NCBI RefSeq assembly: GCF_900100765.1
Contig: NZ_FNFO01000004.1
Location: forward strand, 124,001 to 188,000
DNA: 64,000 nt
Direction: 5' to 3'
From: Catalinimonas alkaloidigena
GTDB taxonomy: Bacteria > Bacteroidota > Bacteroidia > Cytophagales > Flexibacteraceae
Position numbers and translations under genes: made by a program. This document shows positions 1 through 64,000 of the stretch, in pieces. The notes beneath the pieces are model-generated. The model did not search any database. It worked only from the letters and a program-made list of their open reading frames with translations, and was not told the DNA's origin. How positions within the stretch are numbered: position 1 is the stretch's first letter; each line of letters begins with the position of its first letter.

Positions 1-406
1 AGCCGTACACCACGTCGGCGACGCCTTCCAGCATCGGGCGGAGCAGGATGTTGTACTCGCGGGGATCGTACTCCAGGTCGGCGTCCTGAATCAGCACCAC
101 GTCGCCGGTAGCACGCGCAATGCCCGTATGCAGCGCGGCCCCTTTTCCCTGATTTACTTCGTGGCGAAAGTACTGCAGATCCAACTCCGGATGAGCGTCC
201 TGGTAGCGTCGCAGCGCCCCTTCGGTGTCGTCGGAAGAACAGTCGTTGACAACAATTACCTCCTTGCGCAAATCACCGTCCAGCACAACCGCCCGTACTT
301 TGTCCAGAATCAGGTGGATGGTCCGGGCCTCGTTGTAGGCGGGAATGACGATCGAGAGCTTTCGGGGCGGATGTGGCGTTTCAGCCAGCGGGTCAGTTAC
401 ATTCAT
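1..406 (-). CDS. Family 2 glycosyltransferase (partial, C-terminus outside window)
   Basis: The reverse strand reads from an ATG at 406 into a GT-A fold nucleotide-sugar transferase. A short N-terminal tail leads to [12 protein letters not shown], then [13 protein letters not shown], then [12 protein letters not shown] and QDADLEYDP, which carries the DxD-like metal/sugar-nucleotide site. These are the landmark motifs of family 2 glycosyltransferases, closest in style to polyprenyl-phosphate mannosyl/glucosyl transferases (DPM1-like). The family transfers a sugar from UDP- or GDP-sugar to a lipid or glycan acceptor at the cytoplasmic membrane. About 135 residues are present and the reading frame runs off the left edge, so any C-terminal membrane helices cannot be seen. 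Substrate unknown. It is transcribed away from the FtsX gene; 407-623 between them holds no gene. Confidence 0.88.
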
Positions 407-623
407 AGAAGCCGGGCACTTCGGTCGGGTGGTTAACACGTTCCCCAACGAAGATCACTCAAAACGGCGACAAAGGTATAAAGTTGTGCGCAACCGGTGG
501 TAACCCGCTACCATTCCTGCGTTTTGCTTCGTCCTTCCATCCGATTTTGCATCCACTCAGCCGATTTTCAGCGTGTCTTATCCTAAAAAACGGTAAATCA
601 GGGCTTTTTAGCGCCAGCCTCCT

Positions 624-3125
624 ATGTTCAAAAACTATTTCAAAGTCGCGTACCGCAGCCTCGTCCGGCAACGCGGCTATACCCTGATCAACGTCATTGG
701 CCTCGCCGGGGGCATGACCTGCTGCCTGCTGATCTTACTGTTTGTCCGCCATGAGTTGAGTTACGACCGGTTTCAGCCCCGGGCAGAGCGCCTCTACCGC
801 CTCAACTATTCCATCGAAATGCAGGGCAACGAAATCAACATCGCCCGCACGCCCCCCCCTATCGCCCCGGCCATGCAGGAGTACTTTCCGGAAGTAGAGG
901 CTACGGCGCGTATTTTTGTGCGCGCCGCCGGACTTTCGACCACCGACGAGAATCCCAAGCGCTACGAAGAGACCCACTTTGCCTTTGCCGACTCGTCGAT
1001 CACCCGCCTGTTTCACTTCGATTTTGTAGCGGGCAATCCGGAACGCGCTCTGTACGAGCCATTTACCCTCCTGATCTCCGACGAAATGGCGGAAAAGTAT
1101 TTCGGGACGACCGATGCCGTTGGGAAAACGCTGCTGCTCGACGGGCAACACCTGTTCCGCGTCACGGGTGTGATTCGCAGTTATCCGGATAATTCGCACA
1201 TCCACTTTCCGCTGCTGGCCAACTACGAGTCGATGCTGGCTACCCTGCCCGAGGGCGGACGCGACAACCTGGCGCAAAATTGGATCATCTCCCACTCGTT
1301 TACATACGTGCTGTTGCATCCACAGCAATCGTACCGGGCCGTCAACGCAAAAATGCGGGGCTTTCTGGACCAACGCAGCACCGCTCCCCTCAAAGACCAG
1401 CAGACGTTTACGCTGCAACCCCTGCTTGATCTTCACCTCCATGCGCCTGCGTTTCAGGCCGTTTCGGAACCGACCGGCGACATCACCTACGTCTACGTCT
1501 TTATTGCCATTGCATTGGTCACGCTGCTGATCGCCTGCATCAACTTCATCAACCTGACTACCGCCCGCTCGTTGCAACGCGCCCGCGAAGTTGGGATGCG
1601 CAAAGTGCTGGGTGCCGAGCGTACGCAACTGATTGGCCAGTTTTTGGGCGAGTCGCTGCTGCTCAGTTTTCTGTCGTTTTTACTTTCGCTTCTGCTGGTC
1701 CACCTGCTGCTGCCCGAACTCAACGCGCTTACCGATAAGTCACTGACGTTCAGCTACCTGTTGGAGCCTGGTCTTCTCCTCAGTTTTGTAGGCGTCTTCC
1801 TGTTGACCGGGTTGCTGGCGGGCGCTTATCCGGCTTTTGTGATCTCGAACTATCGCCCGGTCGAATCGCTGAAGGGCAATCTGGGCCGGGGCCTGCCGCG
1901 GAGCGTCGCTCCCGAGGCCACGGGGAACGATTTCGGCCAATGGCTGGCGCGGCAGGGGCGTGGCTTTTCGCTGCGGAAGGTGCTGGTGGTGGCGCAGTTT
2001 ACGGCCTCCATTGCGCTGATCGGGTGTGCGTTGGTGGCGTTCCGTCAACTGGAATACCTCCGCAGCCGCCCGCTGGGATTTCAGCAGGAACACGTGTTGC
2101 AACTGCCGCTGTTCGCCAACAGCATCAACAACGTGTTCGGAGGCTTTTCGGCAGAGTTGCGCGAACGGCTGAATTCGTTCGAGGAGAAGATCGCTCACAA
2201 CCCGAACGTGGTGGCGAGCACACTCTCGTCGGACCCGCTGGGAAGCGGAGCCGTGCGCCGGGGGGCTGTTCCCGAGGGATTTACCGCCGAAGACAACCTC
2301 TTTTTTCCCGGTCTTTCGGTCGATTACGATTTTCTGGAGGCGTTCGATTTAGAATTGGTGGCCGGGCGGCGCTTTTCCAAAGAAGCGGGCACCGATCATC
2401 TAGAAGCGTTCATCGTCAATGAAAAAGCGGTAGAAGAGTTTCAGTGGGGCACCCCGGAAGAGGCTATCGGCAAGACGCTGAACCGGGAAGGAAAAGAAGG
2501 CAAAGTGATTGGTGTGGTGAAAGATTTTCATTACGATCCGCTGAGTCAGCCCATTGGGCCTTTTATTTTCGACGTAACGCCCTCCATTTTCACGACCCTC
2601 TCCATCCGCATCAAACCCGACGACGTGCCCGCCACCCTTCAGTTTCTGGAAAGCGAGTGGAATGACTTCTTCCCGCAGAAAACATTCGTCTACGAATTTC
2701 TGGATGACTCCATTGCGCGGCTCTACGATACCCAGCAACGCCTGGGACGCATCATCGGCACCTTCGCGTTTCTGGCCATCTTCATTTCGGCGATGGGGCT
2801 GCTGGGCATGGCGTCGTACCTGACGCTGCTACGCAGGAAAGAGATCGGCGTACGCAAAGTGCTGGGGGCGTCGGTTTCGGGCATTGTGCTGATGCTGGCC
2901 CGCGATTTTACGGGTCCGATCCTGGTGGCACTGGTACTGGCGCTTCCGCTTTCGTGGTGGGCGACCGACCGCTGGTTACAGGACTTCGCCTACCACATCG
3001 ACCAGACCTGGCTCTTTCTGGTGGTCAGCGGCGTAGTGGCCCTTCTGGTCGCCTGGCTTACCGTGAGTCTGCAATCCATCCGGGCGGCCACGGCCAATCC
3101 GGTCGATAGTCTGCGCAACGAATAA
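624..3125 (+). CDS. FtsX/MacB-type ABC transporter permease
   Basis: 833-residue inner-membrane permease of the large Bacteroidota MacB_PCD/FtsX family. An N-terminal cytoplasmic stretch (FKNYFKVAYRSLVRQRGYT) precedes TM1. A large periplasmic domain (about 45-285) follows, then three TM helices with the RSLQRAREVGMRKVLGAERTQL coupling segment near 330. A second signal-anchor-like helix lies near 450, then a second periplasmic domain and a C-terminal three-helix bundle with the repeated coupling motif (LLRRKEIGVRKVLGAS near 745). This duplicated arrangement is typical of permeases working with a LolD-like ATPase in lipoprotein, peptide or antibiotic transport or signalling. No ATPase gene is adjacent, so the partner is elsewhere and the substrate is unknown. 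The start is the first ATG of the frame and gives an expected N-terminus. Confidence 0.93.
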   Translation: MFKNYFKVAYRSLVRQRGYTLINVIGLAGGMTCCLLILLFVRHELSYDRFQPRAERLYRLNYSIEMQGNEINIARTPPPIAPAMQEYFPEVEATARIFVRAAGLSTTDENPKRYEETHFAFADSSITRLFHFDFVAGNPERALYEPFTLLISDEMAEKYFGTTDAVGKTLLLDGQHLFRVTGVIRSYPDNSHIHFPLLANYESMLATLPEGGRDNLAQNWIISHSFTYVLLHPQQSYRAVNAKMRGFLDQRSTAPLKDQQTFTLQPLLDLHLHAPAFQAVSEPTGDITYVYVFIAIALVTLLIACINFINLTTARSLQRAREVGMRKVLGAERTQLIGQFLGESLLLSFLSFLLSLLLVHLLLPELNALTDKSLTFSYLLEPGLLLSFVGVFLLTGLLAGAYPAFVISNYRPVESLKGNLGRGLPRSVAPEATGNDFGQWLARQGRGFSLRKVLVVAQFTASIALIGCALVAFRQLEYLRSRPLGFQQEHVLQLPLFANSINNVFGGFSAELRERLNSFEEKIAHNPNVVASTLSSDPLGSGAVRRGAVPEGFTAEDNLFFPGLSVDYDFLEAFDLELVAGRRFSKEAGTDHLEAFIVNEKAVEEFQWGTPEEAIGKTLNREGKEGKVIGVVKDFHYDPLSQPIGPFIFDVTPSIFTTLSIRIKPDDVPATLQFLESEWNDFFPQKTFVYEFLDDSIARLYDTQQRLGRIIGTFAFLAIFISAMGLLGMASYLTLLRRKEIGVRKVLGASVSGIVLMLARDFTGPILVALVLALPLSWWATDRWLQDFAYHIDQTWLFLVVSGVVALLVAWLTVSLQSIRAATANPVDSLRNE

Positions 3126-3145
3126 AAGGAGATTGGGGAGGTTGG

Positions 3146-3553
3146 TCAGTAGCGACTTTGCTTTCGCAACAGTGCGTACGCCAGCCAGATCATCACGATT
3201 CGCGGCAGGTTTTTCCCCAGAATCTCGGCGGAAGAAGTCTGTTGCACAAACCCCACGATCAGCATCAAGCCCCCGAACAACGTAAACAGAAGCGTCAGCG
3301 CCAACCCGGCGAATTTCTTATGGTTGGGAGCCGCTTCCATGCCGGCCAGGAGGAATGCATACGCGCCCACACCCGACTGGATGAACGCGCGGGAGTAGGC
3401 CGAGGCGTCGGTAAAGAGCAGATACGCACCCCACACCGCCACTTCTGCCGCGACCGCCGCTACGACGGCTGCCGGCAGAACGGCCATCCAGCGGGCTTTG
3501 TATTCCAGACGATGCCGTCGTTCCTGATTGGTCGGTGGGGGGTGGGTATCCAT
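3146..3553 (-). CDS. Hypothetical four-helix membrane protein
   Basis: About 135 residues from the ATG at 3553; a TTG four codons upstream is possible but less likely. A short charged N-terminus (NQERRHRLEYKARW) is followed by four hydrophobic segments: an Ala/Val-rich helix at about 25-47, then roughly 60-75, 85-105 and 115-130. The tail is positively charged (LLRKQSRY). No catalytic motif is visible. It is convergent with the FtsX permease gene and divergent from the LacI gene. I do not recognise a family. Confidence 0.65.
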   Translation of the reverse strand: MDTHPPPTNQERRHRLEYKARWMAVLPAAVVAAVAAEVAVWGAYLLFTDASAYSRAFIQSGVGAYAFLLAGMEAAPNHKKFAGLALTLLFTLFGGLMLIVGFVQQTSSAEILGKNLPRIVMIWLAYALLRKQSRY

Positions 3554-3773
3554 GTCGCTCAACAAGATAAAGAAATACGCTATACGCCGCCACTCCGTAG
3601 CACACTTACACTCAGCACGTTACCGCGTGGGGGGCGCGGCTGTCTCCGGAATCAGGAACACGCGCACACCAGAAAAATGAGCATATTACACGCCATTGGC
3701 TCACTGCAGAGGCGGAGCGTTCGGTTGGCACGTCCCCCCTAATGCCCATTGCCTTGTAACTTACGCGCTACTC

Positions 3774-4805
3774 ATGGGGAAGAAAGAAACTACCATTTAC
3801 GACATCGCCCGGCAACTCAACCTCTCTCCTGCCACGGTCAGCCGAGCCTTGCACGATCATCCGGCCATCAATCGCAACACCAAGGTTTTGATCACGCAGA
3901 AAGCCAAGGAGATGGGCTACCGGACCAACACGTTTGCCCGTAACCTGCGCCGCCAGCGCACCAACACCCTGGGTGTTATTGTTCCCCGGCTGAACAGTTA
4001 CTTTATGTCGACCGTGCTGGCCGGTATGGAGAAAGTAGCCAACGAGGCAGCCTATAACCTCATCATCACGCAGTCGCTGGAATCAGCACAAAAAGAAATC
4101 GCCAACGCCAAAACGCTCTTTAACAGCCGCGTAGACGGGTTGCTGGTGTCGCTGGCTTACGATACGGAAGAGACCGAACATTTTGAGACGTATGTAAAAA
4201 AAGGCATTCCGCTGCTGTTTTTCGACCGCGTGCTGGCACACAAGCAATGCACGAGCATCGTCATCAACAACGAAGAGGCAGCATTTGAGGCGGTGACCCA
4301 CCTGATAGCGCAAGGGTGTCGGCGGGTTGCGCACCTGACCGGCGATTTGCGGCGGAACGTCTACGCAGAGCGGCTGGCCGGCTACCGACGCGCCCTGACT
4401 GCACACGGCCTGCCTTACGACGAAACGCTGGTACGCACCACAGACCTTAGCCCGGAAGCCGGCACCGAAGCTGCCGCATGGCTGCAACACCTGGCGCCGA
4501 TGCCTGACGGCGTGTTTGTCGCCAACGATTCGTGTGCGGTGAGTTGTATCATCGCGCTTAAACAAGCTGGCGTGCAAATTCCGGAACAGATCGCCTTTGC
4601 CGGTTTCAACAACGATCCCGTCTCGCGCGTTGTGGAGCCCAACCTGACGACGGTGCACTACCCTGGTCAGCAAATGGGCGAAATCGCCGTCAAAACGCTG
4701 ATCAACCACCTGAACGGCAAAGAAAGTCTGGATGCCACCAACACCATCATTCTCCGTTCGGAGCTCATCGCTCGCGCCTCTTCCTGCCGCGGAAAATCCT
4801 TGTGA
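3774..4805 (+). CDS. LacI-family transcriptional regulator
   Basis: 343 residues from ATG 3774 (MGKKETTIYDIA). An upstream in-frame ATG at 3696 would add 26 non-homologous residues and was not used. The N-terminal LacI helix-turn-helix is clear: TIYDIARQLNLSPATVSRAL then a hinge ending RTNTFARNLRRQ. A periplasmic-binding-protein-like sensor domain follows (LGVIVPRL, SRVDGLLVSLAYD, LLFFDRV, HLTGDLRRNVYAERLAGYRRAL, DGVFVANDSCAV, IAFAGFNNDPVSRVVEPNLTTV). Family members bind a sugar or sugar phosphate and repress or activate sugar-use genes. A GH10 xylanase lies 95 nt downstream on the same strand, so a plant-polysaccharide-derived ligand is a reasonable inference. Confidence 0.93.
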   Translation: MGKKETTIYDIARQLNLSPATVSRALHDHPAINRNTKVLITQKAKEMGYRTNTFARNLRRQRTNTLGVIVPRLNSYFMSTVLAGMEKVANEAAYNLIITQSLESAQKEIANAKTLFNSRVDGLLVSLAYDTEETEHFETYVKKGIPLLFFDRVLAHKQCTSIVINNEEAAFEAVTHLIAQGCRRVAHLTGDLRRNVYAERLAGYRRALTAHGLPYDETLVRTTDLSPEAGTEAAAWLQHLAPMPDGVFVANDSCAVSCIIALKQAGVQIPEQIAFAGFNNDPVSRVVEPNLTTVHYPGQQMGEIAVKTLINHLNGKESLDATNTIILRSELIARASSCRGKSL

Positions 4806-4845
4806 AGCGCATCGTGCGGTAGCCCAATCGCCTCTTTGCAACCGA

Positions 4846-4876
4846 TTGCATCAGCCGTGAGGTTTCTGTACTTTCG
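4846..4876 (+). promoter_or_regulatory. Candidate Bacteroidota promoter for the GH10 gene
   Basis: TTG at 4846-4848 is separated by 20 nt from TACTTTCG at 4869-4876, close to the Bacteroidota -33 TTTG / -7 TAnnTTTG arrangement. The GH10 ATG is about 24 nt downstream, fitting a short leader. Pattern match by eye only. Confidence 0.42.
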
Positions 4877-4899
4877 TGCCTCATCACCTCACGCTCTCC

Positions 4900-6036
4900 A
4901 TGTCGACCTACTTCCCGAATCGGTTTTACCGTACGTTACTTTCTGGCTCGCTGGTAATAGCCGCCGGGCTTGCCCTGCAAAGCTGCGGCTCTCCATCCAC
5001 GTCTACTTCTGCGGAAGCGGACTCTACCGCCGCAGTCCAGGGCCTTAAAGACTATTACAAAGATTACTTCCCCATCGGAGTGGCTGTAGCGCCCCGCTCA
5101 TTGCAGGGCGATCAGGCAGAGCTGATTCTGCAGCAATTCAACAGCCTCACGCCCGAAAACGCCATGAAAATGGGGCCGATCCACCCGGAACCCGACCGGT
5201 ATTTCTGGGACGATGCCGACGCCATTGTGCAGTTTGCACAGGAACATGGGTTGAAAGTGCGCGGGCACAACCTGTGCTGGCACGAGCAGACGCCGCCCTG
5301 GTTATTTACCGATGCGCAGGGCGATACGGTCACAAAAGAAGTGCTGCTGCAACGCCTGAAAGACCACATCGACGCCGTGGTGACGCGCTACAAAGGAAAA
5401 ATTTACGCCTGGGATGTGGTGAATGAAGCCATTGCCGACGACAGCACGCAACTGCTGCGCAACTCGGCGTGGTACCAGATCTGCGGAGAAGAGTTCATCA
5501 CCAAAGCCTTCGAGTGGGCGCACGAAGCGGACCCCGATGCACAGCTTTACTACAACGATTACAACACCGAACGCCCCGAAAAGCGGGAGCGAATTTACCA
5601 GTTGCTTAAAAAACTGGTGGATGCCGGCGTGCCGATTCACGGCGTGGGGCTACAGGGGCACTGGTCGATCTACGAACCGACCGCCGCGGAGCTGCGCACC
5701 GCTATCGAGCGTTTCTCGTCGCTGGGCTTGGATGTGCAGGTGACGGAGCTTGATGTGTCGGTTTATCCCTGGGAAAAGTTCCGGCGTCCGCTGCGCGAGG
5801 GTGAATCCGATGCCTTCACGGCCGAACGGGAGCAACAGCAATTGGAACAGTACAAACAGGTGTTCGCGATTTTTCGGGAGCACAAAGATGTCTTGACCAG
5901 CGTCACGTTCTGGAATATCTCCGACCGCTACAGTTGGCTCGACCATTATCCGGTCGAAGGGCGAAAAAATTATCCGTTGCTGTTCGACGAAAACCTGAAA
6001 CCGAAAAAAGCCTATTGGGAAGTGGTCAAGTTCTGA
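4900..6036 (+). CDS. GH10 endo-1,4-beta-xylanase, lipoprotein
   Basis: Secreted glycoside hydrolase family 10 enzyme that cuts xylan backbones with retention. Start chosen at ATG 4900 because it gives a compact lipoprotein signal: basic N-terminus, hydrophobic core and lipobox ALQSC with Cys29. An upstream ATG at 4876 lies inside the promoter-like box. GH10 landmarks are in order: NSLTPENAMKMG, VRGHNLCWHEQTPPW, AWDVVNEAI with acid/base Glu at about 176, YYNDYNTE, GVGLQGHW, and QVTELDVS with nucleophile Glu at about 283. SVTFWNISDRYSW and the usual C-terminal LFDENLKPKKAYWEV follow. Length (378 aa) is a single catalytic domain with no carbohydrate-binding module. Probably surface- or periplasm-anchored. 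The LacI gene just upstream is a likely regulator. Confidence 0.95.
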   Translation: MSTYFPNRFYRTLLSGSLVIAAGLALQSCGSPSTSTSAEADSTAAVQGLKDYYKDYFPIGVAVAPRSLQGDQAELILQQFNSLTPENAMKMGPIHPEPDRYFWDDADAIVQFAQEHGLKVRGHNLCWHEQTPPWLFTDAQGDTVTKEVLLQRLKDHIDAVVTRYKGKIYAWDVVNEAIADDSTQLLRNSAWYQICGEEFITKAFEWAHEADPDAQLYYNDYNTERPEKRERIYQLLKKLVDAGVPIHGVGLQGHWSIYEPTAAELRTAIERFSSLGLDVQVTELDVSVYPWEKFRRPLREGESDAFTAEREQQQLEQYKQVFAIFREHKDVLTSVTFWNISDRYSWLDHYPVEGRKNYPLLFDENLKPKKAYWEVVKF

Positions 6037-6078
6037 CGTCTTCCCAACAGGCTTTCTGGTGCAGCAAGGCCCCGGTCG

Positions 6079-8097
6079 CTACGCAGTTTTAGTCTCCGAC
6101 GGTGCCAGATTGGGCAACGTGATGACGAACTCAGTGCCCACATTGGGCTGTGATTTGATCTGCACCGTTCCACCCAACTTTTCGACCGTTTCTTTAACGA
6201 TGTACAGACCCAGCCCTGAGCCGGGCTTGTGATCGGTAGCCCGGTAAAACATCCGGAAGACTTTATCGAGGTGCTCGGGGTGGATGCCGATGCCGTTGTC
6301 GCGAACGCACAGTACGGCTTTTTCGGCCTCCACGCGGGCAGACAATTGTAGATACGAGTGCTCCTGCCGTGGATTCATGTAGCGCAATGCATTCGCTACC
6401 AAATTGTTGAGCACCACATTCAGCCGCTGCGGGTCGGTCCGGAAAATCACGCCCGCTTCGGCTTCTACGCGGACTTCGGAACATACCAGCTTAAACTCGG
6501 GGGTGTGGTTGAGTGTCAGCAGCGTTTCTTCGTACATCTCCTGAAAATCCACTTCTTTCGGTTGCAGCGACAGGCGCGTGTTGCGCGAATAGTCGAGAAT
6601 ATCGCGGATAAAATGGTCCTGTTTCTGTAGACTCTGTTCGGCTAGCTGGGTATAGTGCTGAATGACATCCAGGTCCGTTTCGTTTTTGATGAGGTGAATC
6701 AGACCCAGAATGGACGAAATCGGGGCACGCAGATCGTGAGAAACGCGATAGACAAAATTGTCAAGTTCCTGGTTAGCCTTCGTCAGTTCGGTATTGCGTT
6801 CCTGCAAGGCTTCTTCGGCCATTTTATGCTCGGTAATGTCGCTCAGCGTTCCGATCAGGCGCAGCGGCTCTCCGTTACTTTTCCAGGCCACCACTTTCCC
6901 TCGTGTCAGCATCCAGCGGATGGTGCCATCTTTCGCCCGCACCTGCAGGATTTTCATCAATCCCCTCTCCTGCTTAGGATTCCACGACGAGGTGAACCGC
7001 TCCACCTCGACAGGCGTGCTCGGCAGAATGCGCGCCAGCCAATCGGTTAGCGCATCGCCTAACTCGTGCTCTTCGAAGCCGAGCATGCGTTTGCATTGCC
7101 GGGACGTAAAGACCGTTTCGGAGCCTACCGTCCAGTCCCACACCCCGTCTCCCGCACCTTCGAGGGCAAATTGCCACCGTTCTTCGCTCTCTTGCAGGGC
7201 CATCAGCGTAGCTACCTGATCGGAAACGTCTTGTTTGATGCCCACCATCCGAACGGCCCGCCCAGCCTCGTTGCGAATTACTTCACAGATGTTGCGGACA
7301 TAAAATACCTTACCCGTCTGTTGATGTACGCATCGGAATTCGCAATCGAACTTATTTTCTACGCCCAGTTTGGTCCGAAAGCACAGTTGTTGTGCGCCTA
7401 CATCCTCCTGGTGAATCAGCTTCCAGAAATCGTCCAACGGATAAGAGGTCGCCGGTGGCAGCCCGAAAAGCTTTTGGAACGGTTCCGATGCAAACCAGCG
7501 ATGGTTGACCAGATCGATCTCGTACACGCCCAGATTCCCAATGAGCTGGGCCTGATCGAGCGTGCGGTGGAGGCGCTGGTTTTTGCTACGCAACTCCAGG
7601 AGGTTCATCACCTGCTTGGCCATCACTTCCAGCGCAAACTGATGTTCTGCGCACAACTCGCGCACGTGATGGTCGAGTACACACAGACTGCCAATCAGAT
7701 GCCCCCCCGGAGTAATCAGGGGAACGCCGGCGTAAAACCGGAAGGGAGACTCGCAGGCAATATCGCGGTAAGGTTGGCAGGCCTGGATATCCGGCACGGC
7801 AACCACGCCTCGGGTCTCCTGAGAGCCAATCATGTAGGCGTTCAAGGCGTTGGCGCAAATGGCTTCGTCGGACTGTAACCCGACTTTGGCTTTGATCCAG
7901 TTGCGGTTGCGGTCAAAGAAGGCGAGCATCGCTACTGGAGTTCGAAATGTCTGAGCCAGTAACGTTACAATTTGATCAAAGTCGGTTTCTTCGGGCGTGT
8001 CGAGAATCTGGAAACTGCGTAAGGCTTGTACTCGCTTCTCTTCGTCGGTTGATGATCTTACGGGAGGAATCCACTCTAGTACTGACGTAGCACTCAT
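6079..8097 (-). CDS. GAF/PAS sensor histidine kinase
   Basis: 672-residue hybrid-free histidine kinase without obvious membrane helices, so probably cytoplasmic. A GAF-type domain (about 25-170; LRSFQILDTPEETDFDQIV, VPLITPGGHLIGSLCVLD) is followed by two PAS/PAC units (about 185-300 and 305-430; each ends in a PAC-like segment such as VRMVGIKQDVSDQ and LRLIGTLSDITEHK). A linker helix leads to HisKA with VSHDLRAPISSILG (phospho-acceptor His about 454). The HATPase_c domain has N, G1 and G2 boxes (NVVLNNLVANAL, VRDNGIGIHPEHLDKVFRMF, GSGLGLYIVKETVEKLGG). Such kinases are common in Cytophagales and usually act with a separate response regulator; none is adjacent. Signal unknown. Confidence 0.93.
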   Translation of the reverse strand: MSATSVLEWIPPVRSSTDEEKRVQALRSFQILDTPEETDFDQIVTLLAQTFRTPVAMLAFFDRNRNWIKAKVGLQSDEAICANALNAYMIGSQETRGVVAVPDIQACQPYRDIACESPFRFYAGVPLITPGGHLIGSLCVLDHHVRELCAEHQFALEVMAKQVMNLLELRSKNQRLHRTLDQAQLIGNLGVYEIDLVNHRWFASEPFQKLFGLPPATSYPLDDFWKLIHQEDVGAQQLCFRTKLGVENKFDCEFRCVHQQTGKVFYVRNICEVIRNEAGRAVRMVGIKQDVSDQVATLMALQESEERWQFALEGAGDGVWDWTVGSETVFTSRQCKRMLGFEEHELGDALTDWLARILPSTPVEVERFTSSWNPKQERGLMKILQVRAKDGTIRWMLTRGKVVAWKSNGEPLRLIGTLSDITEHKMAEEALQERNTELTKANQELDNFVYRVSHDLRAPISSILGLIHLIKNETDLDVIQHYTQLAEQSLQKQDHFIRDILDYSRNTRLSLQPKEVDFQEMYEETLLTLNHTPEFKLVCSEVRVEAEAGVIFRTDPQRLNVVLNNLVANALRYMNPRQEHSYLQLSARVEAEKAVLCVRDNGIGIHPEHLDKVFRMFYRATDHKPGSGLGLYIVKETVEKLGGTVQIKSQPNVGTEFVITLPNLAPSETKTA

Positions 8098-8169
8098 ACT
8101 TGGGTAATGCTTGATTACTGTTTAGGCCGAGTAGCAAGCATTGCCACTCTCCTTATTTCTAAAAGCAAT

Positions 8170-8177
8170 CAAAGATA
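8170..8177 (-). promoter_or_regulatory. Candidate -7 box of the GAF/PAS kinase gene
   Basis: On the minus strand this reads TATCTTTG, a perfect TAnnTTTG box, 73 nt before the kinase start at 8097. No convincing -33 TTTG is seen. It sits in a conspicuously AT-rich stretch (about 8155-8215). The rest of the 322-nt gap 8098-8419 shows no gene, RNA or repeat I can support. Confidence 0.38.
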
Positions 8178-8419
8178 AAATATAAAATTATTGTTATTAA
8201 TTTTGATATTACGACGAAGTGACGCATGTAAGGAAGTCTATCCGCAAAGTGATAAATCTGGTAAGTCGCTGACCCTCAAAAAGCTGATTTTGCTTCACGA
8301 AGAGTCTTTCGCCACTCTGCCCTCCCCTTACGCCCTTTCGCCTCGGTATTTTTACTACGTTTCCTTACCCTTACCTACAGAAACGAAGCGGGTATCCTTC
8401 CAAAAAAGTGCGCGCTGCC

Positions 8420-9793
8420 CTACTCAAATAGGTGGGCCAGCATCAGGTCATGGACTGACGTGGGCTCTACGTGATCCTGGGTCAGCAAGTCCTTGCGAGG
8501 GCTGATCAACAAGGGGCGGTGCTCACGAGCTTCCTCCAGCCGCCCGTGCGAGCCGTGAATCAGCGTAGCGTCCAGCGGGGTTACGTCCATCAGCACCCGG
8601 AAACCCAACTTGCGACGCAGGAGCTTGCTGCCGACGGTCAACATCAAATTGCGAATGGCCGGATCGGGCACCATTTCGACGGGGTCGTAGCCCGGCTTCC
8701 GGTGAATATCGACCGTGCGGGCGTAGTCGGGAGCCTTGGCGTCGTCGAGCCAATAATAATAGGTGAACCACGAATCTTTGTCGGCTACGGCAACCAACTC
8801 GCCGGCCCGCGCATGGTCCAGGTGATACTTTTTCTTCCCGGCTTCGTCAAGGACCAGTTCGATGCCTTCAGTCTTCTCCAAAAGTGCCCGAACGGCCGGC
8901 AGGTCGGCAGGATTGTTTACGTAGACGTGCGCCAGTTGATGGTCGGCCATGGCAAACGCACGGCTGGCCCCGGCATCCAACTGCTCCAGGCCTTGCTCCA
9001 CCTTGACGGTGATGTACTTGTGCTCCCGCAACAGCCGGTTGATGTGAATGGGGCGAGACACGGTGGTGATGCCATACTCTGACAGCACGATGCACTGCGC
9101 ACCACGCGCCTCATAGAACTGAATGAGATCGGCACAAACCCTATCGATTTCTTTCAGATCGGGCGTAATGCGCGTCCAATCCAACCCATGACGCTGCATG
9201 TTGTAGTCGAGGTGCGGCAGGTAAATCAGCGTGAGCGTCGGGGCATGCCACTCTTCCACCCGCTTGGCCGACTCGGCGATCCACTCGCTGCACTCGATGC
9301 TGGTATTAGGCCCCCAGAATTTAAACAGTGGAAATTGACCGAGTTCCTGTTGCAGGCGGTCGCGCAACTCCATCGGCTGCGTATAGCAATCGGGCAGTTT
9401 GCGACCATCGGCCGGGTACATGGGCCGTGGCGTCACCGAATAGTCGACGGTAGAGTACATGTTATACCACCAGAACAGATTGGCACAGGTAAACTCGGGG
9501 TTCCGCTCGCGGGCATGGTCCCATACTTTGGGCGCTTCCACCAACTTGTTCGACTGACGCCAGAGTTTTATTTCGCACTCGTCCCGAAAGTACCACCCGT
9601 TCGCCACGATGCCGTGTTCGCTGGGCCATTTGCCCGTCAGGTACGTAGCCTGCGTGGAGCAGGTCACCGCCGGCAGCACCGGCCCGACCGAGACTTCTTT
9701 TCCCTGCTCCCGCCACTGTTTCAGAAAGGGCGTGTGTTCGCCGATGAGGCCGGGCGTCAACCCCACAACGTTCAGTACAACGGTTTTTTTCAT
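8420..9793 (-). CDS. Alkaline-phosphatase-fold phosphodiesterase/nucleotide pyrophosphatase of the ebo cluster
   Basis: 457 residues from ATG 9793 (MKKTVVLNVVGLTPGLIG); the longer frame start adds an unlikely N-terminus. It belongs to the type I phosphodiesterase/nucleotide pyrophosphatase branch of the alkaline phosphatase superfamily. TCSTQATYLTGKWPSEHGIVANGW holds the nucleophile Thr region, LPHLDYNMQRHG and LSEYGIT follow, and DHQLAHVYV and HGSHG supply metal ligands. No signal peptide, so it is predicted cytoplasmic, which is unusual for the superfamily but matches ebo-cluster relatives. It is the last gene of a minus-strand run after EboE and EboD, in the position usually taken by an alkaline-phosphatase-family gene in Bacteroidota ebo clusters. 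Substrate unknown. Confidence 0.85.
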   Translation of the reverse strand: MKKTVVLNVVGLTPGLIGEHTPFLKQWREQGKEVSVGPVLPAVTCSTQATYLTGKWPSEHGIVANGWYFRDECEIKLWRQSNKLVEAPKVWDHARERNPEFTCANLFWWYNMYSTVDYSVTPRPMYPADGRKLPDCYTQPMELRDRLQQELGQFPLFKFWGPNTSIECSEWIAESAKRVEEWHAPTLTLIYLPHLDYNMQRHGLDWTRITPDLKEIDRVCADLIQFYEARGAQCIVLSEYGITTVSRPIHINRLLREHKYITVKVEQGLEQLDAGASRAFAMADHQLAHVYVNNPADLPAVRALLEKTEGIELVLDEAGKKKYHLDHARAGELVAVADKDSWFTYYYWLDDAKAPDYARTVDIHRKPGYDPVEMVPDPAIRNLMLTVGSKLLRRKLGFRVLMDVTPLDATLIHGSHGRLEEAREHRPLLISPRKDLLTQDHVEPTSVHDLMLAHLFE

Positions 9794-9908
9794 GGACGTT
9801 CGTTCAAATGGCCTGACGGCGCTTTGCAAATTTGGTTGAGACCGAAAGGGCTAACCTGTCGGTCTTAAAAAAGTGTACGGCCTGTGTGCTTTCCAGTCCC
9901 GCCGTTAT

Positions 9909-11135
9909 TTACCGGGTCGCGCTGCTAGTTTCCTGCCAGGTTTCTTCGACCCACTGCAGTTCGCGGACAATCGATTCGGCCAGGCTCATGCGGATTTCGG
10001 GGGGCAGCACCTCCCAGGTATACGTTTCGACTTCGAGGTGGCGGGTCACCTTCTGGGTTTTGAGCAGTTTCAGCACCGCGACAATGTCTTCCTGTGTGGA
10101 ACTCAGCGCGCCGTAGCTCTTCAAAAAAATGGGTACGTGGAAATGGGTTCGCCACTCGACCGCATCGGATTTAGTCAACTGATCGAGGGCTTCCGGCAAA
10201 TCGGGATACTGCACCAACGCGCCCGAAGTGGTTCGTTCTACGACCTGATGCAAATACGTCGATTCGACGAAGGGGCGCAGCGACTCTGCCGCCGTTAGCC
10301 GTTGTACCGGATCGGTCGGCAAGAACCACTTCAGCGCCGCGCTGATCTGAATTTTTCCGATGCGAATGCCTTCTTTGCGCAGCGTAGAAAAAACGTTAGC
10401 GGGCGCTTCGTAGGCCAGGGCAAAGTGGCATACGTCATAGCACAGCTGAATGTGATCTTTCAGGCACTGTTCCGCTTCCTGTGATGTCAGGCCCAATGCT
10501 TTCTGCAGGTAGGCGCCTCCTTCCGGCAACAGCCAGCCTTTAAAAAAGTCGACCACTTCCTGCGTGTTTTCCAATAGCCCGTCGGGCTCTGGTTCGATGT
10601 CTAGGTGCAACACCTGTCCGGTCTGCTGGCGGATGCGGTACAATTCTGCAGCGACTTCGGCCAAGTGCTCTGCTCCCACACGAAAGGCATGTTCCGTCGC
10701 GTCAGCATCGGTCAACCACGGTTTGTACGAAATCGGCGACGTGGAAATGCCGCCTTCGATGCCTTCCGGAAGAAGTTCCGCCAAGATACGGAACAGGCGA
10801 AGCGTATACTCGACCCGTTCGCGGGTGCGCCAGTCGGGCTTGTGGACGTTGGCTTTGACGCGCTGCCGGTGAAACCCACCGTAGGGAAAGCCATTCATCG
10901 TAAACACGTAACAGTGCTGTTCGGCCAGCCACGTCTTGAACTTCGGAAGTTCGTCCCGCTCCAGAATCTCACGGCTGGCCTGGTCGGACAGGCGAAGTCC
11001 GATGCCAAAGGGCTGGTGCAATTTGGCCTTGATGGTCGGTACGTACGTACGCAACGTCTGCGCCATGTCGTCCCACGATTCGCCGGGGTGAATGTTGGTG
11101 CAATACGTCAGGTGGTAGTCGGAAGAGAGCCGCAT
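9909..11135 (-). CDS. eboE: EboE-like sugar-phosphate-isomerase-fold metabolite traffic protein
   Basis: About 408 residues from ATG 11135, which puts the characteristic HLTYCTNIHPGESW at the N-terminus; ATG 11165 is an alternative. Recognised by that motif and by the xylose-isomerase-like TIM-barrel features: TMNGFPYGGFH, LHLDIEPEPDGLLENT, LCYDVCHFALAYE, IGKIQISAAL, THFHVPIF, HLEVETYTWEVLP. EboE proteins belong to the ebo clusters, linked to export of secondary metabolites such as scytonemin precursor in cyanobacteria; the reaction is not known. It lies between eboD and the phosphodiesterase on the same strand. eboA, eboB (TatD) and eboC (UbiA) are not next to it, which is noted as a finding. 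Confidence 0.83.
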   Translation of the reverse strand: MRLSSDYHLTYCTNIHPGESWDDMAQTLRTYVPTIKAKLHQPFGIGLRLSDQASREILERDELPKFKTWLAEQHCYVFTMNGFPYGGFHRQRVKANVHKPDWRTRERVEYTLRLFRILAELLPEGIEGGISTSPISYKPWLTDADATEHAFRVGAEHLAEVAAELYRIRQQTGQVLHLDIEPEPDGLLENTQEVVDFFKGWLLPEGGAYLQKALGLTSQEAEQCLKDHIQLCYDVCHFALAYEAPANVFSTLRKEGIRIGKIQISAALKWFLPTDPVQRLTAAESLRPFVESTYLHQVVERTTSGALVQYPDLPEALDQLTKSDAVEWRTHFHVPIFLKSYGALSSTQEDIVAVLKLLKTQKVTRHLEVETYTWEVLPPEIRMSLAESIVRELQWVEETWQETSSATR

Positions 11136-11195
11136 CGGCGTTGAAAAGTTGCGGAACGATCGCATGAACCGCCCGGAACCACAAGGTTAACAAAT

Positions 11196-12359
11196 TCAGG
11201 ATTGGATGGAAACGGGAATGCGCTGGTAGGCTTCCAGAAACAGGATCGCTTCTTTCATCAACGTTTCGTCGATTTCGTGCACTTCCACCCCTTTTCCCAG
11301 CTGTTCGAGCAGCATGATGGTCAGTTCGCCTCCCAGGTGCTCACGAAATTCCTGCAATCCTGCCAGCAGCGGCCATTCGTCGCCGTCACCGCCCAGTTCA
11401 GGCACGTAAAGTGTGAAACCCAGCGTACGCAGCAGTTGCAACACTTGGTCGCGCTCCGCTGTGGTCAGCATGCCTTTCAGGTGTGAGTAGACGGTGTCGA
11501 GGGCAATGCCGATGGCCACCGCTTCGCCGTGTCGTACCGAAAAGCCAGAGAGCGTTTCCAGCTTGTGCGCCGACCAATGGCCAAAATCGAGGGGACGCGA
11601 CGAACCCATTTCGAACGGATCGCCGCCGGCAATGTGCTCCAGGTGCATGGCCGCACACCGGTGAATCAACTGGTGCATGGGTGCTGCCTCGCGGGCTGCC
11701 AGACGGGCCGCATCGCGCTGAATGGTGTCAAAAAAGACTTTGTCTTTGATCAGCGCTACTTTGATGGCCTCGGAGATGCCCCCACGCCAGTCGCGGTCGT
11801 CAAGGGTCGACAAAAACGCAAAGTCGTTGATGATGGCCTGCGGGGGAGCAAACGTGCCGAGGAAGTTTTTCTTGCCGAAAGCGTTGACGCTGTTTTTTAC
11901 CCCGATGCCGGAATCGTTTTGAGACAGGACCGTGGTCGGGATGCGTACGTGACGAACGCCCCGGTGCGAAATTGTCGCCGCGAAACCGGCCATGTCGAGC
12001 ACCGCACCGCCCCCGATCGCAATCAGGTACGAGTGACGGTCAATGCCCCGGACGTTGACGGCTTTCAGCAACTGGTCTACAAAATCGGGATCGTTTTTAA
12101 CCGTTTCACCGCCCGTCACCACGAGCGGCTCCCCCGCTAACGTAAACTTCTGCGCATGGGCCTTGGCGTACGCCTTTATCTGTTTGAGCAACGCCGGGTG
12201 GTGTTCCACGACGCCACTGTCCACCACAAATAAGGCTTTGGGCGTACGGGCACTGGCCAGGACATCGGCCAAAATCGTATTGTCGGGGTGAAAGAGGCCC
12301 TCGGTAAAATAAACCGGGTAGTGGTACGAAACCGTAAAGTTCTGGTGAAGCGTCTGCAT
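11196..12359 (-). CDS. eboD: EboD-like 3-dehydroquinate-synthase-family protein
   Basis: 387 residues from ATG 12359 (MQTLHQNFTVSYHYPVYFTEGLF). AroB-family sugar-phosphate cyclase fold with the NAD-binding IAIGGGAVLDMAGFAA motif. The HVRIPTTVLSQNDSGIGVKNSVN segment replaces the AroB substrate loop, and the metal-binding histidines lie in GHWSAHKLETLSGFSVRHGEAVAIGI. True DHQ synthases act in the shikimate pathway. This divergent sequence, followed by eboE, fits the EboD paralogue rather than housekeeping AroB. Predicted cytoplasmic. First gene of the three-gene minus-strand run; its promoter should lie in 12360-12856, shared divergently with the cytochrome gene. Confidence 0.83.
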   Translation of the reverse strand: MQTLHQNFTVSYHYPVYFTEGLFHPDNTILADVLASARTPKALFVVDSGVVEHHPALLKQIKAYAKAHAQKFTLAGEPLVVTGGETVKNDPDFVDQLLKAVNVRGIDRHSYLIAIGGGAVLDMAGFAATISHRGVRHVRIPTTVLSQNDSGIGVKNSVNAFGKKNFLGTFAPPQAIINDFAFLSTLDDRDWRGGISEAIKVALIKDKVFFDTIQRDAARLAAREAAPMHQLIHRCAAMHLEHIAGGDPFEMGSSRPLDFGHWSAHKLETLSGFSVRHGEAVAIGIALDTVYSHLKGMLTTAERDQVLQLLRTLGFTLYVPELGGDGDEWPLLAGLQEFREHLGGELTIMLLEQLGKGVEVHEIDETLMKEAILFLEAYQRIPVSIQS

Positions 12360-12856
12360 GCGATTGAAACAAAAAGCAAAGCTAGATAACACTGCGTTCT
12401 TGAAACGTAGTGGCCGTCAGCTATTTCTACAACGAAAGTTACGTGAAATTCATTTATCGGCTACGCAATTTCATTTTTTTGCGTTGGAGTTAGTTCGTGC
12501 ATTGGACCGGAAAACGACGTTTGTAAGGTCATATGATGTTTCATTGCTAAGCACCACCGACATTCGTTTTCCTATAGCATTTGCAGCATCGTTCTTCCCC
12601 TCCCCGTTCGGTTTCCTGCCGCTTTTCTTTTCCTAAATACTTCTGACAGCTCACCAGATTGTTACCCCCTCTCGGTCTTGTCGTTAGTAAGCGCCCGCCC
12701 TGCGTCGCCACCGACCGCAAGCGTCGGGAATCTACAACGTAGCGCCTCACGGAAAAAGCATTTTTGTACCGGCGTTACGGATTGTGCGGCGCACCAGTTT
12801 CTCTCTTTCGGCAGGTCGTCGCCTCCGCGCCTCCAACCTCTTTCGATCCGCTATGT
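12360..12856. other. Intergenic region between divergent eboD and cytochrome c genes
   Basis: 497 nt without a supported gene. It must carry promoters for both flanking genes. On the minus strand TAACTTTCG (12433-12441) is a candidate -7 box for eboD, but the spacing to a -33 element is poor. Short overlapping frames here have no homology-like features. No repeat or RNA structure was found. Confidence 0.4.
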
Positions 12857-13843
12857 ATGAAACCCCTCGTTAAAAAGATTCTTCTGGGCACCCTGGCGGT
12901 TCCCTGTCTGGCCCTGGCCGGGTTTGTGGGCACCGCGCAATTGCGTTGGGACCGTACGTTCGAAGCTCCTTATCCGGAAATCCGGGCCAGCTCCGATTCG
13001 GCGGTGGTCGCCCGCGGCAGTTACCTGGTGAACGGCCCGGCTCACTGTTCGTATTGTCACACGACGACCGATCAATGGCCGGCACTCGACAGCGGGGCGG
13101 TGCTCCCCCTGACGGGAGGCAACCGCTTTGTGCTACCGGTCGGTACGTTCATTACGCCCAACCTGACTCCCGATGTTGAGACGGGCATCGGACGGCGCTC
13201 CGACGCAGAGCTGGCCCGGATGCTACGCCACTCGGTACGTGCCGACGGACGGGCTGCGCTGCCCTTTATGCCGTTTCAGAACATGAGTGACGACGACCTG
13301 ACGGCGATCATCTCTTACCTGCGTTCGCGGGAACCGGTCCGGCACGAAGTGCCGAATCACGACCTGACCATGATGGGCAAAGGCCTCATGGCGTTTCTGA
13401 TCGAGCCGCAAGGCCCCGAAGGAACGCCTCCGCAGACCAGCCCGGCCCAGGCCCCGACGATTGCGCGGGGCAAATACCTGGCGAACAGCGTGGCAAACTG
13501 CGCCGGATGCCATACCAAACGAAGCCCGATGGATGGCTCAGCTATTGGCGAACCGTTTGCCGGGGGCATGGTGATGGAAGACGAGAAGAACCCGGATAAG
13601 ATTTTTGTGACACCCAACCTGACTCCCGACGCAGCGACAGGACGCATTGCCCACTGGACAGAGGAGCAGTTCGTGGCCCGGTTCCGTGTACCCCGAAAAG
13701 CCTTCGAAGGCTCGCACATGCCCTGGATGGCCTTCCGACGCATGAGCGACGACGACGTGCGGGCCATTTACCGGTACCTGAATAGCCTCTCTCCCGTCGC
13801 GAATGCTACCGGTCCGTCTTACCAGGACAAGCCCGCCGACTAA
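12857..13843 (+). CDS. Diheme cytochrome c
   Basis: 328 residues from ATG 12857; the longer frame upstream lacks a signal. An N-terminal hydrophobic segment (KKILLGTLAVPCLALAGFVG) is an export signal or anchor to the periplasmic side. Two class I cytochrome c units are tandemly duplicated. Unit 1 has C64-S-Y-C-H68 and unit 2 has C215-A-G-C-H219. Each is followed by the same downstream signature (TPNLTPD then MPxxxxRMSDDD-type Met-ligand segments ending in YLRS/YLNS). Role: periplasmic electron transfer; the duplicated form resembles cytochrome subunits of alcohol/aldehyde dehydrogenases, but no dehydrogenase gene is adjacent. The partner is unknown. Confidence 0.9.
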   Translation: MKPLVKKILLGTLAVPCLALAGFVGTAQLRWDRTFEAPYPEIRASSDSAVVARGSYLVNGPAHCSYCHTTTDQWPALDSGAVLPLTGGNRFVLPVGTFITPNLTPDVETGIGRRSDAELARMLRHSVRADGRAALPFMPFQNMSDDDLTAIISYLRSREPVRHEVPNHDLTMMGKGLMAFLIEPQGPEGTPPQTSPAQAPTIARGKYLANSVANCAGCHTKRSPMDGSAIGEPFAGGMVMEDEKNPDKIFVTPNLTPDAATGRIAHWTEEQFVARFRVPRKAFEGSHMPWMAFRRMSDDDVRAIYRYLNSLSPVANATGPSYQDKPAD

Positions 13844-13943
13844 ACCATCTCCTTATTTTCTATACTTCACTCCTTTTGCCAGGAAGGATGGGCTTACGCT
13901 GTCCTTTCCACTCCTTTCTTTTAACCACGAATTACCTAGACCC

Positions 13944-15479
13944 ATGCAACCCACCCCTCTCCGTCCGCGCACGCTGACGCCCCTACCTGCGCTGTTTGCC
14001 ATGCTCCTCTGCTGGCTCTCCAGCCTGCACGCCACCGCCCAAACCACGCCAACCGTGCTGGAAGCTACTTTGCGTACCCGACAAACCGCCGAACCCCGCG
14101 GTAACGTGCTGGCCGTCCTGACGGCCGATACGGCACAACTTATCGGATTCTTCCACGGCACCACCGAATGGGGCAGTGTCAAACTATATGCGGGGCCCAT
14201 CGGAGCCGAAGCTCCGATCTACATCGTCTCTTCGCTCGGCATGCCGGGCGTGGTGAAGGGCACCTTTGAATACTCGTTTGTGCCGACCGCTGAACAGGCA
14301 CAGAAACTCCACGAGGGAGACTTCCACATTGAAGTCACTGCCCTGGCTGCGAACGACTCGGCCCGTTACCTGGAGGGCGCGCTACTCCCCCTACCGCTGC
14401 AAAATCCTACCGTGGTAGGCACGCATCTCTCTACCATCTGGCAGGGACGCCCGCGCCGCACCGGCAGCGCACTGGGCTACGTAGCGAGCGATTCGTTGTA
14501 CCTGTTCGGTTTCTTTCTGACCGAAACGCCCTGGGGCAGTGTGAATTTGTACAAAGGCACCTTCCCCTCAGACGGCGAGCTGCTGGTGAACCTGGGCCTT
14601 TCGCTACCCACCCCGCCTGACTACACCAGTGGCTTTATGCACAAAGTACCCTTTAGTGCGCAGGAACGCGATGCACTGCTTGCCGGTCAGCTGCACATTG
14701 GCGTGCGAGATATGAGCAACCAGGGTCTTTTGCGCGGGCAAGTCTACACCTTCCCGAACCACACTCCCGGCAAAGTTCAGATGCTGGCCCCGGAGCCGGC
14801 CGACCGCTTTGTCTTTTCTGCCTCGACGGCTCCTGACAACGATAGCCTTTTGTTTGCGGTCGAATTTTCTGAAGCTACCGATCCGGACCAGCATCCGGTG
14901 CATTACTTCTGGGAGGCCACGCTACGCCAGGAGCATCTCGGGCACGTGCCCGCCAAATCTTTGATTTATGATCTGGGCACAGACAGCACGCGTCTTCCTT
15001 TTACCGTGGCGCAGGCGTACGAACTCTACAACGACCTGATCGCCCTGTATCCGGGCGCGCCCCTCCCGCCGGCCGAAGGCCTGACGGTTTTCCACCGGGT
15101 CATTTCCACCGACGGTTCGCACTATACCTGGAGCGATACGGCATCGTTCATGCTGGTGAACAGCGAAGTCACCCCTCTTGAAGAAAGACCGGAGTCCTGG
15201 CATGGCGTAGAACAGTTATCGTGCTTCCCCAATCCGGCCCGAGGAGCGACTACGTTGACGTTCCGATTGGATGAACCCGCACAGGTGGAGGTTCAGCTCT
15301 ACGATGCACTGGGGCGCCTTGTGCTGACACCTTATCGGACGGCCATCCAAACCACTGGGGTACAACAAATTGCAGTAGCAACCGCAGGTCTGGCCCCGGG
15401 CACCTACAATTATCAGGTAATGGCGACAACGCACACCGCAACCCGAACTGGCCACGGCCGAATGGTCGTCGTCGAGTAA
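13944..15479 (+). CDS. Secreted CHRD-domain protein with T9SS type A sorting domain
   Basis: 511 residues from ATG 13944, which gives a good signal peptide (LPALFAMLLCWLSSLHATAQ). Two CHRD-like repeats follow (about 35-150 and 155-275), each with a WGSVNLYKG-type core and a TxEQxxxLxxGxxHIxV segment. A middle Ig/fibronectin-like region (about 280-420) leads to a C-terminal type IX sorting domain (CFPNPARGATTLTF, VEVQLYDALGRLV, GLAPGTYNYQV). The protein is therefore exported by Sec, crosses the outer membrane by T9SS and is released or surface-attached. Function of CHRD domains in bacteria is poorly known. The frame overlaps the cytochrome gene end only if an unlikely upstream start is used. 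Confidence 0.88.
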   Translation: MQPTPLRPRTLTPLPALFAMLLCWLSSLHATAQTTPTVLEATLRTRQTAEPRGNVLAVLTADTAQLIGFFHGTTEWGSVKLYAGPIGAEAPIYIVSSLGMPGVVKGTFEYSFVPTAEQAQKLHEGDFHIEVTALAANDSARYLEGALLPLPLQNPTVVGTHLSTIWQGRPRRTGSALGYVASDSLYLFGFFLTETPWGSVNLYKGTFPSDGELLVNLGLSLPTPPDYTSGFMHKVPFSAQERDALLAGQLHIGVRDMSNQGLLRGQVYTFPNHTPGKVQMLAPEPADRFVFSASTAPDNDSLLFAVEFSEATDPDQHPVHYFWEATLRQEHLGHVPAKSLIYDLGTDSTRLPFTVAQAYELYNDLIALYPGAPLPPAEGLTVFHRVISTDGSHYTWSDTASFMLVNSEVTPLEERPESWHGVEQLSCFPNPARGATTLTFRLDEPAQVEVQLYDALGRLVLTPYRTAIQTTGVQQIAVATAGLAPGTYNYQVMATTHTATRTGHGRMVVVE

Positions 15480-15496
15480 CGCCCTTGTACATCCCG

Positions 15497-15536
15497 CGAA
15501 ATGCCGATCCTTTCGAAAGAAGCGATCGGCATTTCG
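15497..15536. terminator. Bidirectional hairpin terminator between convergent genes
   Basis: CGAAATGCCGATC at 15497-15509 pairs perfectly with GATCGGCATTTCG at 15524-15536, a 13-bp stem with a 14-nt loop. It fills the gap between two convergent stop codons, a classic place for a shared terminator. No strong T-run. Confidence 0.7.
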
Positions 15537-15537
15537 G

Positions 15538-16287
15538 TTACATGTAGGCGCGGTCCCGGTTGCGGCGCAACCGAATGATTCCTAGCGCATTGAATAACAA
15601 GATGATCGGGTAGGCAGGATCGAACTCATGCCACTTGAAGCCAAAGTTGGCCCGCCCTCCAAAGGCATGGTGGTTGTTGTGGTAGCTCTCCCCCATCATC
15701 AGAAAATCGAAGGGCAGGAGATTTTTGGCCGTATCGTCTACTTTGAAATTGGTATATCCGACTTTATGGGCGTACCAGTTGATGATGGCACCATGCACCG
15801 GCCCCATCAGGTAATGGATCGGCAAGAGCAAAAACAGCCACCAGGTCGTCGCGAACTGAATGTAAAACAGGGTGTAGAGGATTCCCCAGGCCAGCCGCAC
15901 CGGCCAGCGGTCGCCCAACCATTCCATAAACGGCCAGTTGGGCACTCCCTTTTCAAATTTCGGGTCGAGCCCCGCCCGGTCGTTCAGAATGTCGTTGTAA
16001 ATGGTTTTGGTGCGCCACATCATCTCGAACAAGTTTTTGGAGTACCGAGGCGAGTGCGGATCGCGTTCCGTATCGGCGTAGGCGTGGTGCAGGCGGTGCA
16101 TGATGCCGTAGGCCCGCGGGCTCAGAAACGACGAACCCTGGAACACGAACGTCAGCACGTAGAAAATACGCTCCCAGCCCCGGCTCATTGTAAACATGCC
16201 GTGGGAGGCGTAGCGGTGCAGAAAAAACGTTTGGGCAAAAAGCGAGAGGTACCAATGGGCAGCAAAGAAGAGCAAAACAGGTAACAT
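15538..16287 (-). CDS. Membrane fatty acid desaturase
   Basis: 249-residue integral membrane acyl-CoA/acyl-lipid desaturase. The three histidine boxes that bind the diiron centre are present: HRYASH (about 25), HRLHHAYAD (about 64) and HNNHH (about 205). DTERDPHSPRY, typical of delta-9-type enzymes, follows box 2. Hydrophobic segments flank boxes 1 and 3. It introduces a double bond into fatty acyl chains using O2 and an electron donor. The protein is shorter than full delta-9 desaturases but complete through all boxes. The next gene on this strand is a GreA/B-like factor 114 nt upstream. Confidence 0.9.
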   Translation of the reverse strand: MLPVLLFFAAHWYLSLFAQTFFLHRYASHGMFTMSRGWERIFYVLTFVFQGSSFLSPRAYGIMHRLHHAYADTERDPHSPRYSKNLFEMMWRTKTIYNDILNDRAGLDPKFEKGVPNWPFMEWLGDRWPVRLAWGILYTLFYIQFATTWWLFLLLPIHYLMGPVHGAIINWYAHKVGYTNFKVDDTAKNLLPFDFLMMGESYHNNHHAFGGRANFGFKWHEFDPAYPIILLFNALGIIRLRRNRDRAYM

Positions 16288-16400
16288 GCAAATTCCGATT
16301 CAGGTTGAACGGTCGCAAAAAAGCACCCAAGTGGCGCTCCTTCAATGACCGATCCCCCGGAAAAAGAATGATGTTAATCAGTTTCAGATAGCCCGTTGGG

Positions 16401-16913
16401 TCAGTCGTAAGCGATGGCGGTGATCTGCATGGTCTCTTCGCCGGTGCGGCTCCGTAATGTGACCCGATCGCCGACGTGACGTCCCATAAATTGGTGCGCA
16501 ATCGGGGCGGTAAACGCAATGCGCCCTTCGGAGGCCGCAGCCTCGTCGACGCCGACAAACGTGAGTTGGCGTGGTTGGCCTTTGCCGGAAACCGGATGGA
16601 GGGTCACGGTCGCCCCAAAACGCACTTCGTCTTGCGGCTGACTTTGAGGGTCCAGGACTTTGGCGCTGGCCAGGCGCGGTTGCAGTTCGGCCAAACGGCC
16701 GTTGAGTTCGGCCAGTTTGCGGGTGCGTTCGGCCTCGTCGGTCTCGTGCGTTTGCACCTGTGTGCGTTCGGCCTCCAGGTCGGCCCGCTCCTGCTGCAAC
16801 CGAGCCAGTCCCCGGGGCGTCACGTAGTTGGTCACGCCCGGCGGCAGGGGGGCCCGGGGCGGAATAAACACCTTGCGATCCGGGGCATCTTCTTTCAGAA
16901 AAGCGGTACTCAT
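16401..16913 (-). CDS. GreA/GreB-family transcription elongation factor
   Basis: 170 residues. N-terminal coiled-coil hairpin (about 30-80; TPRGLARLQQERADLEAERTQVQ ... RTRKLAELNGRLAELQPRL) followed by a C-terminal FKBP-like Gre domain (VRFGATVTLHP, FVGVDEAAASEGRIAFTAPIAHQFMGRHVGDRVTL). These proteins bind the RNA polymerase secondary channel and stimulate cleavage of backtracked RNA. The N-terminal lead VFIPPRAPLPPGVTNYVTP is typical of the GreB-like Bacteroidota paralogue rather than housekeeping GreA. The acidic tip of the coiled coil cannot be judged reliably by eye. Confidence 0.87.
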   Translation of the reverse strand: MSTAFLKEDAPDRKVFIPPRAPLPPGVTNYVTPRGLARLQQERADLEAERTQVQTHETDEAERTRKLAELNGRLAELQPRLASAKVLDPQSQPQDEVRFGATVTLHPVSGKGQPRQLTFVGVDEAAASEGRIAFTAPIAHQFMGRHVGDRVTLRSRTGEETMQITAIAYD

Positions 16914-17019
16914 AACAAAAAGCGTTGACTCTTCTTACACAACGCACCGCGCCCCTTTCGGGTTTACCATCGCCCGTTTACCCCTGTATCAACGCCCAAG
17001 AGGCTCACCAACCCTCGTT

Positions 17020-18792
17020 TCAGGCGGGAGCACCCAGGCGGAAGCCCATTACTAGGATGTCGTCGGTTTGCTTGCCCCCATTTTTCCAGGCCTCGATGGT
17101 AGCATGAAGCACTTCCTGCTGCTTCTCCATCGGTTGCTGGTGGATGTCGAGCAACAACTGTTTGAAGCGTTTGGTCATGAACTTGCCGTTGTCCGGCCCT
17201 CCGAACTGATCCTGAAATCCGTCGGAAAAGAGGTAGAGCGTCGTGGGTTGATCGATCCGGATGATGTGTTTCTTGTATCCTCCTGCTTTTCGACGTTCCA
17301 GACTTCCCCCGATGGGATTGACGTCGCCTTTGATCTGGTAAAGTTCGCCGTTCTGGATGTACACCAGTGGATTCTTGGCTCCGGCAAATTCTACGACACC
17401 TTCGGCAGATCGGTAAACGCACAGGGCAGCGTCCATGCCATCTTTATTACCCGTGGTCTCTTGCTGCAGCGCCGTACGGATTTCCGTGTCGAGGTGGTCG
17501 AGTATGTGGTGCGGTTCATGTACCTGTCGGCCAACAATCCCATTCAACGTGTTGATGCCGATCATCGACATGAAGGCACCGGGGACGCCGTGTCCCGTAC
17601 AGTCGACGGCCGCAAACGCTACGTCGGCGTGCGTATCGCGACGCACTTCGGCGATCCAGTAGAAATCACCACTCACCGAATCGCGCGGTTTAAACAGGAC
17701 AAACGAATCGGGCAGTTGCTCACGACGGACGTTGCTGTGGTGCAGCATGGCCTCCTGGATGCGCTGAGCGTAGTTGATACTGCCCTGAATATCCTTGTGC
17801 TGGCGGGCGATGTCGTCGTGTTGCCGGGCGATTTCTTTGTTGGCGGTGACCTGTTTTCGGTAGCTGTAGACCATCACGCCGATCAGGGCCGACGCCATCA
17901 GTGCTACGATCAGAATGGCGTTACGAAAAAGGGCCGCCTTTTGCAGACGAACGTCCTGTTCCAGAATCTGCAAAGCCGCCAACTCCTTTTCCTTACTCAA
18001 CAAGTCAATCTCCAGTCGCTGGTTTTCGCTAAGAGCTTCCGCCTCCCGCAGGGAAAGCGCGGTTTCCTGCAATGACGTCTGGGTAGCCAGCAGCGTGGTT
18101 TCCGTTTGGCGCAGCTGTTGGGTAGCCGCAATCCGCTCTTGTCCGGCTTGTTTCGCCTGCGCTTGCAGCGTTTTCAGATGCGCTTCGTTGGAAGCCAATC
18201 CTTCGTACAACGCCTGGTACTTGGCAGCCTTTGTCGCGTCGCCTTCTCGGGTGTACGCGTCGGCCAGCCAGGCATAGCACTTCTCCTGCAACGCCGCATC
18301 GCCTTCCCGAATCGCCAGCGAAAGGGCTTCTTCGAACGGCTCTAGTGCCCGCTTGGCCCGCCCCATTGCTACGTATCCTAGGCCTACGTCGACCAAGCTT
18401 TGTTTGATCCATGTCGTCTTTTTGAGTTCCTGAGCCGACTTCAGCGCTTTCTGGTAGTACGACACCGCTTTGTTGTGATTACCCTCCTTGCTGAGCAATG
18501 TGCCCATGCGTTGATTCGACAGGTACAGTAAGGTCAGGTCATCGGCTTTGCCGCCCCATTTAAGACTCTGTTCCAGGTAGTCGACGGCTTCGGTCGTCCG
18601 TCCCGCGGCTTCGTGCAGTTTGGCAAGCTCGTAACAGTAGAGGGAGGCTTTCTGGTGGTTTTTGTCCTGCAAGGCGCGCGTCAGCAGTTGCTCGAACTCT
18701 TCGAGCGAGGCGGGGGCACTTAGGGCAGGGATCACCAGCAAGAAGGCGAAAATTCGTACCCAGGTACGAAGCGTTTTTCGTAAAAGATGCAT
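17020..18792 (-). CDS. TPR-repeat SpoIIE-type serine phosphatase
   Basis: 590 residues from ATG 18792 (MHLLRKTLRTWVRIFAFLLVIPALSAPASL, a signal peptide). A TPR region (about 35-220) is followed by a Gln/Glu-rich coiled coil, one TM helix (about 290-312; ILIVALMASALIGVMVYSY) and a second coiled coil with INYAQRIQEAML. The cytoplasmic PP2C/SpoIIE phosphatase domain (about 365-590) has SGDFYWIAEV, AAVDCTGHGVPGAFMSMIG, GMDAALCVYR, LYLFSDGFQDQFGG and DDILVMGFRL, with metal-binding Asp residues intact. Bacteroidota use this architecture to sense periplasmic or envelope signals and dephosphorylate an anti-sigma-factor antagonist or similar target. No partner gene is adjacent. Confidence 0.92.
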   Translation of the reverse strand: MHLLRKTLRTWVRIFAFLLVIPALSAPASLEEFEQLLTRALQDKNHQKASLYCYELAKLHEAAGRTTEAVDYLEQSLKWGGKADDLTLLYLSNQRMGTLLSKEGNHNKAVSYYQKALKSAQELKKTTWIKQSLVDVGLGYVAMGRAKRALEPFEEALSLAIREGDAALQEKCYAWLADAYTREGDATKAAKYQALYEGLASNEAHLKTLQAQAKQAGQERIAATQQLRQTETTLLATQTSLQETALSLREAEALSENQRLEIDLLSKEKELAALQILEQDVRLQKAALFRNAILIVALMASALIGVMVYSYRKQVTANKEIARQHDDIARQHKDIQGSINYAQRIQEAMLHHSNVRREQLPDSFVLFKPRDSVSGDFYWIAEVRRDTHADVAFAAVDCTGHGVPGAFMSMIGINTLNGIVGRQVHEPHHILDHLDTEIRTALQQETTGNKDGMDAALCVYRSAEGVVEFAGAKNPLVYIQNGELYQIKGDVNPIGGSLERRKAGGYKKHIIRIDQPTTLYLFSDGFQDQFGGPDNGKFMTKRFKQLLLDIHQQPMEKQQEVLHATIEAWKNGGKQTDDILVMGFRLGAPA

Positions 18793-18844
18793 ACTAACTA
18801 AAGAGAGGTTCGATGTCACTTGGCCTCACATCCGAGTAAAGTTT

Positions 18845-18852
18845 CAAAGTTA
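18845..18852 (-). promoter_or_regulatory. Candidate -7 box of the SpoIIE phosphatase gene
   Basis: Reads TAACTTTG on the minus strand, a perfect TAnnTTTG, 52 nt before the start at 18792. No clear -33 element. The rest of the 345-nt gap 18793-19137 is without a supported gene; 19080-19110 is AT-rich. Confidence 0.4.
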
Positions 18853-19137
18853 CGAACCTCTTGCAGGGGCCTTCCGGGATTCAGGGATAGACCTGTCCCA
18901 TGTCAGAACAGACTTCACTTCCGCGCAGCGACGAAGCTTCTTACCCAGGCAAATGCTGTGGCAATGCGCTGAGGATGTGACGTGTTACGCAAGAAAGCTG
19001 CGGAGAAGTAGCAGGATCGACAGGGCTTCTCTCCTATTCTGAGCATGTGAGAAGTGAAGCCCAATCGCAGGATAATGCCCGACCCATTTAAAACATTTAA
19101 ACATATAATTGCACTTAACCCACTAGAACAAGCTCCA

Positions 19138-20094
19138 TCATGACGGTTGCCGCCAGCGCAAATTTTCCAGGGAAGGCCAGTGGCTAGTGCTGTCGGGCAA
19201 TCGGATTTGTAGCCCTTCGAATTGCCGAATGGAATAAGGACTCTCACCGATTTCCCGGAATCCGGCGGCCAGCCGAACGCGGTACGCATCGTCGATCCAG
19301 AACAGCCCTCGGTCGAACGCCCGGTGCAGCGTAGGCGTTAACGTCAAGCCGTTGGTCAGGGTATCGTCGTGCGTCTCACGGAATGGTACAATGTGGCAGG
19401 CATCGACCAGTTGAACATCGGCCGTGGCTTCTACCCGTAAACCCGACACACAACAGGCATAGCCGTACAGTTTGGGCACCTCCCGCTTAAAGACACCACT
19501 TCGTACAAACACTTCTTCTTCGTAAGTAATCGGGTCAAGGTCTCTGGCCAGTGCCTCGAACTGGGTTCGGTACGCGACCGGATCGTCTGCCGCCATGTGG
19601 TGCGCCAGTTGGGTCAGGTAAGTGGTGGTACCGTTCAGGGTCTTCTGCGGAAAATAGGCCTCCAGCAACGTCAGGCGGAGCACCTCCCGCGCCGCCGAAT
19701 CCTGCATCAACAGGGCTAGCTCCGGTTCCAGTTGTACGTAAGCGACGGTATCCAGCAGGTTAGCAAAGCTGCGAATCGAATGGGAGGTTGTCAGCGCCAC
19801 GCGCATGCCGGGTTGTTCTACCAGCCGCCAGTAGCCTCGTTTTTCTTTACTGAGATGGTAGAAAGGCAGTGAAAAGTTGGCGGTGTTCGCCGTATCGACC
19901 AGCTGCCGCCAGTAATCTTTGAACGTCGAAACCAGTTCCGCCGTAATGTACACCCTGCCATCTCTGATGCGCCCCGCCTCCACTTCGTGCAACACACTGA
20001 GGAGCAACACCGGCTTGTGCGGCGCTTTTCCGTAACGGGTCGTACCACGATTCAGCTTCTGAAATGCGTGTTGATAATAAGCAAGGGAACGCAA
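19138..20094 (-). CDS. HNH endonuclease with phosphorothioate-DNA-binding-like N-terminus (solo restriction enzyme)
   Basis: 318 residues. The start is probably TTG at 20094, as no in-frame ATG precedes the conserved N-terminus. The first ~150 residues resemble the DNA sulfur-binding domain of ScoMcrA/SprMcrA-type enzymes: KAPHKPVLLLSVLHEVEAGRI, VYITAELVSTFKDYWRQLV, FSLPFYHLSKEKRGYWRLVEQPG. The C-terminal half is an HNH nuclease: CCVSGLR, then DACHIVPF (first His), LTNGLTLTPTLHRAFDRGLFWIDD (Asn and second His). Relatives cleave DNA carrying phosphorothioate (and sometimes methyl) marks and so restrict modified foreign DNA. No dnd or ssp modification genes are adjacent, consistent with a stand-alone modification-dependent enzyme. 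Family assignment is from memory of motifs. Confidence 0.8.
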   Translation of the reverse strand: MRSLAYYQHAFQKLNRGTTRYGKAPHKPVLLLSVLHEVEAGRIRDGRVYITAELVSTFKDYWRQLVDTANTANFSLPFYHLSKEKRGYWRLVEQPGMRVALTTSHSIRSFANLLDTVAYVQLEPELALLMQDSAAREVLRLTLLEAYFPQKTLNGTTTYLTQLAHHMAADDPVAYRTQFEALARDLDPITYEEEVFVRSGVFKREVPKLYGYACCVSGLRVEATADVQLVDACHIVPFRETHDDTLTNGLTLTPTLHRAFDRGLFWIDDAYRVRLAAGFREIGESPYSIRQFEGLQIRLPDSTSHWPSLENLRWRQPS

Positions 20095-20276
20095 GCGCTG
20101 ACAGGTTTCGGTTGGATGAATGCCATCAAAGATAAAAGTAAAGCCCTAAACCCCAACGTGTTGCCGTACACACGTCATTCCTCCCCTTTCCACACAGCGT
20201 AAGGTTTTGAGCGGAGTGCCTTTTTTGTTTTCCGACCGAGGTAACATCTTGGCGACCCTGATTCCACTTGCTCTGC

Positions 20277-20888
20277 ATGAACGCTGTTAAACACGCCGAA
20301 CTTTCTGTCCACCGCCGGGGAGGCCACCGCGACGATTACTATCCGCTGCACGATTTTATGGACAGTACCAAGGAGTTGTGCAGCGACAACCGGCACCGGA
20401 TTTTGCACACGCTGTGGGGCATCAAACGCGTGATCATTCCCATTTTCGGGCATACGCTGACCAACGCCGACGGCAAGCGGATCAACGTCAAAGACCTTTG
20501 TGAACAGGACCACGTGTTGCCCGACTACCGCAATCGCTTTATCCCTACGCTGGCCGACTTTGCCGAAGCCGTAGAAGCCAATCCGGATGACGCCCACCGG
20601 CTGCAGACGTTCTTCAACGCGTATCAGCACGACGAACCGCTGCGCGATCTGCTGCTGTCGCCCCTTTCGCAAACGGGACGCCTTAAATCGCTCTGGTTCA
20701 CCCACAACAGCTGGTTTCTGAACGAGATTGTCCCACGCGTGCTGAACCGTCCGCCCCGGTTTCAGGAGTTCAGCCTTTCGCCGGCCGATTTCTTCCGCCG
20801 GATGCGCTTCGAACCGTGGATGGACAACGGCCACGGGGTGCCGCCCAGCGCTCAGCAAACCCTCTCTTTACTTCACCCTTCTTCCTGA
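20277..20888 (+). CDS. DUF6915-like hypothetical protein
   Basis: 203 residues from ATG 20277; an in-frame start three codons upstream is also possible. The N-terminal ~110 residues resemble the DUF6915 family: HAELSVHRRGGHRDDYYPLHDFMDSTKE, RHRILHTLWGIKRVIIPIFGHTLTNADGK, VKDLCEQDHVLPDYRNRFIPTLADF. Histidines and acidic residues are well spaced, but I know of no demonstrated activity. A C-terminal ~90-residue extension is unrecognised. Its stop is 1 nt before the next ATG, so the two genes are almost certainly co-transcribed. Confidence 0.72.
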   Translation: MNAVKHAELSVHRRGGHRDDYYPLHDFMDSTKELCSDNRHRILHTLWGIKRVIIPIFGHTLTNADGKRINVKDLCEQDHVLPDYRNRFIPTLADFAEAVEANPDDAHRLQTFFNAYQHDEPLRDLLLSPLSQTGRLKSLWFTHNSWFLNEIVPRVLNRPPRFQEFSLSPADFFRRMRFEPWMDNGHGVPPSAQQTLSLLHPSS

Positions 20889-20889
20889 T

Positions 20890-21882
20890 ATGGCAACCTT
20901 TGGACTACACAAACGCTGGTTTTTCTATACCGACGAATGGTACGTAACCGACCACACCCTGGCCGGATGCGTCGGACAGTACGCTACGCAGGCCGAAGCC
21001 CAGGCGCAGCAACGCATCTACGACCGGCAGGCCCTGAAAAACATGGGGAGTGGGGACTATCTGCGCGACCTGGCCGGTTTTTTCGAAAGCAACGGGCAGG
21101 AAGTGCAACAGCAGTTGGTCCTGTTTGCCCGCAGCCAGGGATGGGAGGACCACTTGCGCGAGCATACCTACCACAACAGCGATAAAACGTATTTTGAGCT
21201 TTCGCTTCCCGCGGATGCAACCGACGCGCAACTGGACACGGTGCTGGACATCACGGGGGCGTCGTTTCACGTCGTCGTCGAGTATAAAGCAGTAAAATCG
21301 TATGCCTACATCCGGTGGAACTACGACTTCTGGGGCAAGAAAGCGTTCGCGATGCTGAAGACAGAAGGGCAGCTGGATTCCCGTTCTCCGTACATTGCCG
21401 GCCAGCCGCGAAAAGGCTATTACCTGATTCATAAGCCCCTCAAAAGACGCAAAACGGCGAAGTTCCCTTCGGTCGAAGCGGCCTGGCAGGAGGCCCTGGC
21501 GACGTTTCTGCGACTCCGCGACGCCCTCCCCGACTCTACGTTTCTGGGAAAGCATTACGTAGAAGACTGGTCGGACGAGGTGGTTTTCCTGATGGCGTAC
21601 CTGGCCCACTGCCAAAGCCTGACGCTCACCCACGAAGTCGTCACCCCTGTGAATCAGAAAACCATCCAGTCGAAACTCCGGAAGCTGAAGTCGAACCGCT
21701 TCCTGACCGAAGGCATGAAATTCTTTCAACTCGAGTGGCCCGCCCCGGCCGCCGTCACGCCCGAAGAACTGCAGGGGCTGATCGAGTTACTGCGCGTCAA
21801 GCCGTTCGAGGTCATTCCAATGGTCAGCGAAGTCAATGGACAGGAAATTCGCGAGTACAATCCGGAATCCACCACGTTCTGA
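20890..21882 (+). CDS. Hypothetical protein, co-transcribed with the DUF6915-like gene
   Basis: 330 residues, no signal peptide or membrane helix, so cytoplasmic. The N-terminus (LHKRWFFYTDEWYVTDH) and several aromatic-rich stretches (SYAYIRWNYDFWGKKAFAML) suggest a globular alpha/beta fold. The region about 235-285 (LTHEVVTPVNQKTIQSKLRKLKSNRFL) could be a helix-turn-helix. No catalytic signature recognised. It starts 1 nt after the upstream stop, implying a two-gene operon. No function assigned. Confidence 0.7.
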   Translation: MATFGLHKRWFFYTDEWYVTDHTLAGCVGQYATQAEAQAQQRIYDRQALKNMGSGDYLRDLAGFFESNGQEVQQQLVLFARSQGWEDHLREHTYHNSDKTYFELSLPADATDAQLDTVLDITGASFHVVVEYKAVKSYAYIRWNYDFWGKKAFAMLKTEGQLDSRSPYIAGQPRKGYYLIHKPLKRRKTAKFPSVEAAWQEALATFLRLRDALPDSTFLGKHYVEDWSDEVVFLMAYLAHCQSLTLTHEVVTPVNQKTIQSKLRKLKSNRFLTEGMKFFQLEWPAPAAVTPEELQGLIELLRVKPFEVIPMVSEVNGQEIREYNPESTTF

Positions 21883-21999
21883 CCAGCGTCAAACGTCCCT
21901 AGCTCTTCCAGGGTATAGTTTCATTTGCCGGACAACGTTTGCCGCGGGCATCCACCCGATTGCCGCCCGCTCGATAGAGGAGATCCGCCCAAGAGTAAT

Positions 22000-22007
22000 T
22001 ATCTTTG
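22000..22007 (+). promoter_or_regulatory. Candidate -7 box upstream of the 22080 gene
   Basis: TATCTTTG, a perfect TAnnTTTG, 72 nt before ATG 22080. No convincing -33 TTTG. Confidence 0.38.
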
Positions 22008-22079
22008 TATAGCTTCGCAAGGAGCCACTTTTACGGCTTCTGGACCGCTACTTACTCGCCCGCAAACGCTAACTTTCCC

Positions 22080-22484
22080 ATGCCACTCCCCACCGAAGAG
22101 GAACTCGACCGCTACTACCTCCTCAAGCAACAAGGCCACAGCTACCGCGAAATCCGCGAACGCATGTACGCGCAAGGACACGAAGAGGACGTGGTGAAAG
22201 CCGTGATCGAACTGATCGACGAGTGGGAGTTGGAGGACGTTGAGGCGCAACAGCAGCGGCGGCAGACGCTTCTTTCGATCGTGATCGGCGGGATTCTACT
22301 CGTCGCAGGCGTGGCACTGGCCATCGGCACCTACCGGCGGGGCTACAAGCAGTTTGTGGTGGCCGTAGGGATGCTGACCATCGGCATTGGCATGTTTCTG
22401 CGTGGTCTGAATCGCCGCTCCAAAGGCCCCCATGCCGTCCGGAAAGACCGCCGCTCGGCGTTCATCCGCAACTGGGGGCGGTGA
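22080..22484 (+). CDS. Small hypothetical membrane protein
   Basis: 134 residues from ATG 22080 (MPLPTEEELDRYYLLKQQGHSYREI). A soluble helical N-terminal half (about 1-58) with a helix-turn-helix-like rhythm (LLKQQGHSYREIRERMYAQGHEEDVVKAVIELIDEW) precedes two TM helices (about 64-84 and 90-110). The tail is strongly basic (RRSKGPHAVRKDRRS). This resembles small Bacteroidota membrane proteins with an N-terminal recruiting helix, but I recognise no named family. Function unknown. Confidence 0.65.
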   Translation: MPLPTEEELDRYYLLKQQGHSYREIRERMYAQGHEEDVVKAVIELIDEWELEDVEAQQQRRQTLLSIVIGGILLVAGVALAIGTYRRGYKQFVVAVGMLTIGIGMFLRGLNRRSKGPHAVRKDRRSAFIRNWGR

Positions 22485-22592
22485 CCCCGGGCAACCGGAA
22501 GCGGGCATCCGCACCGCCTCTTCCTGCGCTCGCATCGGCACAAACCCGCCCTCGTTTTCCAAACCATCAGCGCTCACGGCTGTTCTGTTCCT

Positions 22593-23462
22593 ATGAAGAA
22601 AGGAATTATTGTGGGCGGTTGCCTGGTGCTCGTCCTCCTGCTCCTCGGGCTGTTTGGGAAATCCATGCTGCAAAGCCTCGCTCCGGAAATTAAAGACGTT
22701 ACGCACGTTTCAGGGACGGCCGTTTATGACAAGGCGTACGAGCGCTTGACGTTCGTTATGGAGAACCACCTGATGGTGCCGATCCATTTCGACAGTGTCT
22801 TCGTTGATTCGTACGCCGACGGACAGAAAGTAGTCACCATTCGTCGCGAGCGCGATTTCCGGCTGGGGGCACTGGCCACCGACACGGTCAGCTACGAAGC
22901 CACAATTGACCAGCAGGACTTGCTCGACATCCTTCAGGAGGCGGAAGCGAACGATCAGGATTCCATCGACCTGCACCACACGGGCGTGTTGTATTACCAC
23001 TTGCTCGGCACAAGCCTGGAAATTCCGATAGATGTCACCACCAAGATCAAGGCCTACCGCCTGCCCAAGTTCCGGGTGAAAGAGGTAACGTGGGATCGTT
23101 TTCTGGCGCTGAAAGGCGATTTGCACCTCAACGTATGGAACCGCACCGAGTTTGCCTTTACGGTGCAGCGCGTGGATCTGCACATCCGCGTGCAGGACAA
23201 CGCCCTCGAAACCGACATTCGGAAGGAGGTTGACTTTTCGATTCCGGCGCATGACAGCACTGACGTCACGGTCCCGTTCGATTTCGACATCAACCTGTTG
23301 AAAACCCTCGGTGAAGTGGTGAAGGAGGGCTTACGCTGGGAGTACGAACTGCAGGGAGAAGTGGAAATTGTGGTGCCGCGCCACGACGGCGAACCAGGCG
23401 ATACGATCCCCATCGACCTCTATACCAAAGACCGATTGCCGCCCCTGGTTGGAAAGAAATAA
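22593..23462 (+). CDS. LEA2/WHy-like periplasmic or anchored protein
   Basis: 289 residues. An N-terminal signal anchor (GIIVGGCLVLVLLLLGLFGKSML) is followed by two LEA type 2-like beta-sandwich units. Unit 1 (about 30-145) ends in LLGTSLEIPIDVTTKIKAY. Unit 2 (about 150-275) contains GDLHLNVWNRTEFAFTVQRVDLHIRV and FDFDINLLKTLGEVVKEGLRWEYELQGEVEIVV. LEA2 domains occur in stress- and envelope-associated proteins with no defined enzyme role. Convergent with the next gene; only 2 nt separate the stop codons. Confidence 0.65.
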   Translation: MKKGIIVGGCLVLVLLLLGLFGKSMLQSLAPEIKDVTHVSGTAVYDKAYERLTFVMENHLMVPIHFDSVFVDSYADGQKVVTIRRERDFRLGALATDTVSYEATIDQQDLLDILQEAEANDQDSIDLHHTGVLYYHLLGTSLEIPIDVTTKIKAYRLPKFRVKEVTWDRFLALKGDLHLNVWNRTEFAFTVQRVDLHIRVQDNALETDIRKEVDFSIPAHDSTDVTVPFDFDINLLKTLGEVVKEGLRWEYELQGEVEIVVPRHDGEPGDTIPIDLYTKDRLPPLVGKK

Positions 23463-23464
23463 CC

Positions 23465-23998
23465 TCAAAACCGCGCGGTACTGCCGATGCTCATCACCCA
23501 GACGATGTTGCCCTGGGTATCGTTTTGCAGCATCGGACCGGTATGAAACGCGAGCCACGGTAACGGCCGGATCACCAGCTCCGGCTTGACGGTGTAGCCC
23601 ACGCCCCACTCCCGCTCCGTCTCGCCTGCATCATAGTAGGGCGTTATTTGAAAAAATCGCTGTGCCATAAACGTGAAGTGCCGCACGTACGTCCCGACGC
23701 CCAACTGTACCGACACCGGCGAACGCGGGGCCAGCACGGCATACAATGTGGCCTCGCCACTGAAGGCATAGGCACTTGAACTGCGTCCCGGAAAGTAGAG
23801 CGCACGTCCCCCCACACCGCCGTACAGGTGGTCGATGAACCGATGCTGGTATTCGGCCGACACGCTGGTCCCGTACAGATCGCCGGAGCCTGTAAAAGCA
23901 AGCCCCACATCCGTGCGGAGTCCGTGAGTCAACGTGGGCTGCGCCCGCAGGATCGTCAGCGGGAGCAGCATCGCAACAAGTAGAAAGGAACGTATCAT
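23465..23998 (-). CDS. Hypothetical outer-membrane beta-barrel-like protein
   Basis: 177 residues from ATG 23998, which begins a clear signal peptide (MIRSFLLVAMLLPLTILRAQ). The mature part alternates Gly/aromatic strands (TDVGLAFTGSGDLYGTSVSAEYQHRFIDHLYGGVGGRALYFPGR, SAYAFSGEATLYAVL, VSVQLGVGTYVRHFTFM, LAFHTGPMLQND) and ends in aromatic Phe (GSTARF). This is the pattern of a small outer-membrane barrel of about eight strands. No family name can be given. Confidence 0.68.
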   Translation of the reverse strand: MIRSFLLVAMLLPLTILRAQPTLTHGLRTDVGLAFTGSGDLYGTSVSAEYQHRFIDHLYGGVGGRALYFPGRSSSAYAFSGEATLYAVLAPRSPVSVQLGVGTYVRHFTFMAQRFFQITPYYDAGETEREWGVGYTVKPELVIRPLPWLAFHTGPMLQNDTQGNIVWVMSIGSTARF

Positions 23999-24151
23999 AC
24001 CGTAACGAACGTAAAACGGCCACGGAAAGATAAAAGTGGACACCGCTATTTTCATTGTCCGGTGCCCGAAAGTCCGGGTTGACGCCCGCCGGCCTGTCCC
24101 AGACTGGCACAACAAGCCGGCACCCCTTACCTTCGTGTCGGTCACGCCCTG

Positions 24152-24967
24152 ATGCTTATGCCTTACTTCCTCTGCCTTACCTGCGGCACGCAACACGCCG
24201 CCTCCGATGCGCCGCCGGCCCAGTGCCTCATCTGCGAAGACGAACGCCAGTACGTCGGTCACCAGGGGCAACAGTGGACTACGCTTGACGCCCTGCAGCA
24301 AACGCACCGGAACCGTATGGAAGAAGTAGAACCGCACCTGACCGGCATCGGTACGGAACCCGGCTTTGCCATCGGACAGCGGGCGCTGCTGGTACAAACA
24401 CCCGCCGGCAACCTCCTGTGGGACTGCATTTCGCTACTTGACGACAACACCATCCGGGCGGTACAGGCGCTCGGCGGTGTGCAGGCCATTGCCATTTCCC
24501 ATCCGCATTACTATGCAAGTATGGTCGCGTGGAGCGAAGCGTTCGACCGTGCGCCCATCTACCTGCACGCGGCCGACCGGTCGTGGGTGATGCGCCCGCA
24601 TCCCAGCATCCGTTTCTGGGAAGGCGAAACCCTGGCACTGTGGGACACGCTGACGCTGATCCGCTGTGGGGGCCACTTCGAAGGCGGTACCGTACTGCAT
24701 TGGCCCCACGGCGCCAACAAACAAGGCGCACTGCTGACCGGCGATATCATCCAGGTGGTACAAGACCGGCGCTTCGTGAGTTTTATGCGCAGTTACCCCA
24801 ACCTGATTCCCCTGCCCGCGTCGGCGGTACGACACATCGTCGCGGCGGTAGAACCGTTCGCTTTCGACCGGATTTACGGGGCGTGGTGGCCCGCCCTTGT
24901 CGCCCGCGAGGCCAAAACCGCGGTACGCCGATCGGCCGCGCGGTACATTCACGCCCTTCAGGACTGA
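24152..24967 (+). CDS. Metallo-beta-lactamase-fold hydrolase with N-terminal zinc ribbon
   Basis: 271 residues. The N-terminus has a putative zinc ribbon, C8-x2-C11 ... C25-x2-C28 (CLTC, CLIC). The MBL domain follows with SHPHYYASM in place of the HxHxDH site, GGHFEGGTVLHW and LLTGDIIQV, giving a reduced set of metal ligands as in many Bacteroidota and Proteobacteria MBL proteins of this length. Substrate unknown. The downstream DNA alkylation repair gene starts 4 nt after the stop, so the two form an operon. The ATG at 24158 is an equally plausible start. Confidence 0.87.
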   Translation: MLMPYFLCLTCGTQHAASDAPPAQCLICEDERQYVGHQGQQWTTLDALQQTHRNRMEEVEPHLTGIGTEPGFAIGQRALLVQTPAGNLLWDCISLLDDNTIRAVQALGGVQAIAISHPHYYASMVAWSEAFDRAPIYLHAADRSWVMRPHPSIRFWEGETLALWDTLTLIRCGGHFEGGTVLHWPHGANKQGALLTGDIIQVVQDRRFVSFMRSYPNLIPLPASAVRHIVAAVEPFAFDRIYGAWWPALVAREAKTAVRRSAARYIHALQD

Positions 24968-24971
24968 CGCC

Positions 24972-25673
24972 ATGCTTACAACTGTTCAGGCACGTTTGGA
25001 ACAAGCGAGTAATCCGTCGGACGCGCTGTTTCTGCAACGCTATTTCAAAACCGGCCCCGGCGAATACGGCGAAGGCGACCGGTTTCGGGGCATCCGGATG
25101 CCGCCCCTTCGGGCACTGGCCCGCGAGTTTCGGACGTTGCCGCTGCCGGAGGTCGAGCGCTTGCTCCGTTCGCCGTTTCACGAAGACCGGATGCTGGCGC
25201 TTCTGATGCTGGTGCTGCATTTTTCCAAAGGCGCACCCCCTACACAAGCGACGGTGTACCAACTTTACCTCCGCGCTACGGCCCACATCAACAACTGGGA
25301 TTTGGTCGACAATTCGGCCCCTGCCATCGTTGGCGGTTATCTGTACGACAAAGACCGCGCACCCCTGTACACCCTTGCCCGGTCGGCCAGCCTCTGGGAA
25401 CGACGCATCGCCCTCGTCGCTACGTTCTACTTTTTGCGAAAGGGAGAGTTCCGCGACTCGTTGCAACTGGTCGAATTACTACTAACCGACCGGCACGACC
25501 TGATTCATAAGGCGATGGGCTGGGTGCTCCGCGAAATCGGAAAACGCAATCAGGAGGCGGAAGAAGAATTCCTTCGCGCACAGTACCGGCGCCTCCCCCG
25601 CACCACGCTCCGTTACGCCATCGAGCGATTTCCTGAGCCACTCCGGCAAGCGTACCTGAAAGGACGCGTGTAA
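24972..25673 (+). CDS. DNA alkylation repair protein (AlkD-like HEAT fold)
   Basis: 233 residues from ATG 24972. All-helical AlkD/AlkC-like protein with RYFKTGPGEYGEGDRFRGIRMPPLRALAREF, LLRSPFHEDRMLALLMLV, HINNWDLVDNSAPAIVGGYL, LWERRIALVATFYFLRKGEF and HDLIHKAMGWVLREIGKRNQ. The W and D in INNWDLVD and the WERR/R segment match the DNA-lesion-binding face known in AlkD. The family excises N3/N7-alkylated purines by a non-flipping mechanism. Translationally linked to the upstream MBL gene. Confidence 0.92.
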   Translation: MLTTVQARLEQASNPSDALFLQRYFKTGPGEYGEGDRFRGIRMPPLRALAREFRTLPLPEVERLLRSPFHEDRMLALLMLVLHFSKGAPPTQATVYQLYLRATAHINNWDLVDNSAPAIVGGYLYDKDRAPLYTLARSASLWERRIALVATFYFLRKGEFRDSLQLVELLLTDRHDLIHKAMGWVLREIGKRNQEAEEEFLRAQYRRLPRTTLRYAIERFPEPLRQAYLKGRV

Positions 25674-25852
25674 GGTTTAGCGTTTTTCTTCACCAGAATC
25701 GGTCTGTTCCAACTCACACGCCGCCTGAATAATAATTCGAATAGTAACTTGTGTATTCAGGATATTATCATTCAATATTCAACCTTTATCGATCCTTTCC
25801 GTTTTATAAACGGACAACTCGTCATCACACAATCACATAAATTTTCATTTAT

Positions 25853-26743
25853 ATGAATTTCTTTGAGAAAACATCTCCGCAGGGAGAAACTATAAATATT
25901 GCGTACGAAGACTACGGACAAGGCCAACCGGTGGTCCTGATTCACGGATGGCCGCTAAGCCAGCGCATGTGGGAATACCAACGCTTTCCATTGGTAGAAG
26001 CGGGTTACCGCGTGATCTCGTACGACCGCCGCGGCTTCGGCGACTCGTCCAAACCCTGGAACGGTTACGACTACGATTCGCTCACAAGCGATTTAAAAGA
26101 CCTGCTCGATCACCTCGACTTACAGAACGTCGTGCTGGTCGGCTTTTCGATGGGCGGCGGCGAAGTAGCCCGTTATTTTAAGAATTACGGTGGCGAACGC
26201 ATCGCAAAAGCGGTATTGATCAGCGCCGTGACGCCGTTTATGGCCCGTACGGACGACAACCCCAACGGCGTGAAACAGGAGGTATTCGACGAAATAATGC
26301 AGGGCCTGAAAGAAGACCGCCTCGGGTTTCTGGAAGACTTTGGAAAGCAGTTTTTTGGCGTCAACATGCTGAGCAAACCCATTAGCCAGGCCTCGATGAA
26401 CTTTTACCTAACTCTGGAAGGCCTGGCGTCCCCACGTGCCACCCGCAAGTGCGCCAAAGCCTTTGCCCAGACGGATTTCCGGCATGACGTGCAACAAATC
26501 AACGTACCCACGCTGATCGTACACGGCAGTAGCGATAAGACGGTGCCCATCGAAACGAGCGGTGACCAGGCGGCGAAACTGATTCCGGATAACCACTATC
26601 GGGTATTCGAGGGAGCGCCTCATGGCCTGTTCTTTACCCACAAAACCGAATTGAACAACGCACTGATGGAGTTCTTAGGCCACCCTGTCGCCAGCACGTC
26701 GGCAAGTCGCGTGGACGAACCCTCTTCTGCCATTCAGATTTGA
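25853..26743 (+). CDS. Alpha/beta hydrolase, non-heme chloroperoxidase-like
   Basis: 296 residues. The alpha/beta hydrolase core has the oxyanion region HGWPLS, nucleophile elbow GFSMGGGE (catalytic Ser), SSDKTVP (Asp) and APHGLFF (His). SYDRRGFGDSSKPW and DLKDLLDHLDLQNVVLVG are typical of cofactor-free haloperoxidase/esterase relatives. Cytoplasmic, no signal peptide. A C-terminal ~25-residue Ser-rich tail exceeds the usual length. The AT-rich upstream stretch 25700-25850 probably carries its promoter. Physiological substrate unknown. Confidence 0.9.
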   Translation: MNFFEKTSPQGETINIAYEDYGQGQPVVLIHGWPLSQRMWEYQRFPLVEAGYRVISYDRRGFGDSSKPWNGYDYDSLTSDLKDLLDHLDLQNVVLVGFSMGGGEVARYFKNYGGERIAKAVLISAVTPFMARTDDNPNGVKQEVFDEIMQGLKEDRLGFLEDFGKQFFGVNMLSKPISQASMNFYLTLEGLASPRATRKCAKAFAQTDFRHDVQQINVPTLIVHGSSDKTVPIETSGDQAAKLIPDNHYRVFEGAPHGLFFTHKTELNNALMEFLGHPVASTSASRVDEPSSAIQI

Positions 26744-26767
26744 CATTTCGTAACATCTAGGTAACTG

Positions 26768-26798
26768 CAAAAGGTCGGGGAAACGCTCCGGCCTTTTG
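26768..26798 (+). terminator. Hairpin terminator after the alpha/beta hydrolase
   Basis: CAAAAGGTCGG (26768-26778) pairs with CCGGCCTTTTG (26788-26798), 11 bp with one G-U wobble and a 9-nt loop. It begins 25 nt after the stop. No long T-run follows. Confidence 0.6.
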
Positions 26799-26937
26799 TG
26801 GTTTCAGGCGCGGCATGAAGCAACGTGACCGGGTTGGTCGCCCGCCGTGCCCCATTCGTTTCCCGGATTTCCCGCCACGGCATTTTTCTCCTGTTTTTCA
26901 ATTGGATCGCATACGAGGTTTTGGTAACTCGCCTCGG

Positions 26938-29900
26938 ATGAAGCTCTTACAAAACGTCACCCTGTGGTTTCAGGCAGGCCATTCCGATAAAGTATACGAA
27001 GTCGATCTAGTAGAAACGCCGCAGGGGTTTCTGGTCAATTTCCGGTACGGCCGCCGCGGAGCAACGCTACGCGACGGCACCAAAACCCCCTCGCCCGTTT
27101 CCGAAGCCGAAGCGCAGCAAGTGTTTGACAAGCTCATTGCAAGCAAGAAAAAAGAAGGGTACCGCGAAACCACTGTCGCGCCGGCCGTCACCACTGCGCC
27201 TCCCCTCCACGTCTCTGCCGAAACGCCTTCCCGGTTGTTGCAACAGCTACATGCTGCGTTACAGCAAGGTGATACTTCCGAGCGGCCGCTAACCCGGCTG
27301 GTTTGGCAGGTGGGTGAGTTGCGCCTGCCCGAAGCCGTGCCCCTGTTGGTGCAGCAGCTTCCCCGCGCCGATGAGTTGCAACAATATTGTATCGTTTGGG
27401 CCCTGGGTCGGTGCGGTAGTAAAGACGCGGTGCCGGTACTGGAACAGCTTTACCAGGGAAAAGCCACCAAAGAAAAAGTACGGCGGATTACCCACGCGGC
27501 ACTCCTGGCCCTGACGGATGGTCCTACACGGAGAGTCGTACTCGATGCCGTCTTGACCGAATTGCCCGCCGATCTGGCAAAAGAAGTTCGTCGGGGCTCG
27601 ACCGCAACGGCACGATCCGTCGCTGAGCGCCATCTCGCTCGTCCCAAGCATGCCTACCTGTTGGAACTTCTCTACCTGCTCGCACCCGATTTTCCGGCCG
27701 CCCGCGAGGTAGTGTCGAGGCAACTCCGTACAATGCCACTGGAAGCGGGCACCTTCCGGTCGCTCCGGCATATTTTCAAAATCGCTGAGTTCCGGGACGA
27801 TGCCGCCGTTTTTGCACAACTGGCCTACCGTTTTGAGAAAGCTAAGCACGCCTTTCGGCAAGGGTCGTCGTACTACCGTCGTCAACGCATCTACCTCGAT
27901 GGCGAGTGGGTGCCTGTACAGCAGGAGCTAACCCAAGAAAACAGTCGGCTGGCTTACTCGGAACGGACCCGCCACTACCTGCGTCGACGGGTCTGGCGTA
28001 CGCTCCGGCGTTTGGGAGAGCGAGGTGATGCCGATTATACCGCCTGGGCTGCCCAGGTACTGCTCCAGTTTTCTGATGCGCAGGATCAGGGCGAAGTCCG
28101 GACGATCCGCCGGTCGTGGTGGGACTGGAAGGCCCGGATGATGCGCGAAAAAGTCAAGTATTACGACACCTACGCCGGCTACCTGGCGTTCAATCACATT
28201 CTCTACACCAACAGTCCGCGCTACGAACTGAAACGCAATCGCTGGGCCTGGACTTGCCAGGGCGAATACCAACCCGGCCAACCTGCCCCCAACGCGCGCG
28301 AAGAGGCCTTCCCTCAGCTTTGGGACAAGAGTCCAGAGCCGATCCTGCTGCTGTTAAGTGAAAGCACCAGCGAACGCGTATTGCAGTTTGCCGAGAAGGT
28401 GTTTCGGGCCAATCCCTCGTTCAGTAAACACATCAAAGTAGCGCATCTGGTGAAGATGCTGCAACAGCCGTCGCTTCTTGTGAACCGGCTGGCCCTGGAA
28501 CTGGCCGCGGCCCATTACGACCCGGCTGCGCCGGATTTGGCGCTGGTCCGTGCGATGTTGCAAAGTCCGCTGGTGGAAGCGCGCGACCTGGGCTGGACGT
28601 GGGTCGAAGCCCAAACGGCGTATTTCCTTCACGAGACGCTCTTGTTCGCCGATCTGTTATTGAGTCCGTTTGCCGACGTGCAGGAGCGGGCGCATCAGGA
28701 ACTCGCGCAGGCTACGCTACCGGAAACACAGACCGAACTGATGGTGGCGCACGTGCTGGCGCAGGTACTCCAATGTTCTTCGGAAGCGGATCGCCCTTGT
28801 CTGGAGCGTGCGGCACTGTTTCTCCCCACCCTCTTCGAAAAGAAACTACAAAACCTGCCGCTGGCGCAGATCGATCAACTGTTGCACCACCCGCTGCCGG
28901 AGGTGCAGGCCCTGGCCGGACGCATTCTACTGATTCACCAGACGCCGGTCAGCGACCTGCCCCCGGAGTTGTTAGGCACCCTGACCGGTTCGCCGCACGC
29001 CGCCGTACGTCAGGTAGGCGTGGCGCTGTTCGGCAAACAGACCGACGACGAACTGCTGGCCGCACCGAACCTGCTGCTGGCCTTTGCCACGGCTCCCTAT
29101 CCGGAAGTACGCGAAGCCGTACGGCCCATCGTCCAACGGCTGGCAGCCGGTCACCCCGACTTTGGCACCACCCTACTGGAGCAACTGCTGCCGTTCTTGC
29201 GCCGGAAAGAAACCTATGAAGGACTGCACGACGACCTGCTGACGCTGGTACAGGAGGCACTGCCCGAAGCGTTACGACAGCTCAGCCCGGAAACGGCCTG
29301 GGAATTTCTCACCTCCCGCCGCCCGACGTCACAACGATTGGGTGCACAGTTGCTGGGCACCACGCTCCGGGGCGAGGCGCTTTCGGTACGGCAGTTGGTC
29401 CGGCTGGCCAACCACGAGATGTTGTCCGTTCGCCAGTGGGTGGGGGCGCAATTCGAAGCGCAGACCGACCGCATGAAAACACAACCGGCCGAAGCGTTAC
29501 GGCTGCTCGATGCATCGTGGGAGGATGCCCGGCAGTTCGGCTTTGCCTACTTCGAGCAGCATTTCGATGAAGCGACCTGGACACCGGAGCTGCTGGTTTC
29601 CGTTTGTGATAGCACTCGGCCCGACGTGCAAGCGTTCGGTCGGAAGCTGCTCGATCAGTACTTTAAGAAAGAAGACGGACAGACGTATCTGGTGCAACTG
29701 AGTCAGCACCCCGCCCCGGCCTTGCAACAGCAGGCAACACAGTACCTTGAAGACTACGCCGCCGGGAAACCCGATGTGCTGGAAACACTCACGCCCTATT
29801 TTCAGACCGTGCTTTCGCAAGTCAACCGCAGCGGCCGGGCCAAGCGCGACGTATTCGCCTTCTTGAAAGCCGAAGCGCTCAAAAGCCGGGCGGCCGCCGA

Positions 29901-30063
29901 GATCATCGCGCCCCTCATCACGCGCCAGTCCCTCACGATGGCCGTAGCCGACAAAGCCGCGTGCCTGCAAATTTTACGCGACCTGCGCCAGGCGTATCCC
30001 GATCTGGAGCAACCGCTTTCCATTCGTTCTGTTCGTACCTATTCCTCTGATCATGCAGTTTGA
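26938..30063 (+). CDS. WGR-domain HEAT/ARM-repeat protein of the retron locus
   Basis: 1041 residues from ATG 26938; an upstream ATG at 26815 would add a disordered 41-residue lead and was not chosen. Residues 1-75 are a WGR-like domain (KLLQNVTLWFQAGHSDKVYEVDLVE ... FLVNFRYGRRGATL), a nucleic-acid-binding module also seen in PARPs. The remainder is a long helical solenoid of HEAT/ARM-like repeats rich in Leu, Ala, Gln and Arg (for example LQQYCIVWALGRCGSKDAVPVLEQL, and many repeats from 560 onward). No enzyme motif seen, so it is probably a scaffold or nucleic-acid-sensing component. Its last 11 nt overlap the next gene's start, so the two proteins are translationally coupled and probably act together, most likely as effectors of the retron downstream. 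Confidence 0.88.
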   Translation: MKLLQNVTLWFQAGHSDKVYEVDLVETPQGFLVNFRYGRRGATLRDGTKTPSPVSEAEAQQVFDKLIASKKKEGYRETTVAPAVTTAPPLHVSAETPSRLLQQLHAALQQGDTSERPLTRLVWQVGELRLPEAVPLLVQQLPRADELQQYCIVWALGRCGSKDAVPVLEQLYQGKATKEKVRRITHAALLALTDGPTRRVVLDAVLTELPADLAKEVRRGSTATARSVAERHLARPKHAYLLELLYLLAPDFPAAREVVSRQLRTMPLEAGTFRSLRHIFKIAEFRDDAAVFAQLAYRFEKAKHAFRQGSSYYRRQRIYLDGEWVPVQQELTQENSRLAYSERTRHYLRRRVWRTLRRLGERGDADYTAWAAQVLLQFSDAQDQGEVRTIRRSWWDWKARMMREKVKYYDTYAGYLAFNHILYTNSPRYELKRNRWAWTCQGEYQPGQPAPNAREEAFPQLWDKSPEPILLLLSESTSERVLQFAEKVFRANPSFSKHIKVAHLVKMLQQPSLLVNRLALELAAAHYDPAAPDLALVRAMLQSPLVEARDLGWTWVEAQTAYFLHETLLFADLLLSPFADVQERAHQELAQATLPETQTELMVAHVLAQVLQCSSEADRPCLERAALFLPTLFEKKLQNLPLAQIDQLLHHPLPEVQALAGRILLIHQTPVSDLPPELLGTLTGSPHAAVRQVGVALFGKQTDDELLAAPNLLLAFATAPYPEVREAVRPIVQRLAAGHPDFGTTLLEQLLPFLRRKETYEGLHDDLLTLVQEALPEALRQLSPETAWEFLTSRRPTSQRLGAQLLGTTLRGEALSVRQLVRLANHEMLSVRQWVGAQFEAQTDRMKTQPAEALRLLDASWEDARQFGFAYFEQHFDEATWTPELLVSVCDSTRPDVQAFGRKLLDQYFKKEDGQTYLVQLSQHPAPALQQQATQYLEDYAAGKPDVLETLTPYFQTVLSQVNRSGRAKRDVFAFLKAEALKSRAAAEIIAPLITRQSLTMAVADKAACLQILRDLRQAYPDLEQPLSIRSVRTYSSDHAV

Positions 30064-31714
30064 ACATAAATACCTGGGGCAATCGTCCGTAACCAGCCAG
30101 GCCCGGTCGGTCGACATGCAGTTTACGCCCGACCTCTACCGTCCGCCGACGTTCTTTTCGGGCAAACTGGCCCAACCCATCGCGTTTCGGGAGGCCATGT
30201 CGGCGCTGCACCACGTGGTCGTTTCCGACCTGCGCTTTCATCCGAGAGACAAGTCCGACTACAAGGCGTGGGCCGCACAACAGGAAATCGCTCAGCTGGA
30301 AGAGTTGATGGCGGGGCGGGGCGAGTTGCGCGCACAAATTCAGGGGTTGCGCGAGCAGTTGGGCACGGTTCACGAAGCGATGCACAAGATCCGTAAGCCG
30401 TTTTACGACGCCCGGCAAAAGTTTTTCCAGTACATCTACCAACGCGACAAAGACCTCTGGTTCGTGCTCGATCCGGTCATCACGGTCCATCCCGACGAAG
30501 TCTTTTTCGAGTGTTTCAGCCAGGACGAATCGAGCTACGGCAAGCTGAGTTGCAACTTCGAGGTGTTCCGCGACATGCAGGAGTTTGCCTGTGGCACGAC
30601 CAACATCGACTACTCGGCGGCGCTGTACAACGAGTTTCAGAAGATCCGCGACTACAAAGAGACCAAACTACACATCGACCCGAACGGGTTTGTGGTGCAA
30701 ACCACGAACGAAGATGCCTTTACAGAGGTCAAGATCGACCTGCCCGACAGTTGGGTGCGTGGCTTTCTGCAAGTAAGCTCGGCGATGACGATGCCCATGA
30801 TTCAGGTCGACCTGCACCCGATGGACGTCCACAACCTGTGCTTTGTGCTGCGTCGCCAGAAAGAAAAGATAGGTCCGCGTTCGCTCCGCTACCTACTGAC
30901 GCCCGGTGAGCCAGTGAAATTACTGCTGGAGCCCTGGAACCTGGAGATCACATGCCCCCGCTCCATTTATACCGGCAGCGAGGCGCACAATATTCGCGTG
31001 TGGGGCCGCCGACGGCTTCTGATTCTGGAGCGGTTAGTTCCGGTGGCCCGGAAGTTTACCGTCCATCTCCTTGGCACAGGCATGCCTTCGTTCTACCAGG
31101 CCGACCTGGGCGATCTTCAGTTCACGCTGGGACTTTCGGGCTGGACGGCCAACGACTGGTCGCAGGCGGGGAACTTCGACCTGCTCGCGCCGCGAACGCA
31201 GGTCGATCTGGTGACGAAAGAAAAGATTTTCCAGGCGCTGAAAAAAGAGTGGTACGGCACTTCGACGGCGTTGAGCCAACGTCTTGGGTTAGAGAACCGC
31301 GTGGTGGAAGGTGCGCTGGCGGCTTACACGCAGGCGGGCCGCGTCATCTACGATCTGAACAAAGGCGTCTACCGCGTGCGGGAACTGAGTCAGGAACCGC
31401 TGGCCCTTGATCAATTGCGGTTTTCGAATCCGCGCGAAGAAGAAGCCTCACGACTGGTGCAGGAAGGTAAGGTGCTGATTACCACCGAAAATCGTACGGA
31501 CGAAGGGCTGCAGCTGGTCGGGCGGGTGGAGGACAGACGGCGGACGTTTCATCCGAAACTGCACCTCGACCGGGACGAGCGCATCACCTCGGCCGAATGC
31601 ACATGTAACTTCTATCAGCAAAATAAGCTGTATCAGGGCCCTTGTGGCCATATGCTGGCCCTGAGGCTAGCGCAACAACGGAAAGGGTGGTATTCGCCGA
31701 TGTCGATGAATTAG
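30053..31714 (+). CDS. Winged-helix/SWIM zinc-finger protein of the retron locus
   Basis: 553 residues; its ATG overlaps the upstream stop region by 11 nt. A coiled-coil segment (about 80-110; IAQLEELMAGRGELRAQIQGLREQL) is followed by a mixed region. A winged helix (about 384-440) reads TKEKIFQALKKEWYGTSTALSQRLGLENRVVEGALAAYTQAGRVIYDLNKGVYRV. A SWIM zinc finger is near the C-terminus, C516-x-C518 ... C531-x-H533. SWIM and winged-helix modules bind nucleic acid or proteins. From memory, one retron type in the published classification pairs an ARM/HEAT protein with a winged-helix-SWIM protein, which is the arrangement here. The retron RNA starts 47 nt after its stop. Confidence 0.87.
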   Translation: MQFEHKYLGQSSVTSQARSVDMQFTPDLYRPPTFFSGKLAQPIAFREAMSALHHVVVSDLRFHPRDKSDYKAWAAQQEIAQLEELMAGRGELRAQIQGLREQLGTVHEAMHKIRKPFYDARQKFFQYIYQRDKDLWFVLDPVITVHPDEVFFECFSQDESSYGKLSCNFEVFRDMQEFACGTTNIDYSAALYNEFQKIRDYKETKLHIDPNGFVVQTTNEDAFTEVKIDLPDSWVRGFLQVSSAMTMPMIQVDLHPMDVHNLCFVLRRQKEKIGPRSLRYLLTPGEPVKLLLEPWNLEITCPRSIYTGSEAHNIRVWGRRRLLILERLVPVARKFTVHLLGTGMPSFYQADLGDLQFTLGLSGWTANDWSQAGNFDLLAPRTQVDLVTKEKIFQALKKEWYGTSTALSQRLGLENRVVEGALAAYTQAGRVIYDLNKGVYRVRELSQEPLALDQLRFSNPREEEASRLVQEGKVLITTENRTDEGLQLVGRVEDRRRTFHPKLHLDRDERITSAECTCNFYQQNKLYQGPCGHMLALRLAQQRKGWYSPMSMN

Positions 31715-31761
31715 CGCTTTTTCCACTTGTATACTTCTGAAAATCAAAACAATTTGAACCC

Positions 31762-31984
31762 GCAGTGACGCAGCCTCCACACCTTGCAACCCGGGCGGTG
31801 GATCGCCGTCCATGCACGTAGCTTTCGCTCGCATCACAGGCACACTCTTGACGGTGGCTGGTACACTACTACCCCTGATTGCAGTGTGATTTCCGGGAAC
31901 TCAATGCGTAGGGGTAGTAGTGTACCAGCCTTGAGTTGAGTGCTCCCGTCCCCAGAATGTTCGAAGGTAGGCTCGCGTCACTGC
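31762..31984 (+). ncRNA. Retron msr-msd non-coding RNA
   Basis: 223-nt transcript inferred between the SWIM gene and the RT gene. The ends pair as retron a1/a2: GCAGTGACGC (31762-31771) with GCGTCACTGC (31975-31984). After one bulged C, AGCCT (31772-31776) pairs with AGGCT (31969-31973). An AGC triplet at 31772-31774 directly after the first paired block offers the expected branching G at about 31773. The msr part (to about 31850) has short stems such as TCCAC/GTGGA (31776-31780/31798-31802) and CCGTC/GACGG (31806-31810/31850-31854). The msd part holds the long perfect hairpin listed separately. The RT start is 11 nt after a2. Exact RNA ends are unknown. Confidence 0.85.
31856..31930 (+). repeat. 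Perfect 21-bp msd stem of the retron
   Basis: Positions 31856-31876 and 31910-31930 are exact reverse complements over 21 nt, with a 33-nt loop (31877-31909). The arms begin GGCTGGTACAC and end TGTACCAGCC. A long perfect stem just upstream of a retron RT is the hallmark of the reverse-transcribed msd segment. This stem should appear in the msDNA. Confidence 0.9.
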
Positions 31985-31995
31985 TTTTTCCACTC

Positions 31996-33573
31996 ATGGC
32001 TGAAGAAACGCCCCCGCAACCCCGCACCCGTCAGGAACTTTACGATCAGGTCCGTCAGTCGTCGCGCGAAGCGGTAACGCTCCGCGAAATGGCCCGCATG
32101 GGCTTCTGGCCGAAAGGCCAAGGCATTCCCCCGATTCCGCAAGCGCTGTTGGAAAAGCAGCAAGCACTGCAACAGGAGTTGCAACCGCTCGTCGAGCAGA
32201 GCCGCAAGATGGAAGACCGGGTGCGGATGCTGAAAGAACTCCGGAAGAAACGGATGGCGGAATCGCGCCAGAAGCGGAAAGAAACCAAAGAACGACGCGA
32301 ACGGGAACGGCAGGCCCGGCAGGCCGCCTGGGAGCAGCGCAAAACGCACGAAATTCTTTACCTGGGTGAAGGGGTTTCAGGCGGTCTGTCGCAAACGGAC
32401 GACGATGCGCAAAAGCTCCAGCATTACCAGCTGCCCCGGTTCGAAAACGCGAAAGCCCTCGCCGAAGACATGGGCATTACGGTCAACGCATTACGATTCC
32501 TGGCCTACAACCGCCCCGTCTCGACCCTGACGCACTACCAGCGGTTTACCATGCCAAAAAAAACGGGTGGACAACGGCTGATTTCGGCCCCCATGCCGCG
32601 CCTAAAAGACGCGCAATACTGGGTGCTACACCACCTCCTGCAACTGCTGCCGGTCCACGAAGCGGTACACGGCTTTTGCGCAGGACGTTCGATCGTCAGC
32701 AACGCGAGGCCGCACGTCGGTCGACAGGTGGTACTCAACTTTGATTTGAAAGATTTCTTTCCGACGCTGACGTATACCCGCATCAAAGGGCTGTTTTGCG
32801 CGTTAGGGTACGCCGAAGCCATCGCTACGCCGCTCGCGCTGCTCTGCACCGAACCCGATACGGACGAGGTGACGCTCGACGGACAAACGTACTACGTCGC
32901 CAACGGCGAACGCTACCTGCCGCAAGGTGCCCCGACCAGCCCGGCCCTGACGAACCTGATCTGCCTCCGTCTGGACCGACGCCTCACGGGCTTGGCTACA
33001 AAACTTGGTTTTACCTACACCCGCTACGCCGACGACCTGACGTTCTCGGCCGATGCGGAGGGTATGAAGCACATCAATACGCTACGCGTGATGCTGCACC
33101 GCATTGTGGAAGAAGAAGGCTTTCAGGTACATCCGGATAAAAGCCGCGTCATGCGGAAGGGCAGCAAGCAGGAAGTCACTGGCATTGTCGTGAACGAAAA
33201 ACCGGGCGTAGACCGCGCGACCCTGCGTCGCTTCCGGGCGCTGCTGTTCCAGATCGAAAAGGACGGGATTGCCGGCAAGCGCTGGGGCACGTCGCCCGAC
33301 GTAGTGGCCGCCATCCACGGGTATGCCAACTTCGTCGCGATGGTCGATCCTGAGAAAGGTAAAGCGCTGCAGGAGCGCGTGGCCCGGATCATCGCCACGG
33401 TAGCGCCTCACTTCAAAAAACGTCCCCGGAAAACTTATCCGGCCCGGTCGGGCAAGTGGTTGCAAACCGCTTCCTCGGAGGCGTCGTCTTCGGAAGCATC
33501 CACGGACTCCGGCAATGTCAACGCAATTCCAGAGCCACCCGCCGCCAAAAAGCCCTGGTGGAAATTCTGGTAG
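31996..33573 (+). CDS. Retron-type reverse transcriptase
   Basis: 525 residues from ATG 31996, chosen because it lies just after a2; in-frame ATG 31957 and TTG 31936 would start inside the ncRNA. Residues ~15-120 form an Arg/Lys/Glu/Gln-rich helical extension, probably a coiled coil. The RT domain has HYQRFTMPKKTGGQRLISAP, LNFDLKDFFPTLT (motif A Asp), LPQGAPTSPALTNLIC, and YTRYADDLTFS with Y344-A-D-D347. Two retron-specific motifs are present, N236-A-R-P-H240 (NAxxH) and V394-T-G396. Overall style resembles myxobacterial Mx162/Sa163-type enzymes. The C-terminal ~40 residues are Ser/Glu/Ala-rich and end KKPWWKFW, an unusual tryptophan-rich tail. It makes branched msDNA from the upstream RNA. 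Confidence 0.93.
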   Translation: MAEETPPQPRTRQELYDQVRQSSREAVTLREMARMGFWPKGQGIPPIPQALLEKQQALQQELQPLVEQSRKMEDRVRMLKELRKKRMAESRQKRKETKERRERERQARQAAWEQRKTHEILYLGEGVSGGLSQTDDDAQKLQHYQLPRFENAKALAEDMGITVNALRFLAYNRPVSTLTHYQRFTMPKKTGGQRLISAPMPRLKDAQYWVLHHLLQLLPVHEAVHGFCAGRSIVSNARPHVGRQVVLNFDLKDFFPTLTYTRIKGLFCALGYAEAIATPLALLCTEPDTDEVTLDGQTYYVANGERYLPQGAPTSPALTNLICLRLDRRLTGLATKLGFTYTRYADDLTFSADAEGMKHINTLRVMLHRIVEEEGFQVHPDKSRVMRKGSKQEVTGIVVNEKPGVDRATLRRFRALLFQIEKDGIAGKRWGTSPDVVAAIHGYANFVAMVDPEKGKALQERVARIIATVAPHFKKRPRKTYPARSGKWLQTASSEASSSEASTDSGNVNAIPEPPAAKKPWWKFW

Positions 33574-33589
33574 TTTTACCTTTCGAGCC

Positions 33590-34144
33590 ATGTCAACCCC
33601 CATTCGTAGCCAAGCCGAGCTGCTCCAGGCGCTTGCACAAGGATACCAACCCAAGTACCTGTTTTTCTGGGGACATCAACCGCGCAAAGACGGCACCCTC
33701 GGGAAAGAGTGTTTCAGCCAGTGGTGGTCCGCGCCCTTCGAAGTCGAAGGCATCACTTACCTAACGGCAGAACATTACATGATGGCAGAAAAGGCGCGTT
33801 TGTTCGGCGACGAAGACGTGCGGGCGCAAATCCTCGAAGCTACGCATCCTCATCAAGTAAAAAAGTTAGGCCGACAGGTGCGGAATTATGCCGATACGGT
33901 CTGGCAACAACACCGTTTCGACATTGTAGTCGCCGGTAACCTGGCGAAATTCAGCCAGCACCCACCGCTGCGTGAGTTCCTTGTGGCGACAAAAGAACGC
34001 ATTCTGGTCGAGGCCAGCCCGGTCGATTCCATCTGGGGCATTGGCCTCACCGGCGACGACCCACGCGCTGCACAGCCGCACCAGTGGCAAGGATTGAATC
34101 TATTGGGTTATGCGCTGATGGAGGTACGCGATCGGCTTGCGTAG
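33590..34144 (+). CDS. NADAR-family protein (YbiA-like ADP-ribose/riboside glycosidase fold)
   Basis: 184 residues from ATG 33590, 16 nt after the RT stop on the same strand. NADAR/YbiA signatures are clear: YLFFWGHQPRKDG, CFSQWWSAPFEVEGITYLTAEHYMMAEKARLFGDED, GNLAKFSQHPPLREFLVATKERILVEASPVDSIWGIGLTGDD and GLNLLGYALMEVRDRL, with the conserved Trp, Glu and Asp residues of the family. Characterised relatives hydrolyse N-glycosidic bonds, including riboflavin intermediates (YbiA) and, in some branches, ADP-ribose on guanine in DNA. The spacing implies co-transcription with the retron RT. Whether it is part of the defence system or a passenger cannot be told from sequence. Confidence 0.9.
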   Translation: MSTPIRSQAELLQALAQGYQPKYLFFWGHQPRKDGTLGKECFSQWWSAPFEVEGITYLTAEHYMMAEKARLFGDEDVRAQILEATHPHQVKKLGRQVRNYADTVWQQHRFDIVVAGNLAKFSQHPPLREFLVATKERILVEASPVDSIWGIGLTGDDPRAAQPHQWQGLNLLGYALMEVRDRLA

Positions 34145-34147
34145 CGG

Positions 34148-34804
34148 TTACTCGATGGTATAAATACCGTGTTTGATGGCGTAGATCACCAGCCCTACGC
34201 GCGAAGTCACGTTCAGTTTTTTGAACAACCCTTCCCGGATACCTTCCACCACGCGGGGGTGCACCTGCAACAGCGGCGAAAACGACTTGTACGGCAATTC
34301 CGTGCAGGCCAGCTTCAAAAATTCGACTTCGCGTTCGTTCAGTTCCACCTGCACCTCTTTCTTCCGCACCAAGTTGTTGTACAACACTTGCGTAACATGC
34401 GACGAATAGTACGTCCCTTCCTGGTCTATCGCTTGCAGAGCGGCCTGCAACTCTTCGGGATCGGCATTTTTTAACACATAACCGTTGACCCCCGCTTTCA
34501 GCATCTTCAGGATCGTCTCTTCATCGTTGTGCATCGACAAGGCCAGAATCTTCACCTCCGGGTACCGCTGCTCCATCCAACGGGCGGTTTCAAATCCATC
34601 CATAATGGGCATGCTGATGTCGAGCAGCAGAATGTCGGGTAAGTTCTGGGGAGAAAGCTGCTGCACAAACTCCCGGCCGTTGCTTGCTTCGCCCACGACC
34701 TGATAGCCGGCGAAGCCGTTCACCAGTTCGACCATGCCTTTCCGGAACAACAGGTGGTCGTCTACCAGCACAACGTGGGTGGTGGTCTGTGTGGTCGAGA
34801 TCAT
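34148..34804 (-). CDS. Response regulator (NarL-like receiver, divergent output domain)
   Basis: 218 residues. The receiver domain (about 8-128) has DD16, phospho-acceptor Asp62 in ILLLDISMPIMDGF, ALSMHNDEE and GVNGYVLKNADPEEL. The C-terminal domain begins like a LuxR HTH (LNEREVEFLKLACTELPYKSFSPLLQVHPRVVEGIREGLFKKLNV) but lacks the usual SNKEIA-type turn, so DNA binding is uncertain. It overlaps the histidine kinase gene by 4 nt (ATGA) and follows it on the same strand, a coupled two-component pair. Convergent with the NADAR gene, 3 nt apart. Confidence 0.92.
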   Translation of the reverse strand: MISTTQTTTHVVLVDDHLLFRKGMVELVNGFAGYQVVGEASNGREFVQQLSPQNLPDILLLDISMPIMDGFETARWMEQRYPEVKILALSMHNDEETILKMLKAGVNGYVLKNADPEELQAALQAIDQEGTYYSSHVTQVLYNNLVRKKEVQVELNEREVEFLKLACTELPYKSFSPLLQVHPRVVEGIREGLFKKLNVTSRVGLVIYAIKHGIYTIE

Positions 34805-35508
34805 GACACAACAGGGTAGGGAATGCGCAAATAGACCCGTGTCCCCTCGCCCGGGCGACTCTGCAGCGAAAAATCAGCCTGAATCAAAGCGGCCCGGTAC
34901 TGCATCGCTCCAATGCCGGTGTCGTCCGCAGGCGAGGTGCGATGAGTCAATTGGTCGGCTTCAAATCCTTCGCCGTCGTCTTCCAGCGTCAGCGTTATGC
35001 CATCGTCGGTATGGTGTATGGTCACTACGATGTGGGTAGCCTGTGCGTGGCTGACCACGTTGGTGAGGGCCTCCTGCACAATTCGAAAAGCCAGCAGCTT
35101 GCGTGAGGCCTCAAGCGCGTCAACCGCTTGGCCCGTTACGCGGAGACTGGTTTCGCAGACGCCGGTTTTGCGGATGGTTTCCAGTTGTGCCTGTACAGAT
35201 TCCGACAGTGTATGCTCTGCCACGAACGCGCTTCCCAAGGGCGTCGACAAGCTGCGCAAATCTTCGATGGCGCGGTCGAGCAACGCCTTGCAGGTCCCCA
35301 CTTTTTGATCGAACAGTTCGGGCGTAGCACCTTTGATGGTACTGACGTGCAGACGGGTAAGCGACAAAAGCTGACCGATGTTATCGTGAATTTCTTTGGT
35401 CAGGGCCTGGAACGTATGCGCTTGCATCTCCAGGTGGGTTTTCAGAATCTCGCGCTGAAGAAGATGCTCGTTGTCGGAAGCTGGGTTGAAAGAGGAAGTT
35501 CGAGTCAT
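34801..35508 (-). CDS. HisKA_3-type sensor histidine kinase
   Basis: 235 residues. A helical N-terminus leads to TKEIHDNIGQLLSLTRLHVSTIKG with phospho-acceptor His41, typical of the HisKA_3 (NarX/DesK) class. The HATPase_c domain has IVQEALTNVVSHAQATHI, LTLEDDGEGFEAD, DTGIGAMQYRAALIQADFSLQSRPGEGTRVYLRIPY. No sensor or membrane segment is present, so input must come through a partner protein. Partner of the response regulator that overlaps it by 4 nt. Confidence 0.92.
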   Translation of the reverse strand: MTRTSSFNPASDNEHLLQREILKTHLEMQAHTFQALTKEIHDNIGQLLSLTRLHVSTIKGATPELFDQKVGTCKALLDRAIEDLRSLSTPLGSAFVAEHTLSESVQAQLETIRKTGVCETSLRVTGQAVDALEASRKLLAFRIVQEALTNVVSHAQATHIVVTIHHTDDGITLTLEDDGEGFEADQLTHRTSPADDTGIGAMQYRAALIQADFSLQSRPGEGTRVYLRIPYPVVS

Positions 35509-36101
35509 ACGATAAGGATAGGAAAGCAGGCTAGGATATAAATGCTCGTGGAGCGAACGGATTGGGCAAACGGCGGCAACCGCTCACCGAGCGTACGAAT
35601 TGTTTTCGGGAGAGGTATAGCAAGCTCCTCTACCTGTCAGAGAGTAGATCGCCTCAGATAAAAATCGATAGCACTGGACACGGCGCTGAAAACTGCCACC
35701 TAACCCGACCAGTAGTTACATGACATTTTCGGCGGTTGTGCTACCGAGATACTCCATCTGTGTTGGTAGCGTCTACGGTTTTCCAGCTCAGTAGTTACCC
35801 AATGGCCTGCCCTTAAATTATTAGATTTTCCCTAGACTCCCTATTTCGCACCACAGCCGCTTTCGTGGGCCGCCGCCCTTCTCCGTCCTATTCCTCGATT
35901 ACGAAGATAAAACGGGCTTCCGAGCGTATTTCCGGCAACACGCCCGGGAAAATCCCATTAACTCGGGCGTAGTTTTACGCTACCTGGCCTGAAAAATCCC
36001 CCCGCAAAAAGAGTACTTCATTGTTGGAAGTAACCCCCTAAGATGTTGACTTTTGCCAAGGAGTAAGGAAGATCCGTTTTGAATTTACGTGCATTGTCAT
36101 T
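35509..36101. other. Long intergenic region between divergent regulators
   Basis: 593 nt with no supported gene. It contains a 10-bp direct repeat, CAGTAGTTAC, at 35710-35719 and 35789-35798. An inverted pair between them, GCTACC (35740-35745) and GGTAGC (35765-35770), could bind a regulator or form a weak hairpin. It must hold promoters for the kinase (minus) and the PAS-LuxR gene (plus). Confidence 0.4.
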
Positions 36102-36851
36102 ATGAAAACCGTGGCCCATTCGTTCGCCCGTTTTCCAGACATGACTCGTTTCTGGCAGCAACCGCAGGCCGTTCCTCTTTCAGCCTTGCGGTTACTGCTC
36201 AAAGACAGTCCGTGTTTGGCTTGGGTGCTCCAGGTCGAAACAGGAACGTTCGCGTTTCTGAGTCGCAACGTGGAGTCGATTCTGGGGTATAGCCACGAGC
36301 AGTTCCGGGAGGGCGGTGCCTCGTTTGCCTGGCAATTGGTGCATCCGCAGGATGTCCAGCCGCTGCTGGCCTTAAAAGCCCGCATTGCGACGGTACTCGG
36401 CACCGTACCGAGCCACCAACAGGCGGCGTATCGTTTTCAATACGACTACCGCCTGCGCAAAGCCGACGGCACGTACGTGCGGCTGTTAGAGCAGAACTCC
36501 GTGTTGGCCATCAACGGAGACGGCAACATCACGCACCAGTTGGGCGTGTGCACGGACATTACGCACTGGAAACCGAAAAAGAGTTTGACCGCCACCGTAC
36601 GCTCGCACGAGCACGGGTGTCATAAAGTATTTTCAGCCCAGGACGAAATGGATGCACTTGAGAAACTCAGCCGCCGCGAAAAAGAGATCCTGACCCTGAT
36701 TGCGGAAGGCTACAGCAGCAAACAGATTGCCGATCGGCTTTCGATCAGCTTTCACACGGTCAGCAAACACCGGCAACACCTTTTTGAGAAAACACAAAGC
36801 CGCACGATGGGCGAACTGGTACGCTATGCCGTTGCCCACGAGATTATTTGA
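36102..36851 (+). CDS. PAS-LuxR transcriptional regulator
   Basis: 249 residues from ATG 36102. The PAS/PAC domain (about 25-155) has CLAWVLQVETGTFAFLSRNVESILGYSHEQFREGG, RLRKADGTYVRLLEQNSVLAINGDGNITHQLGVCTDIT. The C-terminal LuxR/GerE helix-turn-helix (about 185-249) is LSRREKEILTLIAEGYSSKQIADRLSISFHTVSKHRQHLFEKT. This one-component layout is common in Bacteroidota and senses a small-molecule or redox signal of unknown identity. Target genes unknown. Confidence 0.9.
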   Translation: MKTVAHSFARFPDMTRFWQQPQAVPLSALRLLLKDSPCLAWVLQVETGTFAFLSRNVESILGYSHEQFREGGASFAWQLVHPQDVQPLLALKARIATVLGTVPSHQQAAYRFQYDYRLRKADGTYVRLLEQNSVLAINGDGNITHQLGVCTDITHWKPKKSLTATVRSHEHGCHKVFSAQDEMDALEKLSRREKEILTLIAEGYSSKQIADRLSISFHTVSKHRQHLFEKTQSRTMGELVRYAVAHEII

Positions 36852-36868
36852 GTGAATGAAATACGACG

Positions 36869-37861
36869 CTATGGAGCCTTGCTAGGCAGCAAACTTTTTT
36901 CTACCCACCCGACGGCCTGTTGGAACCGATCCGGCCACGCGCCCTGGATCACCCGATAGTCCACCCCTTCTTCCGCCAATTGGGCACGATGCGAAGCATC
37001 CAGCCGCAGGCGATCAGACGCACTCAGGCGAGTGCCGTCCTGCACGAAGGGAACGTCAGGGCTCAGGTAGAGGTACATGTCAAACTTGTTTGACTCTTTC
37101 ACCCAGCCTGCCACCCGTAGCGTACACCCGAACAAGAACCGGGCGTACGACTTAGTGGTGAGCAGTTCCGTATCGCTGAAAAGAACCCGCCGCGCTGCGG
37201 GCAGCGCTTGTTGAATGCGTTGCGCCTGCGCCACCGCAATGGCGTCCAGGTCACTCCACCGACATTCGCGTGTCTGCGGCACCAAGTCGCGACCGGCTTC
37301 CGGCACAAAGACCGTTTGAAAATGATGCGCCAACTGTGCCGTCAACGTCGACTTTCCGGTCGATTCGGTGCCGACCACCGCAACCTTTCGTACGAAGAAG
37401 GGTCGGGCGGCAGGTGCCAGAAACTCCCAGTACTGCATTGGAGCGGTTCGGATGAGCGAGGCCGACACTGGTACCTGATTGCGGGGCGGATCGAACGGCA
37501 CGTGCACGATGCCCATCCATTCGGCCAGGTAATCGCCGTAAGGCTCAGACGTAAAAACGCCGTCGACTTCGGGCAAAAGGACCTGGAACGCTGCCGCCCA
37601 CCGGCGCGACACTTCCCATGACGACACCGACGTGTTCGGCAATTCCGCTTCGGCATACGAGAACAGTTTCACGTCGACCGTCGGATGCGCCGCCATCGAC
37701 GCCGCCACCCAGTCCCGACGAAGTTCGCCCGCCGTCGGCTCCCGGTCGCTGGCACACACCACAACGGTCAGCCGCGCACAGCGCACGCGAGCAAAATCCA
37801 TCAGGGCCAGATGCCCCCGGTGCAAAGGCAGAAACTTACCGAAAACGAACCCGTGTTTCAT
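36869..37861 (-). CDS. nadR: NadR: NMN adenylyltransferase / nicotinamide riboside kinase
   Basis: 330 residues. The N-terminal nucleotidyltransferase (about 1-145) has GFVFGKFLPLHRGHLALM and the VSASLIRTAP segment carrying the ISxTxIR-like site. The C-terminal P-loop kinase (about 155-330) has VGTESTGKST (Walker A, about 164-172), PEAGRDLV and FSDTELLTTK. Known NadR enzymes phosphorylate nicotinamide riboside to NMN and adenylate NMN to NAD+. This form lacks the N-terminal HTH of enterobacterial NadR, as usual for Bacteroidota. Last gene of a minus-strand operon after a TonB receptor and pnuC, overlapping pnuC by 26 nt. Confidence 0.94.
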   Translation of the reverse strand: MKHGFVFGKFLPLHRGHLALMDFARVRCARLTVVVCASDREPTAGELRRDWVAASMAAHPTVDVKLFSYAEAELPNTSVSSWEVSRRWAAAFQVLLPEVDGVFTSEPYGDYLAEWMGIVHVPFDPPRNQVPVSASLIRTAPMQYWEFLAPAARPFFVRKVAVVGTESTGKSTLTAQLAHHFQTVFVPEAGRDLVPQTRECRWSDLDAIAVAQAQRIQQALPAARRVLFSDTELLTTKSYARFLFGCTLRVAGWVKESNKFDMYLYLSPDVPFVQDGTRLSASDRLRLDASHRAQLAEEGVDYRVIQGAWPDRFQQAVGWVEKSLLPSKAP

Positions 37862-38498
37862 CGTGTAGCATCAGGTACCACTGCACACCGCCGTACAAAG
37901 CGATCAGCAGAAAGATTACGTATTCGAGCGCCATCAGGCGTATCTCTTTTTGAAAGTAGAGCACGCAGCTGACGGCATCCACCAACACCCACAACACCCA
38001 CGCTTCCAATCGTTTGCGAGCCAGTAGCACTGTCGCCACCACGCTCGCGCTGGTTGTAAACGCATCGGCCCAGGGATAAGCAGCCGGCTGCACGAACCAC
38101 TGCGGCAGCCACACGTGCACCCGCTGCATCGCCGCTCCCAACAGCAGGGTTCCCCCCACCACCATCGCCCCGGCAAGTGCCTGTTGCCTTGCCGAAAGCC
38201 AGGCGATTCGGACGGAATCGGCTTTCTTCTTCTGCCACTGCTGCCATCCATAGAGTGTCACCGTCAGGAAGTACACCTGCAACAGCATATCCGAGTACAG
38301 GTGTACCTGATAGAAAATAATCATAAACGCCAGCACGTTGACCACCCCGAACGGCCACGTCAGCACCTGAGCGCGGGCGGCATACACCACCGAGACCAGC
38401 CCCGTAACTGTCCCCACCAGTTCGATAAAGCTCAAGGGATAACCCCACACGTCCACCAGAGGGGCTTGCACGTCCGTAAGCGTATTCAGAAGTTCCAT
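37836..38498 (-). CDS. pnuC: PnuC-family nicotinamide riboside transporter
   Basis: 220 residues from ATG 38498. About seven TM helices with the PnuC signatures LSFIELVGTVTGLVSVVYAARAQVLTWPFGVVNVLAFMIIFYQVHLYSDMLLQVYFLTVTLYGWQQW and WVLVDAVSCVLYFQKEIRLMALEYVIFLLIALYGGVQWY. PnuC proteins let nicotinamide riboside (or thiamine in relatives) cross the inner membrane, trapped by downstream phosphorylation. NadR immediately downstream argues for nicotinamide riboside. Its start overlaps the TonB receptor stop and its end overlaps nadR. Confidence 0.93.
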   Translation of the reverse strand: MELLNTLTDVQAPLVDVWGYPLSFIELVGTVTGLVSVVYAARAQVLTWPFGVVNVLAFMIIFYQVHLYSDMLLQVYFLTVTLYGWQQWQKKKADSVRIAWLSARQQALAGAMVVGGTLLLGAAMQRVHVWLPQWFVQPAAYPWADAFTTSASVVATVLLARKRLEAWVLWVLVDAVSCVLYFQKEIRLMALEYVIFLLIALYGGVQWYLMLHDETRVRFR

Positions 38499-40480
38499 GT
38501 CACTGAGCTGTACCAATGGCGCGGTGCCTGCACAAAATAGCGTGGGGTGCCGCTCCAGTCGATGTAACCGTGGCTAAAGTACCGAACATTGGTCAGGTTG
38601 TTTACGCGCAGACGCACCTGCCAGGCCCCCCACCGGTACGCCGCCTCGGCATGCCAAGTCACGAAGGCGGGTAACGTCTCTTCGTTAGCGAAATCCAGGT
38701 AGGAAGTGCCCTGGTACCGCATGCGCAGCCCGGCCTGCCAGGGCCCTTGAGCAAAGCGAAGTTCCTGATTGACCAGCACTTGCGGCGTCAGTACCGGTGC
38801 CACTCGTGCTTCTCCTTCCCGGATCTGGTTGTACGAAAACGTCGACTGGTGGGCCAGCTCCCAAACCCGTCCGAGGCGATAAGTCGCTTCAACTTCCAGC
38901 CCGCTGCGAAAACTGCGCGCCACGTCGCTGTGCAGCGGCAATCCATTGGGTCCAAACTGACCGTTCAGCACAATTTCGTTCCGAAACGACAGGTAATACA
39001 GGTTGGTCTGCAGATGCCCCTTGGCATACGGCAGGCGCAGGCCCAGTTCATGATCCACGACGTACTCGGCCGAAACGATGTTCAACAGCGGCTGCCCCAG
39101 CGAATCGGCCAGCAAGTTGTCTTCACCGTTCAGTAAGTCATTGCGCGTCGGCTCGCGGCCCGTGCGCCCCAGGCTGTAGTACAACGTGGCTGCGCCCAGA
39201 TTGCGCGTTACCCCAAACTTCGGATTCAGGAAGGTCCAGCGCAGGGGCGCCACGGCGACATCGCCCCGGTAAACGAAATCGGTATAACGCAGCTGCAAGT
39301 CGCCAAACAGGGTCCAGTGGGGCAGCCGGTACACCAACTTGCTAAACCCACTAACCTCCTGCCGGAAGCCCCGATTGGTGTACAACGTGCCGGAGTTCGT
39401 TTCTGAGCCGAGGTGCCGCCGCACGTACGTGTTGGCGTGGAAACCGCTCACCCACTGGTACTTCGTTTTCTCGACCGTGTAGTTGCTGAACACCCCGGCG
39501 AAGTGCGATCGGAAGGCGTAGTTGTACAGCGCATCGGTTGCAGGCAGGCCCAGGAAATTATTCAGGTCGAAATCGTAGTTACCGTCGAGGTAATTGTAGT
39601 AAACGCACGATTTCCAGGTACCGTGCTCGCCAACCCGATAGCCATGTTGCAGGTACAGCAACGATTGCAGAAAAGCGTCGTCTTCCTGCCGACTGTTGGC
39701 ATTGGTACGAGGATCTTGTGCAACGACTTCTTTCGGCACGCCGATCCACGCCAATTGGTTGGCCTGCCGTCCGGTGAAGCCGGTCAGCTTCCAGCTGTGG
39801 CGCCCCCGGTAGTGACCTGCACTGTAGAATACCGACCCCGATGTGTTGCCCGCATGGTATTTGTAACCGTCAGAATGGAGGTACGAAGCCCGTACGTAGG
39901 CCCCCGTCTGGTTCCGATCCCCGGTCTGGTACTTGCCGTACACGCGGTAGGTCTGAAACGAGCCGTACCCGGCACCCACTTCGCCCCCGGCCGTTCCGAA
40001 CAACGAAGGCGACTCCAGTTGCAGGCTTCCGGCGTAGCTGGCCGCGCCGTTTTGCGACGTGCCCACCCCGCGCTGCACCTGCATGCGCCGCACCGAGTTG
40101 AGCAAGTCAGGATAGTTGGAAAAATAAGCGCCCTGGTCTTCCGGTTCGTTCAGCGGCACACCGTCTAGGGTGATGTTCAGGCGCGTCTGGTCCAGCCCAC
40201 GCAACCGAAAATACGCATAGCCCAACGCACTTCCCGCATCAGAATACGCCGTTACAGAAGGCGTCTGGGTCAGCATCAGGGCGGGTTCCTGACCGTAATA
40301 GCGTTGGTTAATTTCGTTGGAATTCAGGTTCTGGAACGTGATCGGTGTCTCGCGCGAAGCGTTGTAATCGGCCGAAACGGTCACTTCTTTCAGGGTATCG
40401 GCCGGGGTGACCACCGCCGCCGTTTGGGCCCAACCCACCATCCCCCACCCCAGCCAACATATCATCGTAAACTTCATCAT
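38486..40480 (-). CDS. TonB-dependent receptor for an NAD precursor (inferred)
   Basis: 664 residues with signal peptide (MICWLGWGMVGWAQ). A TonB box-like segment, LKEVTVSADY, precedes the plug domain (about 45-160; ALMLTQTPSVTAYSDAGSALGYAYFRLRGLDQTRLNITLDGVPLNEPEDQGAYFSNYPDL). A 22-strand barrel ends in the outer-membrane C-terminal motif HWYSSVTWNF. There is no carboxypeptidase-like N-terminal domain. As first gene of the operon with pnuC and nadR, it probably imports nicotinamide riboside or a related pyridine nucleoside. Two NrtR-like operators lie immediately upstream, the nearer only 4 nt from the start codon. Confidence 0.92.
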   Translation of the reverse strand: MMKFTMICWLGWGMVGWAQTAAVVTPADTLKEVTVSADYNASRETPITFQNLNSNEINQRYYGQEPALMLTQTPSVTAYSDAGSALGYAYFRLRGLDQTRLNITLDGVPLNEPEDQGAYFSNYPDLLNSVRRMQVQRGVGTSQNGAASYAGSLQLESPSLFGTAGGEVGAGYGSFQTYRVYGKYQTGDRNQTGAYVRASYLHSDGYKYHAGNTSGSVFYSAGHYRGRHSWKLTGFTGRQANQLAWIGVPKEVVAQDPRTNANSRQEDDAFLQSLLYLQHGYRVGEHGTWKSCVYYNYLDGNYDFDLNNFLGLPATDALYNYAFRSHFAGVFSNYTVEKTKYQWVSGFHANTYVRRHLGSETNSGTLYTNRGFRQEVSGFSKLVYRLPHWTLFGDLQLRYTDFVYRGDVAVAPLRWTFLNPKFGVTRNLGAATLYYSLGRTGREPTRNDLLNGEDNLLADSLGQPLLNIVSAEYVVDHELGLRLPYAKGHLQTNLYYLSFRNEIVLNGQFGPNGLPLHSDVARSFRSGLEVEATYRLGRVWELAHQSTFSYNQIREGEARVAPVLTPQVLVNQELRFAQGPWQAGLRMRYQGTSYLDFANEETLPAFVTWHAEAAYRWGAWQVRLRVNNLTNVRYFSHGYIDWSGTPRYFVQAPRHWYSSVTWNF

Positions 40481-40484
40481 TTTA

Positions 40485-40505
40485 TTTGCGTATTATCAAC
40501 ACAAA
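40485..40505. promoter_or_regulatory. Putative NrtR operator, site 1
   Basis: TTTGCGT (40485-40491), 7-nt spacer, ACACAAA (40499-40505): an imperfect 21-bp palindrome directly before the TonB receptor start at 40480. It shares half-site and spacing with site 2, 51 bp away (about five helical turns). Confidence 0.7.
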
Positions 40506-40535
40506 TAAAAGTTCTTTTCTTCGTATCTCACAATT

Positions 40536-40556
40536 TTTGCGTCAATTTCACACAAA
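40536..40556. promoter_or_regulatory. Putative NrtR operator, site 2
   Basis: TTTGCGT (40536-40542), 7-nt spacer, ACACAAA (40550-40556). Half-sites are identical to site 1. It lies between the end of the Nudix regulator gene and the TonB receptor promoter region. Confidence 0.7.
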
Positions 40557-40561
40557 TAAAT

Positions 40562-41248
40562 TTAGATTTCGAACGTAAATCCCTGGTGCTGAAGTGCTTG
40601 GTACCGCTCCGCATGAAAGCGGTATAAATCGCCCGGCCGGCCGGAGCCTTCGTGACGCTGCTTTTCGGACGTCTTTTCGAGCAAACCCAGTTTCAGGATC
40701 TTTTTTTTGAAGTTCCGCCGGTCGATGGGCCGGTCCAGCACGGTCTGATAGAGTTTTTCCAGCTCCGAAAAGGGAAAGGTCTTATCCAGCAATTCGAAAC
40801 CTACGGGCGCGTAAGTCAGCTTTCCCCGCAACCGCTCCAGCGCCGTCGCCACGATCGTAGCGTGGTCAAACGCCAGGGCGGGCAGCGACTTCATCGGAAA
40901 CCAGGCGGCTTCACTGGCGTCCGTCGCGGCCTGTAAGCGAAACGCATCGGGCCGTACCAGTCCGAAGTAGGCCACCGATACCACACGGTTCCGAGGGTCG
41001 CGGTCGGGTTGCCCAAACGTGTACAGTTGCTCTAGATAGCGAATCGAGACGCCCGTTTCCTCCTGCAACTCCCGCGTCACGGCCTCCTCCAGCGACTCTT
41101 CGTTGTGCACCAGTCCTCCCGGCAACGCCCAGGCATGGCGAAAAGGCGGAATGTTGCGCTTGATGAGTAGGACCGACAGCCCTTCGCGCGAGGTATAGCC
41201 GAACACGACCGCATCGACCGATACCCGAATGGATTGATTCTCTGGCAT
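40562..41248 (-). CDS. nrtR: NrtR-type Nudix transcriptional regulator of NAD metabolism
   Basis: 228 residues from ATG 41248 (MPENQSIRVSVDAVVFGY); the longer frame upstream is spurious. The N-terminal Nudix domain has HAWALPGGLVHNEESLEEAVTRELQEETGV, close to a full Nudix box. The C-terminal winged helix (about 150-228) has LLDKTFPFSELEKLYQTVLDRPIDRRNFKKKILKLGLLEKT and SGRPGDLYRF, the NrtR hallmark. NrtR proteins bind ADP-ribose and release operators of NAD synthesis genes. It sits directly upstream of the TonB receptor-pnuC-nadR operon, and palindromes of one type are found at both promoters. Function is therefore well supported by context. Confidence 0.9.
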   Translation of the reverse strand: MPENQSIRVSVDAVVFGYTSREGLSVLLIKRNIPPFRHAWALPGGLVHNEESLEEAVTRELQEETGVSIRYLEQLYTFGQPDRDPRNRVVSVAYFGLVRPDAFRLQAATDASEAAWFPMKSLPALAFDHATIVATALERLRGKLTYAPVGFELLDKTFPFSELEKLYQTVLDRPIDRRNFKKKILKLGLLEKTSEKQRHEGSGRPGDLYRFHAERYQALQHQGFTFEI

Positions 41249-41267
41249 GTGCCGAAAGTAAAGAACT

Positions 41268-41288
41268 TTTCCGTACTTTGTACGCAAA
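41268..41288. promoter_or_regulatory. Putative NrtR operator, site 3 (autoregulatory/divergent)
   Basis: TTTCCGT (41268-41274), 7-nt spacer, ACGCAAA (41282-41288); read on the minus strand it is TTTGCGT-N7-ACGGAAA. One mismatch from symmetric. It lies in the divergent promoter between nrtR and the phosphatase-like gene, so it could control both. Confidence 0.62.
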
Positions 41289-41325
41289 TGCGGCAGCCAC
41301 TTGCTTTGCCGCACGGATGTCCAAG

Positions 41326-41649
41326 ATGAAAAACGTACTTTTTGTGTGCAGCCGCAATCGCCTGCGGAGCCCAACGGCCGAACGAATTTTCGCAGAAGAA
41401 CCGGACCTACAAACGGCTTCGGCCGGCCTGAGTCCCGATGCGGAAGAGCAACTGACGCCCGAGCACCTGGCCTGGGCCGACGTCGTGATCGTGATGGAGT
41501 CGATGCACCGCCGCAAACTTGCGCAGCGATTCCGTACGCACCTGCGCGGGAAGCGCGTGCGTTGCCTCGACATTCCCGACCGATACGCGTACATGGACCC
41601 CGATCTGATTCACCTGCTGCGGCGCAAAGTGCCGCCGCTTCTCCGCTAA
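41326..41649 (+). CDS. Low-molecular-weight protein tyrosine phosphatase-like protein
   Basis: 107 residues from ATG 41326 (MKNVLFVCSRNRLRSPTAE); ATG 41317 is also possible. The CX5R signature loop is intact (Cys8 to Arg14), followed by Ser and PTAERIF. A DIPDRYAYMDPDL segment near residue 85 could supply the general acid Asp. The protein is about 40 residues shorter than classic LMW-PTPs, as in a known short Bacteroidota/Proteobacteria subfamily. Predicted to hydrolyse phosphotyrosine or a small phosphorylated substrate in the cytoplasm. The ADP-ribosylglycohydrolase gene begins 10 nt downstream. Confidence 0.85.
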   Translation: MKNVLFVCSRNRLRSPTAERIFAEEPDLQTASAGLSPDAEEQLTPEHLAWADVVIVMESMHRRKLAQRFRTHLRGKRVRCLDIPDRYAYMDPDLIHLLRRKVPPLLR

Positions 41650-41659
41650 CTCCTTCACA

Positions 41660-42607
41660 ATGCTTGTTTCTCTTTCTATCCCTGACCGCCTGGCCGGGGG
41701 CCTCTGGGGCCTGTTGGTGGGCGATGCCCTGGGCGTTCCCTACGAATTTCACGCGCCTTCGGCGCTACCGCCACGGGAGCAACTGGACATGACACCACCC
41801 GCCGACTTTCAGCGTGCTCACGCCCGCGTTCCCGTCGGCACGTGGTCGGACGATGGTGCGCAGGCTCTGGCGCTGCTGGCGTCCCTCCTCCACTGCCACG
41901 AGCTGGACCTGGACGATTTTGGGCGACGACTGCTCAACTGGCAGGACTGGGGCTACCTGGCGGTCGATGGAGAAGTATTCGACATTGGTATCCAGACCAG
42001 CCGGGCGCTGCAGGCCTTGCGTTCCGGTACACCGCCGGCACTGGCGGGTCCTCGCGACGAGATGGCCAACGGCAACGGATCGCTCATGCGGGTGTTGCCG
42101 CTGGCACTCTGGCACCGGGGCAGCGATCTTGACCTGATTCGGCAGGCAGAGCGCCAGTCGCTGGTGACGCACGGGCACCTGCGGGCGCAGGTATGTTGTG
42201 CTCTGTATTGCCTCTGGGCCCGACGGTTGTTGCAGGAGGCGACCGATCCCTGGCACGAAGTCATTGCAACCCTGCATCAACATTATGGGGACGATTCGCT
42301 CGCTTGGGAACAACTTGCCTGGCACGTCCGTCCTCACGATCCGCCCGACGGCTCCGGTTCCGGTTACGTAGTCGATTGCCTGCGGTCGGCCCGCTGGGCC
42401 GTTGAAACCGGTCATTCGTACGAAGCGGTGGTCAAAAACGCGATCAGCTTGGGACGAGACACCGACACCACGGCATGTGTAGCCGGGGGCATCGCCGGCA
42501 TTCAATACGGCTGGCAGGGCATTCCCGAACGCTGGCGACAACAGCTTCGCGGCCGTGACCTGTTCGAGCCGCTGTTGAAGCAATTAGTGCAGGCGCACCA
42601 CGCCTGA
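41660..42607 (+). CDS. ADP-ribosylglycohydrolase (DraG/ARH family)
   Basis: 315 residues. All-helical ARH fold with metal-binding motifs GGLWGLLVGDALGVPYEF, GTWSDDGAQALAL (in place of the usual TDDT), ANGNGSLMRVLPLAL and LGRDTDTTACVAGGIAG. Family members remove ADP-ribose from arginine, dinitrogenase reductase, thymidine or free ADP-ribosyl compounds. The SDDG change at the first metal site is worth checking for activity. Placement 10 nt after the phosphatase-like gene and divergent from nrtR puts it in an NAD/ADP-ribose neighbourhood, with a possible NrtR site at the shared promoter. Confidence 0.91.
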   Translation: MLVSLSIPDRLAGGLWGLLVGDALGVPYEFHAPSALPPREQLDMTPPADFQRAHARVPVGTWSDDGAQALALLASLLHCHELDLDDFGRRLLNWQDWGYLAVDGEVFDIGIQTSRALQALRSGTPPALAGPRDEMANGNGSLMRVLPLALWHRGSDLDLIRQAERQSLVTHGHLRAQVCCALYCLWARRLLQEATDPWHEVIATLHQHYGDDSLAWEQLAWHVRPHDPPDGSGSGYVVDCLRSARWAVETGHSYEAVVKNAISLGRDTDTTACVAGGIAGIQYGWQGIPERWRQQLRGRDLFEPLLKQLVQAHHA

Positions 42608-42619
42608 ATCGGCGCACTC

Positions 42620-43783
42620 TTAGTTGTCGCGAACACACCGGAAACCGGCATGCGACAGCCCGGTATCGGGGCTGGATTTCATGCGGGCCGACGCGCGGTA
42701 CGAACTGCAGTAGGAGTCGTGGCAGAGGAACGAGCCGCCACGCTGGACGCGCTTCGGAACGGTCGGCTCCTGTGGGTCGTAACTCTGGGCGGGCCCCTGC
42801 GGATTGTGCACCGTGCCCCGTTGCTGAAGCGTTTGGTAATAGTCGGGCCGATAAAAATCCTGGCACCACTCCCAAACGTTTCCGGCCATATCGTAGAGGC
42901 CGTACCCATTGGGCGCAAACGACCTGACCGGGGCGGCCGTGTAGAATCCATCCTTTTCGGTATTCTGATCGGGGAAGCGCCCTTGCCAGGTGTTGGCTTT
43001 GGACACACCGGCCTCCACATGCTCGTTTCCCCAGGGATAAACGGCGCCCTCCAATCCGCCGCGGGCGGCCCACTCCCACTCGGCTTCGGTCGGCAGACGT
43101 TTGCCCGCCCACCGCGCGTAAGCCTGGGCATCGTCCCACGAGACGTGTACGACCGGGTAGTCGTCTTTGCCTGCGATGCTGCTGCCCGGCCCTTCAGGAT
43201 GTTGCCAGTCGGCACCGGGCTGCCACTGCCACCACTGTGCATAGTTGTTGAGACTCACAGGATGTGTCGGGGCGGTGAAGACCAATGAACTGGCGACCAG
43301 CACACTATCGGGCGGCTTGGGCGTGCCGGGCGGCAACTGCTTCCGGAGCTCCTCCCAGTCGGGTTTGCGTTCGGCGGTGGTGACGTAGTCGGTGGCTTCC
43401 ACAAAAGCACGGAACTGGGCGTTGGTGACTTCGGTCACGTCCATCCAAAACGAATCTACGGCCACCGAATGCTTAGGAAATTCGTCGGGACGGGCCTGGT
43501 TGTTGTCGGCTCCCATGGCAAACGTTCCGCCCGGAATCAGCACCATGCCTTCGGCAGAAGCGGCCACTTGGGCGTCGGTACCGATAGGACTCGCGACGGG
43601 GGTCGTAGCAAAACGGCTGGGCAGGTTGCTCGTGCAGGTGATGGTATCGGCCGCGACCCGTTGCGACCGGGCGGCCGCCGACTCCTCAGCCGACTGGCAC
43701 CCCGCCAGCACCAGCAGCGTTAGGGTTGCACCGTAGAAAAAAGTGGGACGGGCGGTACGCCTCCTCCGAAAGAGCGACATCAT
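42620..43783 (-). CDS. Formylglycine-generating-enzyme (SUMF1)-like lipoprotein
   Basis: 387 residues. Basic N-terminus, hydrophobic core and lipobox LVLAGC (Cys about 28) make it a lipoprotein facing the periplasm or surface. The SUMF1 domain starts at MVLIPGGTFAMGADN and runs through VTNAQFRAFVEATDYVT, PVVHVSWDDAQAYARWAGKRLPTEAEWEWAARGG, YPWGN and NGYGLYDMAGNVWEWCQDFY. The end RGGSFLCHDSYCSSYR has both cysteines (Cys354, Cys359) at the positions of the catalytic pair of true FGE, which most SUMF1 paralogues lack. True FGEs convert a sulfatase Cys to formylglycine. No sulfatase gene is nearby. Confidence 0.9.
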   Translation of the reverse strand: MMSLFRRRRTARPTFFYGATLTLLVLAGCQSAEESAAARSQRVAADTITCTSNLPSRFATTPVASPIGTDAQVAASAEGMVLIPGGTFAMGADNNQARPDEFPKHSVAVDSFWMDVTEVTNAQFRAFVEATDYVTTAERKPDWEELRKQLPPGTPKPPDSVLVASSLVFTAPTHPVSLNNYAQWWQWQPGADWQHPEGPGSSIAGKDDYPVVHVSWDDAQAYARWAGKRLPTEAEWEWAARGGLEGAVYPWGNEHVEAGVSKANTWQGRFPDQNTEKDGFYTAAPVRSFAPNGYGLYDMAGNVWEWCQDFYRPDYYQTLQQRGTVHNPQGPAQSYDPQEPTVPKRVQRGGSFLCHDSYCSSYRASARMKSSPDTGLSHAGFRCVRDN

Positions 43784-43855
43784 TTGCGCGTATGCTTGAC
43801 TAAACCGTTCCGCTAAAAGTAATGGATTTTGCAGGGAACGGCACGAGGACGCCGG

Positions 43856-46663
43856 TCATTGCTTAAAATACACCCGGAAGGTGGTGCCTACCCCGACTTC
43901 GCTGGACACTTCGATCCACCCCTCGGCGTTTTCCATAATTTTTTTCACGATGTACAGCCCGACGCCCGAGCCTTCGACGTGGCTGTGCAGCCGCTTGAAC
44001 ATCCCGAAGATTTTCTGTTCCTGCGTATCGTCCATGCCCAACCCGTTGTCGGTAACCGACAAAACGGCGTGCTTCTCTTCCTGCCAGCTCTTCACCAGAA
44101 TGTGCACTGGGCGTTCCGGTGAACGGTACTTGATGGCATTCGACAGCAGGTTGTAGACAATGCTCTTCAGGTTTTTCCGAGAAAAGTAAAGAGCCTCGCA
44201 CGCGGCTACGTCCACCTCCAGTGTCCCTGGTGCGTCTTCGAGGGCATGGGCCAGGTCGAGGCGCACCTCTTCGATCAGCGACGCCAGGTCGATCTGGCTG
44301 TTGACTTCCTCGTTCTTTTGCAGCTTGGCGACTTCCGTCAGGTCGGTCACGGTACGTTTGAAGCGTTCGATCGACAAACCAATGGCACTGAGGATCTGCG
44401 CCACGCGCGCCGTACCCAGAATCTCTGGCGACAGCCGGTGGATCAGCGAGCGCATCAGCCCCTCGATGTTGTTGATCGGCGCTTTCAGGTCGTGCGAGGC
44501 GGCATAAATAAAATTGTCCAGATCGGCGTTGATGCGCACCAGTTGCGCGTTGGTCTGGCTCAGCTCGCGGTTACTTTCGTAAACTTCTTCGGTGGCGGAG
44601 GCCAGTTCCTGCGAAAGCTGCTGCCGGGCCTGTTCGAGCCGTTTTTGCGCCGTAATGTCCTGACACACACACATAAAGCTTCTGGGCACACCGTCCTTCT
44701 TCTTCAGGATGGAGACGTTGTTCGAAATCCAGACCTCCTCGCCCCCGGGGCGTATGCAGCGTTGCTCAGCAATAAAGGCTTCTCCGGTTTGCGAGAGCTT
44801 CCGGAAAAGGTCCATGTTACGAATCAGGTCGCTCCGGTGCGAAATGTCTTGCCAGGAACAGGTCCGCAGCTCGTCCAGCGGGCGGGCCGCAATCTGACAG
44901 AACCGTTCGTTGGCGTCAAGGATGCGCATGTTGAAGTCCAGCAGGAGGATGCCCGTGACGGTCTGTTCGAACATGGCTTTCAGGCGGGCTTCGTTTTCGG
45001 CCAGCGCCCGCGCCAGCATTTTCTGCTCGTGGATGTCGGTGGCCGTACCTACCCAGAACTCGACCTTGCCTTCGTCGTTGCGGTTGGGCACTACCCGCGA
45101 CAAATGCCAGCGGTATGCGCCGTCGTGGCGACGGTAGCGGTTTTCCATCTCGTAGGGCGTACCGTCCAGGCGTCCGCTCGTCCGGCGCACCTGAATCATG
45201 GAAACATCTTCGGGATGCAGTACGCTCATCCACCCCATGCCCAGGCTCTCGGCTTCGCTCAGGCCGGTGTACTGATACCAGCGCTCGTTGAAAAACGTGA
45301 TGCCGTCCTGCCCGGCAGAGGCGGTCCAGGCGATCTGCGACATGGAATTGAATACGCTACGGAGGTGCTGCTCGCTCGACTCGATGGCCTTACGCGCCCG
45401 GACCTGCTGCGAAACGTTCAACGCGGTAATGAGGACCGTTTCGACCGCACCGGCGGCGTTGCGCAAGGGCTGAAACACAAAATCGTAGTAACTCTCTTCC
45501 GGTTCGCCGGTGCCTTTGGTGTCGATCAGGGCTTTGAACTCGCGCCCCGTTTGCGCCCGCCCGCTGACAAAAACCCGTTCGAGCGTCTGCAAGATGCCCT
45601 GCCCGCTGATTTCGGGAAAAGCGTCCCGCCCCGGCTGCCCCAGGATGTCGCGCGAGCGCCCGAAGATCTGCAGGAACGAATCGTTCGCCATGTCGAAGAC
45701 CAGCTCCTTGCCACGCAACAGGGCCATGCCGACCGGGGCGACGGCAATCAGGTTGTGTAGCTTCTGCTTTTCGGCTTCGGCGACGGCGAGGGCTTCGCGT
45801 TCCCGCTGCTGGCTCAGTTGCAGCGCTTCGCTGGCGCGCCGCTGGTCTTCGATGTCGGTGCAGGTCCCAAACCACTTCACAATGCGCCCCGCGTGGTCGC
45901 GTAAAGGAAGTGCCCGCCCCAGAAACCAACGGTAGGTGCCGTCGGCACGCTTAAAACGGTACTCGATCTGATACAGGTCGCCGGTGCGTAGCGAATGGTG
46001 CCAGACGTGCAGGGTCCGCTCGTAGTCGTCGGGATGGAGCACGAGCGACCAGCCTTCCTTCATCGATTGCTCGTAAGTCAGGCCCGTGTATTCGTACCAG
46101 CGCTGGTTGAAATAATCGTGGTCGCCATTCGGCAAGGTACGCCAGACCATCTGTGGCATGTGATCGGCCATAAACTGGTATTCTTCCAGCACGGCCGTAA
46201 TCGTCAGGCGCGACTTTTGTTCCTGGCTGACGTCGCGCATGGAACCCAGCATCCGAACGGCTTTTCCCGCCGCATTCCGAACGATATAGCCCCGGTCCTG
46301 CACAAACACGTAGGCACCATCGGCACGGCGAAAGCGGTAGCTGCCTTCCCAGCGCTCTTCGCCGCGTTCCAGCGCGGCATAGATGCTGCCCACCAGGCGT
46401 TCGTGATCGTCCGGATGGATGCAATCGGCCCAGGCATCCAGGCGTGTGCCCACCACCTCCCACGGATAGCCGAAATGCGTACGGATGTGCTCGTTCCACG
46501 TCACCAGATCGGTGTCCAGGTCCCACTCCCACAGCACGTCGTTGGTAACTTTCGCCAGCAGCAGGCGCTGCTCTTCGGCCTGTGCCAGCGCTTCGGTGAG
46601 TGCCTGCACTTTCTGCGCTAATGCATTGGGATCGGTCTCTGACTTTTTTTCCAACGAATCCAT
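43856..46663 (-). CDS. Multi-PAS sensor histidine kinase
   Basis: 935 residues from ATG 46663 (MDSLEKKSETDPNALAQ); the longer frame upstream is spurious. Five PAS/PAC units follow an N-terminal helix. Typical PAC ends are RMLGSMRDVSQEQ, VKWFGTCTDIEDQRR, VETVLITALNVSQQ, EFWVGTATDIHEQK and SFMCVCQDITAQKR. HisKA has YAASHDLKAPINNIEG (phospho-acceptor His about 724), and HATPase_c has NLLSNAIKY, VTDNGLGMDDTQEQKIFGMF and GSGVGLYIVKKIMENAEG. No membrane helix, so a cytoplasmic sensor, possibly of redox or light-like cofactors. No response regulator adjacent. Confidence 0.93.
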   Translation of the reverse strand: MDSLEKKSETDPNALAQKVQALTEALAQAEEQRLLLAKVTNDVLWEWDLDTDLVTWNEHIRTHFGYPWEVVGTRLDAWADCIHPDDHERLVGSIYAALERGEERWEGSYRFRRADGAYVFVQDRGYIVRNAAGKAVRMLGSMRDVSQEQKSRLTITAVLEEYQFMADHMPQMVWRTLPNGDHDYFNQRWYEYTGLTYEQSMKEGWSLVLHPDDYERTLHVWHHSLRTGDLYQIEYRFKRADGTYRWFLGRALPLRDHAGRIVKWFGTCTDIEDQRRASEALQLSQQREREALAVAEAEKQKLHNLIAVAPVGMALLRGKELVFDMANDSFLQIFGRSRDILGQPGRDAFPEISGQGILQTLERVFVSGRAQTGREFKALIDTKGTGEPEESYYDFVFQPLRNAAGAVETVLITALNVSQQVRARKAIESSEQHLRSVFNSMSQIAWTASAGQDGITFFNERWYQYTGLSEAESLGMGWMSVLHPEDVSMIQVRRTSGRLDGTPYEMENRYRRHDGAYRWHLSRVVPNRNDEGKVEFWVGTATDIHEQKMLARALAENEARLKAMFEQTVTGILLLDFNMRILDANERFCQIAARPLDELRTCSWQDISHRSDLIRNMDLFRKLSQTGEAFIAEQRCIRPGGEEVWISNNVSILKKKDGVPRSFMCVCQDITAQKRLEQARQQLSQELASATEEVYESNRELSQTNAQLVRINADLDNFIYAASHDLKAPINNIEGLMRSLIHRLSPEILGTARVAQILSAIGLSIERFKRTVTDLTEVAKLQKNEEVNSQIDLASLIEEVRLDLAHALEDAPGTLEVDVAACEALYFSRKNLKSIVYNLLSNAIKYRSPERPVHILVKSWQEEKHAVLSVTDNGLGMDDTQEQKIFGMFKRLHSHVEGSGVGLYIVKKIMENAEGWIEVSSEVGVGTTFRVYFKQ

Positions 46664-46976
46664 GAGAAGCAGAACTTGGGTTTGGTGGCTTGATGCAAAA
46701 CCGCACAGACAGAAACAAATCCGACCTGATCCCGGCATGCCGGTAGCATGGCAACGCCCCGATGGCGTGTGCACCCTAGTCAGAAAGATAGCGATTTGGC
46801 GGCGCGATACGAACCCTGCGCTGCAACAAACGATCATTATTCTGCCAGCCCGCGAAGAACCGCCGGGGTCACCGGGGTTCCGGCGCGTCGAAACCTATTC
46901 GGAGCTACGTCGACGCACTCCGATGCCGTTGCATCGACCGTAAGATACGATTTATCTCACAACCCATTCTACCGGT
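46664..46976. other. Intergenic region between dcd and the multi-PAS kinase
   Basis: 313 nt, presumably carrying the kinase promoter. A perfect 12-bp palindrome CCGGCATGCCGG lies at 46732-46743, and a GC-rich imperfect repeat at about 46857-46890. No gene supported. Confidence 0.35.
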
Positions 46977-47501
46977 CTACTTCCCTTCGAAGTCTTTGTA
47001 GAGCAGGCTGGGTTGAATACCCTCGTTGTTCTGGTATTTTCCGCTTTTGTAACTATCCCAGTCGCCCTCCAGGGTGTGGTAATAGATCTGGCAGATTTCG
47101 ATGCCCGCGTAGATGCGAATCGGCTGCACACAGAAGATTTCGAGGGTCCAGAACCCGGAGAAGCCCACGTCGCCGAAGCCGGCCGTGACGTGCACAAACA
47201 GCCCCAGCCGCCCGACCGACGAACGCCCTTCCAACATGGGCACCAGCCCTTCGGTCCGGGTGTGTTCGATGGTGCGCCCCAGGTACAACCGGTTCATCTC
47301 CAGTTCGAGGCCTTCTTCGGGAATGGTGATTTCCTGCGCCCGGTTGGGCTTTTTCATGTCGAGCACACCGCGTTCGTACACCAGCATTTTATGATGCAGC
47401 CGCAGGTTGTAGCTGTTGGGGTTGAGCTGGGCCGGGCTGTAGGGATCGATGAAAATGTCGCGATCGAGGCGTTTCTGAATTTCCTTACCGGAGAGGATCA
47501 T
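46977..47501 (-). CDS. dcd: dCTP deaminase
   Basis: 174 residues from ATG 47501 (MILSGKEIQKRLDRDIFIDP). Trimeric dUTPase-like fold with NPNSYNLRLHHK, MLEGRSSVGRLGLFVHVTAGFGDVGFSGFWTLE (catalytic Glu and the RSS nucleotide-binding motif) and KYQNNEGIQPSLLYKDF. It deaminates dCTP to dUTP for thymidylate synthesis; some relatives also hydrolyse dUTP, and some dCTP deaminases act in phage defence. This full-length stand-alone protein looks like the housekeeping enzyme. Confidence 0.94.
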   Translation of the reverse strand: MILSGKEIQKRLDRDIFIDPYSPAQLNPNSYNLRLHHKMLVYERGVLDMKKPNRAQEITIPEEGLELEMNRLYLGRTIEHTRTEGLVPMLEGRSSVGRLGLFVHVTAGFGDVGFSGFWTLEIFCVQPIRIYAGIEICQIYYHTLEGDWDSYKSGKYQNNEGIQPSLLYKDFEGK

Positions 47502-47573
47502 GGGCAAGCGGGGTCATTTGAACGGGCAAACATACGCATCCCGCACGGCCCGAAAAAATAGGACCGACGCCGG

Positions 47574-47837
47574 TCACAAACTGAGGCCGCCCAGGCACAC
47601 GGAAAAGCCCACGATCAGCACCACCAGCATGCTGAGCAGCATGGCCCGGGCCGACTCCCGGCGTTTCAGGCTGAACAAAATCAGCGAGGCAATCAGCCCG
47701 CCCAACGTAAAAAGTACCACGAAGATGCCGATGCCCGCCGCCGCATCGGGAATGCTGCCCGAACTCAGGTACACGATGCCCCCCCACAGGAACATGGCCA
47801 ACAGGCTGATGCCACTAAAACGGGCCGCTCTTTTCAT
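47574..47837 (-). CDS. Short membrane protein with C-terminal SVCLGG motif (paralogue 1)
   Basis: 87 residues from ATG 47837 (MKRAARFSGISLLAMFLWGG). Three hydrophobic helices separated by a short KRRES loop. The last helix ends LLSMLVVLIVGFSVCLGGLSL. The same organisation and the S-x-CLG ending occur in the two genes upstream on the same strand. No family recognised. Confidence 0.6.
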   Translation of the reverse strand: MKRAARFSGISLLAMFLWGGIVYLSSGSIPDAAAGIGIFVVLFTLGGLIASLILFSLKRRESARAMLLSMLVVLIVGFSVCLGGLSL

Positions 47838-47964
47838 ACAAGGTCGAACCAATCAAATGAGCTACAAGATCCATTCCGGTAACGCAAAAAAGCAAGCGGT
47901 TGTTTGGAGATATGTTCTTTTGACGCTTTGCCCCGCACAACGTTGTGAGAGGAGTTGGAATACG

Positions 47965-48234
47965 CTACCCTAACGTGCCGCCACCCAGGCACAAAGAAAC
48001 GCCGATCACAAGCATCACCAACGTGCTGAGCAACATCGCTTTTCCTTGGTCAGGCTTCTTCTGCGCAAAGTAGCCGAGCGAAGTCAGGAATCCGAAGACG
48101 GCATGCACGATCGTCAGCGCCCCTCCTACCAACACGGCTCCCGTTGGTGAGCCGCCCGTCAGTGCGAAGCCGACAAACATGTACCCCAACAGCATCAGCA
48201 GACTGTATCCGGTATACCGACCCGCTTTCTTCAT
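47965..48234 (-). CDS. Short membrane protein with C-terminal SLCLGG motif (paralogue 2)
   Basis: 89 residues from ATG 48234; a GTG one codon upstream is possible. MKKAGRYTGYSLLMLLGYMFVG, a middle helix, then KKPDQGKAMLLSTLVMLVIGVSLCLGGGTLG. The aligned positive loop (KRRESARAMLLS versus KKPDQGKAMLLS) and ending mark it as a tandem paralogue of the 47574 gene. Function unknown. Confidence 0.6.
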   Translation of the reverse strand: MKKAGRYTGYSLLMLLGYMFVGFALTGGSPTGAVLVGGALTIVHAVFGFLTSLGYFAQKKPDQGKAMLLSTLVMLVIGVSLCLGGGTLG

Positions 48235-48265
48235 CACCTAAGACTCTTTTATGGAATGATGAAAA

Positions 48266-48332
48266 AAGATCTCTCACGAGCGTTCGAGATGACAGCCTCT
48301 ATTTTGTCATCTCGACCACCGGGAGAGATCTT
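48266..48332. repeat. REP-like nested palindrome
   Basis: Two perfect 10-bp stems are nested: AAGATCTCTC (48266-48275) with GAGAGATCTT (48323-48332), and CGAGATGACA (48285-48294) with TGTCATCTCG (48305-48314). Internal loops are 9 and 8 nt and the apical loop 10 nt. I recall similar TGTCATCTCG...GAGAGATCTT intergenic palindromes as common in Bacteroidota, of the type mobilised by RAYT transposases. It lies between two of the small membrane protein genes. Confidence 0.75.
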
Positions 48333-48369
48333 GAAACTACTCTTCAGCATCGCAAAAGTAGCCTTGCGG

Positions 48370-48639
48370 TTATAGTTGTGTGCTTCCCAGACAAACCGAG
48401 CCACCCACAAGCGTATGCAGGAGCCAGTCTTTTCCAATTTGGTTCTTTCCAATGGCAAAGCTGATGACGCTCACCACGACACAAATAAGCGTATGCAGGA
48501 TCAAGAGGTTCGTGAACCAAATTATCGCTCCCCGCATCCCTTCTCTTTTCAGGAATGACATTCCTCCGCTGACAAGCGCATACACCACGACCAGAATCAA
48601 TCCCCAGCCCGCCGATTCGCCCGCATTACGCATCTTCAT
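48370..48639 (-). CDS. Short membrane protein with C-terminal SVCLGS motif (paralogue 3)
   Basis: 89 residues from ATG 48639, which overlaps the radical SAM stop by 4 nt (ATGA), so translation is coupled. Three hydrophobic helices (WGLILVVVYALVSGGM, GAIIWFTNLLILHTLICVVVSVISFAIG, WLLHTLVGGSVCLG). The ending DWLLHTLVGGSVCLGSTQL aligns with the LLSxLVxL...SxCLGG end of the two genes downstream. The coupling suggests a working partnership with the radical SAM protein. Confidence 0.65.
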   Translation of the reverse strand: MKMRNAGESAGWGLILVVVYALVSGGMSFLKREGMRGAIIWFTNLLILHTLICVVVSVISFAIGKNQIGKDWLLHTLVGGSVCLGSTQL

Positions 48640-50036
48640 ACCCGCATCACCGGTTGGCGGGAGGTGGCCAGGACTTGCGCGCGGTCGTTGCGGTAGAAGA
48701 GGTTCATCGTTTCGAAGGGGATAATCCGCCCATCGGGATGGGCGATGTGGACGCACGACTTTTTGATGGCCCGCACGTCGAAATCCCACGCGTCCATGAA
48801 CTGCATGATGATGACGCGGAACAAGTTGCTGTAACTCAGGCCCGGCGCCTGCACCAGCGGGAGGCAGCACAGCAGCGACTCGAAATCGTCGGCGAGGCCG
48901 TCGACCGGGCTGCCCGTGCTGAAGATGCGGAGGACGCGCGCGTGCAGCTCGGGGTCCTGTTCGTAGACGATGGTGTTGCGGCCACTTTCCAGCAGAAGCT
49001 GCGGATCGACGTAGCGCGTCAGCGGAAAGACCTGATCGTCGAGTTTCAGCGCGTAGGCCATCGCCAGTGCATCCGGGTTGCAGGGCACGGGCACCACGTC
49101 GTTCGGCGTAAACAGCCCCGTCTGGTCGATCAGCTGTTGCCGCACTTCCGTCAGCGTCAGGCGATCTACCGTCGGGTCCGAATCTTCCACGCGCCCGGCG
49201 TATTGCGTCGGTTGGAGGGTCACGCCCCGCACACATTTTTGCTTCAGCGCAAAGTCCACGATGGCACCGATCTCGTCGTCGTTCAGCCCTTTCCGCAGCG
49301 TGACGACCAGCGTCGTCGACAGGTTCAGGCGGTTGAGGTGCTCCAGCGCTTTCATCCGCACATCCAACAGATCCTTCCCGCGCAGGGTCCGCAGCACCTC
49401 GGGGCGGAACGAATCGAACTGGAGGTAAATTTCGAACTTCGGTGTGTAGGTGGCCAGCCGCTCGGCAAAGGCGAAATCCCGCGCGATGCGGACGCCGTTC
49501 GTGTTCAGCATCACGTGGCGGATCGGCTTCGTTTTCACCAGATCCATAATCTCCCAGAATTGCGGATGGATGGTCGGCTCGCCACCGCTGATCTGCACCA
49601 CGTCGGGTTCGCCCTCGTTCGCCACAATGGCATCCAGCATCGCTTCGATCTCGGCCAGCGTCCGGTGCCGCCCGAACGTCGGCGATGACTCCGCATAACA
49701 GGTCGGGCAGGTCAGGTTGCAGCGGTCGGTTACCTCCAGCAGCGTCAGGCACGAGTGCTGTTCGTGGTCGGCACAGAGGCCACAGTCGTACGGACAGCCG
49801 TAGTGCACCTCCGTGTTGTGGCGCAGCCCGCTTTCCGACGGCTTGTTGTAGAGCCGCTGCTTCCGGTAGTACTCCGCGTCGGAAGCGATCAACACGTTGA
49901 AGTAGCCGTGGTCGGCGCAGGTCTTTCGCAGAAAAACTTTCCCGTCCTGAATGACGATCTTGGCATCGACCCGCCGCAGGCACGTCGGACACAGGCTCAG
50001 CGTAAAGTCAAAGTAGGTATACGGTTTAACGGCCAT
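48636..50036 (-). CDS. Radical SAM protein of the MJ0619/tetraether-synthase (Tes)-like superfamily
   Basis: 466 residues from ATG 50036 (MAVKPYTYFDFTLSLCPTC). The N-terminal region has CPTC, CADHGYF and CPYDCGLCADHEQHSC, extra Cys/His clusters as in MJ0619/Tes. The radical SAM core has VTDRCNLTCPTCYAE (C-x3-C-x2-C for the 4Fe-4S cluster binding SAM), VVQISGGEPTIHPQF, MLNTNGVRIA and FEIYLQFDSF. RGVTLQPTQYAGR matches the family RGVxxQPxxxxGR element. Archaeal Tes couples lipid tails into membrane-spanning lipids; bacterial relatives are mostly untested. A small membrane protein is coupled downstream, and an Lgt-family gene lies upstream beyond the AT-rich island. Confidence 0.83.
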   Translation of the reverse strand: MAVKPYTYFDFTLSLCPTCLRRVDAKIVIQDGKVFLRKTCADHGYFNVLIASDAEYYRKQRLYNKPSESGLRHNTEVHYGCPYDCGLCADHEQHSCLTLLEVTDRCNLTCPTCYAESSPTFGRHRTLAEIEAMLDAIVANEGEPDVVQISGGEPTIHPQFWEIMDLVKTKPIRHVMLNTNGVRIARDFAFAERLATYTPKFEIYLQFDSFRPEVLRTLRGKDLLDVRMKALEHLNRLNLSTTLVVTLRKGLNDDEIGAIVDFALKQKCVRGVTLQPTQYAGRVEDSDPTVDRLTLTEVRQQLIDQTGLFTPNDVVPVPCNPDALAMAYALKLDDQVFPLTRYVDPQLLLESGRNTIVYEQDPELHARVLRIFSTGSPVDGLADDFESLLCCLPLVQAPGLSYSNLFRVIIMQFMDAWDFDVRAIKKSCVHIAHPDGRIIPFETMNLFYRNDRAQVLATSRQPVMRV

Positions 50037-50100
50037 AACGAAAGAGGAAGAAGAGGGCACCGGCGATTGTAAAAGTGCTCTAGGCTTTATGAGTTAAAGA

Positions 50101-50400
50101 CTAATGCAAATTACTTACCATTAGAATTAATAATAGGTATGGAAAGGCAATTATCACCAGTAACATCAACTCAAAAATCAAAAACTGCTTCAAAGTCATT
50201 CGCTTTTTATGATATGCGACCGCTACCGTTATTAACAAGATCAAACCTATTAATACACTCACACCCATTAAGAGGAACTGATAAAAAGAAGATATCTCAA
50301 CAAAGGGTCTGAAAAGTGTCAGCGCCAAGTGAAGCAGGAAGTAAAGAACAATTATACCTTGTAATCGTACTGTTGTTCTATTTGGATTTGGATGTTCCAT
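50101..50400 (-). CDS. Small AT-rich hypothetical membrane protein
   Basis: 99 residues. Three strongly hydrophobic helices (LQGIIVLYFLLHLALTLF; FLLMGVSVLIGLILLITVAVAY; FLIFELMLLVIIAFPYLLLILMV) with a basic loop HKKRMTLKQ. Base composition is clearly more AT-rich than the radical SAM gene beside it, like the island genes further right. No family recognised. Confidence 0.55.
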   Translation of the reverse strand: MEHPNPNRTTVRLQGIIVLYFLLHLALTLFRPFVEISSFYQFLLMGVSVLIGLILLITVAVAYHKKRMTLKQFLIFELMLLVIIAFPYLLLILMVSNLH

Positions 50401-50510
50401 TGATAAATCTGCACGCGCTTCTCTTTTATCCCATATAAGATAATATCTCCTTCAACGCCTCTTGCTATAGAGCTAACTTTACTGAAAGAGTAACACGCGA
50501 CCATACATAA

Positions 50511-50558
50511 TGGTACGGTTTAACAGCATCGCGATGGTACGGTTTAACAGCATCGCGG
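50511..50558. repeat. Two-copy 24-bp tandem repeat
   Basis: The unit TGGTACGGTTTAACAGCATC plus GCGA/G occurs at 50511-50534 and 50535-50558 with one difference at the last base. It lies in the otherwise gene-free 50401-50672 gap before the esterase. Possibly a duplicated operator or a small slippage event. Confidence 0.7.
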
Positions 50559-50672
50559 AGTGAGGAGCACTTTATTTTGGAATACAATAGTAACTAATGA
50601 AGGAGGGATCTCTCTTACTGGTATCAGGTTTTCTTGAATGTAGTCTCTTACCTGTCCATCACCTCATCCATC

Positions 50673-51629
50673 ATGCCTACTCCCCTACCAAACCTGGCGA
50701 CAACGGCCCTGCTGGCCGCCTCTCTCCTCTTCGCGACCGCCGCTATGGCGCAAGACGGCACCATTTATCCGCTCGAAGCTCCGGCCGAGCCGAACGCCAT
50801 TCCCCTCAACACGGGCGGCGTCGACGACCAGCCCTCTTCTGAAACCTGGTTCCGCCAGTGGGGCGACCCGATGGCGCGGAACATCACCCAGGCAACCCTG
50901 ACGCCGTTTCTGCCCGAACCGGGCAAAGCGAACGGCGCGGCCGTGATCGTGGCCCCCGGCGGTGGGTTCCGGTGGCTCTCGATGGGCAACGAAGGCTGGG
51001 AAGTGGCGGAGGCCCTGGCCAAGCAAGGCATCGCCGCCTTTGTGCTCAAGTACCGCCTCCACCCAACTGACGAATCGCTCGAAGACTTCTCGGCCTGGAT
51101 GAATCGCCCCCGCCCGGCCCCCACCGCCTCTACCGACGCGTCGAAACCGGAAACGCCGCCGAGCCCACCGCCCCTGGACCTGTCTAACCAGCTTGAAGAC
51201 GCCGAAGCTGCCTACGCGATGATCATCAAACGGGCTAAAGAGTGGGGCGTCGACACCGACCGCATCGGCATGATCGGCTTCTCGGCCGGAGCGGGCCTCA
51301 CGATGCATTCGACGCTCAACTCCAAAACCATGAAGCTGGCCTTCATCGGGCCGATCTACGGCGGGATGGGTCCGGTCGACGTGCCGAAGGACGCGCCGCC
51401 CATGTTCAGTGCGATCGCCACCGACGATTTCCTGTTCCGTGGTCAGTTCGGCGTCATCGAGTCCTGGTACCAGGCGGGCATCCCGGTCGAGTTTCACCTG
51501 TACCAGAACGGCGGCCACGGGTTCGGCCTCGGCAATCCCGACCGCACCAGCAATCGCTGGTTTGAGGCGTTCATGCACTGGCTGGAAGTCAACCGCTTCC
51601 TCACCGCTCAGGCGCAGTCGGAGAATTGA
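50673..51629 (+). CDS. Secreted alpha/beta hydrolase (acetyl-esterase/dienelactone-hydrolase-like)
   Basis: 318 residues from ATG 50673, giving a signal peptide (LATTALLAASLLFATAAMAQ). The hydrolase core has APGGGFRWLSMGNEGWEVAEALAKQGIAAFVLKYRL, VDTDRIGMIGFSAGAGLTMHS (nucleophile Ser), FSAIATDDFLF (Asp region) and QNGGHGFGLG (His). A Pro/Ala-rich insertion at about 140-175 is low complexity. Similar to secreted acetyl-xylan-esterase-like carbohydrate esterases, though the substrate is not proven. High GC, like the chromosome background, and a strong terminator follows. Confidence 0.88.
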   Translation: MPTPLPNLATTALLAASLLFATAAMAQDGTIYPLEAPAEPNAIPLNTGGVDDQPSSETWFRQWGDPMARNITQATLTPFLPEPGKANGAAVIVAPGGGFRWLSMGNEGWEVAEALAKQGIAAFVLKYRLHPTDESLEDFSAWMNRPRPAPTASTDASKPETPPSPPPLDLSNQLEDAEAAYAMIIKRAKEWGVDTDRIGMIGFSAGAGLTMHSTLNSKTMKLAFIGPIYGGMGPVDVPKDAPPMFSAIATDDFLFRGQFGVIESWYQAGIPVEFHLYQNGGHGFGLGNPDRTSNRWFEAFMHWLEVNRFLTAQAQSEN

Positions 51630-51697
51630 TTCGCCCTTGCTTGTGGTAAACAACCGCAAGTAAATGATCCCTGGCGGACCAACTTAGCCTAGTTTCG

Positions 51698-51727
51698 GGG
51701 CTTATCCTTCGTAGGGTAAGCCCTTTT
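51698..51727 (+). terminator. Intrinsic terminator after the esterase
   Basis: GGGCTTATCC (51698-51707) pairs with GGGTAAGCCC (51714-51723), 10 bp with one G-U wobble and a 6-nt loop, followed by TTTT. A weaker hairpin (CTTGTGGT 51640-51647 / ACCGCAAG 51653-51660) lies just before it. The 51630-51961 gap holds these and the attC-like palindrome. Confidence 0.8.
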
Positions 51728-51813
51728 CCGTAGAGCCGGATGGGCCAAGCTCCCTACTTGTTGGGAGATAGGGCAAATTCAAGTTATATTCAACCCCTGA
51801 CGGACCGCACTTT

Positions 51814-51938
51814 GCCTAACGAGAGGCATTAGGATCTGTGTATGCGTAACTACACCTCTACTGCGACGCATACCGATTCTGGCGAGACGGAAGGCCAATA
51901 AGGAAATAACACACCTGTGCGTTGCACATAAATTAGCG
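51814..51938 (+). repeat. attC-like palindrome before AT-rich cassette 1
   Basis: GCCTAAC at 51814-51820 fits the integron R'' consensus RYYYAAC. GTATGCGT (51840-51847) pairs with ACGCATAC (51866-51873) inside. ATTAGCG at 51932-51938 marks the inferred left edge of the first cassette, and its TTAGCG is the complement of CGCTAA at the right end of the same cassette (52828-52833). The base before TTAGCG is A, not the expected G. Confidence 0.45.
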
Positions 51939-51961
51939 GTAATATTTTTAAAAATCAACCG

Positions 51962-52813
51962 ATGATAAAGAGGCATAAAATTGACCGTAATCCTTTAAAT
52001 GAATTTAATTCAGCTTTACCGAAATTCAACAAGTTTACAAGTCTTGTCACCTCTAAACTCAAAGAAGGAAAGAGTGGTGGACTATGGTGGTTTAAAGACA
52101 TTGCTCTCAGACTTTCGATCTACTCTATTCTTTCTGACCAAAATGACTATATTAAAAGTTCGCTATCCACTTTCGTTGAGTCTGGAACTAGCTACCTAAA
52201 ACAACTATACTCCAAGGAAGATCGAATAAAAATCTTTATATCAGATATTGAATATAGTGTTGAATCAATCAATAATGATCGCCCTATATCTCCTAACGAT
52301 CTATTTGAATTGATAAGTATTTCGTTAATCATTGAGAATGAAGACACTTTCAATGAACTCCTTGAACTAATACCTACAGTAAGAAATGAGTCGAAAGACC
52401 CATTCTGGAATCGATCCTTGGATTTACTTCTTATGTGTTTTCAAAAGAAAGATTTCGAACAAACAATCCTTGATGATATAAATAGTATTCTAAATAGCAA
52501 TTTAGTTGCATTTCATTCACTCGAGGGAACGAAATTAATCCAATCAAAAGAAGCTTCTGAAATAAAGAGAATTAAATTCCTGCCAATTATTGAACTATGG
52601 TATTTTGCTTTATCCAAAGATGAAGTATCATTCAACGAAACCTTGGAACAATACTTAATCAACAAATCCGAATGGATTATCAAAAATAGCGAGAAGGATA
52701 ATTCCTCTTATTGGGTCGATTTCTTAGCTCTTGGAGTATGTTCTTATGCAAATAAGAAAGGAATTACTATTTCTGTTATTTCAGAATATATTCCTAAACA
52801 CTTGTATGAATAA
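51962..52813 (+). CDS. AT-rich hypothetical cassette protein 1
   Basis: 283 residues, no signal peptide, mostly helical and rich in Lys, Asn, Ile and Ser (codon use visibly unlike the GC-rich neighbours). Features include KFNKFTSLVTSKLKEGKSGGLWWFKDIALRLSIYSIL, SPNDLFELISISLIIENEDTFNELLELIP and NSSYWVDFLALGVCSYANKKGITIS. The last segment recalls small immunity-type helical proteins, but no family is recognised. The ATG is 29 nt inside the inferred cassette edge, as in many integron cassettes. Confidence 0.72.
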   Translation: MIKRHKIDRNPLNEFNSALPKFNKFTSLVTSKLKEGKSGGLWWFKDIALRLSIYSILSDQNDYIKSSLSTFVESGTSYLKQLYSKEDRIKIFISDIEYSVESINNDRPISPNDLFELISISLIIENEDTFNELLELIPTVRNESKDPFWNRSLDLLLMCFQKKDFEQTILDDINSILNSNLVAFHSLEGTKLIQSKEASEIKRIKFLPIIELWYFALSKDEVSFNETLEQYLINKSEWIIKNSEKDNSSYWVDFLALGVCSYANKKGITISVISEYIPKHLYE

Positions 52814-52827
52814 CGAGTGAAAAACAT

Positions 52828-52871
52828 CGCTAACGACACCTATGACACCATTTCGTGTCAGCGGGTTACGA
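52828..52871 (+). repeat. attC-like site after cassette 1
   Basis: CGCTAAC (52828-52834), then GACAC (52835-52839) pairing with GTGTC (52855-52859), then GTTACGA (52865-52871). TAAC and GTTA form the outer ends, a compact attC-like layout. Confidence 0.5.
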
Positions 52872-52989
52872 TAGGTTTGTGGTTACTTACCTATCCCACG
52901 AGTTCGAAGAATTCGCTACTTTGAAAACCGAAACAGAATAAAAGCTTAAACACTCCACGGTGCATAGCCAGAGCGTATGGGGCATTAAA

Positions 52990-53811
52990 ATGAGACCGAC
53001 AATTTTAATATCATCAATAATACTTCTTCTGATTTCATGTAACTCCGAAAGAAATCGCATGGATAGTTTTTACGACTTCGACTATGATTACGAGTTAAGA
53101 AGCTATTATTCTGATGATTTGGAAAATTATAAAAGTGCTAAGTTTTTCAAGAATGGCAAATTGATAAGAAGAATAGCTCATGAAGGTGGCTGCGAGGCAT
53201 TCCGCCATGATTCAAGAGGAAGGTTAATTGAAACTACTTGGGGGCGCAATTGTGAGTATGGCAGAAGAACATTTTTTATATACGATTCACTTAACAATCA
53301 TATTGGCTGTTTCAGCACGATGGACTCTATTTTCGATTTAGATACTGTTAAATTCGAACAAACCCTGTTTTATGATTCCAACAGTAGATTAGTTAAAGAA
53401 AGAACTGATAAAAGAAAAGACATGCAAGGTGTAGAATTTGAGATTTGGAATTTCTACACATACGCAGACAGTTTGATAAAAACAGAAACAATACTTAGAA
53501 ATAAAGATACTCTTTGGGTTGGTGAATATTTCTATGATTCAAATAATAACTTAATAAAGATTCACAGAGTTAGAGATGGTCTTTATGAAACTGAACTTTT
53601 TAGATACAACAAAACTGGATTGTTAATTGAAAAGGAAATTATAAGCACTAAAAACCCTGTGACTCCAAAAACCAGCTTCAGTGCAGGAAATAATACAAGG
53701 ACTTATAAATATGATTCCGATGGATTATTGACCGAAGAAACAATGCTCAATCATGAAGGGAGAGTTCAGATTAAAACGATTCATAAAAAAATAGAAAAAA
53801 CGACCTCATAA
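52990..53811 (+). CDS. AT-rich hypothetical lipoprotein (cassette 2)
   Basis: 273 residues from ATG 52990 (MRPTILISSIILLLISC), with lipobox LISC. The mature protein has recurring YD/RHS-like strand units: CEAFRHDSRGRLIETTWGRN, LFYDSNSRLVKERTDK, EYFYDSNNNLIKIHRVRDG, FRYNKTGLLIEKEI and YKYDSDGLLTEETM. Each fits YDSxGxLxxE spaced about 30-40 residues apart, so a small beta-repeat protein is likely. Surface or periplasmic. Its stop codon lies inside the attC-like R'' box, typical of tight gene cassettes. Confidence 0.75.
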   Translation: MRPTILISSIILLLISCNSERNRMDSFYDFDYDYELRSYYSDDLENYKSAKFFKNGKLIRRIAHEGGCEAFRHDSRGRLIETTWGRNCEYGRRTFFIYDSLNNHIGCFSTMDSIFDLDTVKFEQTLFYDSNSRLVKERTDKRKDMQGVEFEIWNFYTYADSLIKTETILRNKDTLWVGEYFYDSNNNLIKIHRVRDGLYETELFRYNKTGLLIEKEIISTKNPVTPKTSFSAGNNTRTYKYDSDGLLTEETMLNHEGRVQIKTIHKKIEKTTS

Positions 53812-53863
53812 CAAGGTGTATGGTGCAGACCCTGCGGGATACGCACCACACAAACCGTTAGCC
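53806..53863 (+). repeat. attC-like site after cassette 2
   Basis: TCATAAC (53806-53812, overlapping the stop codon) and GTTAGCC (53857-53863) form the outer boxes. Inside, TGGTGC (53821-53826) pairs with GCACCA (53843-53848), and CCC/GGG at the tip. Together a 58-nt imperfect hairpin with unpaired bases, the usual attC form. Confidence 0.6.
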
Positions 53864-53873
53864 ACAACAGTAT

Positions 53874-54581
53874 ATGCTAAGAAAGTATTTCAAAAGGAAA
53901 CAAAAGACTAGTGAAATTAACGATGAGCGTGGGTATATAAACATCAATACTCATGTATCAGAAATGTTGGTGGCGCATGGTGTTTCCACAAAAAATGACA
54001 ATAATAAAATAGTAATCAACTTAAGAGAGACGGTTGAATTTGAAACGCGCGTTTATGTTAGCGAGTATCTAAATGGCATTCAGACAAGATTTGATTTAAA
54101 GGTAAAGTTGGAAGATGGTAATGAGTATTATGAAAGCTTTGGAGATATTGGAAAAAGCATTGAAGAGTCAATAAACAATAATCTCCAAAATTTCAGTCGA
54201 TCTTCTTTACATGTAATCATTGATGCATTAAATGATACGCAGGAGTATGTGGAATGTGAAACATGGGAAATTGGGAGGAATAGCTTTAAAGCGTATATAG
54301 GTAAGTTGCTTATTAAATCTGTTAATGATCGAGTAATTGAATTTCCAAAAAATTTGCTAGATGAGATTCAAAGAATTATCACCGAGAAAGATCTAGAAGA
54401 AAGATACTATTTCATTAGATTCTTTTATGCTCATAACCAGGGAGAATCGTTGGTGACAGAGTTTATGATCAACAACATAAAGCAGGAAATGGAACAAATC
54501 CAGCTTTCAGAAAAGTTGAACTGGTTCAAATCAAATAGCTTTTATAGCATGAGGCAGTTTTTAATCCTAAAGAAATTGTAA
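53874..54581 (+). CDS. AT-rich hypothetical protein (cassette 3), DUF6348-like
   Basis: 235 residues; the ATG is 10 nt after the GTTAGCC edge. Lys/Arg-rich start (MLRKYFKRKQKTSEIND), then an alpha/beta protein with LKVKLEDGNEYYESFGDIGKSIEESINNNLQNFSRSSLHVIIDAL, WEIGRNSFKAYIGKL, ERYYFIRFFYAHNQGESLVTEF and a final FYSMRQFLILKKL. The order of elements resembles the DUF6348 family as I remember it, which is found near polymorphic toxin immunity genes; this is tentative. Codon use is AT-rich. Confidence 0.7.
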   Translation: MLRKYFKRKQKTSEINDERGYININTHVSEMLVAHGVSTKNDNNKIVINLRETVEFETRVYVSEYLNGIQTRFDLKVKLEDGNEYYESFGDIGKSIEESINNNLQNFSRSSLHVIIDALNDTQEYVECETWEIGRNSFKAYIGKLLIKSVNDRVIEFPKNLLDEIQRIITEKDLEERYYFIRFFYAHNQGESLVTEFMINNIKQEMEQIQLSEKLNWFKSNSFYSMRQFLILKKL

Positions 54582-54594
54582 CTAAAGAGGAATC

Positions 54595-54752
54595 GGCTAA
54601 CAAATGTTATGATGAATGGGGTTTGGGTAGGTTATCATAGTGTCGTAGGCGTTGGAAAGTACGCCATAATAATTTTAAATCAAGGCGTGGCTATGTGCGA
54701 GACGAAAGGCTAGTGCTTTTTAATGGCTACTCATCATAGATGGACGTTGTGT
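54595..54752 (+). repeat. attC-like site after cassette 3
   Basis: GGCTAAC (54595-54601) to GTTGTGT (54746-54752). Internal arms TATGATGA (54608-54615) and TCATCATA (54731-54738) are perfect complements, with an inner GGCGT (54648-54652)/ACGCC (54661-54665). GGCTAAC is the exact complement of GTTAGCC at the start of the same cassette. Long (158 nt), like the longest known attC sites. Confidence 0.55.
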
Positions 54753-54755
54753 GCA

Positions 54756-55196
54756 ATGTCGAGAAACCGAATGCAAATACAAATAATCGTCATATTGAGT
54801 CTTTTAATTTTGAGTTGTAGCGGAACAAAAAACTTGGCTGAACTCTCACAATTAACAATTGAGAACCGACCTGTAAATAAATTAATCTTGGACAGAAAAC
54901 CGGATTATGGAATTGATGGACGTGACGGCTGCGTGGTAATGTGGGAAATCTCAATGGACATTATCGATTTGAGTAAAAAATCAATAAGTGGAAAAATATT
55001 TAATTCGAAAACAAAAGAACCTCTGATAAATGCAAAACTTACTTTGTCTGTTGAACAAAACGGTTCGACTAAAAAAATAGCGTTAATTTCAAACGAAAAC
55101 GGAATTTACCAAGCTGAACTGAATGGAAAATTAAAAAAGATTGAGGTGGAATACATCGCTTATCGCAATTTAAAAATCGACGTTGAAAAACTGTAA
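54756..55196 (+). CDS. AT-rich lipoprotein with carboxypeptidase-regulatory-like domain (cassette 4)
   Basis: 146 residues from ATG 54756, just inside the GTTGTGT edge; ATG 54771 also works. Lipobox LLILSC about 20 residues in. A C-terminal carboxypeptidase-regulatory-like beta-sandwich (about 75-146) has KSISGKIFNSKTKEPLINAKLTLSVEQNG and KIALISNENGIYQAELNGKLKKIEVEYIAYRN, the pattern seen at the N-termini of TonB receptors but here alone. Periplasmic or outer-membrane lipoprotein of unknown role. Confidence 0.75.
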   Translation: MSRNRMQIQIIVILSLLILSCSGTKNLAELSQLTIENRPVNKLILDRKPDYGIDGRDGCVVMWEISMDIIDLSKKSISGKIFNSKTKEPLINAKLTLSVEQNGSTKKIALISNENGIYQAELNGKLKKIEVEYIAYRNLKIDVEKL

Positions 55197-55204
55197 AACA
55201 CTGC

Positions 55205-55337
55205 ACACAACATCACCTAGCCCCAACCGGGCGGAAATGATAGCATGATCGTTTGGGTGCTCCAAGCACGAAAATTGATAAGTTGAAATAAAATCGTCCA
55301 TAAGGCCCGGTATGATGGCTAGCCTGGTCGGTTGTGA
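55205..55337 (+). repeat. attC-like site after cassette 4 (right end of array)
   Basis: ACACAAC (55205-55211) to GTTGTGA (55331-55337). Internal pairs: TAGCC (55218-55222) with GGCTA (55317-55321), and ACCGGGC (55226-55232) with GCCCGGT (55305-55311). ACACAAC is the exact complement of GTTGTGT at the left edge of the same cassette. GC-rich chromosomal sequence resumes right after it. Confidence 0.6.
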
Positions 55338-55366
55338 ATGCACCCTAGCTCTGATTTACCGTTTCC

Positions 55367-56164
55367 TTACCCAATCTCTTTCAACGCCCCTAGCGGCAAA
55401 GTCAGCTTTTGCGGAAAGAGCAACACGCGGTAGTAGTAGCCCAAGCCAAGCAGACAGGCCCACTGAATGGCGGTGAGTCCTAATCCGATGGGCAAGCCGG
55501 GCATGGCGATGCCCGGTCTAAGAAATTCGATGGCGAAACGGTAGATCAGGTAGGCGACCATGAACAGTTGAAAGCGGGCCCCCGACCGCAACCGCACCCG
55601 TTGTTCGATCCAGCGGAGCCAGCCCCATAGTCCGATCAGAAAAATGATTTCGTAGAGCGCCGTCGGATGGCGCGGAATCATATCGCCCAGGTCCATCGCC
55701 CACGGCAGGTCGGTCGGCAGGCCGTAGGTCGGTTCACTTACCCCCGCCGTCAGGCACCCGATCCGCCCAATGATCATCGCCAGGAGGAGTGGGTACGTGA
55801 ACAGATCGCCCGACGAGTGCCGTTCGCCAATCGCCTTTTTGATCGCCTCCACGCCGAACAGGCCGCCCAACAGTCCCCCGACGATGGTTTTCGCGGAATA
55901 GTAGTAGAGCCAGCCGCCCGCGCCGGAGAAGAACAGTTGCGGATTTTCTAGCGCACCGAGCAACCGGGAGCCAAGCAAGGCTCCACCCGCTGCCCCGATC
56001 AGAATCCAGACGCGGTTGTCGTCCGAGATCCGGTCGGGCTGTCGGCCGCGCAGGAATCGGAAGTAGCGGTAGCCCAGAAAAAAGGCGAGCGTTTCGCACA
56101 GCAAATGCAAACTGAGCGCTACGGAACCGACCTGAATCGTAAAAGGGAACGCCAAGGGGATCAA
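55367..56164 (-). CDS. Prolipoprotein diacylglyceryl transferase (Lgt)-family protein
   Basis: 265 residues, about seven TM helices. Lgt-like order: ALSLHLLCETLAFFLGYRYFRFLR, GAAGGALLGSRLLGALENPQLFF, YYYSAKTIVGGLLGGLFGVEAIKKA, IIGRIGCLTAGVSEPTYG and RHPTALYE. The signature GRIGC replaces the usual GRxGNFxN of housekeeping Lgt, so this is a divergent paralogue that may move a diacylglyceryl or related lipid group onto another acceptor. On the same strand as the radical SAM gene at 48636-50036; only the island lies between them. Confidence 0.85.
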   Translation of the reverse strand: MIPLAFPFTIQVGSVALSLHLLCETLAFFLGYRYFRFLRGRQPDRISDDNRVWILIGAAGGALLGSRLLGALENPQLFFSGAGGWLYYYSAKTIVGGLLGGLFGVEAIKKAIGERHSSGDLFTYPLLLAMIIGRIGCLTAGVSEPTYGLPTDLPWAMDLGDMIPRHPTALYEIIFLIGLWGWLRWIEQRVRLRSGARFQLFMVAYLIYRFAIEFLRPGIAMPGLPIGLGLTAIQWACLLGLGYYYRVLLFPQKLTLPLGALKEIG

Positions 56165-56258
56165 GGATTTACACCCGGAAGATGCGGAAATTCACCTAGA
56201 AACGGAATCACGACTTCAGAAAAGAATTGACAACTTGACTAGCCAGAAAATAGATTTA

Positions 56259-57104
56259 TTACTGGCTTGTACCAAAGGCCTTTTTCCAGTCCTGGACCTT
56301 GATCGGAAAGATAAATTTGCTTTTGACAGGCTTCCCTTTCCGTTGGCAAGGCTCCCATTTGGGCGATTGTTTCAACGCTTTGATCACCGCTTTTCCAAGG
56401 CCGTCAACTGAGGAATAGAGCGTTCGAAAATCGGTGGGGTAGCCTCTCTCATCGATCACAAACTCAACATACGCGTACCCTTCTCCCCTGCTTTCATGAA
56501 AATATATGTTTTGCCTTAGCCATTCTTGGTATCGTATCCTACCTCGTGCAGGGTAGGCCAGCTTATCAGTAAGATAATACATGGTGTCACGGCGGTGAGT
56601 TGAGCTGCTTTCGACCAGCACCGAATCCTGGTATACTTCAAAAAATTGAGTTTTCGACTTTTGATCAGCGTACGTCAGGATTCCATTTCCTTTCGATAAA
56701 ATAGCATGCCCCTCTTGATCCCACACTTGAAAAAAGCATTGCTTTTGCTGGTCACTGTACGAATGGCTTTTCAATGCACCATCTTCGTAGTAGGACTTAA
56801 ATTCTACCCGCCAGTTCTCCAGATGCGGTTCAATTTCAAGAGCATAGTGATGCTTGTCATGGTAGCCGATGATAGCATCCAACGTGTCCAGGTTACGTGT
56901 GCCCGTCACGTAAGCCACCATCCTCAGCCGATCCGACGCATAACTTTCTACCCGGACGGGCTCCTCATCCAGAAAGTAAGTTCGACGGTAGCGGGTCTCG
57001 ACCGGCGATGAATCCAAAAATTCGTAGATAAAATAGCGCGTGGTCTGGGCCATTCCCGCACAAGCGAATCCTAGCATCGGAATCAGAAACAGCACCCGGT
57101 TCAT
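56259..57104 (-). CDS. Periplasmic protein with TonB C-terminal-like domain
   Basis: 281 residues from ATG 57104 (MNRVLFLIPMLGFACAGMAQ, signal peptide). The middle portion resembles MORN/YD-like toxin-antitoxin-repeat strands (RYFIYEFLDSSPVETRYRRTYFLDEEPV, FKSYYEDGALKSHSYSDQ). The C-terminal 90 residues are TonB-C-like (ESRGEGYAYVEFVIDERGYPTDFRTLYSSVDGLGKAVIKALKQSPKWEPCQRKGKPVKSKFIFPIKV). Without an N-terminal TM anchor it is unlikely to be an energy transducer; such proteins are common in Bacteroidota with unknown roles. Confidence 0.8.
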   Translation of the reverse strand: MNRVLFLIPMLGFACAGMAQTTRYFIYEFLDSSPVETRYRRTYFLDEEPVRVESYASDRLRMVAYVTGTRNLDTLDAIIGYHDKHHYALEIEPHLENWRVEFKSYYEDGALKSHSYSDQQKQCFFQVWDQEGHAILSKGNGILTYADQKSKTQFFEVYQDSVLVESSSTHRRDTMYYLTDKLAYPARGRIRYQEWLRQNIYFHESRGEGYAYVEFVIDERGYPTDFRTLYSSVDGLGKAVIKALKQSPKWEPCQRKGKPVKSKFIFPIKVQDWKKAFGTSQ

Positions 57105-57259
57105 CGTAGATCTCCATAGCATATCCGTACAAGCTAAGCTTATCAGGCATCACAATCAAGGGTGACAGCTTTTGTCCAAGTGTTTTCGTCCACGCTTTTT
57201 AACGCAAACAGGAAACGCCCTTTCATCAGATTCTGCTAAGTTCAATAGCTGCTTCGTGA

Positions 57260-57267
57260 TATATTTG
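57260..57267 (+). promoter_or_regulatory. Candidate -7 box of the ECF sigma operon
   Basis: TATATTTG, a perfect TAnnTTTG followed by C, 38 nt before the TTG start at 57306. No clear -33 element. Confidence 0.45.
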
Positions 57268-57305
57268 CCTCGCCTTCACGGCATACGCACCTCAATTCCG
57301 CTGCC

Positions 57306-57872
57306 TTGCCTCCTACCGGTACTACTTCCTTCGACCTGCGCGACGAAAAAACGTTCGAGGCGCTCTTTCGGGAGCACTACGGACCACTCGTGCAGTTTGC
57401 GACGAAGTACGTGGGGAAAGACGAAACGGCTGAGGAACTGGTGCAGGAGCTGTTCAGCACGCTCTGGATCAAGGCCGAGGCGCTGGAAATCCGCACGTCG
57501 CTCAAGTCGTACCTGTTTGGGGCGGTGCGCAATGCGTGCCTCAATCACCTGAAACACGAGAAGGTAAAGCAGGCATACACGCTGCACGTACAGCATGGCC
57601 CGACCCATGCGCCGGAGCTTGATTTTCTGGAACTGGAAGAGTTGAAAGAGAAGATCGAGCAGGCGATGGACCAGTTGCCGGAGAAGTGCCGCGCCATTTT
57701 TGAGATGAGTCGCTACGAGGGCAAGAAGTACCAGGAAATTGCCGACGCATTGCAACTGTCGGTCAAAACCGTGGAAAATCAGATGGGCAAGGCCCTTCGC
57801 ATCCTGCGCGAGGCGTTGAAAGACTACCTGCCGCTGCTGGTGTGGCTGCTGGCGGATGGGGGTATTTGGTAA
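57306..57872 (+). CDS. ECF-family RNA polymerase sigma-70 factor
   Basis: 188 residues. No in-frame ATG precedes the conserved start, so TTG at 57306 is used. Region 2 has FEALFREHYGPLVQFATKYVGKDETAEELVQELFSTLWIKAE, and region 4 has LPEKCRAIFEMSRYEGKKYQEIADALQLSVKTVENQMGKALRILREAL. This is the Bacteroidota family-1 ECF type that pairs with a FecR-like anti-sigma factor. FecR follows 24 nt downstream, so the sigma probably activates this operon in response to an outer-membrane signal. Confidence 0.93.
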   Translation: MPPTGTTSFDLRDEKTFEALFREHYGPLVQFATKYVGKDETAEELVQELFSTLWIKAEALEIRTSLKSYLFGAVRNACLNHLKHEKVKQAYTLHVQHGPTHAPELDFLELEELKEKIEQAMDQLPEKCRAIFEMSRYEGKKYQEIADALQLSVKTVENQMGKALRILREALKDYLPLLVWLLADGGIW

Positions 57873-57896
57873 GTTAGTTGTCATAGGCGTACAGAC

Positions 57897-58922
57897 ATGG
57901 AAGACGAGCGTCCGGAGATCACCACTGAGCAACTGACCCGCTACTTTGCGGGGGAAGCGTCCGCGCAGGAAGCGGCGGCGGTGAAGTCGTGGGCCGAGGC
58001 GTCGCCGGAAAATCAGGATACGCTGTTCGAGCTACAGTTGGTCTGGCTGGATACCGGACTCGTGCGCTTCGAACCGGCCGCGCCCGCAAAAACCTACGAC
58101 GTGGAAGCCGCCTGGCAGAACGTGAAAGCCCGAAAGCGCGCCGCCGAACCACAAGTAGAAACGACACCGGAAACCCGCACGCGCGCATTCGACTGGGTGT
58201 GGAAAGTAGCGGCCAGCGTGGCGCTGATCGTAGCCCTCGGCTTCCTGGCCCGCACCTACTTCTTCGCCCCCGAATCGATTACCTACACGGCGATGCAACC
58301 CACCGCCCACCTGCAACTGGCCGATGGCTCGTCGGTCACGTTGAGTGAGTCCAGTTCGCTAAGCTATCCAGAGGAATTTAGCGACGATTCGCGCGAGGTG
58401 ACGCTGGAAGGAAAGGCGTTTTTTGAGGTGGAACCCGATCCGGCCCGGCCGTTCACGATCCACGCCGGTCCCACCGACGTGCAAGTGCTGGGCACGTCGT
58501 TTACGGTCGATATGGGGGCGAGTCAGATTTCGGTGGCGGTCGAGACGGGGCAGGTCCGTTTTTCGCACGGGGACCAGTCGCTGGTACTGGAAGCGAACCA
58601 GGGCGGTGTATTCTCGCTTTCCACGAATGCCTTTCAGCAACAAGACCTGTCGTCCGCCACCGGGGCAGATCAGTTCTGGCGCACCCAGACCCTGCGCTTC
58701 ACCGGCCAGCGGCTGCCGGACGTCGTCGCCGCGCTCGAACAGGCGTACGGGCAGACGATTCAGTTGCAAGGCGACGACCTGGCGAACTGTAGCCTGAACG
58801 TCACGTTCCAAAACGACTCCCTGGAAAATGTGCTGGCGGTCATTGCCCTGACGCTGGACCTGGAGGTAACGCAAACGGATGCGGGATTCACCTTAACCGG
58901 GGAGGGATGCTCTGCCGATTAG
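57897..58922 (+). CDS. FecR-like anti-sigma factor
   Basis: 341 residues. A cytoplasmic N-terminal sigma-binding region (about 1-95; EITTEQLTRYFAGEASAQEAAAVKSWAEASPENQDTL) precedes a TM helix (about 100-122; VWKVAASVALIVALGFLARTYFF). A periplasmic FecR domain (about 130-245; TYTAMQPTAHLQLADGSSVTLSESSSLSYP, VTLEGKAFFEVEPDPARPFTIHAGPTDVQVLGTSFTVDM) and a DUF4974-like end (RLPDVVAALEQAYGQTIQLQGDDLANCSLNVTF) follow. It holds the sigma factor until an STN-bearing partner signals. The next gene overlaps its end by 16 nt. Confidence 0.93.
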   Translation: MEDERPEITTEQLTRYFAGEASAQEAAAVKSWAEASPENQDTLFELQLVWLDTGLVRFEPAAPAKTYDVEAAWQNVKARKRAAEPQVETTPETRTRAFDWVWKVAASVALIVALGFLARTYFFAPESITYTAMQPTAHLQLADGSSVTLSESSSLSYPEEFSDDSREVTLEGKAFFEVEPDPARPFTIHAGPTDVQVLGTSFTVDMGASQISVAVETGQVRFSHGDQSLVLEANQGGVFSLSTNAFQQQDLSSATGADQFWRTQTLRFTGQRLPDVVAALEQAYGQTIQLQGDDLANCSLNVTFQNDSLENVLAVIALTLDLEVTQTDAGFTLTGEGCSAD

Positions 58923-60610
58923 TGCTGCTGTGCATCGGCTGGCTGCCCCTGGCGAGTGTTTTCGCGCAGGATGCCTTGCAAACGCCCCTGACCATTTCGT
59001 TTGCGAACGAGCCCGTCGCGCAGGCCCTGACCCGTCTGTCAGCACAGGCACCGGTACAACTGTCGTTCAACCCGGACGTCCTGCCGAAGAAGTCCATCTC
59101 CGGTCAATACGAACACCAATCGCTCGAACACATTCTGCGCGACCTGCTGGGCACGCAGTACCAGTACAAAGTGCGGGGCAGTTACGTGATCATCCTGGCG
59201 GCAGCCCCGGCCCAACCCAAAAAGCGCGTCCAGTTCACCGGCGAAGTGCGGGATGCCGCCACCGGCGAAACGCTGGCCAATACCACCGTATACGAAGTCG
59301 ACCGGCTCTCCGCCACGCTTTCGTCCGAGGACGGAAGTTTTAATTTGAGCGCCAGCACGGCGCGCGACGTCACGGTGCTGGCCATCAGCAAAGCAAATTA
59401 CCAGGATACGTTGATTCAGGTCGACCTCTCCCAACCGACGTTCGTCGAAGTAGCACTCCAGCCCACACCGGAAGCTCCTGCGCAAACCACCTCTCCCACC
59501 GACCGTTGGGGCCTCGTGCGTTTTCTGGTCGGTGAGAAAGTCAGCGCCACTACGGAAAACGTGTCGCTGAGCGGCAAGCGGGGCGTCCAGCTGTCGCTGA
59601 TCCCCGGCCTCAGTACGAACAAACTGTTCAACAGCAAAATCAGCAACACGTTCTCGCTCAATATGGTCGGGGGGTACGCCTACCGCCTCAACGGCGTAGA
59701 ACTGGGAGGCGCGTTCAACCTGGAACGGATGGGCGTGACCGGCGTGCAAATCGGTGGGGCATTCAACCTCTCGGGCGCACAAACCCAGGGTATACAAGTG
59801 GCCGGGGCGGCCAACGTGAGCGTTGGTCCGGTGGAGGGCGTACAGATTGGCGGCGCCTACAACCAGTCGGATGATGTGCACGGCCTGCAAATCGGTGGCG
59901 CGGCGAACCTCGCCAAGGAATTGGACGGCATCCAGGTTGGCGGGGCGGTCAACGTGGCTCACTCGGGACGGGGGCTGCAACTCGCCGGGGCATACAACCT
60001 CGCGCGGGATTCGTTGCGGGGCGCACAGGTGGGCACGATCAACTACACGCCGGTCCTACGCGGGTTCCAGCTGGGCGTGATCAACGTCGCCGATACGGTA
60101 CAGACCGGGGCGATGCTCGGCCTGATCAACTGGACGAAAAACGGGCTTCTGGACCTGGCGCTGGAAGCCAATGATGTGACGGAAATCGCCCTGACATTTC
60201 GGTCGGGCACGCCGTTGCTCTACACGCTCTTATCGGCCGGCATCAGTCCCCGCCATGCTCTGTGGACGTACGGCTACGGGCTGGGTCATCAGTTCCGCTG
60301 GAGCAATCGCTTTTATACGCATCTGGAATTGTCCTCGCACACGTTGTTTGCCACGTCCGGCCCTCCGATCCGGCAGCAACCGTGGGATTCGCGCCTGTTC
60401 ACGTCACTGGCCTATCAGTTTGCTCCGCGCGTCTCGCTCCACGGCGGCCCCGTCTTTCATTTTCTCTACCACAAATCCAGCACGCCCGAAGATTTCCGTC
60501 TTTCGGATCAGGTTGGGACCTCCCCCGTTTTTGATACGAGCAGCGATGGGGTAGTGCGGAAATGGTGGATCGGATATCAGTTCGCGTTGCAGTTCCGCCT
60601 GCGCCGGTAA
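58907..60610 (+). CDS. STN / carboxypeptidase-regulatory-like / surface-repeat outer-membrane protein
   Basis: 567 residues, signal peptide 1-20 (VLLCIGWLPLASVFAQ). The STN domain (about 22-95; ISFANEPVAQALTRLSAQAPVQLSFNPDVLPKKSISGQYEHQSLEHILRDLLGT) matches the signalling domain of FecA/SusC-type receptors. A carboxypeptidase-regulatory-like domain follows (about 107-185). A run of about eight ~20-residue repeats (about 245-405) has consensus GVQIGGAxNLxxxxxxGxQxxG. A C-terminal porin-like strand region ends QFALQFRLRR. It has no TonB receptor plug or full barrel. The STN presumably contacts the FecR encoded just upstream (16-nt overlap). Confidence 0.85.
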   Translation: MLCRLVLLCIGWLPLASVFAQDALQTPLTISFANEPVAQALTRLSAQAPVQLSFNPDVLPKKSISGQYEHQSLEHILRDLLGTQYQYKVRGSYVIILAAAPAQPKKRVQFTGEVRDAATGETLANTTVYEVDRLSATLSSEDGSFNLSASTARDVTVLAISKANYQDTLIQVDLSQPTFVEVALQPTPEAPAQTTSPTDRWGLVRFLVGEKVSATTENVSLSGKRGVQLSLIPGLSTNKLFNSKISNTFSLNMVGGYAYRLNGVELGGAFNLERMGVTGVQIGGAFNLSGAQTQGIQVAGAANVSVGPVEGVQIGGAYNQSDDVHGLQIGGAANLAKELDGIQVGGAVNVAHSGRGLQLAGAYNLARDSLRGAQVGTINYTPVLRGFQLGVINVADTVQTGAMLGLINWTKNGLLDLALEANDVTEIALTFRSGTPLLYTLLSAGISPRHALWTYGYGLGHQFRWSNRFYTHLELSSHTLFATSGPPIRQQPWDSRLFTSLAYQFAPRVSLHGGPVFHFLYHKSSTPEDFRLSDQVGTSPVFDTSSDGVVRKWWIGYQFALQFRLRR

Positions 60611-60707
60611 GAAAGGGCACTGCTTCTTCTATTTTCTGGCTTTAACTTGTAGTCAGAACGCGTATTCTGAAGAGACACAAGGAAGCCTATCATTTCATTC
60701 GTTTATT

Positions 60708-60754
60708 CGTAGCAACGGGTTTAACCGCGGGGGCGGCCCCCCCCCGTCGCTACG
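60708..60754. repeat. REP-like GC-rich hairpin between convergent genes
   Basis: CGTAGCAACGGG (60708-60719) pairs with CCCGTCGCTACG (60743-60754), 11 of 12 bp. Inside, GGGGG (60729-60733) faces a C-run (60737-60745). It sits in the 206-nt gap between convergent stops, so it may act as a terminator; its form resembles dispersed palindromes of this phylum. Confidence 0.65.
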
Positions 60755-60816
60755 GAATTTTACGCCCGCCAAGCGGCCCTGCGGCATCTCGTTTCGTCGC
60801 TATGAATAAAAGTCCC

Positions 60817-63159
60817 CTAAAACTTAAACGTATAAATGATATTAGGCAGGATGGAGAGTTGCGGCGAGCCCTCAATCTGGCCGGTGACGGGCTGGTAGTA
60901 TTCGTTGACCAGCGCCTGGTTGTTGGTCAGGTTCGTGACATCGAGCTTCCATTCGTGCGTCGTGTTTTTCCGGTTACGCCGGATGCCCACCGCCAGGTTC
61001 AGGAAGAATACATCGTCTCCTTTATTGCCGTAGGGTCGTAGCTCGTCGCGCACTTCCGTGCCCAATGCCTGCGAGGCCGACAAATTGATCGGCGTGTAAC
61101 GCGCGCCTCCGATCAGACCGATTTTCGTGTTGATGAACAGCACCCGGTTTTTGGCGGGTTTGCCCAGCGTAAACTCTTTACCGCCTAACAGGTTCGCCAC
61201 GTAGTTTCCGGCAAAGGCCGTGTTCCGCTCCACGCCATCCTGCGGCGTGTACAGCGACCGGTAGAGGGACAGCGTGGTCATGTAGTAAAACCCTTTCTGA
61301 AACGAACGCTCCAGCGTAAACTCCAGGCCGTAGTTCCGTCCGGTGCCTTCGTTGACCAGCCGCCGGGTCACGAAATCTTCCGTTTCGTTGAGGAGCGAGA
61401 ACGTGCTGCCGGACGTCGGGTCGATGGGCACCTGGTACAGATGCTGGTAGTATGCCTCCACCTTGAAGTGCGTCAGCGGATTGAGTTGGTAGTTGTAGCC
61501 CAACACCAGGTGGGCCGCCTTGGTGGGTTGGAGCGAGCGGTTCGGTGTCGTGAGCGCGCCGTCGGCTTGCGGTGCTTTTGCCAGGTAGATCGAGATGCTT
61601 TCCAGGCGGCTGTGCAGGCCGAAGCCGGCGGTGAAGCTGTGTTTCGGCGTGGCATCCCAGCGCAGACCCACCCGGGGTTCTACCGATCCGCTTCCGTTCA
61701 ATCCGAAATAGAGGTAATGGAGTCCGCTGGTCAGGGTCCACTGTTCGTTCATGCGGAATTTCCAGTTGCCGAACGCCTGCCACGTGTAGGTGCTCCCTTT
61801 GTCGCTCAACACCTCGTCGGTCTGATCCGTCTCAAAATTGTACTCCGTCGCCAGGGCATTGTAGTAGCGTTGCGAATAAATCGCGCCGACCTGAAATTTA
61901 TGTTTCGCACTCCACTTGTAATCGTAGGTACTCGACAGCCGGTATGTGCTTTTGTTGATGGAGGCTTTTGAGACGTTGTAAAACCCGCCCGCTTCCGCCG
62001 GCAGATCGTCGACAGAACCCATGCGGGTACCGGAAGCGGTCAGCGCGTTACTCAAAAATGATTTCTCGTTGAGAAACCACGTGTGCGTGAGGCCCAGCAC
62101 GCCCAGGTCAGCGCTTTGTTCGTAGCGGTTCAGCGGCTTCTCTTCGTCATTTTCCTCTACCAGGTGAATCGAACTCAAGCCGCCCAGGCCGTACACCGTC
62201 ACTACATTTTTCTTGCCGACGGGCAGTTCTACGTTGAACGAGGCATCCTGGTATTTCGGCACGCCGCCGTAATCCAGAATCCCGATCTCCGAAAAGAGTT
62301 GCAGTGCTGAGTAGCGATAATTGGCGATGTAGGAGCCGCCGTACTGCTTGCTGAAGGGGCCTTCCGCCGTCACGTCGAGGCCAATCATGCTGGCCCCCAG
62401 CGTAAACTCACGTTGCTCGTTATTGCCCTTTTTGAACCGCATGTCGAATACTCCCGAAAGGGCATTGCCGTATTCGGCGGGAAACGCACCGGAGAAAAAG
62501 TCGGAGTTGTCGAGCATGTTGCTGTTGAGCGCGTTGATCGGTCCACCCGTGGCGCCTTCGCTCGCGAAGTGGTTCGGATTGGGAGTTTCCACGCCCTCCA
62601 GCCGCCACAGGATGCCCTTCGGCGAGTTGCCGCGCACCACAATGTCGTTGTTGCCTTCCGCGTTGCCCGTCACCCCGGCGAAGGAAGCCACCATCCGGGC
62701 CGGATCGTTGATGGAACCCGCGTACCGCTGCGTCTCTTCCACCGAAAAGCTCCGCGCGCTGACCAACGCCATGTCGTTCAGGACGTCGCCCTGATTGGTT
62801 TCCGAGGTCACCACCACCTCGTCGAGGCTGGCGACCGACTCCTGCATGGGAACGTTGAGAATCACCTCTTTGGCGGCCGTCACCAGCAGGTTGGACACGA
62901 CGCGCTCCTCGTAGCCGGTGTAGGTGATCCAGAGCGAGACGCGCCCCACCGGCACGTTTTCGATTCTGAAATTTCCGTCCAGGTCGGTCACCGCCCCTTG
63001 GACCGGATCGGACTGGAGGATACGGACGGTTGCGCCTACCAATGGGGTTTGTGAGTCCTGGTCTTTGAGCGTCCCGCGAATGGTTTGCGTAGCGTGCTGC
63101 GCATACCCGACGTGCACGAGTAACAGCAATAGGAGAAGCAGAAAGGGTTTGCGTTTCAT
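60817..63159 (-). CDS. TonB-dependent receptor with carboxypeptidase-like N-terminal domain
   Basis: 780 residues, signal peptide (PFLLLLLLLLVHVGYAQ). The carboxypeptidase D-like domain (about 25-110; IRGTLKDQDSQTPLVGATVRILQ, DLDGNFRIENVPVGRVSLWITYTGYEE) leads to the plug (about 120-240; SLDEVVVTSETNQGD, ARMVASFAGVTGNAEGNNDIVVRGNSPKGILWRLEGVETPNPNHF). A long beta barrel ends LSILPNIIYTFKF. No SusD-like partner is adjacent, so it is a stand-alone receptor. The N-terminal lack of an STN domain means it is not itself the FecR signaller. Ligand unknown. Confidence 0.93.
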   Translation of the reverse strand: MKRKPFLLLLLLLLVHVGYAQHATQTIRGTLKDQDSQTPLVGATVRILQSDPVQGAVTDLDGNFRIENVPVGRVSLWITYTGYEERVVSNLLVTAAKEVILNVPMQESVASLDEVVVTSETNQGDVLNDMALVSARSFSVEETQRYAGSINDPARMVASFAGVTGNAEGNNDIVVRGNSPKGILWRLEGVETPNPNHFASEGATGGPINALNSNMLDNSDFFSGAFPAEYGNALSGVFDMRFKKGNNEQREFTLGASMIGLDVTAEGPFSKQYGGSYIANYRYSALQLFSEIGILDYGGVPKYQDASFNVELPVGKKNVVTVYGLGGLSSIHLVEENDEEKPLNRYEQSADLGVLGLTHTWFLNEKSFLSNALTASGTRMGSVDDLPAEAGGFYNVSKASINKSTYRLSSTYDYKWSAKHKFQVGAIYSQRYYNALATEYNFETDQTDEVLSDKGSTYTWQAFGNWKFRMNEQWTLTSGLHYLYFGLNGSGSVEPRVGLRWDATPKHSFTAGFGLHSRLESISIYLAKAPQADGALTTPNRSLQPTKAAHLVLGYNYQLNPLTHFKVEAYYQHLYQVPIDPTSGSTFSLLNETEDFVTRRLVNEGTGRNYGLEFTLERSFQKGFYYMTTLSLYRSLYTPQDGVERNTAFAGNYVANLLGGKEFTLGKPAKNRVLFINTKIGLIGGARYTPINLSASQALGTEVRDELRPYGNKGDDVFFLNLAVGIRRNRKNTTHEWKLDVTNLTNNQALVNEYYQPVTGQIEGSPQLSILPNIIYTFKF

Positions 63160-63306
63160 ACGTTTGATTGATGTGATCTATCCGTATGAAAATCAAAGTC
63201 GACGCTACCCCTACGCATTGACTAAAAAAACTTCCAACCCCGCTCAAAATAAAAAAAGCGAGCTCCCTTAAAGAAGGAAACCCGCTAAAATGGACTCAAT
63301 CTTGTC

Positions 63307-64000
63307 TCAAAACAGGATATTCACGCCGCCCGACAAGCCCAGGTAGACGCCCTGCAACTCCCGGGAAGAATCTTTTTGCCAGATGAAGTGATCGACCAGT
63401 TCTTTGCTTTCCGCCTGATTGGTATTGGCGTAATTGAGCGTAGGTCCGGCGTAGAGTTCCAGAAAGTTGGCGAACCGAACGGAGGGCAATAACCGAAGCG
63501 AGGCGCGCAGGTAGTCGCCTTTCCCAAAGTCGAACAGGTTGATGGCCGCAGCCTCGGCCCGAAGATGAAAGAAACGTTGCGTCAGTAGGTGCGCGCCGAT
63601 ACCACCCTCCATCGCATACACCGCTTCTTCGTTTTTGAGATTATAGCCGATCCCTAAAATGCTGTAGAGTACCCGCCCCCCCGAACGAAAGGAAACCAGG
63701 GTGGTCCGGGTTTCGTCCACCGCCACGCCGATGCTCTTCTCGCCGGTTTTGATCAGGTTCAGGACACCAATGGCGTAGTCGCTCGAGTCGGCGAGGTTGA
63801 TCACCCCGATTTGCAATCCTTTTACCGTTTTGGCGACGTTGACTACGCCGGACAGTTGAAAGCCGGTCACGTCGCGCGCGGTGTTGACCACACCCCCGAC
63901 CTGTAGGCCCCGCATGTCGTCGGCAGTCAGGTTGGCTACGCCAGCCAGGTGAAGTCCCTCCTGGCGTTGGCTTTGGTTGAGGACCCCGCCCGCGACCAAC
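63307..64000 (-). CDS. Surface-repeat protein (partial, N-terminus outside window)
   Basis: At least 230 residues with the start beyond the right edge. The visible N-terminal part has the same GLQVGGVVNxxxxxxGFQLSGVVN repeat type as the 58907 protein (GLHLAGVANLTADDMRGLQVGGVVNTARDVTGFQLSGVVNVAKTVKGLQIGVINLADSSDYAIGVLNLI). It continues into the same RTTLVSFRSGGRVLYSILGIGYN-like barrel region and ends SGGVNILF. It is a paralogue flanking the TonB receptor. Family resembles the LA_2272-type surface repeat proteins. Confidence 0.8.
   Translation of the reverse strand, partial: LVAGGVLNQSQRQEGLHLAGVANLTADDMRGLQVGGVVNTARDVTGFQLSGVVNVAKTVKGLQIGVINLADSSDYAIGVLNLIKTGEKSIGVAVDETRTTLVSFRSGGRVLYSILGIGYNLKNEEAVYAMEGGIGAHLLTQRFFHLRAEAAAINLFDFGKGDYLRASLRLLPSVRFANFLELYAGPTLNYANTNQAESKELVDHFIWQKDSSRELQGVYLGLSGGVNILF

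Follow-up and report, generated by a model that had tools for sequence, protein, structure and literature searches.

What is the 223-nucleotide element that lies directly before the reverse transcriptase (RT) gene of Catalinimonas alkaloidigena, and in which form, as RNA or as reverse-transcribed DNA, does it act? The element occupies positions 31762-31984 of the stretch of DNA analysed here (64,000 nucleotides, referred to as the window), and the original prediction, made from the sequence, was that it is the msr-msd RNA of a retron, retrons being bacterial systems of anti-phage defence that make a small DNA hairpin from such an RNA. This has been borne out, and the retron can be given a name: as the type XIII models of PADLOC fit all three proteins encoded around the RNA, the locus is a member of an already catalogued type, retron type XIII. 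The three proteins, all encoded on the forward strand, are a WGR-domain and HEAT/ARM-repeat protein of 1042 amino acids (26935-30063; WGR_XIII, 1184.8 bits; Pfam WGR and HEAT_2), a SWIM protein of 553 amino acids (30053-31714; SWIM_XIII, 799.6 bits; Pfam SWIM and a weak winged-helix match), and the RT of 525 amino acids (31996-33573; RT_XIII, 650.1 bits), which has NAxxH, YADD and VTG motifs and ends in WWKFW. The identity of 31762-31984 as msr-msd RNA of retron type XIII is close to certain. For the explanation as a whole, i.e., a type XIII msr-msd RNA that is primed and copied into msDNA, which is then held by a clamp-like protein, we estimate a probability of about 0.6.

The RT is the single match to RVT_1 in the whole genome (7.1 Mb, 38 contigs). 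Its retron RT motifs are NARPH (region X), YADD, and VTG (region Y); we take NAxxH and VTG to be the letters of regions X and Y. Both regions are named in the extract of PMC6868368. In an alignment of six RT sequences (A1), N236, A237, H240, Y344, D346, D347, V394, T395 and G396 are invariant, and two of the six sequences have YVDD instead of YADD. The RNA ends 11 nucleotides (31985-31995) before the ATG at 31996, and this distance had been taken as settling the start of the RT; the start is plausible, and the ATG aligns with a methionine in four of the five A1 relatives, but the RNA alone does not settle it. Directly behind the RT is a gene encoding a NADAR protein (PF08719; 33590-34144), which matches the PADLOC candidate family PDC-M42C with 150 bits. 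It was considered as a part of the retron and rejected: NADAR was found in the flank of one of 80 related loci (L033).

The RNA is enclosed by an outer a1 arm (31762-31776) and an outer a2 arm (31969-31984), recognized by complementarity, by the pairing of own versus foreign arms and, for a1, also by folding. Within them, 31762-31771 (GCAGTGACGC) is an exact 10-bp complement of 31975-31984 (GCGTCACTGC), AGCCT (31772-31776) pairs with AGGCT (31969-31973), and C31974 is bulged. Further inside are the two msd arms (31856-31876 and 31910-31930), which are 21 nucleotides each, 100% complementary and separated by 33 nucleotides, so that the hairpin measures 75 nucleotides. Every coordinate of the original prediction (outer arms, AGCCT/AGGCT, 21-bp stem and 11 nucleotides to the RT ATG) was confirmed; the alignment of relatives adds an inward extension of the a1/a2 helix, in which ACCTT (31781-31785, the inner a1 arm) pairs with AAGGT (31964-31968, the inner a2 arm). 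Folded as RNA, 31755-31990 gives -110.9 kcal/mol (z -6.7), and none of 200 shuffled sequences was as stable.

The surroundings of the RNA have one peculiarity, a 12-nucleotide direct repeat, GCTTTTTCCACT, of which two exact copies (31716-31727 and 31983-31994) bracket it. This is the longest such repeat among 96 ncRNAs (the runner-up has 9 nucleotides and the median is 5.5); as the window alone has 12 nucleotides, it was rejected as a general feature of the family, and it could be the mark of a unit that can be duplicated or removed by slippage. The motif TAnnTTTG, which we take to be the Bacteroidota promoter, was sought before a1 and dismissed: 10 of 39 copies have it, versus 1 when a control stretch was examined, and there is no match in the window. 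In four relatives (L003, L004, L064 and L102), terminator-like hairpins with runs of T were seen by eye between the RNA and the RT, which suggests that RNA is made in excess of RT mRNA.

The original prediction had proposed that related loci be compared for compensatory changes in the msd arms and in a1/a2. The loci compared are the best 80 of at least 559 confirmed related RT loci in genomes. Forty-one upstream RNA copies, the window's included, were aligned with MAFFT (alignment A2), and A2 was the source of a covariance model, R1, the training copies of which had been picked for their CTTGC and CGA motifs. PADLOC uses msr-msd covariance models of its own in its searches (PMC9252829); R1 is a separate model built here. 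With R1, the RNA was found at 64 of the 80 RT loci, in 75 copies on the strand of the RT, and the sole match on the reverse strand was weak (L095, E 0.004). In the window R1 matches the conserved ncRNA core (31780-31967) with 152.9 bits (E 1.1e-37, 1.09 Mb searched), which is the one match in this genome. As R1 was partly built from the window's sequence, compensatory change over the 41 rows of A2 is better evidence than this score. Among the whole-genome scans with R1, part scored 6-9 candidates per genome, so that copies may be missed. No Rfam family reached its gathering score anywhere in the window.

The RNA keeps company with the other two genes. Among the 64 loci with RNA, comparison of the window's proteins with flanking open reading frames found SWIM at 61 and WGR at 58; both were absent from the flanks of all 16 loci without RNA, where the flank was 6.5 kb at 12 loci and short at four (L047, L053, L067 and L076, with 0.07-2.1 kb before the RT). 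One exception is L092, which has the RNA and, over 6.2 kb of upstream DNA, neither SWIM nor WGR; RNA without either of the two is also present at L045 and L079, where 1.1 and 2.7 kb, respectively, lie upstream. At L007 (1498-4342), which came from a separate search, SWIM_XIII (501 bits) lies 10 bp before RT_XIII (502 bits), and R1 finds no RNA in the 4.4 kb of this locus; its RNA may be located elsewhere or be divergent.

The 16 RNA-less loci with RTs close to RT_XIII (L025, L028, L039, L043, L047, L051, L053, L057, L061, L066, L067, L075, L076, L078, L087 and L098) may be part of another system. The order in the window (WGR, SWIM, ncRNA, RT) is that of most relatives, and in the cyanobacterial loci L041, L070 and L100 the RNA lies directly behind SWIM, 1-2 kb before the RT. 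Between ncRNA and RT, L041 has NYN-like and RNase III-like open reading frames (L041:4794-5426 and L041:5741-6454, by eye), and an RNase III end like that of L041 seems, by eye, to be encoded ahead of the RT in L028. Type XIII RTs were also sought in viral contigs and this candidate source was rejected: the 80 matches retained out of 241 are 29-41% identical, versus 46-58% for the 80 genome loci.

The check on relatives was passed, and the pairing is conserved. In A2, 89.9% of the cells are paired, versus 72.0% after shuffling and at most 43.6% with the partners slid; 33 of the 41 pairs show changes on both sides, and the covariation score is 0.495, compared with 0.184 for shuffled and at most 0.139 for slid partners. 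A weak measure of covariation, the number of further pair types, gave 90 versus 84.5 and was equalled by 30 of 500 shuffles. In all 96 copies, the RNA's own 3′ stem arm outpairs 95% or more of the foreign arms, and its own a2 outpairs at least 95% of foreign a2 arms in 83 of 96 (in the window, every foreign a2). Two duplicate loci (L195 and L185) were excluded from these own-arm counts and from those of arm information, wobble pairs, TTGC and hairpin length given below, and the identity bands were recounted.

Pairing of this kind shows that the helices are kept; the kinds of mismatch tolerated in them suggest in which nucleic acid they are kept. In 82 copies that are less than 90% identical, the msr helices comprise 717 Watson-Crick, 134 G-U, 5 A-C and 20 other cells, and the msd helices (lower helix, apical hairpin and variable stem) comprise 2,388 Watson-Crick, 0 G-U, 56 A-C and 26 other cells. 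G-U is present in the msr of 78 of the 82 copies and in the msd of none; Fisher's test of G-U versus A-C between msr and msd gives p 1.6e-43, for cells that are not independent of each other. The absence of G-U from 2,470 msd cells refers to the conserved helices together with the best ungapped duplex of each RNA itself, and omits the base of the stem (A2 columns 81-83/155-157; 0 G-U and 25 of 123 cells unpaired on A2). In the MAFFT register of A2, the helices at 89-98/141-148 and 104-108/130-134 hold some G-U and many unpaired cells, because the variable arms are out of register there. A cruder count from energy folding gives G-U in 36 of 2,064 stem pairs. In the a1/a2 duplex, 176 of 2,229 pairs are G-U, as RNA would show, and the msr hairpin (31793-31811) is rich in G-U with covariation of the RNA type.

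An A-C opposition in RNA becomes a T-G wobble in the cDNA, and G-U becomes C-A; selection would therefore have acted, in the msd, on the strand made by reverse transcription. Thus, the msr helices look as if shaped by selection on the RNA, and the msd helices by selection on the strand copied from it. The window itself has one such A-C cell, A31838 opposite C31947 by alignment columns, and 31830-31963 folded as DNA gives z -5.4. Could the stem instead be an RNA structure only (a regulator, a terminator or a microRNA-like hairpin) that is never reverse transcribed? Six Rfam matches of miRNA type to the bare hairpin point that way, all of them far under gathering scores, so that a miRNA-type identity was rejected; the opposite mismatch patterns of msd and msr within the same RNAs, and the retron RT that adjoins them, speak against such a structure, and we consider it highly improbable. 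From these comparisons, the msd very likely functions as the reverse-transcribed strand. The mirror between A-C and G-U reveals, from sequence alone, the part of a retron RNA that is under selection as DNA; it could be tried on any retron.

Where does reverse transcription begin? The original prediction placed the branching G in an AGC, at about 31773. This placement is not supported: G31773 sits inside the paired AGCCT/AGGCT, and AGC, the commonest priming motif of retrons, is not conserved in the type XIII copies, being found upstream in 36 of 94 copies versus 26.8 expected from shuffles. TTGC, in contrast to AGC, is present near the start of the core in 94 of 96 copies, and the msr of the two that lack it looks decayed. 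Because the R1 copies were picked by CTTGC and CGA, the fairest figure is that for copies outside R1 training, 53 of 55. Two RNAs (L085:4278-4462 and L198:1501-1662) keep the msd stem and have lost TTGC and part of the msr, and are likely to be decayed. The G of this TTGC in the window, G31786, at the inner end of a1, is the probable priming G. The extract of PMC6868368 describes the msr side of the a1/a2 stem as holding the priming G or stopping immediately before it, which suits G31786. Exceptions to the priming motif that it names are CAGA, ACGC and a retron in which no priming G is apparent.

The switch of wobble type between msr and msd implies that at least 31836-31949 would be in the msd, and the inner a2 arm (31964-31968) that the msDNA would be expected to start near 31963. 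The predicted template is thus about 31836-31963, and the predicted msDNA would have roughly 128-138 nucleotides and fold as one long hairpin, its exact ends being approximate. The earlier expectation that msDNA would include the 75-nucleotide hairpin holds to the extent that this hairpin lies within the predicted msd, but the product predicted here is more than the hairpin.

The 5′ arm of the stem (31856-31876) is variable in sequence among relatives, and the stem also differs between copies of the RNA at one locus. A single copy is present at 56 of the 64 loci, the window included; L029 and L032 have four copies each, and L034, L036, L049, L058, L062 and L063 have two each. Six of these arrays are tandem, at spacings of 227-348 nucleotides, and the spacing is 588 nucleotides in L062 and 1,451 in L036. 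Close pairs were also found in more genomes of the window's order (G433, G421, G415, G1013 and G1014), and in G424, G436 and G444 there are RNA copies on separate contigs. Over 21 same-locus pairs, identity is 88% in the msr, 90% in the tail and 65-66% in the arms; for comparison, the arms of weakly related RNAs reach about 53-57% when aligned by the same program. The length of the hairpin zone is 77-81 nucleotides in 92 of 96 copies, and the other four RNAs (L084, L077 and both copies of L062) have longer hairpins, of 89-101 nucleotides.

A stem that changes in sequence and keeps its length and pairing can be read in more than one way. It may drift neutrally, the pairing mattering only for RT termination or stability, with the clamp fold described below unrelated to it. 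Drift accords with the 17 Bradyrhizobium genomes, in which the hairpin varies no faster than the core (variable columns are 10 of 75 and 15 of 114, the same share) and there are five stem versions with paired changes matched on both sides; with the seven different-locus pairs with core identity of at least 97%, which keep the 5′ arm at 0.95 (range 0.88-1.0); and with the weak preferences at the arm positions, at most 0.31 bit each over 20 successive positions. It accounts poorly for the kept length of the hairpin, and for three tandem pairs (L190, L063 and L034) with core identities of 1.0, 0.98 and 0.97 and 5′ arm identities of 0.81, 0.74 and 0.80, which lie under those of all seven different-locus pairs. 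On balance, we regard neutral drift as somewhat unlikely.

Alternatively, the variable stem could be bait, i.e., a site for a phage methyltransferase, nuclease or DNA-binding protein, the range of which would be widened by arrays. The copies within arrays do differ most in the stem, and in G1013 and G1014, too, each array holds two different stems, a given array position carrying the same stem in both genomes. This sharing of stems speaks, as do the Bradyrhizobium counts, against fast diversification. There is a parallel in a type IX retron, in which, as far as the extract of PMC13405049 describes it, a phage protein that binds msDNA frees a HEPN RNase; because that retron is triggered through binding of its msDNA, it favours bait and is at the same time a precedent for msDNA as a sensor. 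Most loci, however, have one copy, and viral contigs contain no exact copy of the window's 21-nucleotide arm, nor does a 17-mer of it occur anywhere in the genome beyond its own two arms, with up to 2 mismatches allowed. For the same reasons (no viral match and no second genomic place), an origin of the stem as phage or host sequence was rejected. Bait is, in our view, an unlikely reading of the stem.

The reading preferred here, that the stem is held by a clamp, comes from the SWIM protein. The best AlphaFold model, from 42 orthologs, has a pLDDT of 74.7 (the other four models have 67-70), and in it residues 34-371 are predicted to adopt the clamp fold of PCNA, into which a coiled coil is inserted at about 68-131; a winged helix and the SWIM zinc finger follow. 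VIA-align superimposes it on archaeal PCNA with Z 21.3 and 2.8 A over 233 of 244 residues (Z 20.8 for human PCNA); with Foldseek, the 50 matches listed all belong to PCNA or to 9-1-1 clamps, the best with E 3e-10, and among the viral fold matches listed, many carry PCNA or clamp names. Thus, the SWIM_XIII protein is predicted to have the two-domain fold of PCNA. The sequence gives no such indication: Pfam, searched with 42 members, returned SWIM and a weak winged helix, while the 25 of 41 families listed include none for PCNA, and a PDB sequence search returned no PCNA among 14 sequences up to E 10.

The likeness to PCNA and 9-1-1 sliding clamps is in fold only, with 6-14% identity to PCNA among the matches listed; unlike these clamps, SWIM_XIII carries the coiled-coil insert and, at its C-terminus, an additional winged helix and SWIM finger. 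Identity to the window's protein is 49-63% among its 41 orthologs, and their invariant basic residues include R46, K197, R199 and R319-R321. The helices presumed, by analogy with PCNA, to line a ring are not uniformly basic, with a mean net charge that ranges from -0.64 to +3.07, and no clamp loader was seen in the cassette. For the WGR-HEAT protein, AlphaFold (pLDDT 89.3) gives a WGR-like N-terminus followed by helical repeats, and a fold search returned HEAT-type superhelices with low TM-scores, with no enzyme among the 50 matches listed.

How might these parts work together? The RT (31996-33573) would bind the RNA, prime at the 2′-OH of the G at the inner end of a1, and copy the template leftward, starting at about 31963 and stopping at about 31836 or slightly beyond it. 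The SWIM protein (30053-31714), alone or as a ring, would then hold the double-stranded stem of the msDNA, and the WGR-HEAT protein would be a scaffold or an effector arm, inactive within the complex of RT, msDNA and clamp. A phage that alters, cuts or captures the msDNA would free the WGR-HEAT protein and so lead to abortive infection, which is the outcome reported for other retrons. This mechanism, in which a SWIM clamp sits on the msDNA stem and the effect of WGR-HEAT is released by a phage, builds on one predicted structure of the SWIM protein and is put forward tentatively, at less than even odds. A clamp that senses length and duplex form, not sequence, would explain a variable stem with kept length and Watson-Crick pairing. 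By extension, it is conceivable, though we would not bet on it, that type XIII retrons are clamp retrons in general, i.e., that the sequence of the stem is free and its length and pairing are kept, with arrays in some genomes of 2-4 copies that differ in their stems on a near-constant framework. The aromatic tail of the window's RT (WWKFW, within 33550-33573, read by eye against the tails of relatives) is a candidate for a clamp-binding peptide and is not general: among the RT C-termini of L024-L103, again by eye, many from Bacteroidota, myxobacteria and other groups have the WWKFW type behind a variable linker, those of Alpha- and Betaproteobacteria have hydrophobic, probably membrane-spanning segments instead, and those of most cyanobacteria have neither.

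Earlier descriptions of the arrays, of the type XIII RNA or of the clamp fold may exist, in Mestre et al. 2020, which reportedly defines the retron types, or elsewhere. In searches of the literature for the type XIII name, the only mention found in the texts returned was the PADLOC label of a Variovorax strain (PMC11953036, in extract), and among the matches listed no title or abstract beginning concerned a retron with SWIM/WGR, a tandem or hypervariable msd, or PCNA or a sliding clamp. Compared with retron type XIII as catalogued in PADLOC-DB (RT_XIII, SWIM_XIII, WGR_XIII and HEAT-ARM_XIII), the window's proteins are without any distinguishing difference; what the comparison of relatives yields is a working model of the RNA, a corrected priming site and a boundary for the msd. 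By the published description in the extract of PMC6868368, the RTs of the myxobacterial retrons Mxa1 (Mx162), Sau1 (Sa163), Mxa2 (Mx65) and Nex2 (Ne144) likewise have an extended N-terminus, and the precursor RNA of Mx162, at 241 nucleotides, is near the window's 223; the priming G is in CAGC in Mx162 and Sa163 and in GAGC in Mx65, whereas the type XIII copies here have TTGC. If the clamp fold is confirmed, the suggested sensing of msDNA would differ from that by the msDNA-binding winged helix of a type IX retron, as given in the extract of PMC13405049, and a sliding clamp of the replication type would be part of a reverse-transcription immune complex.
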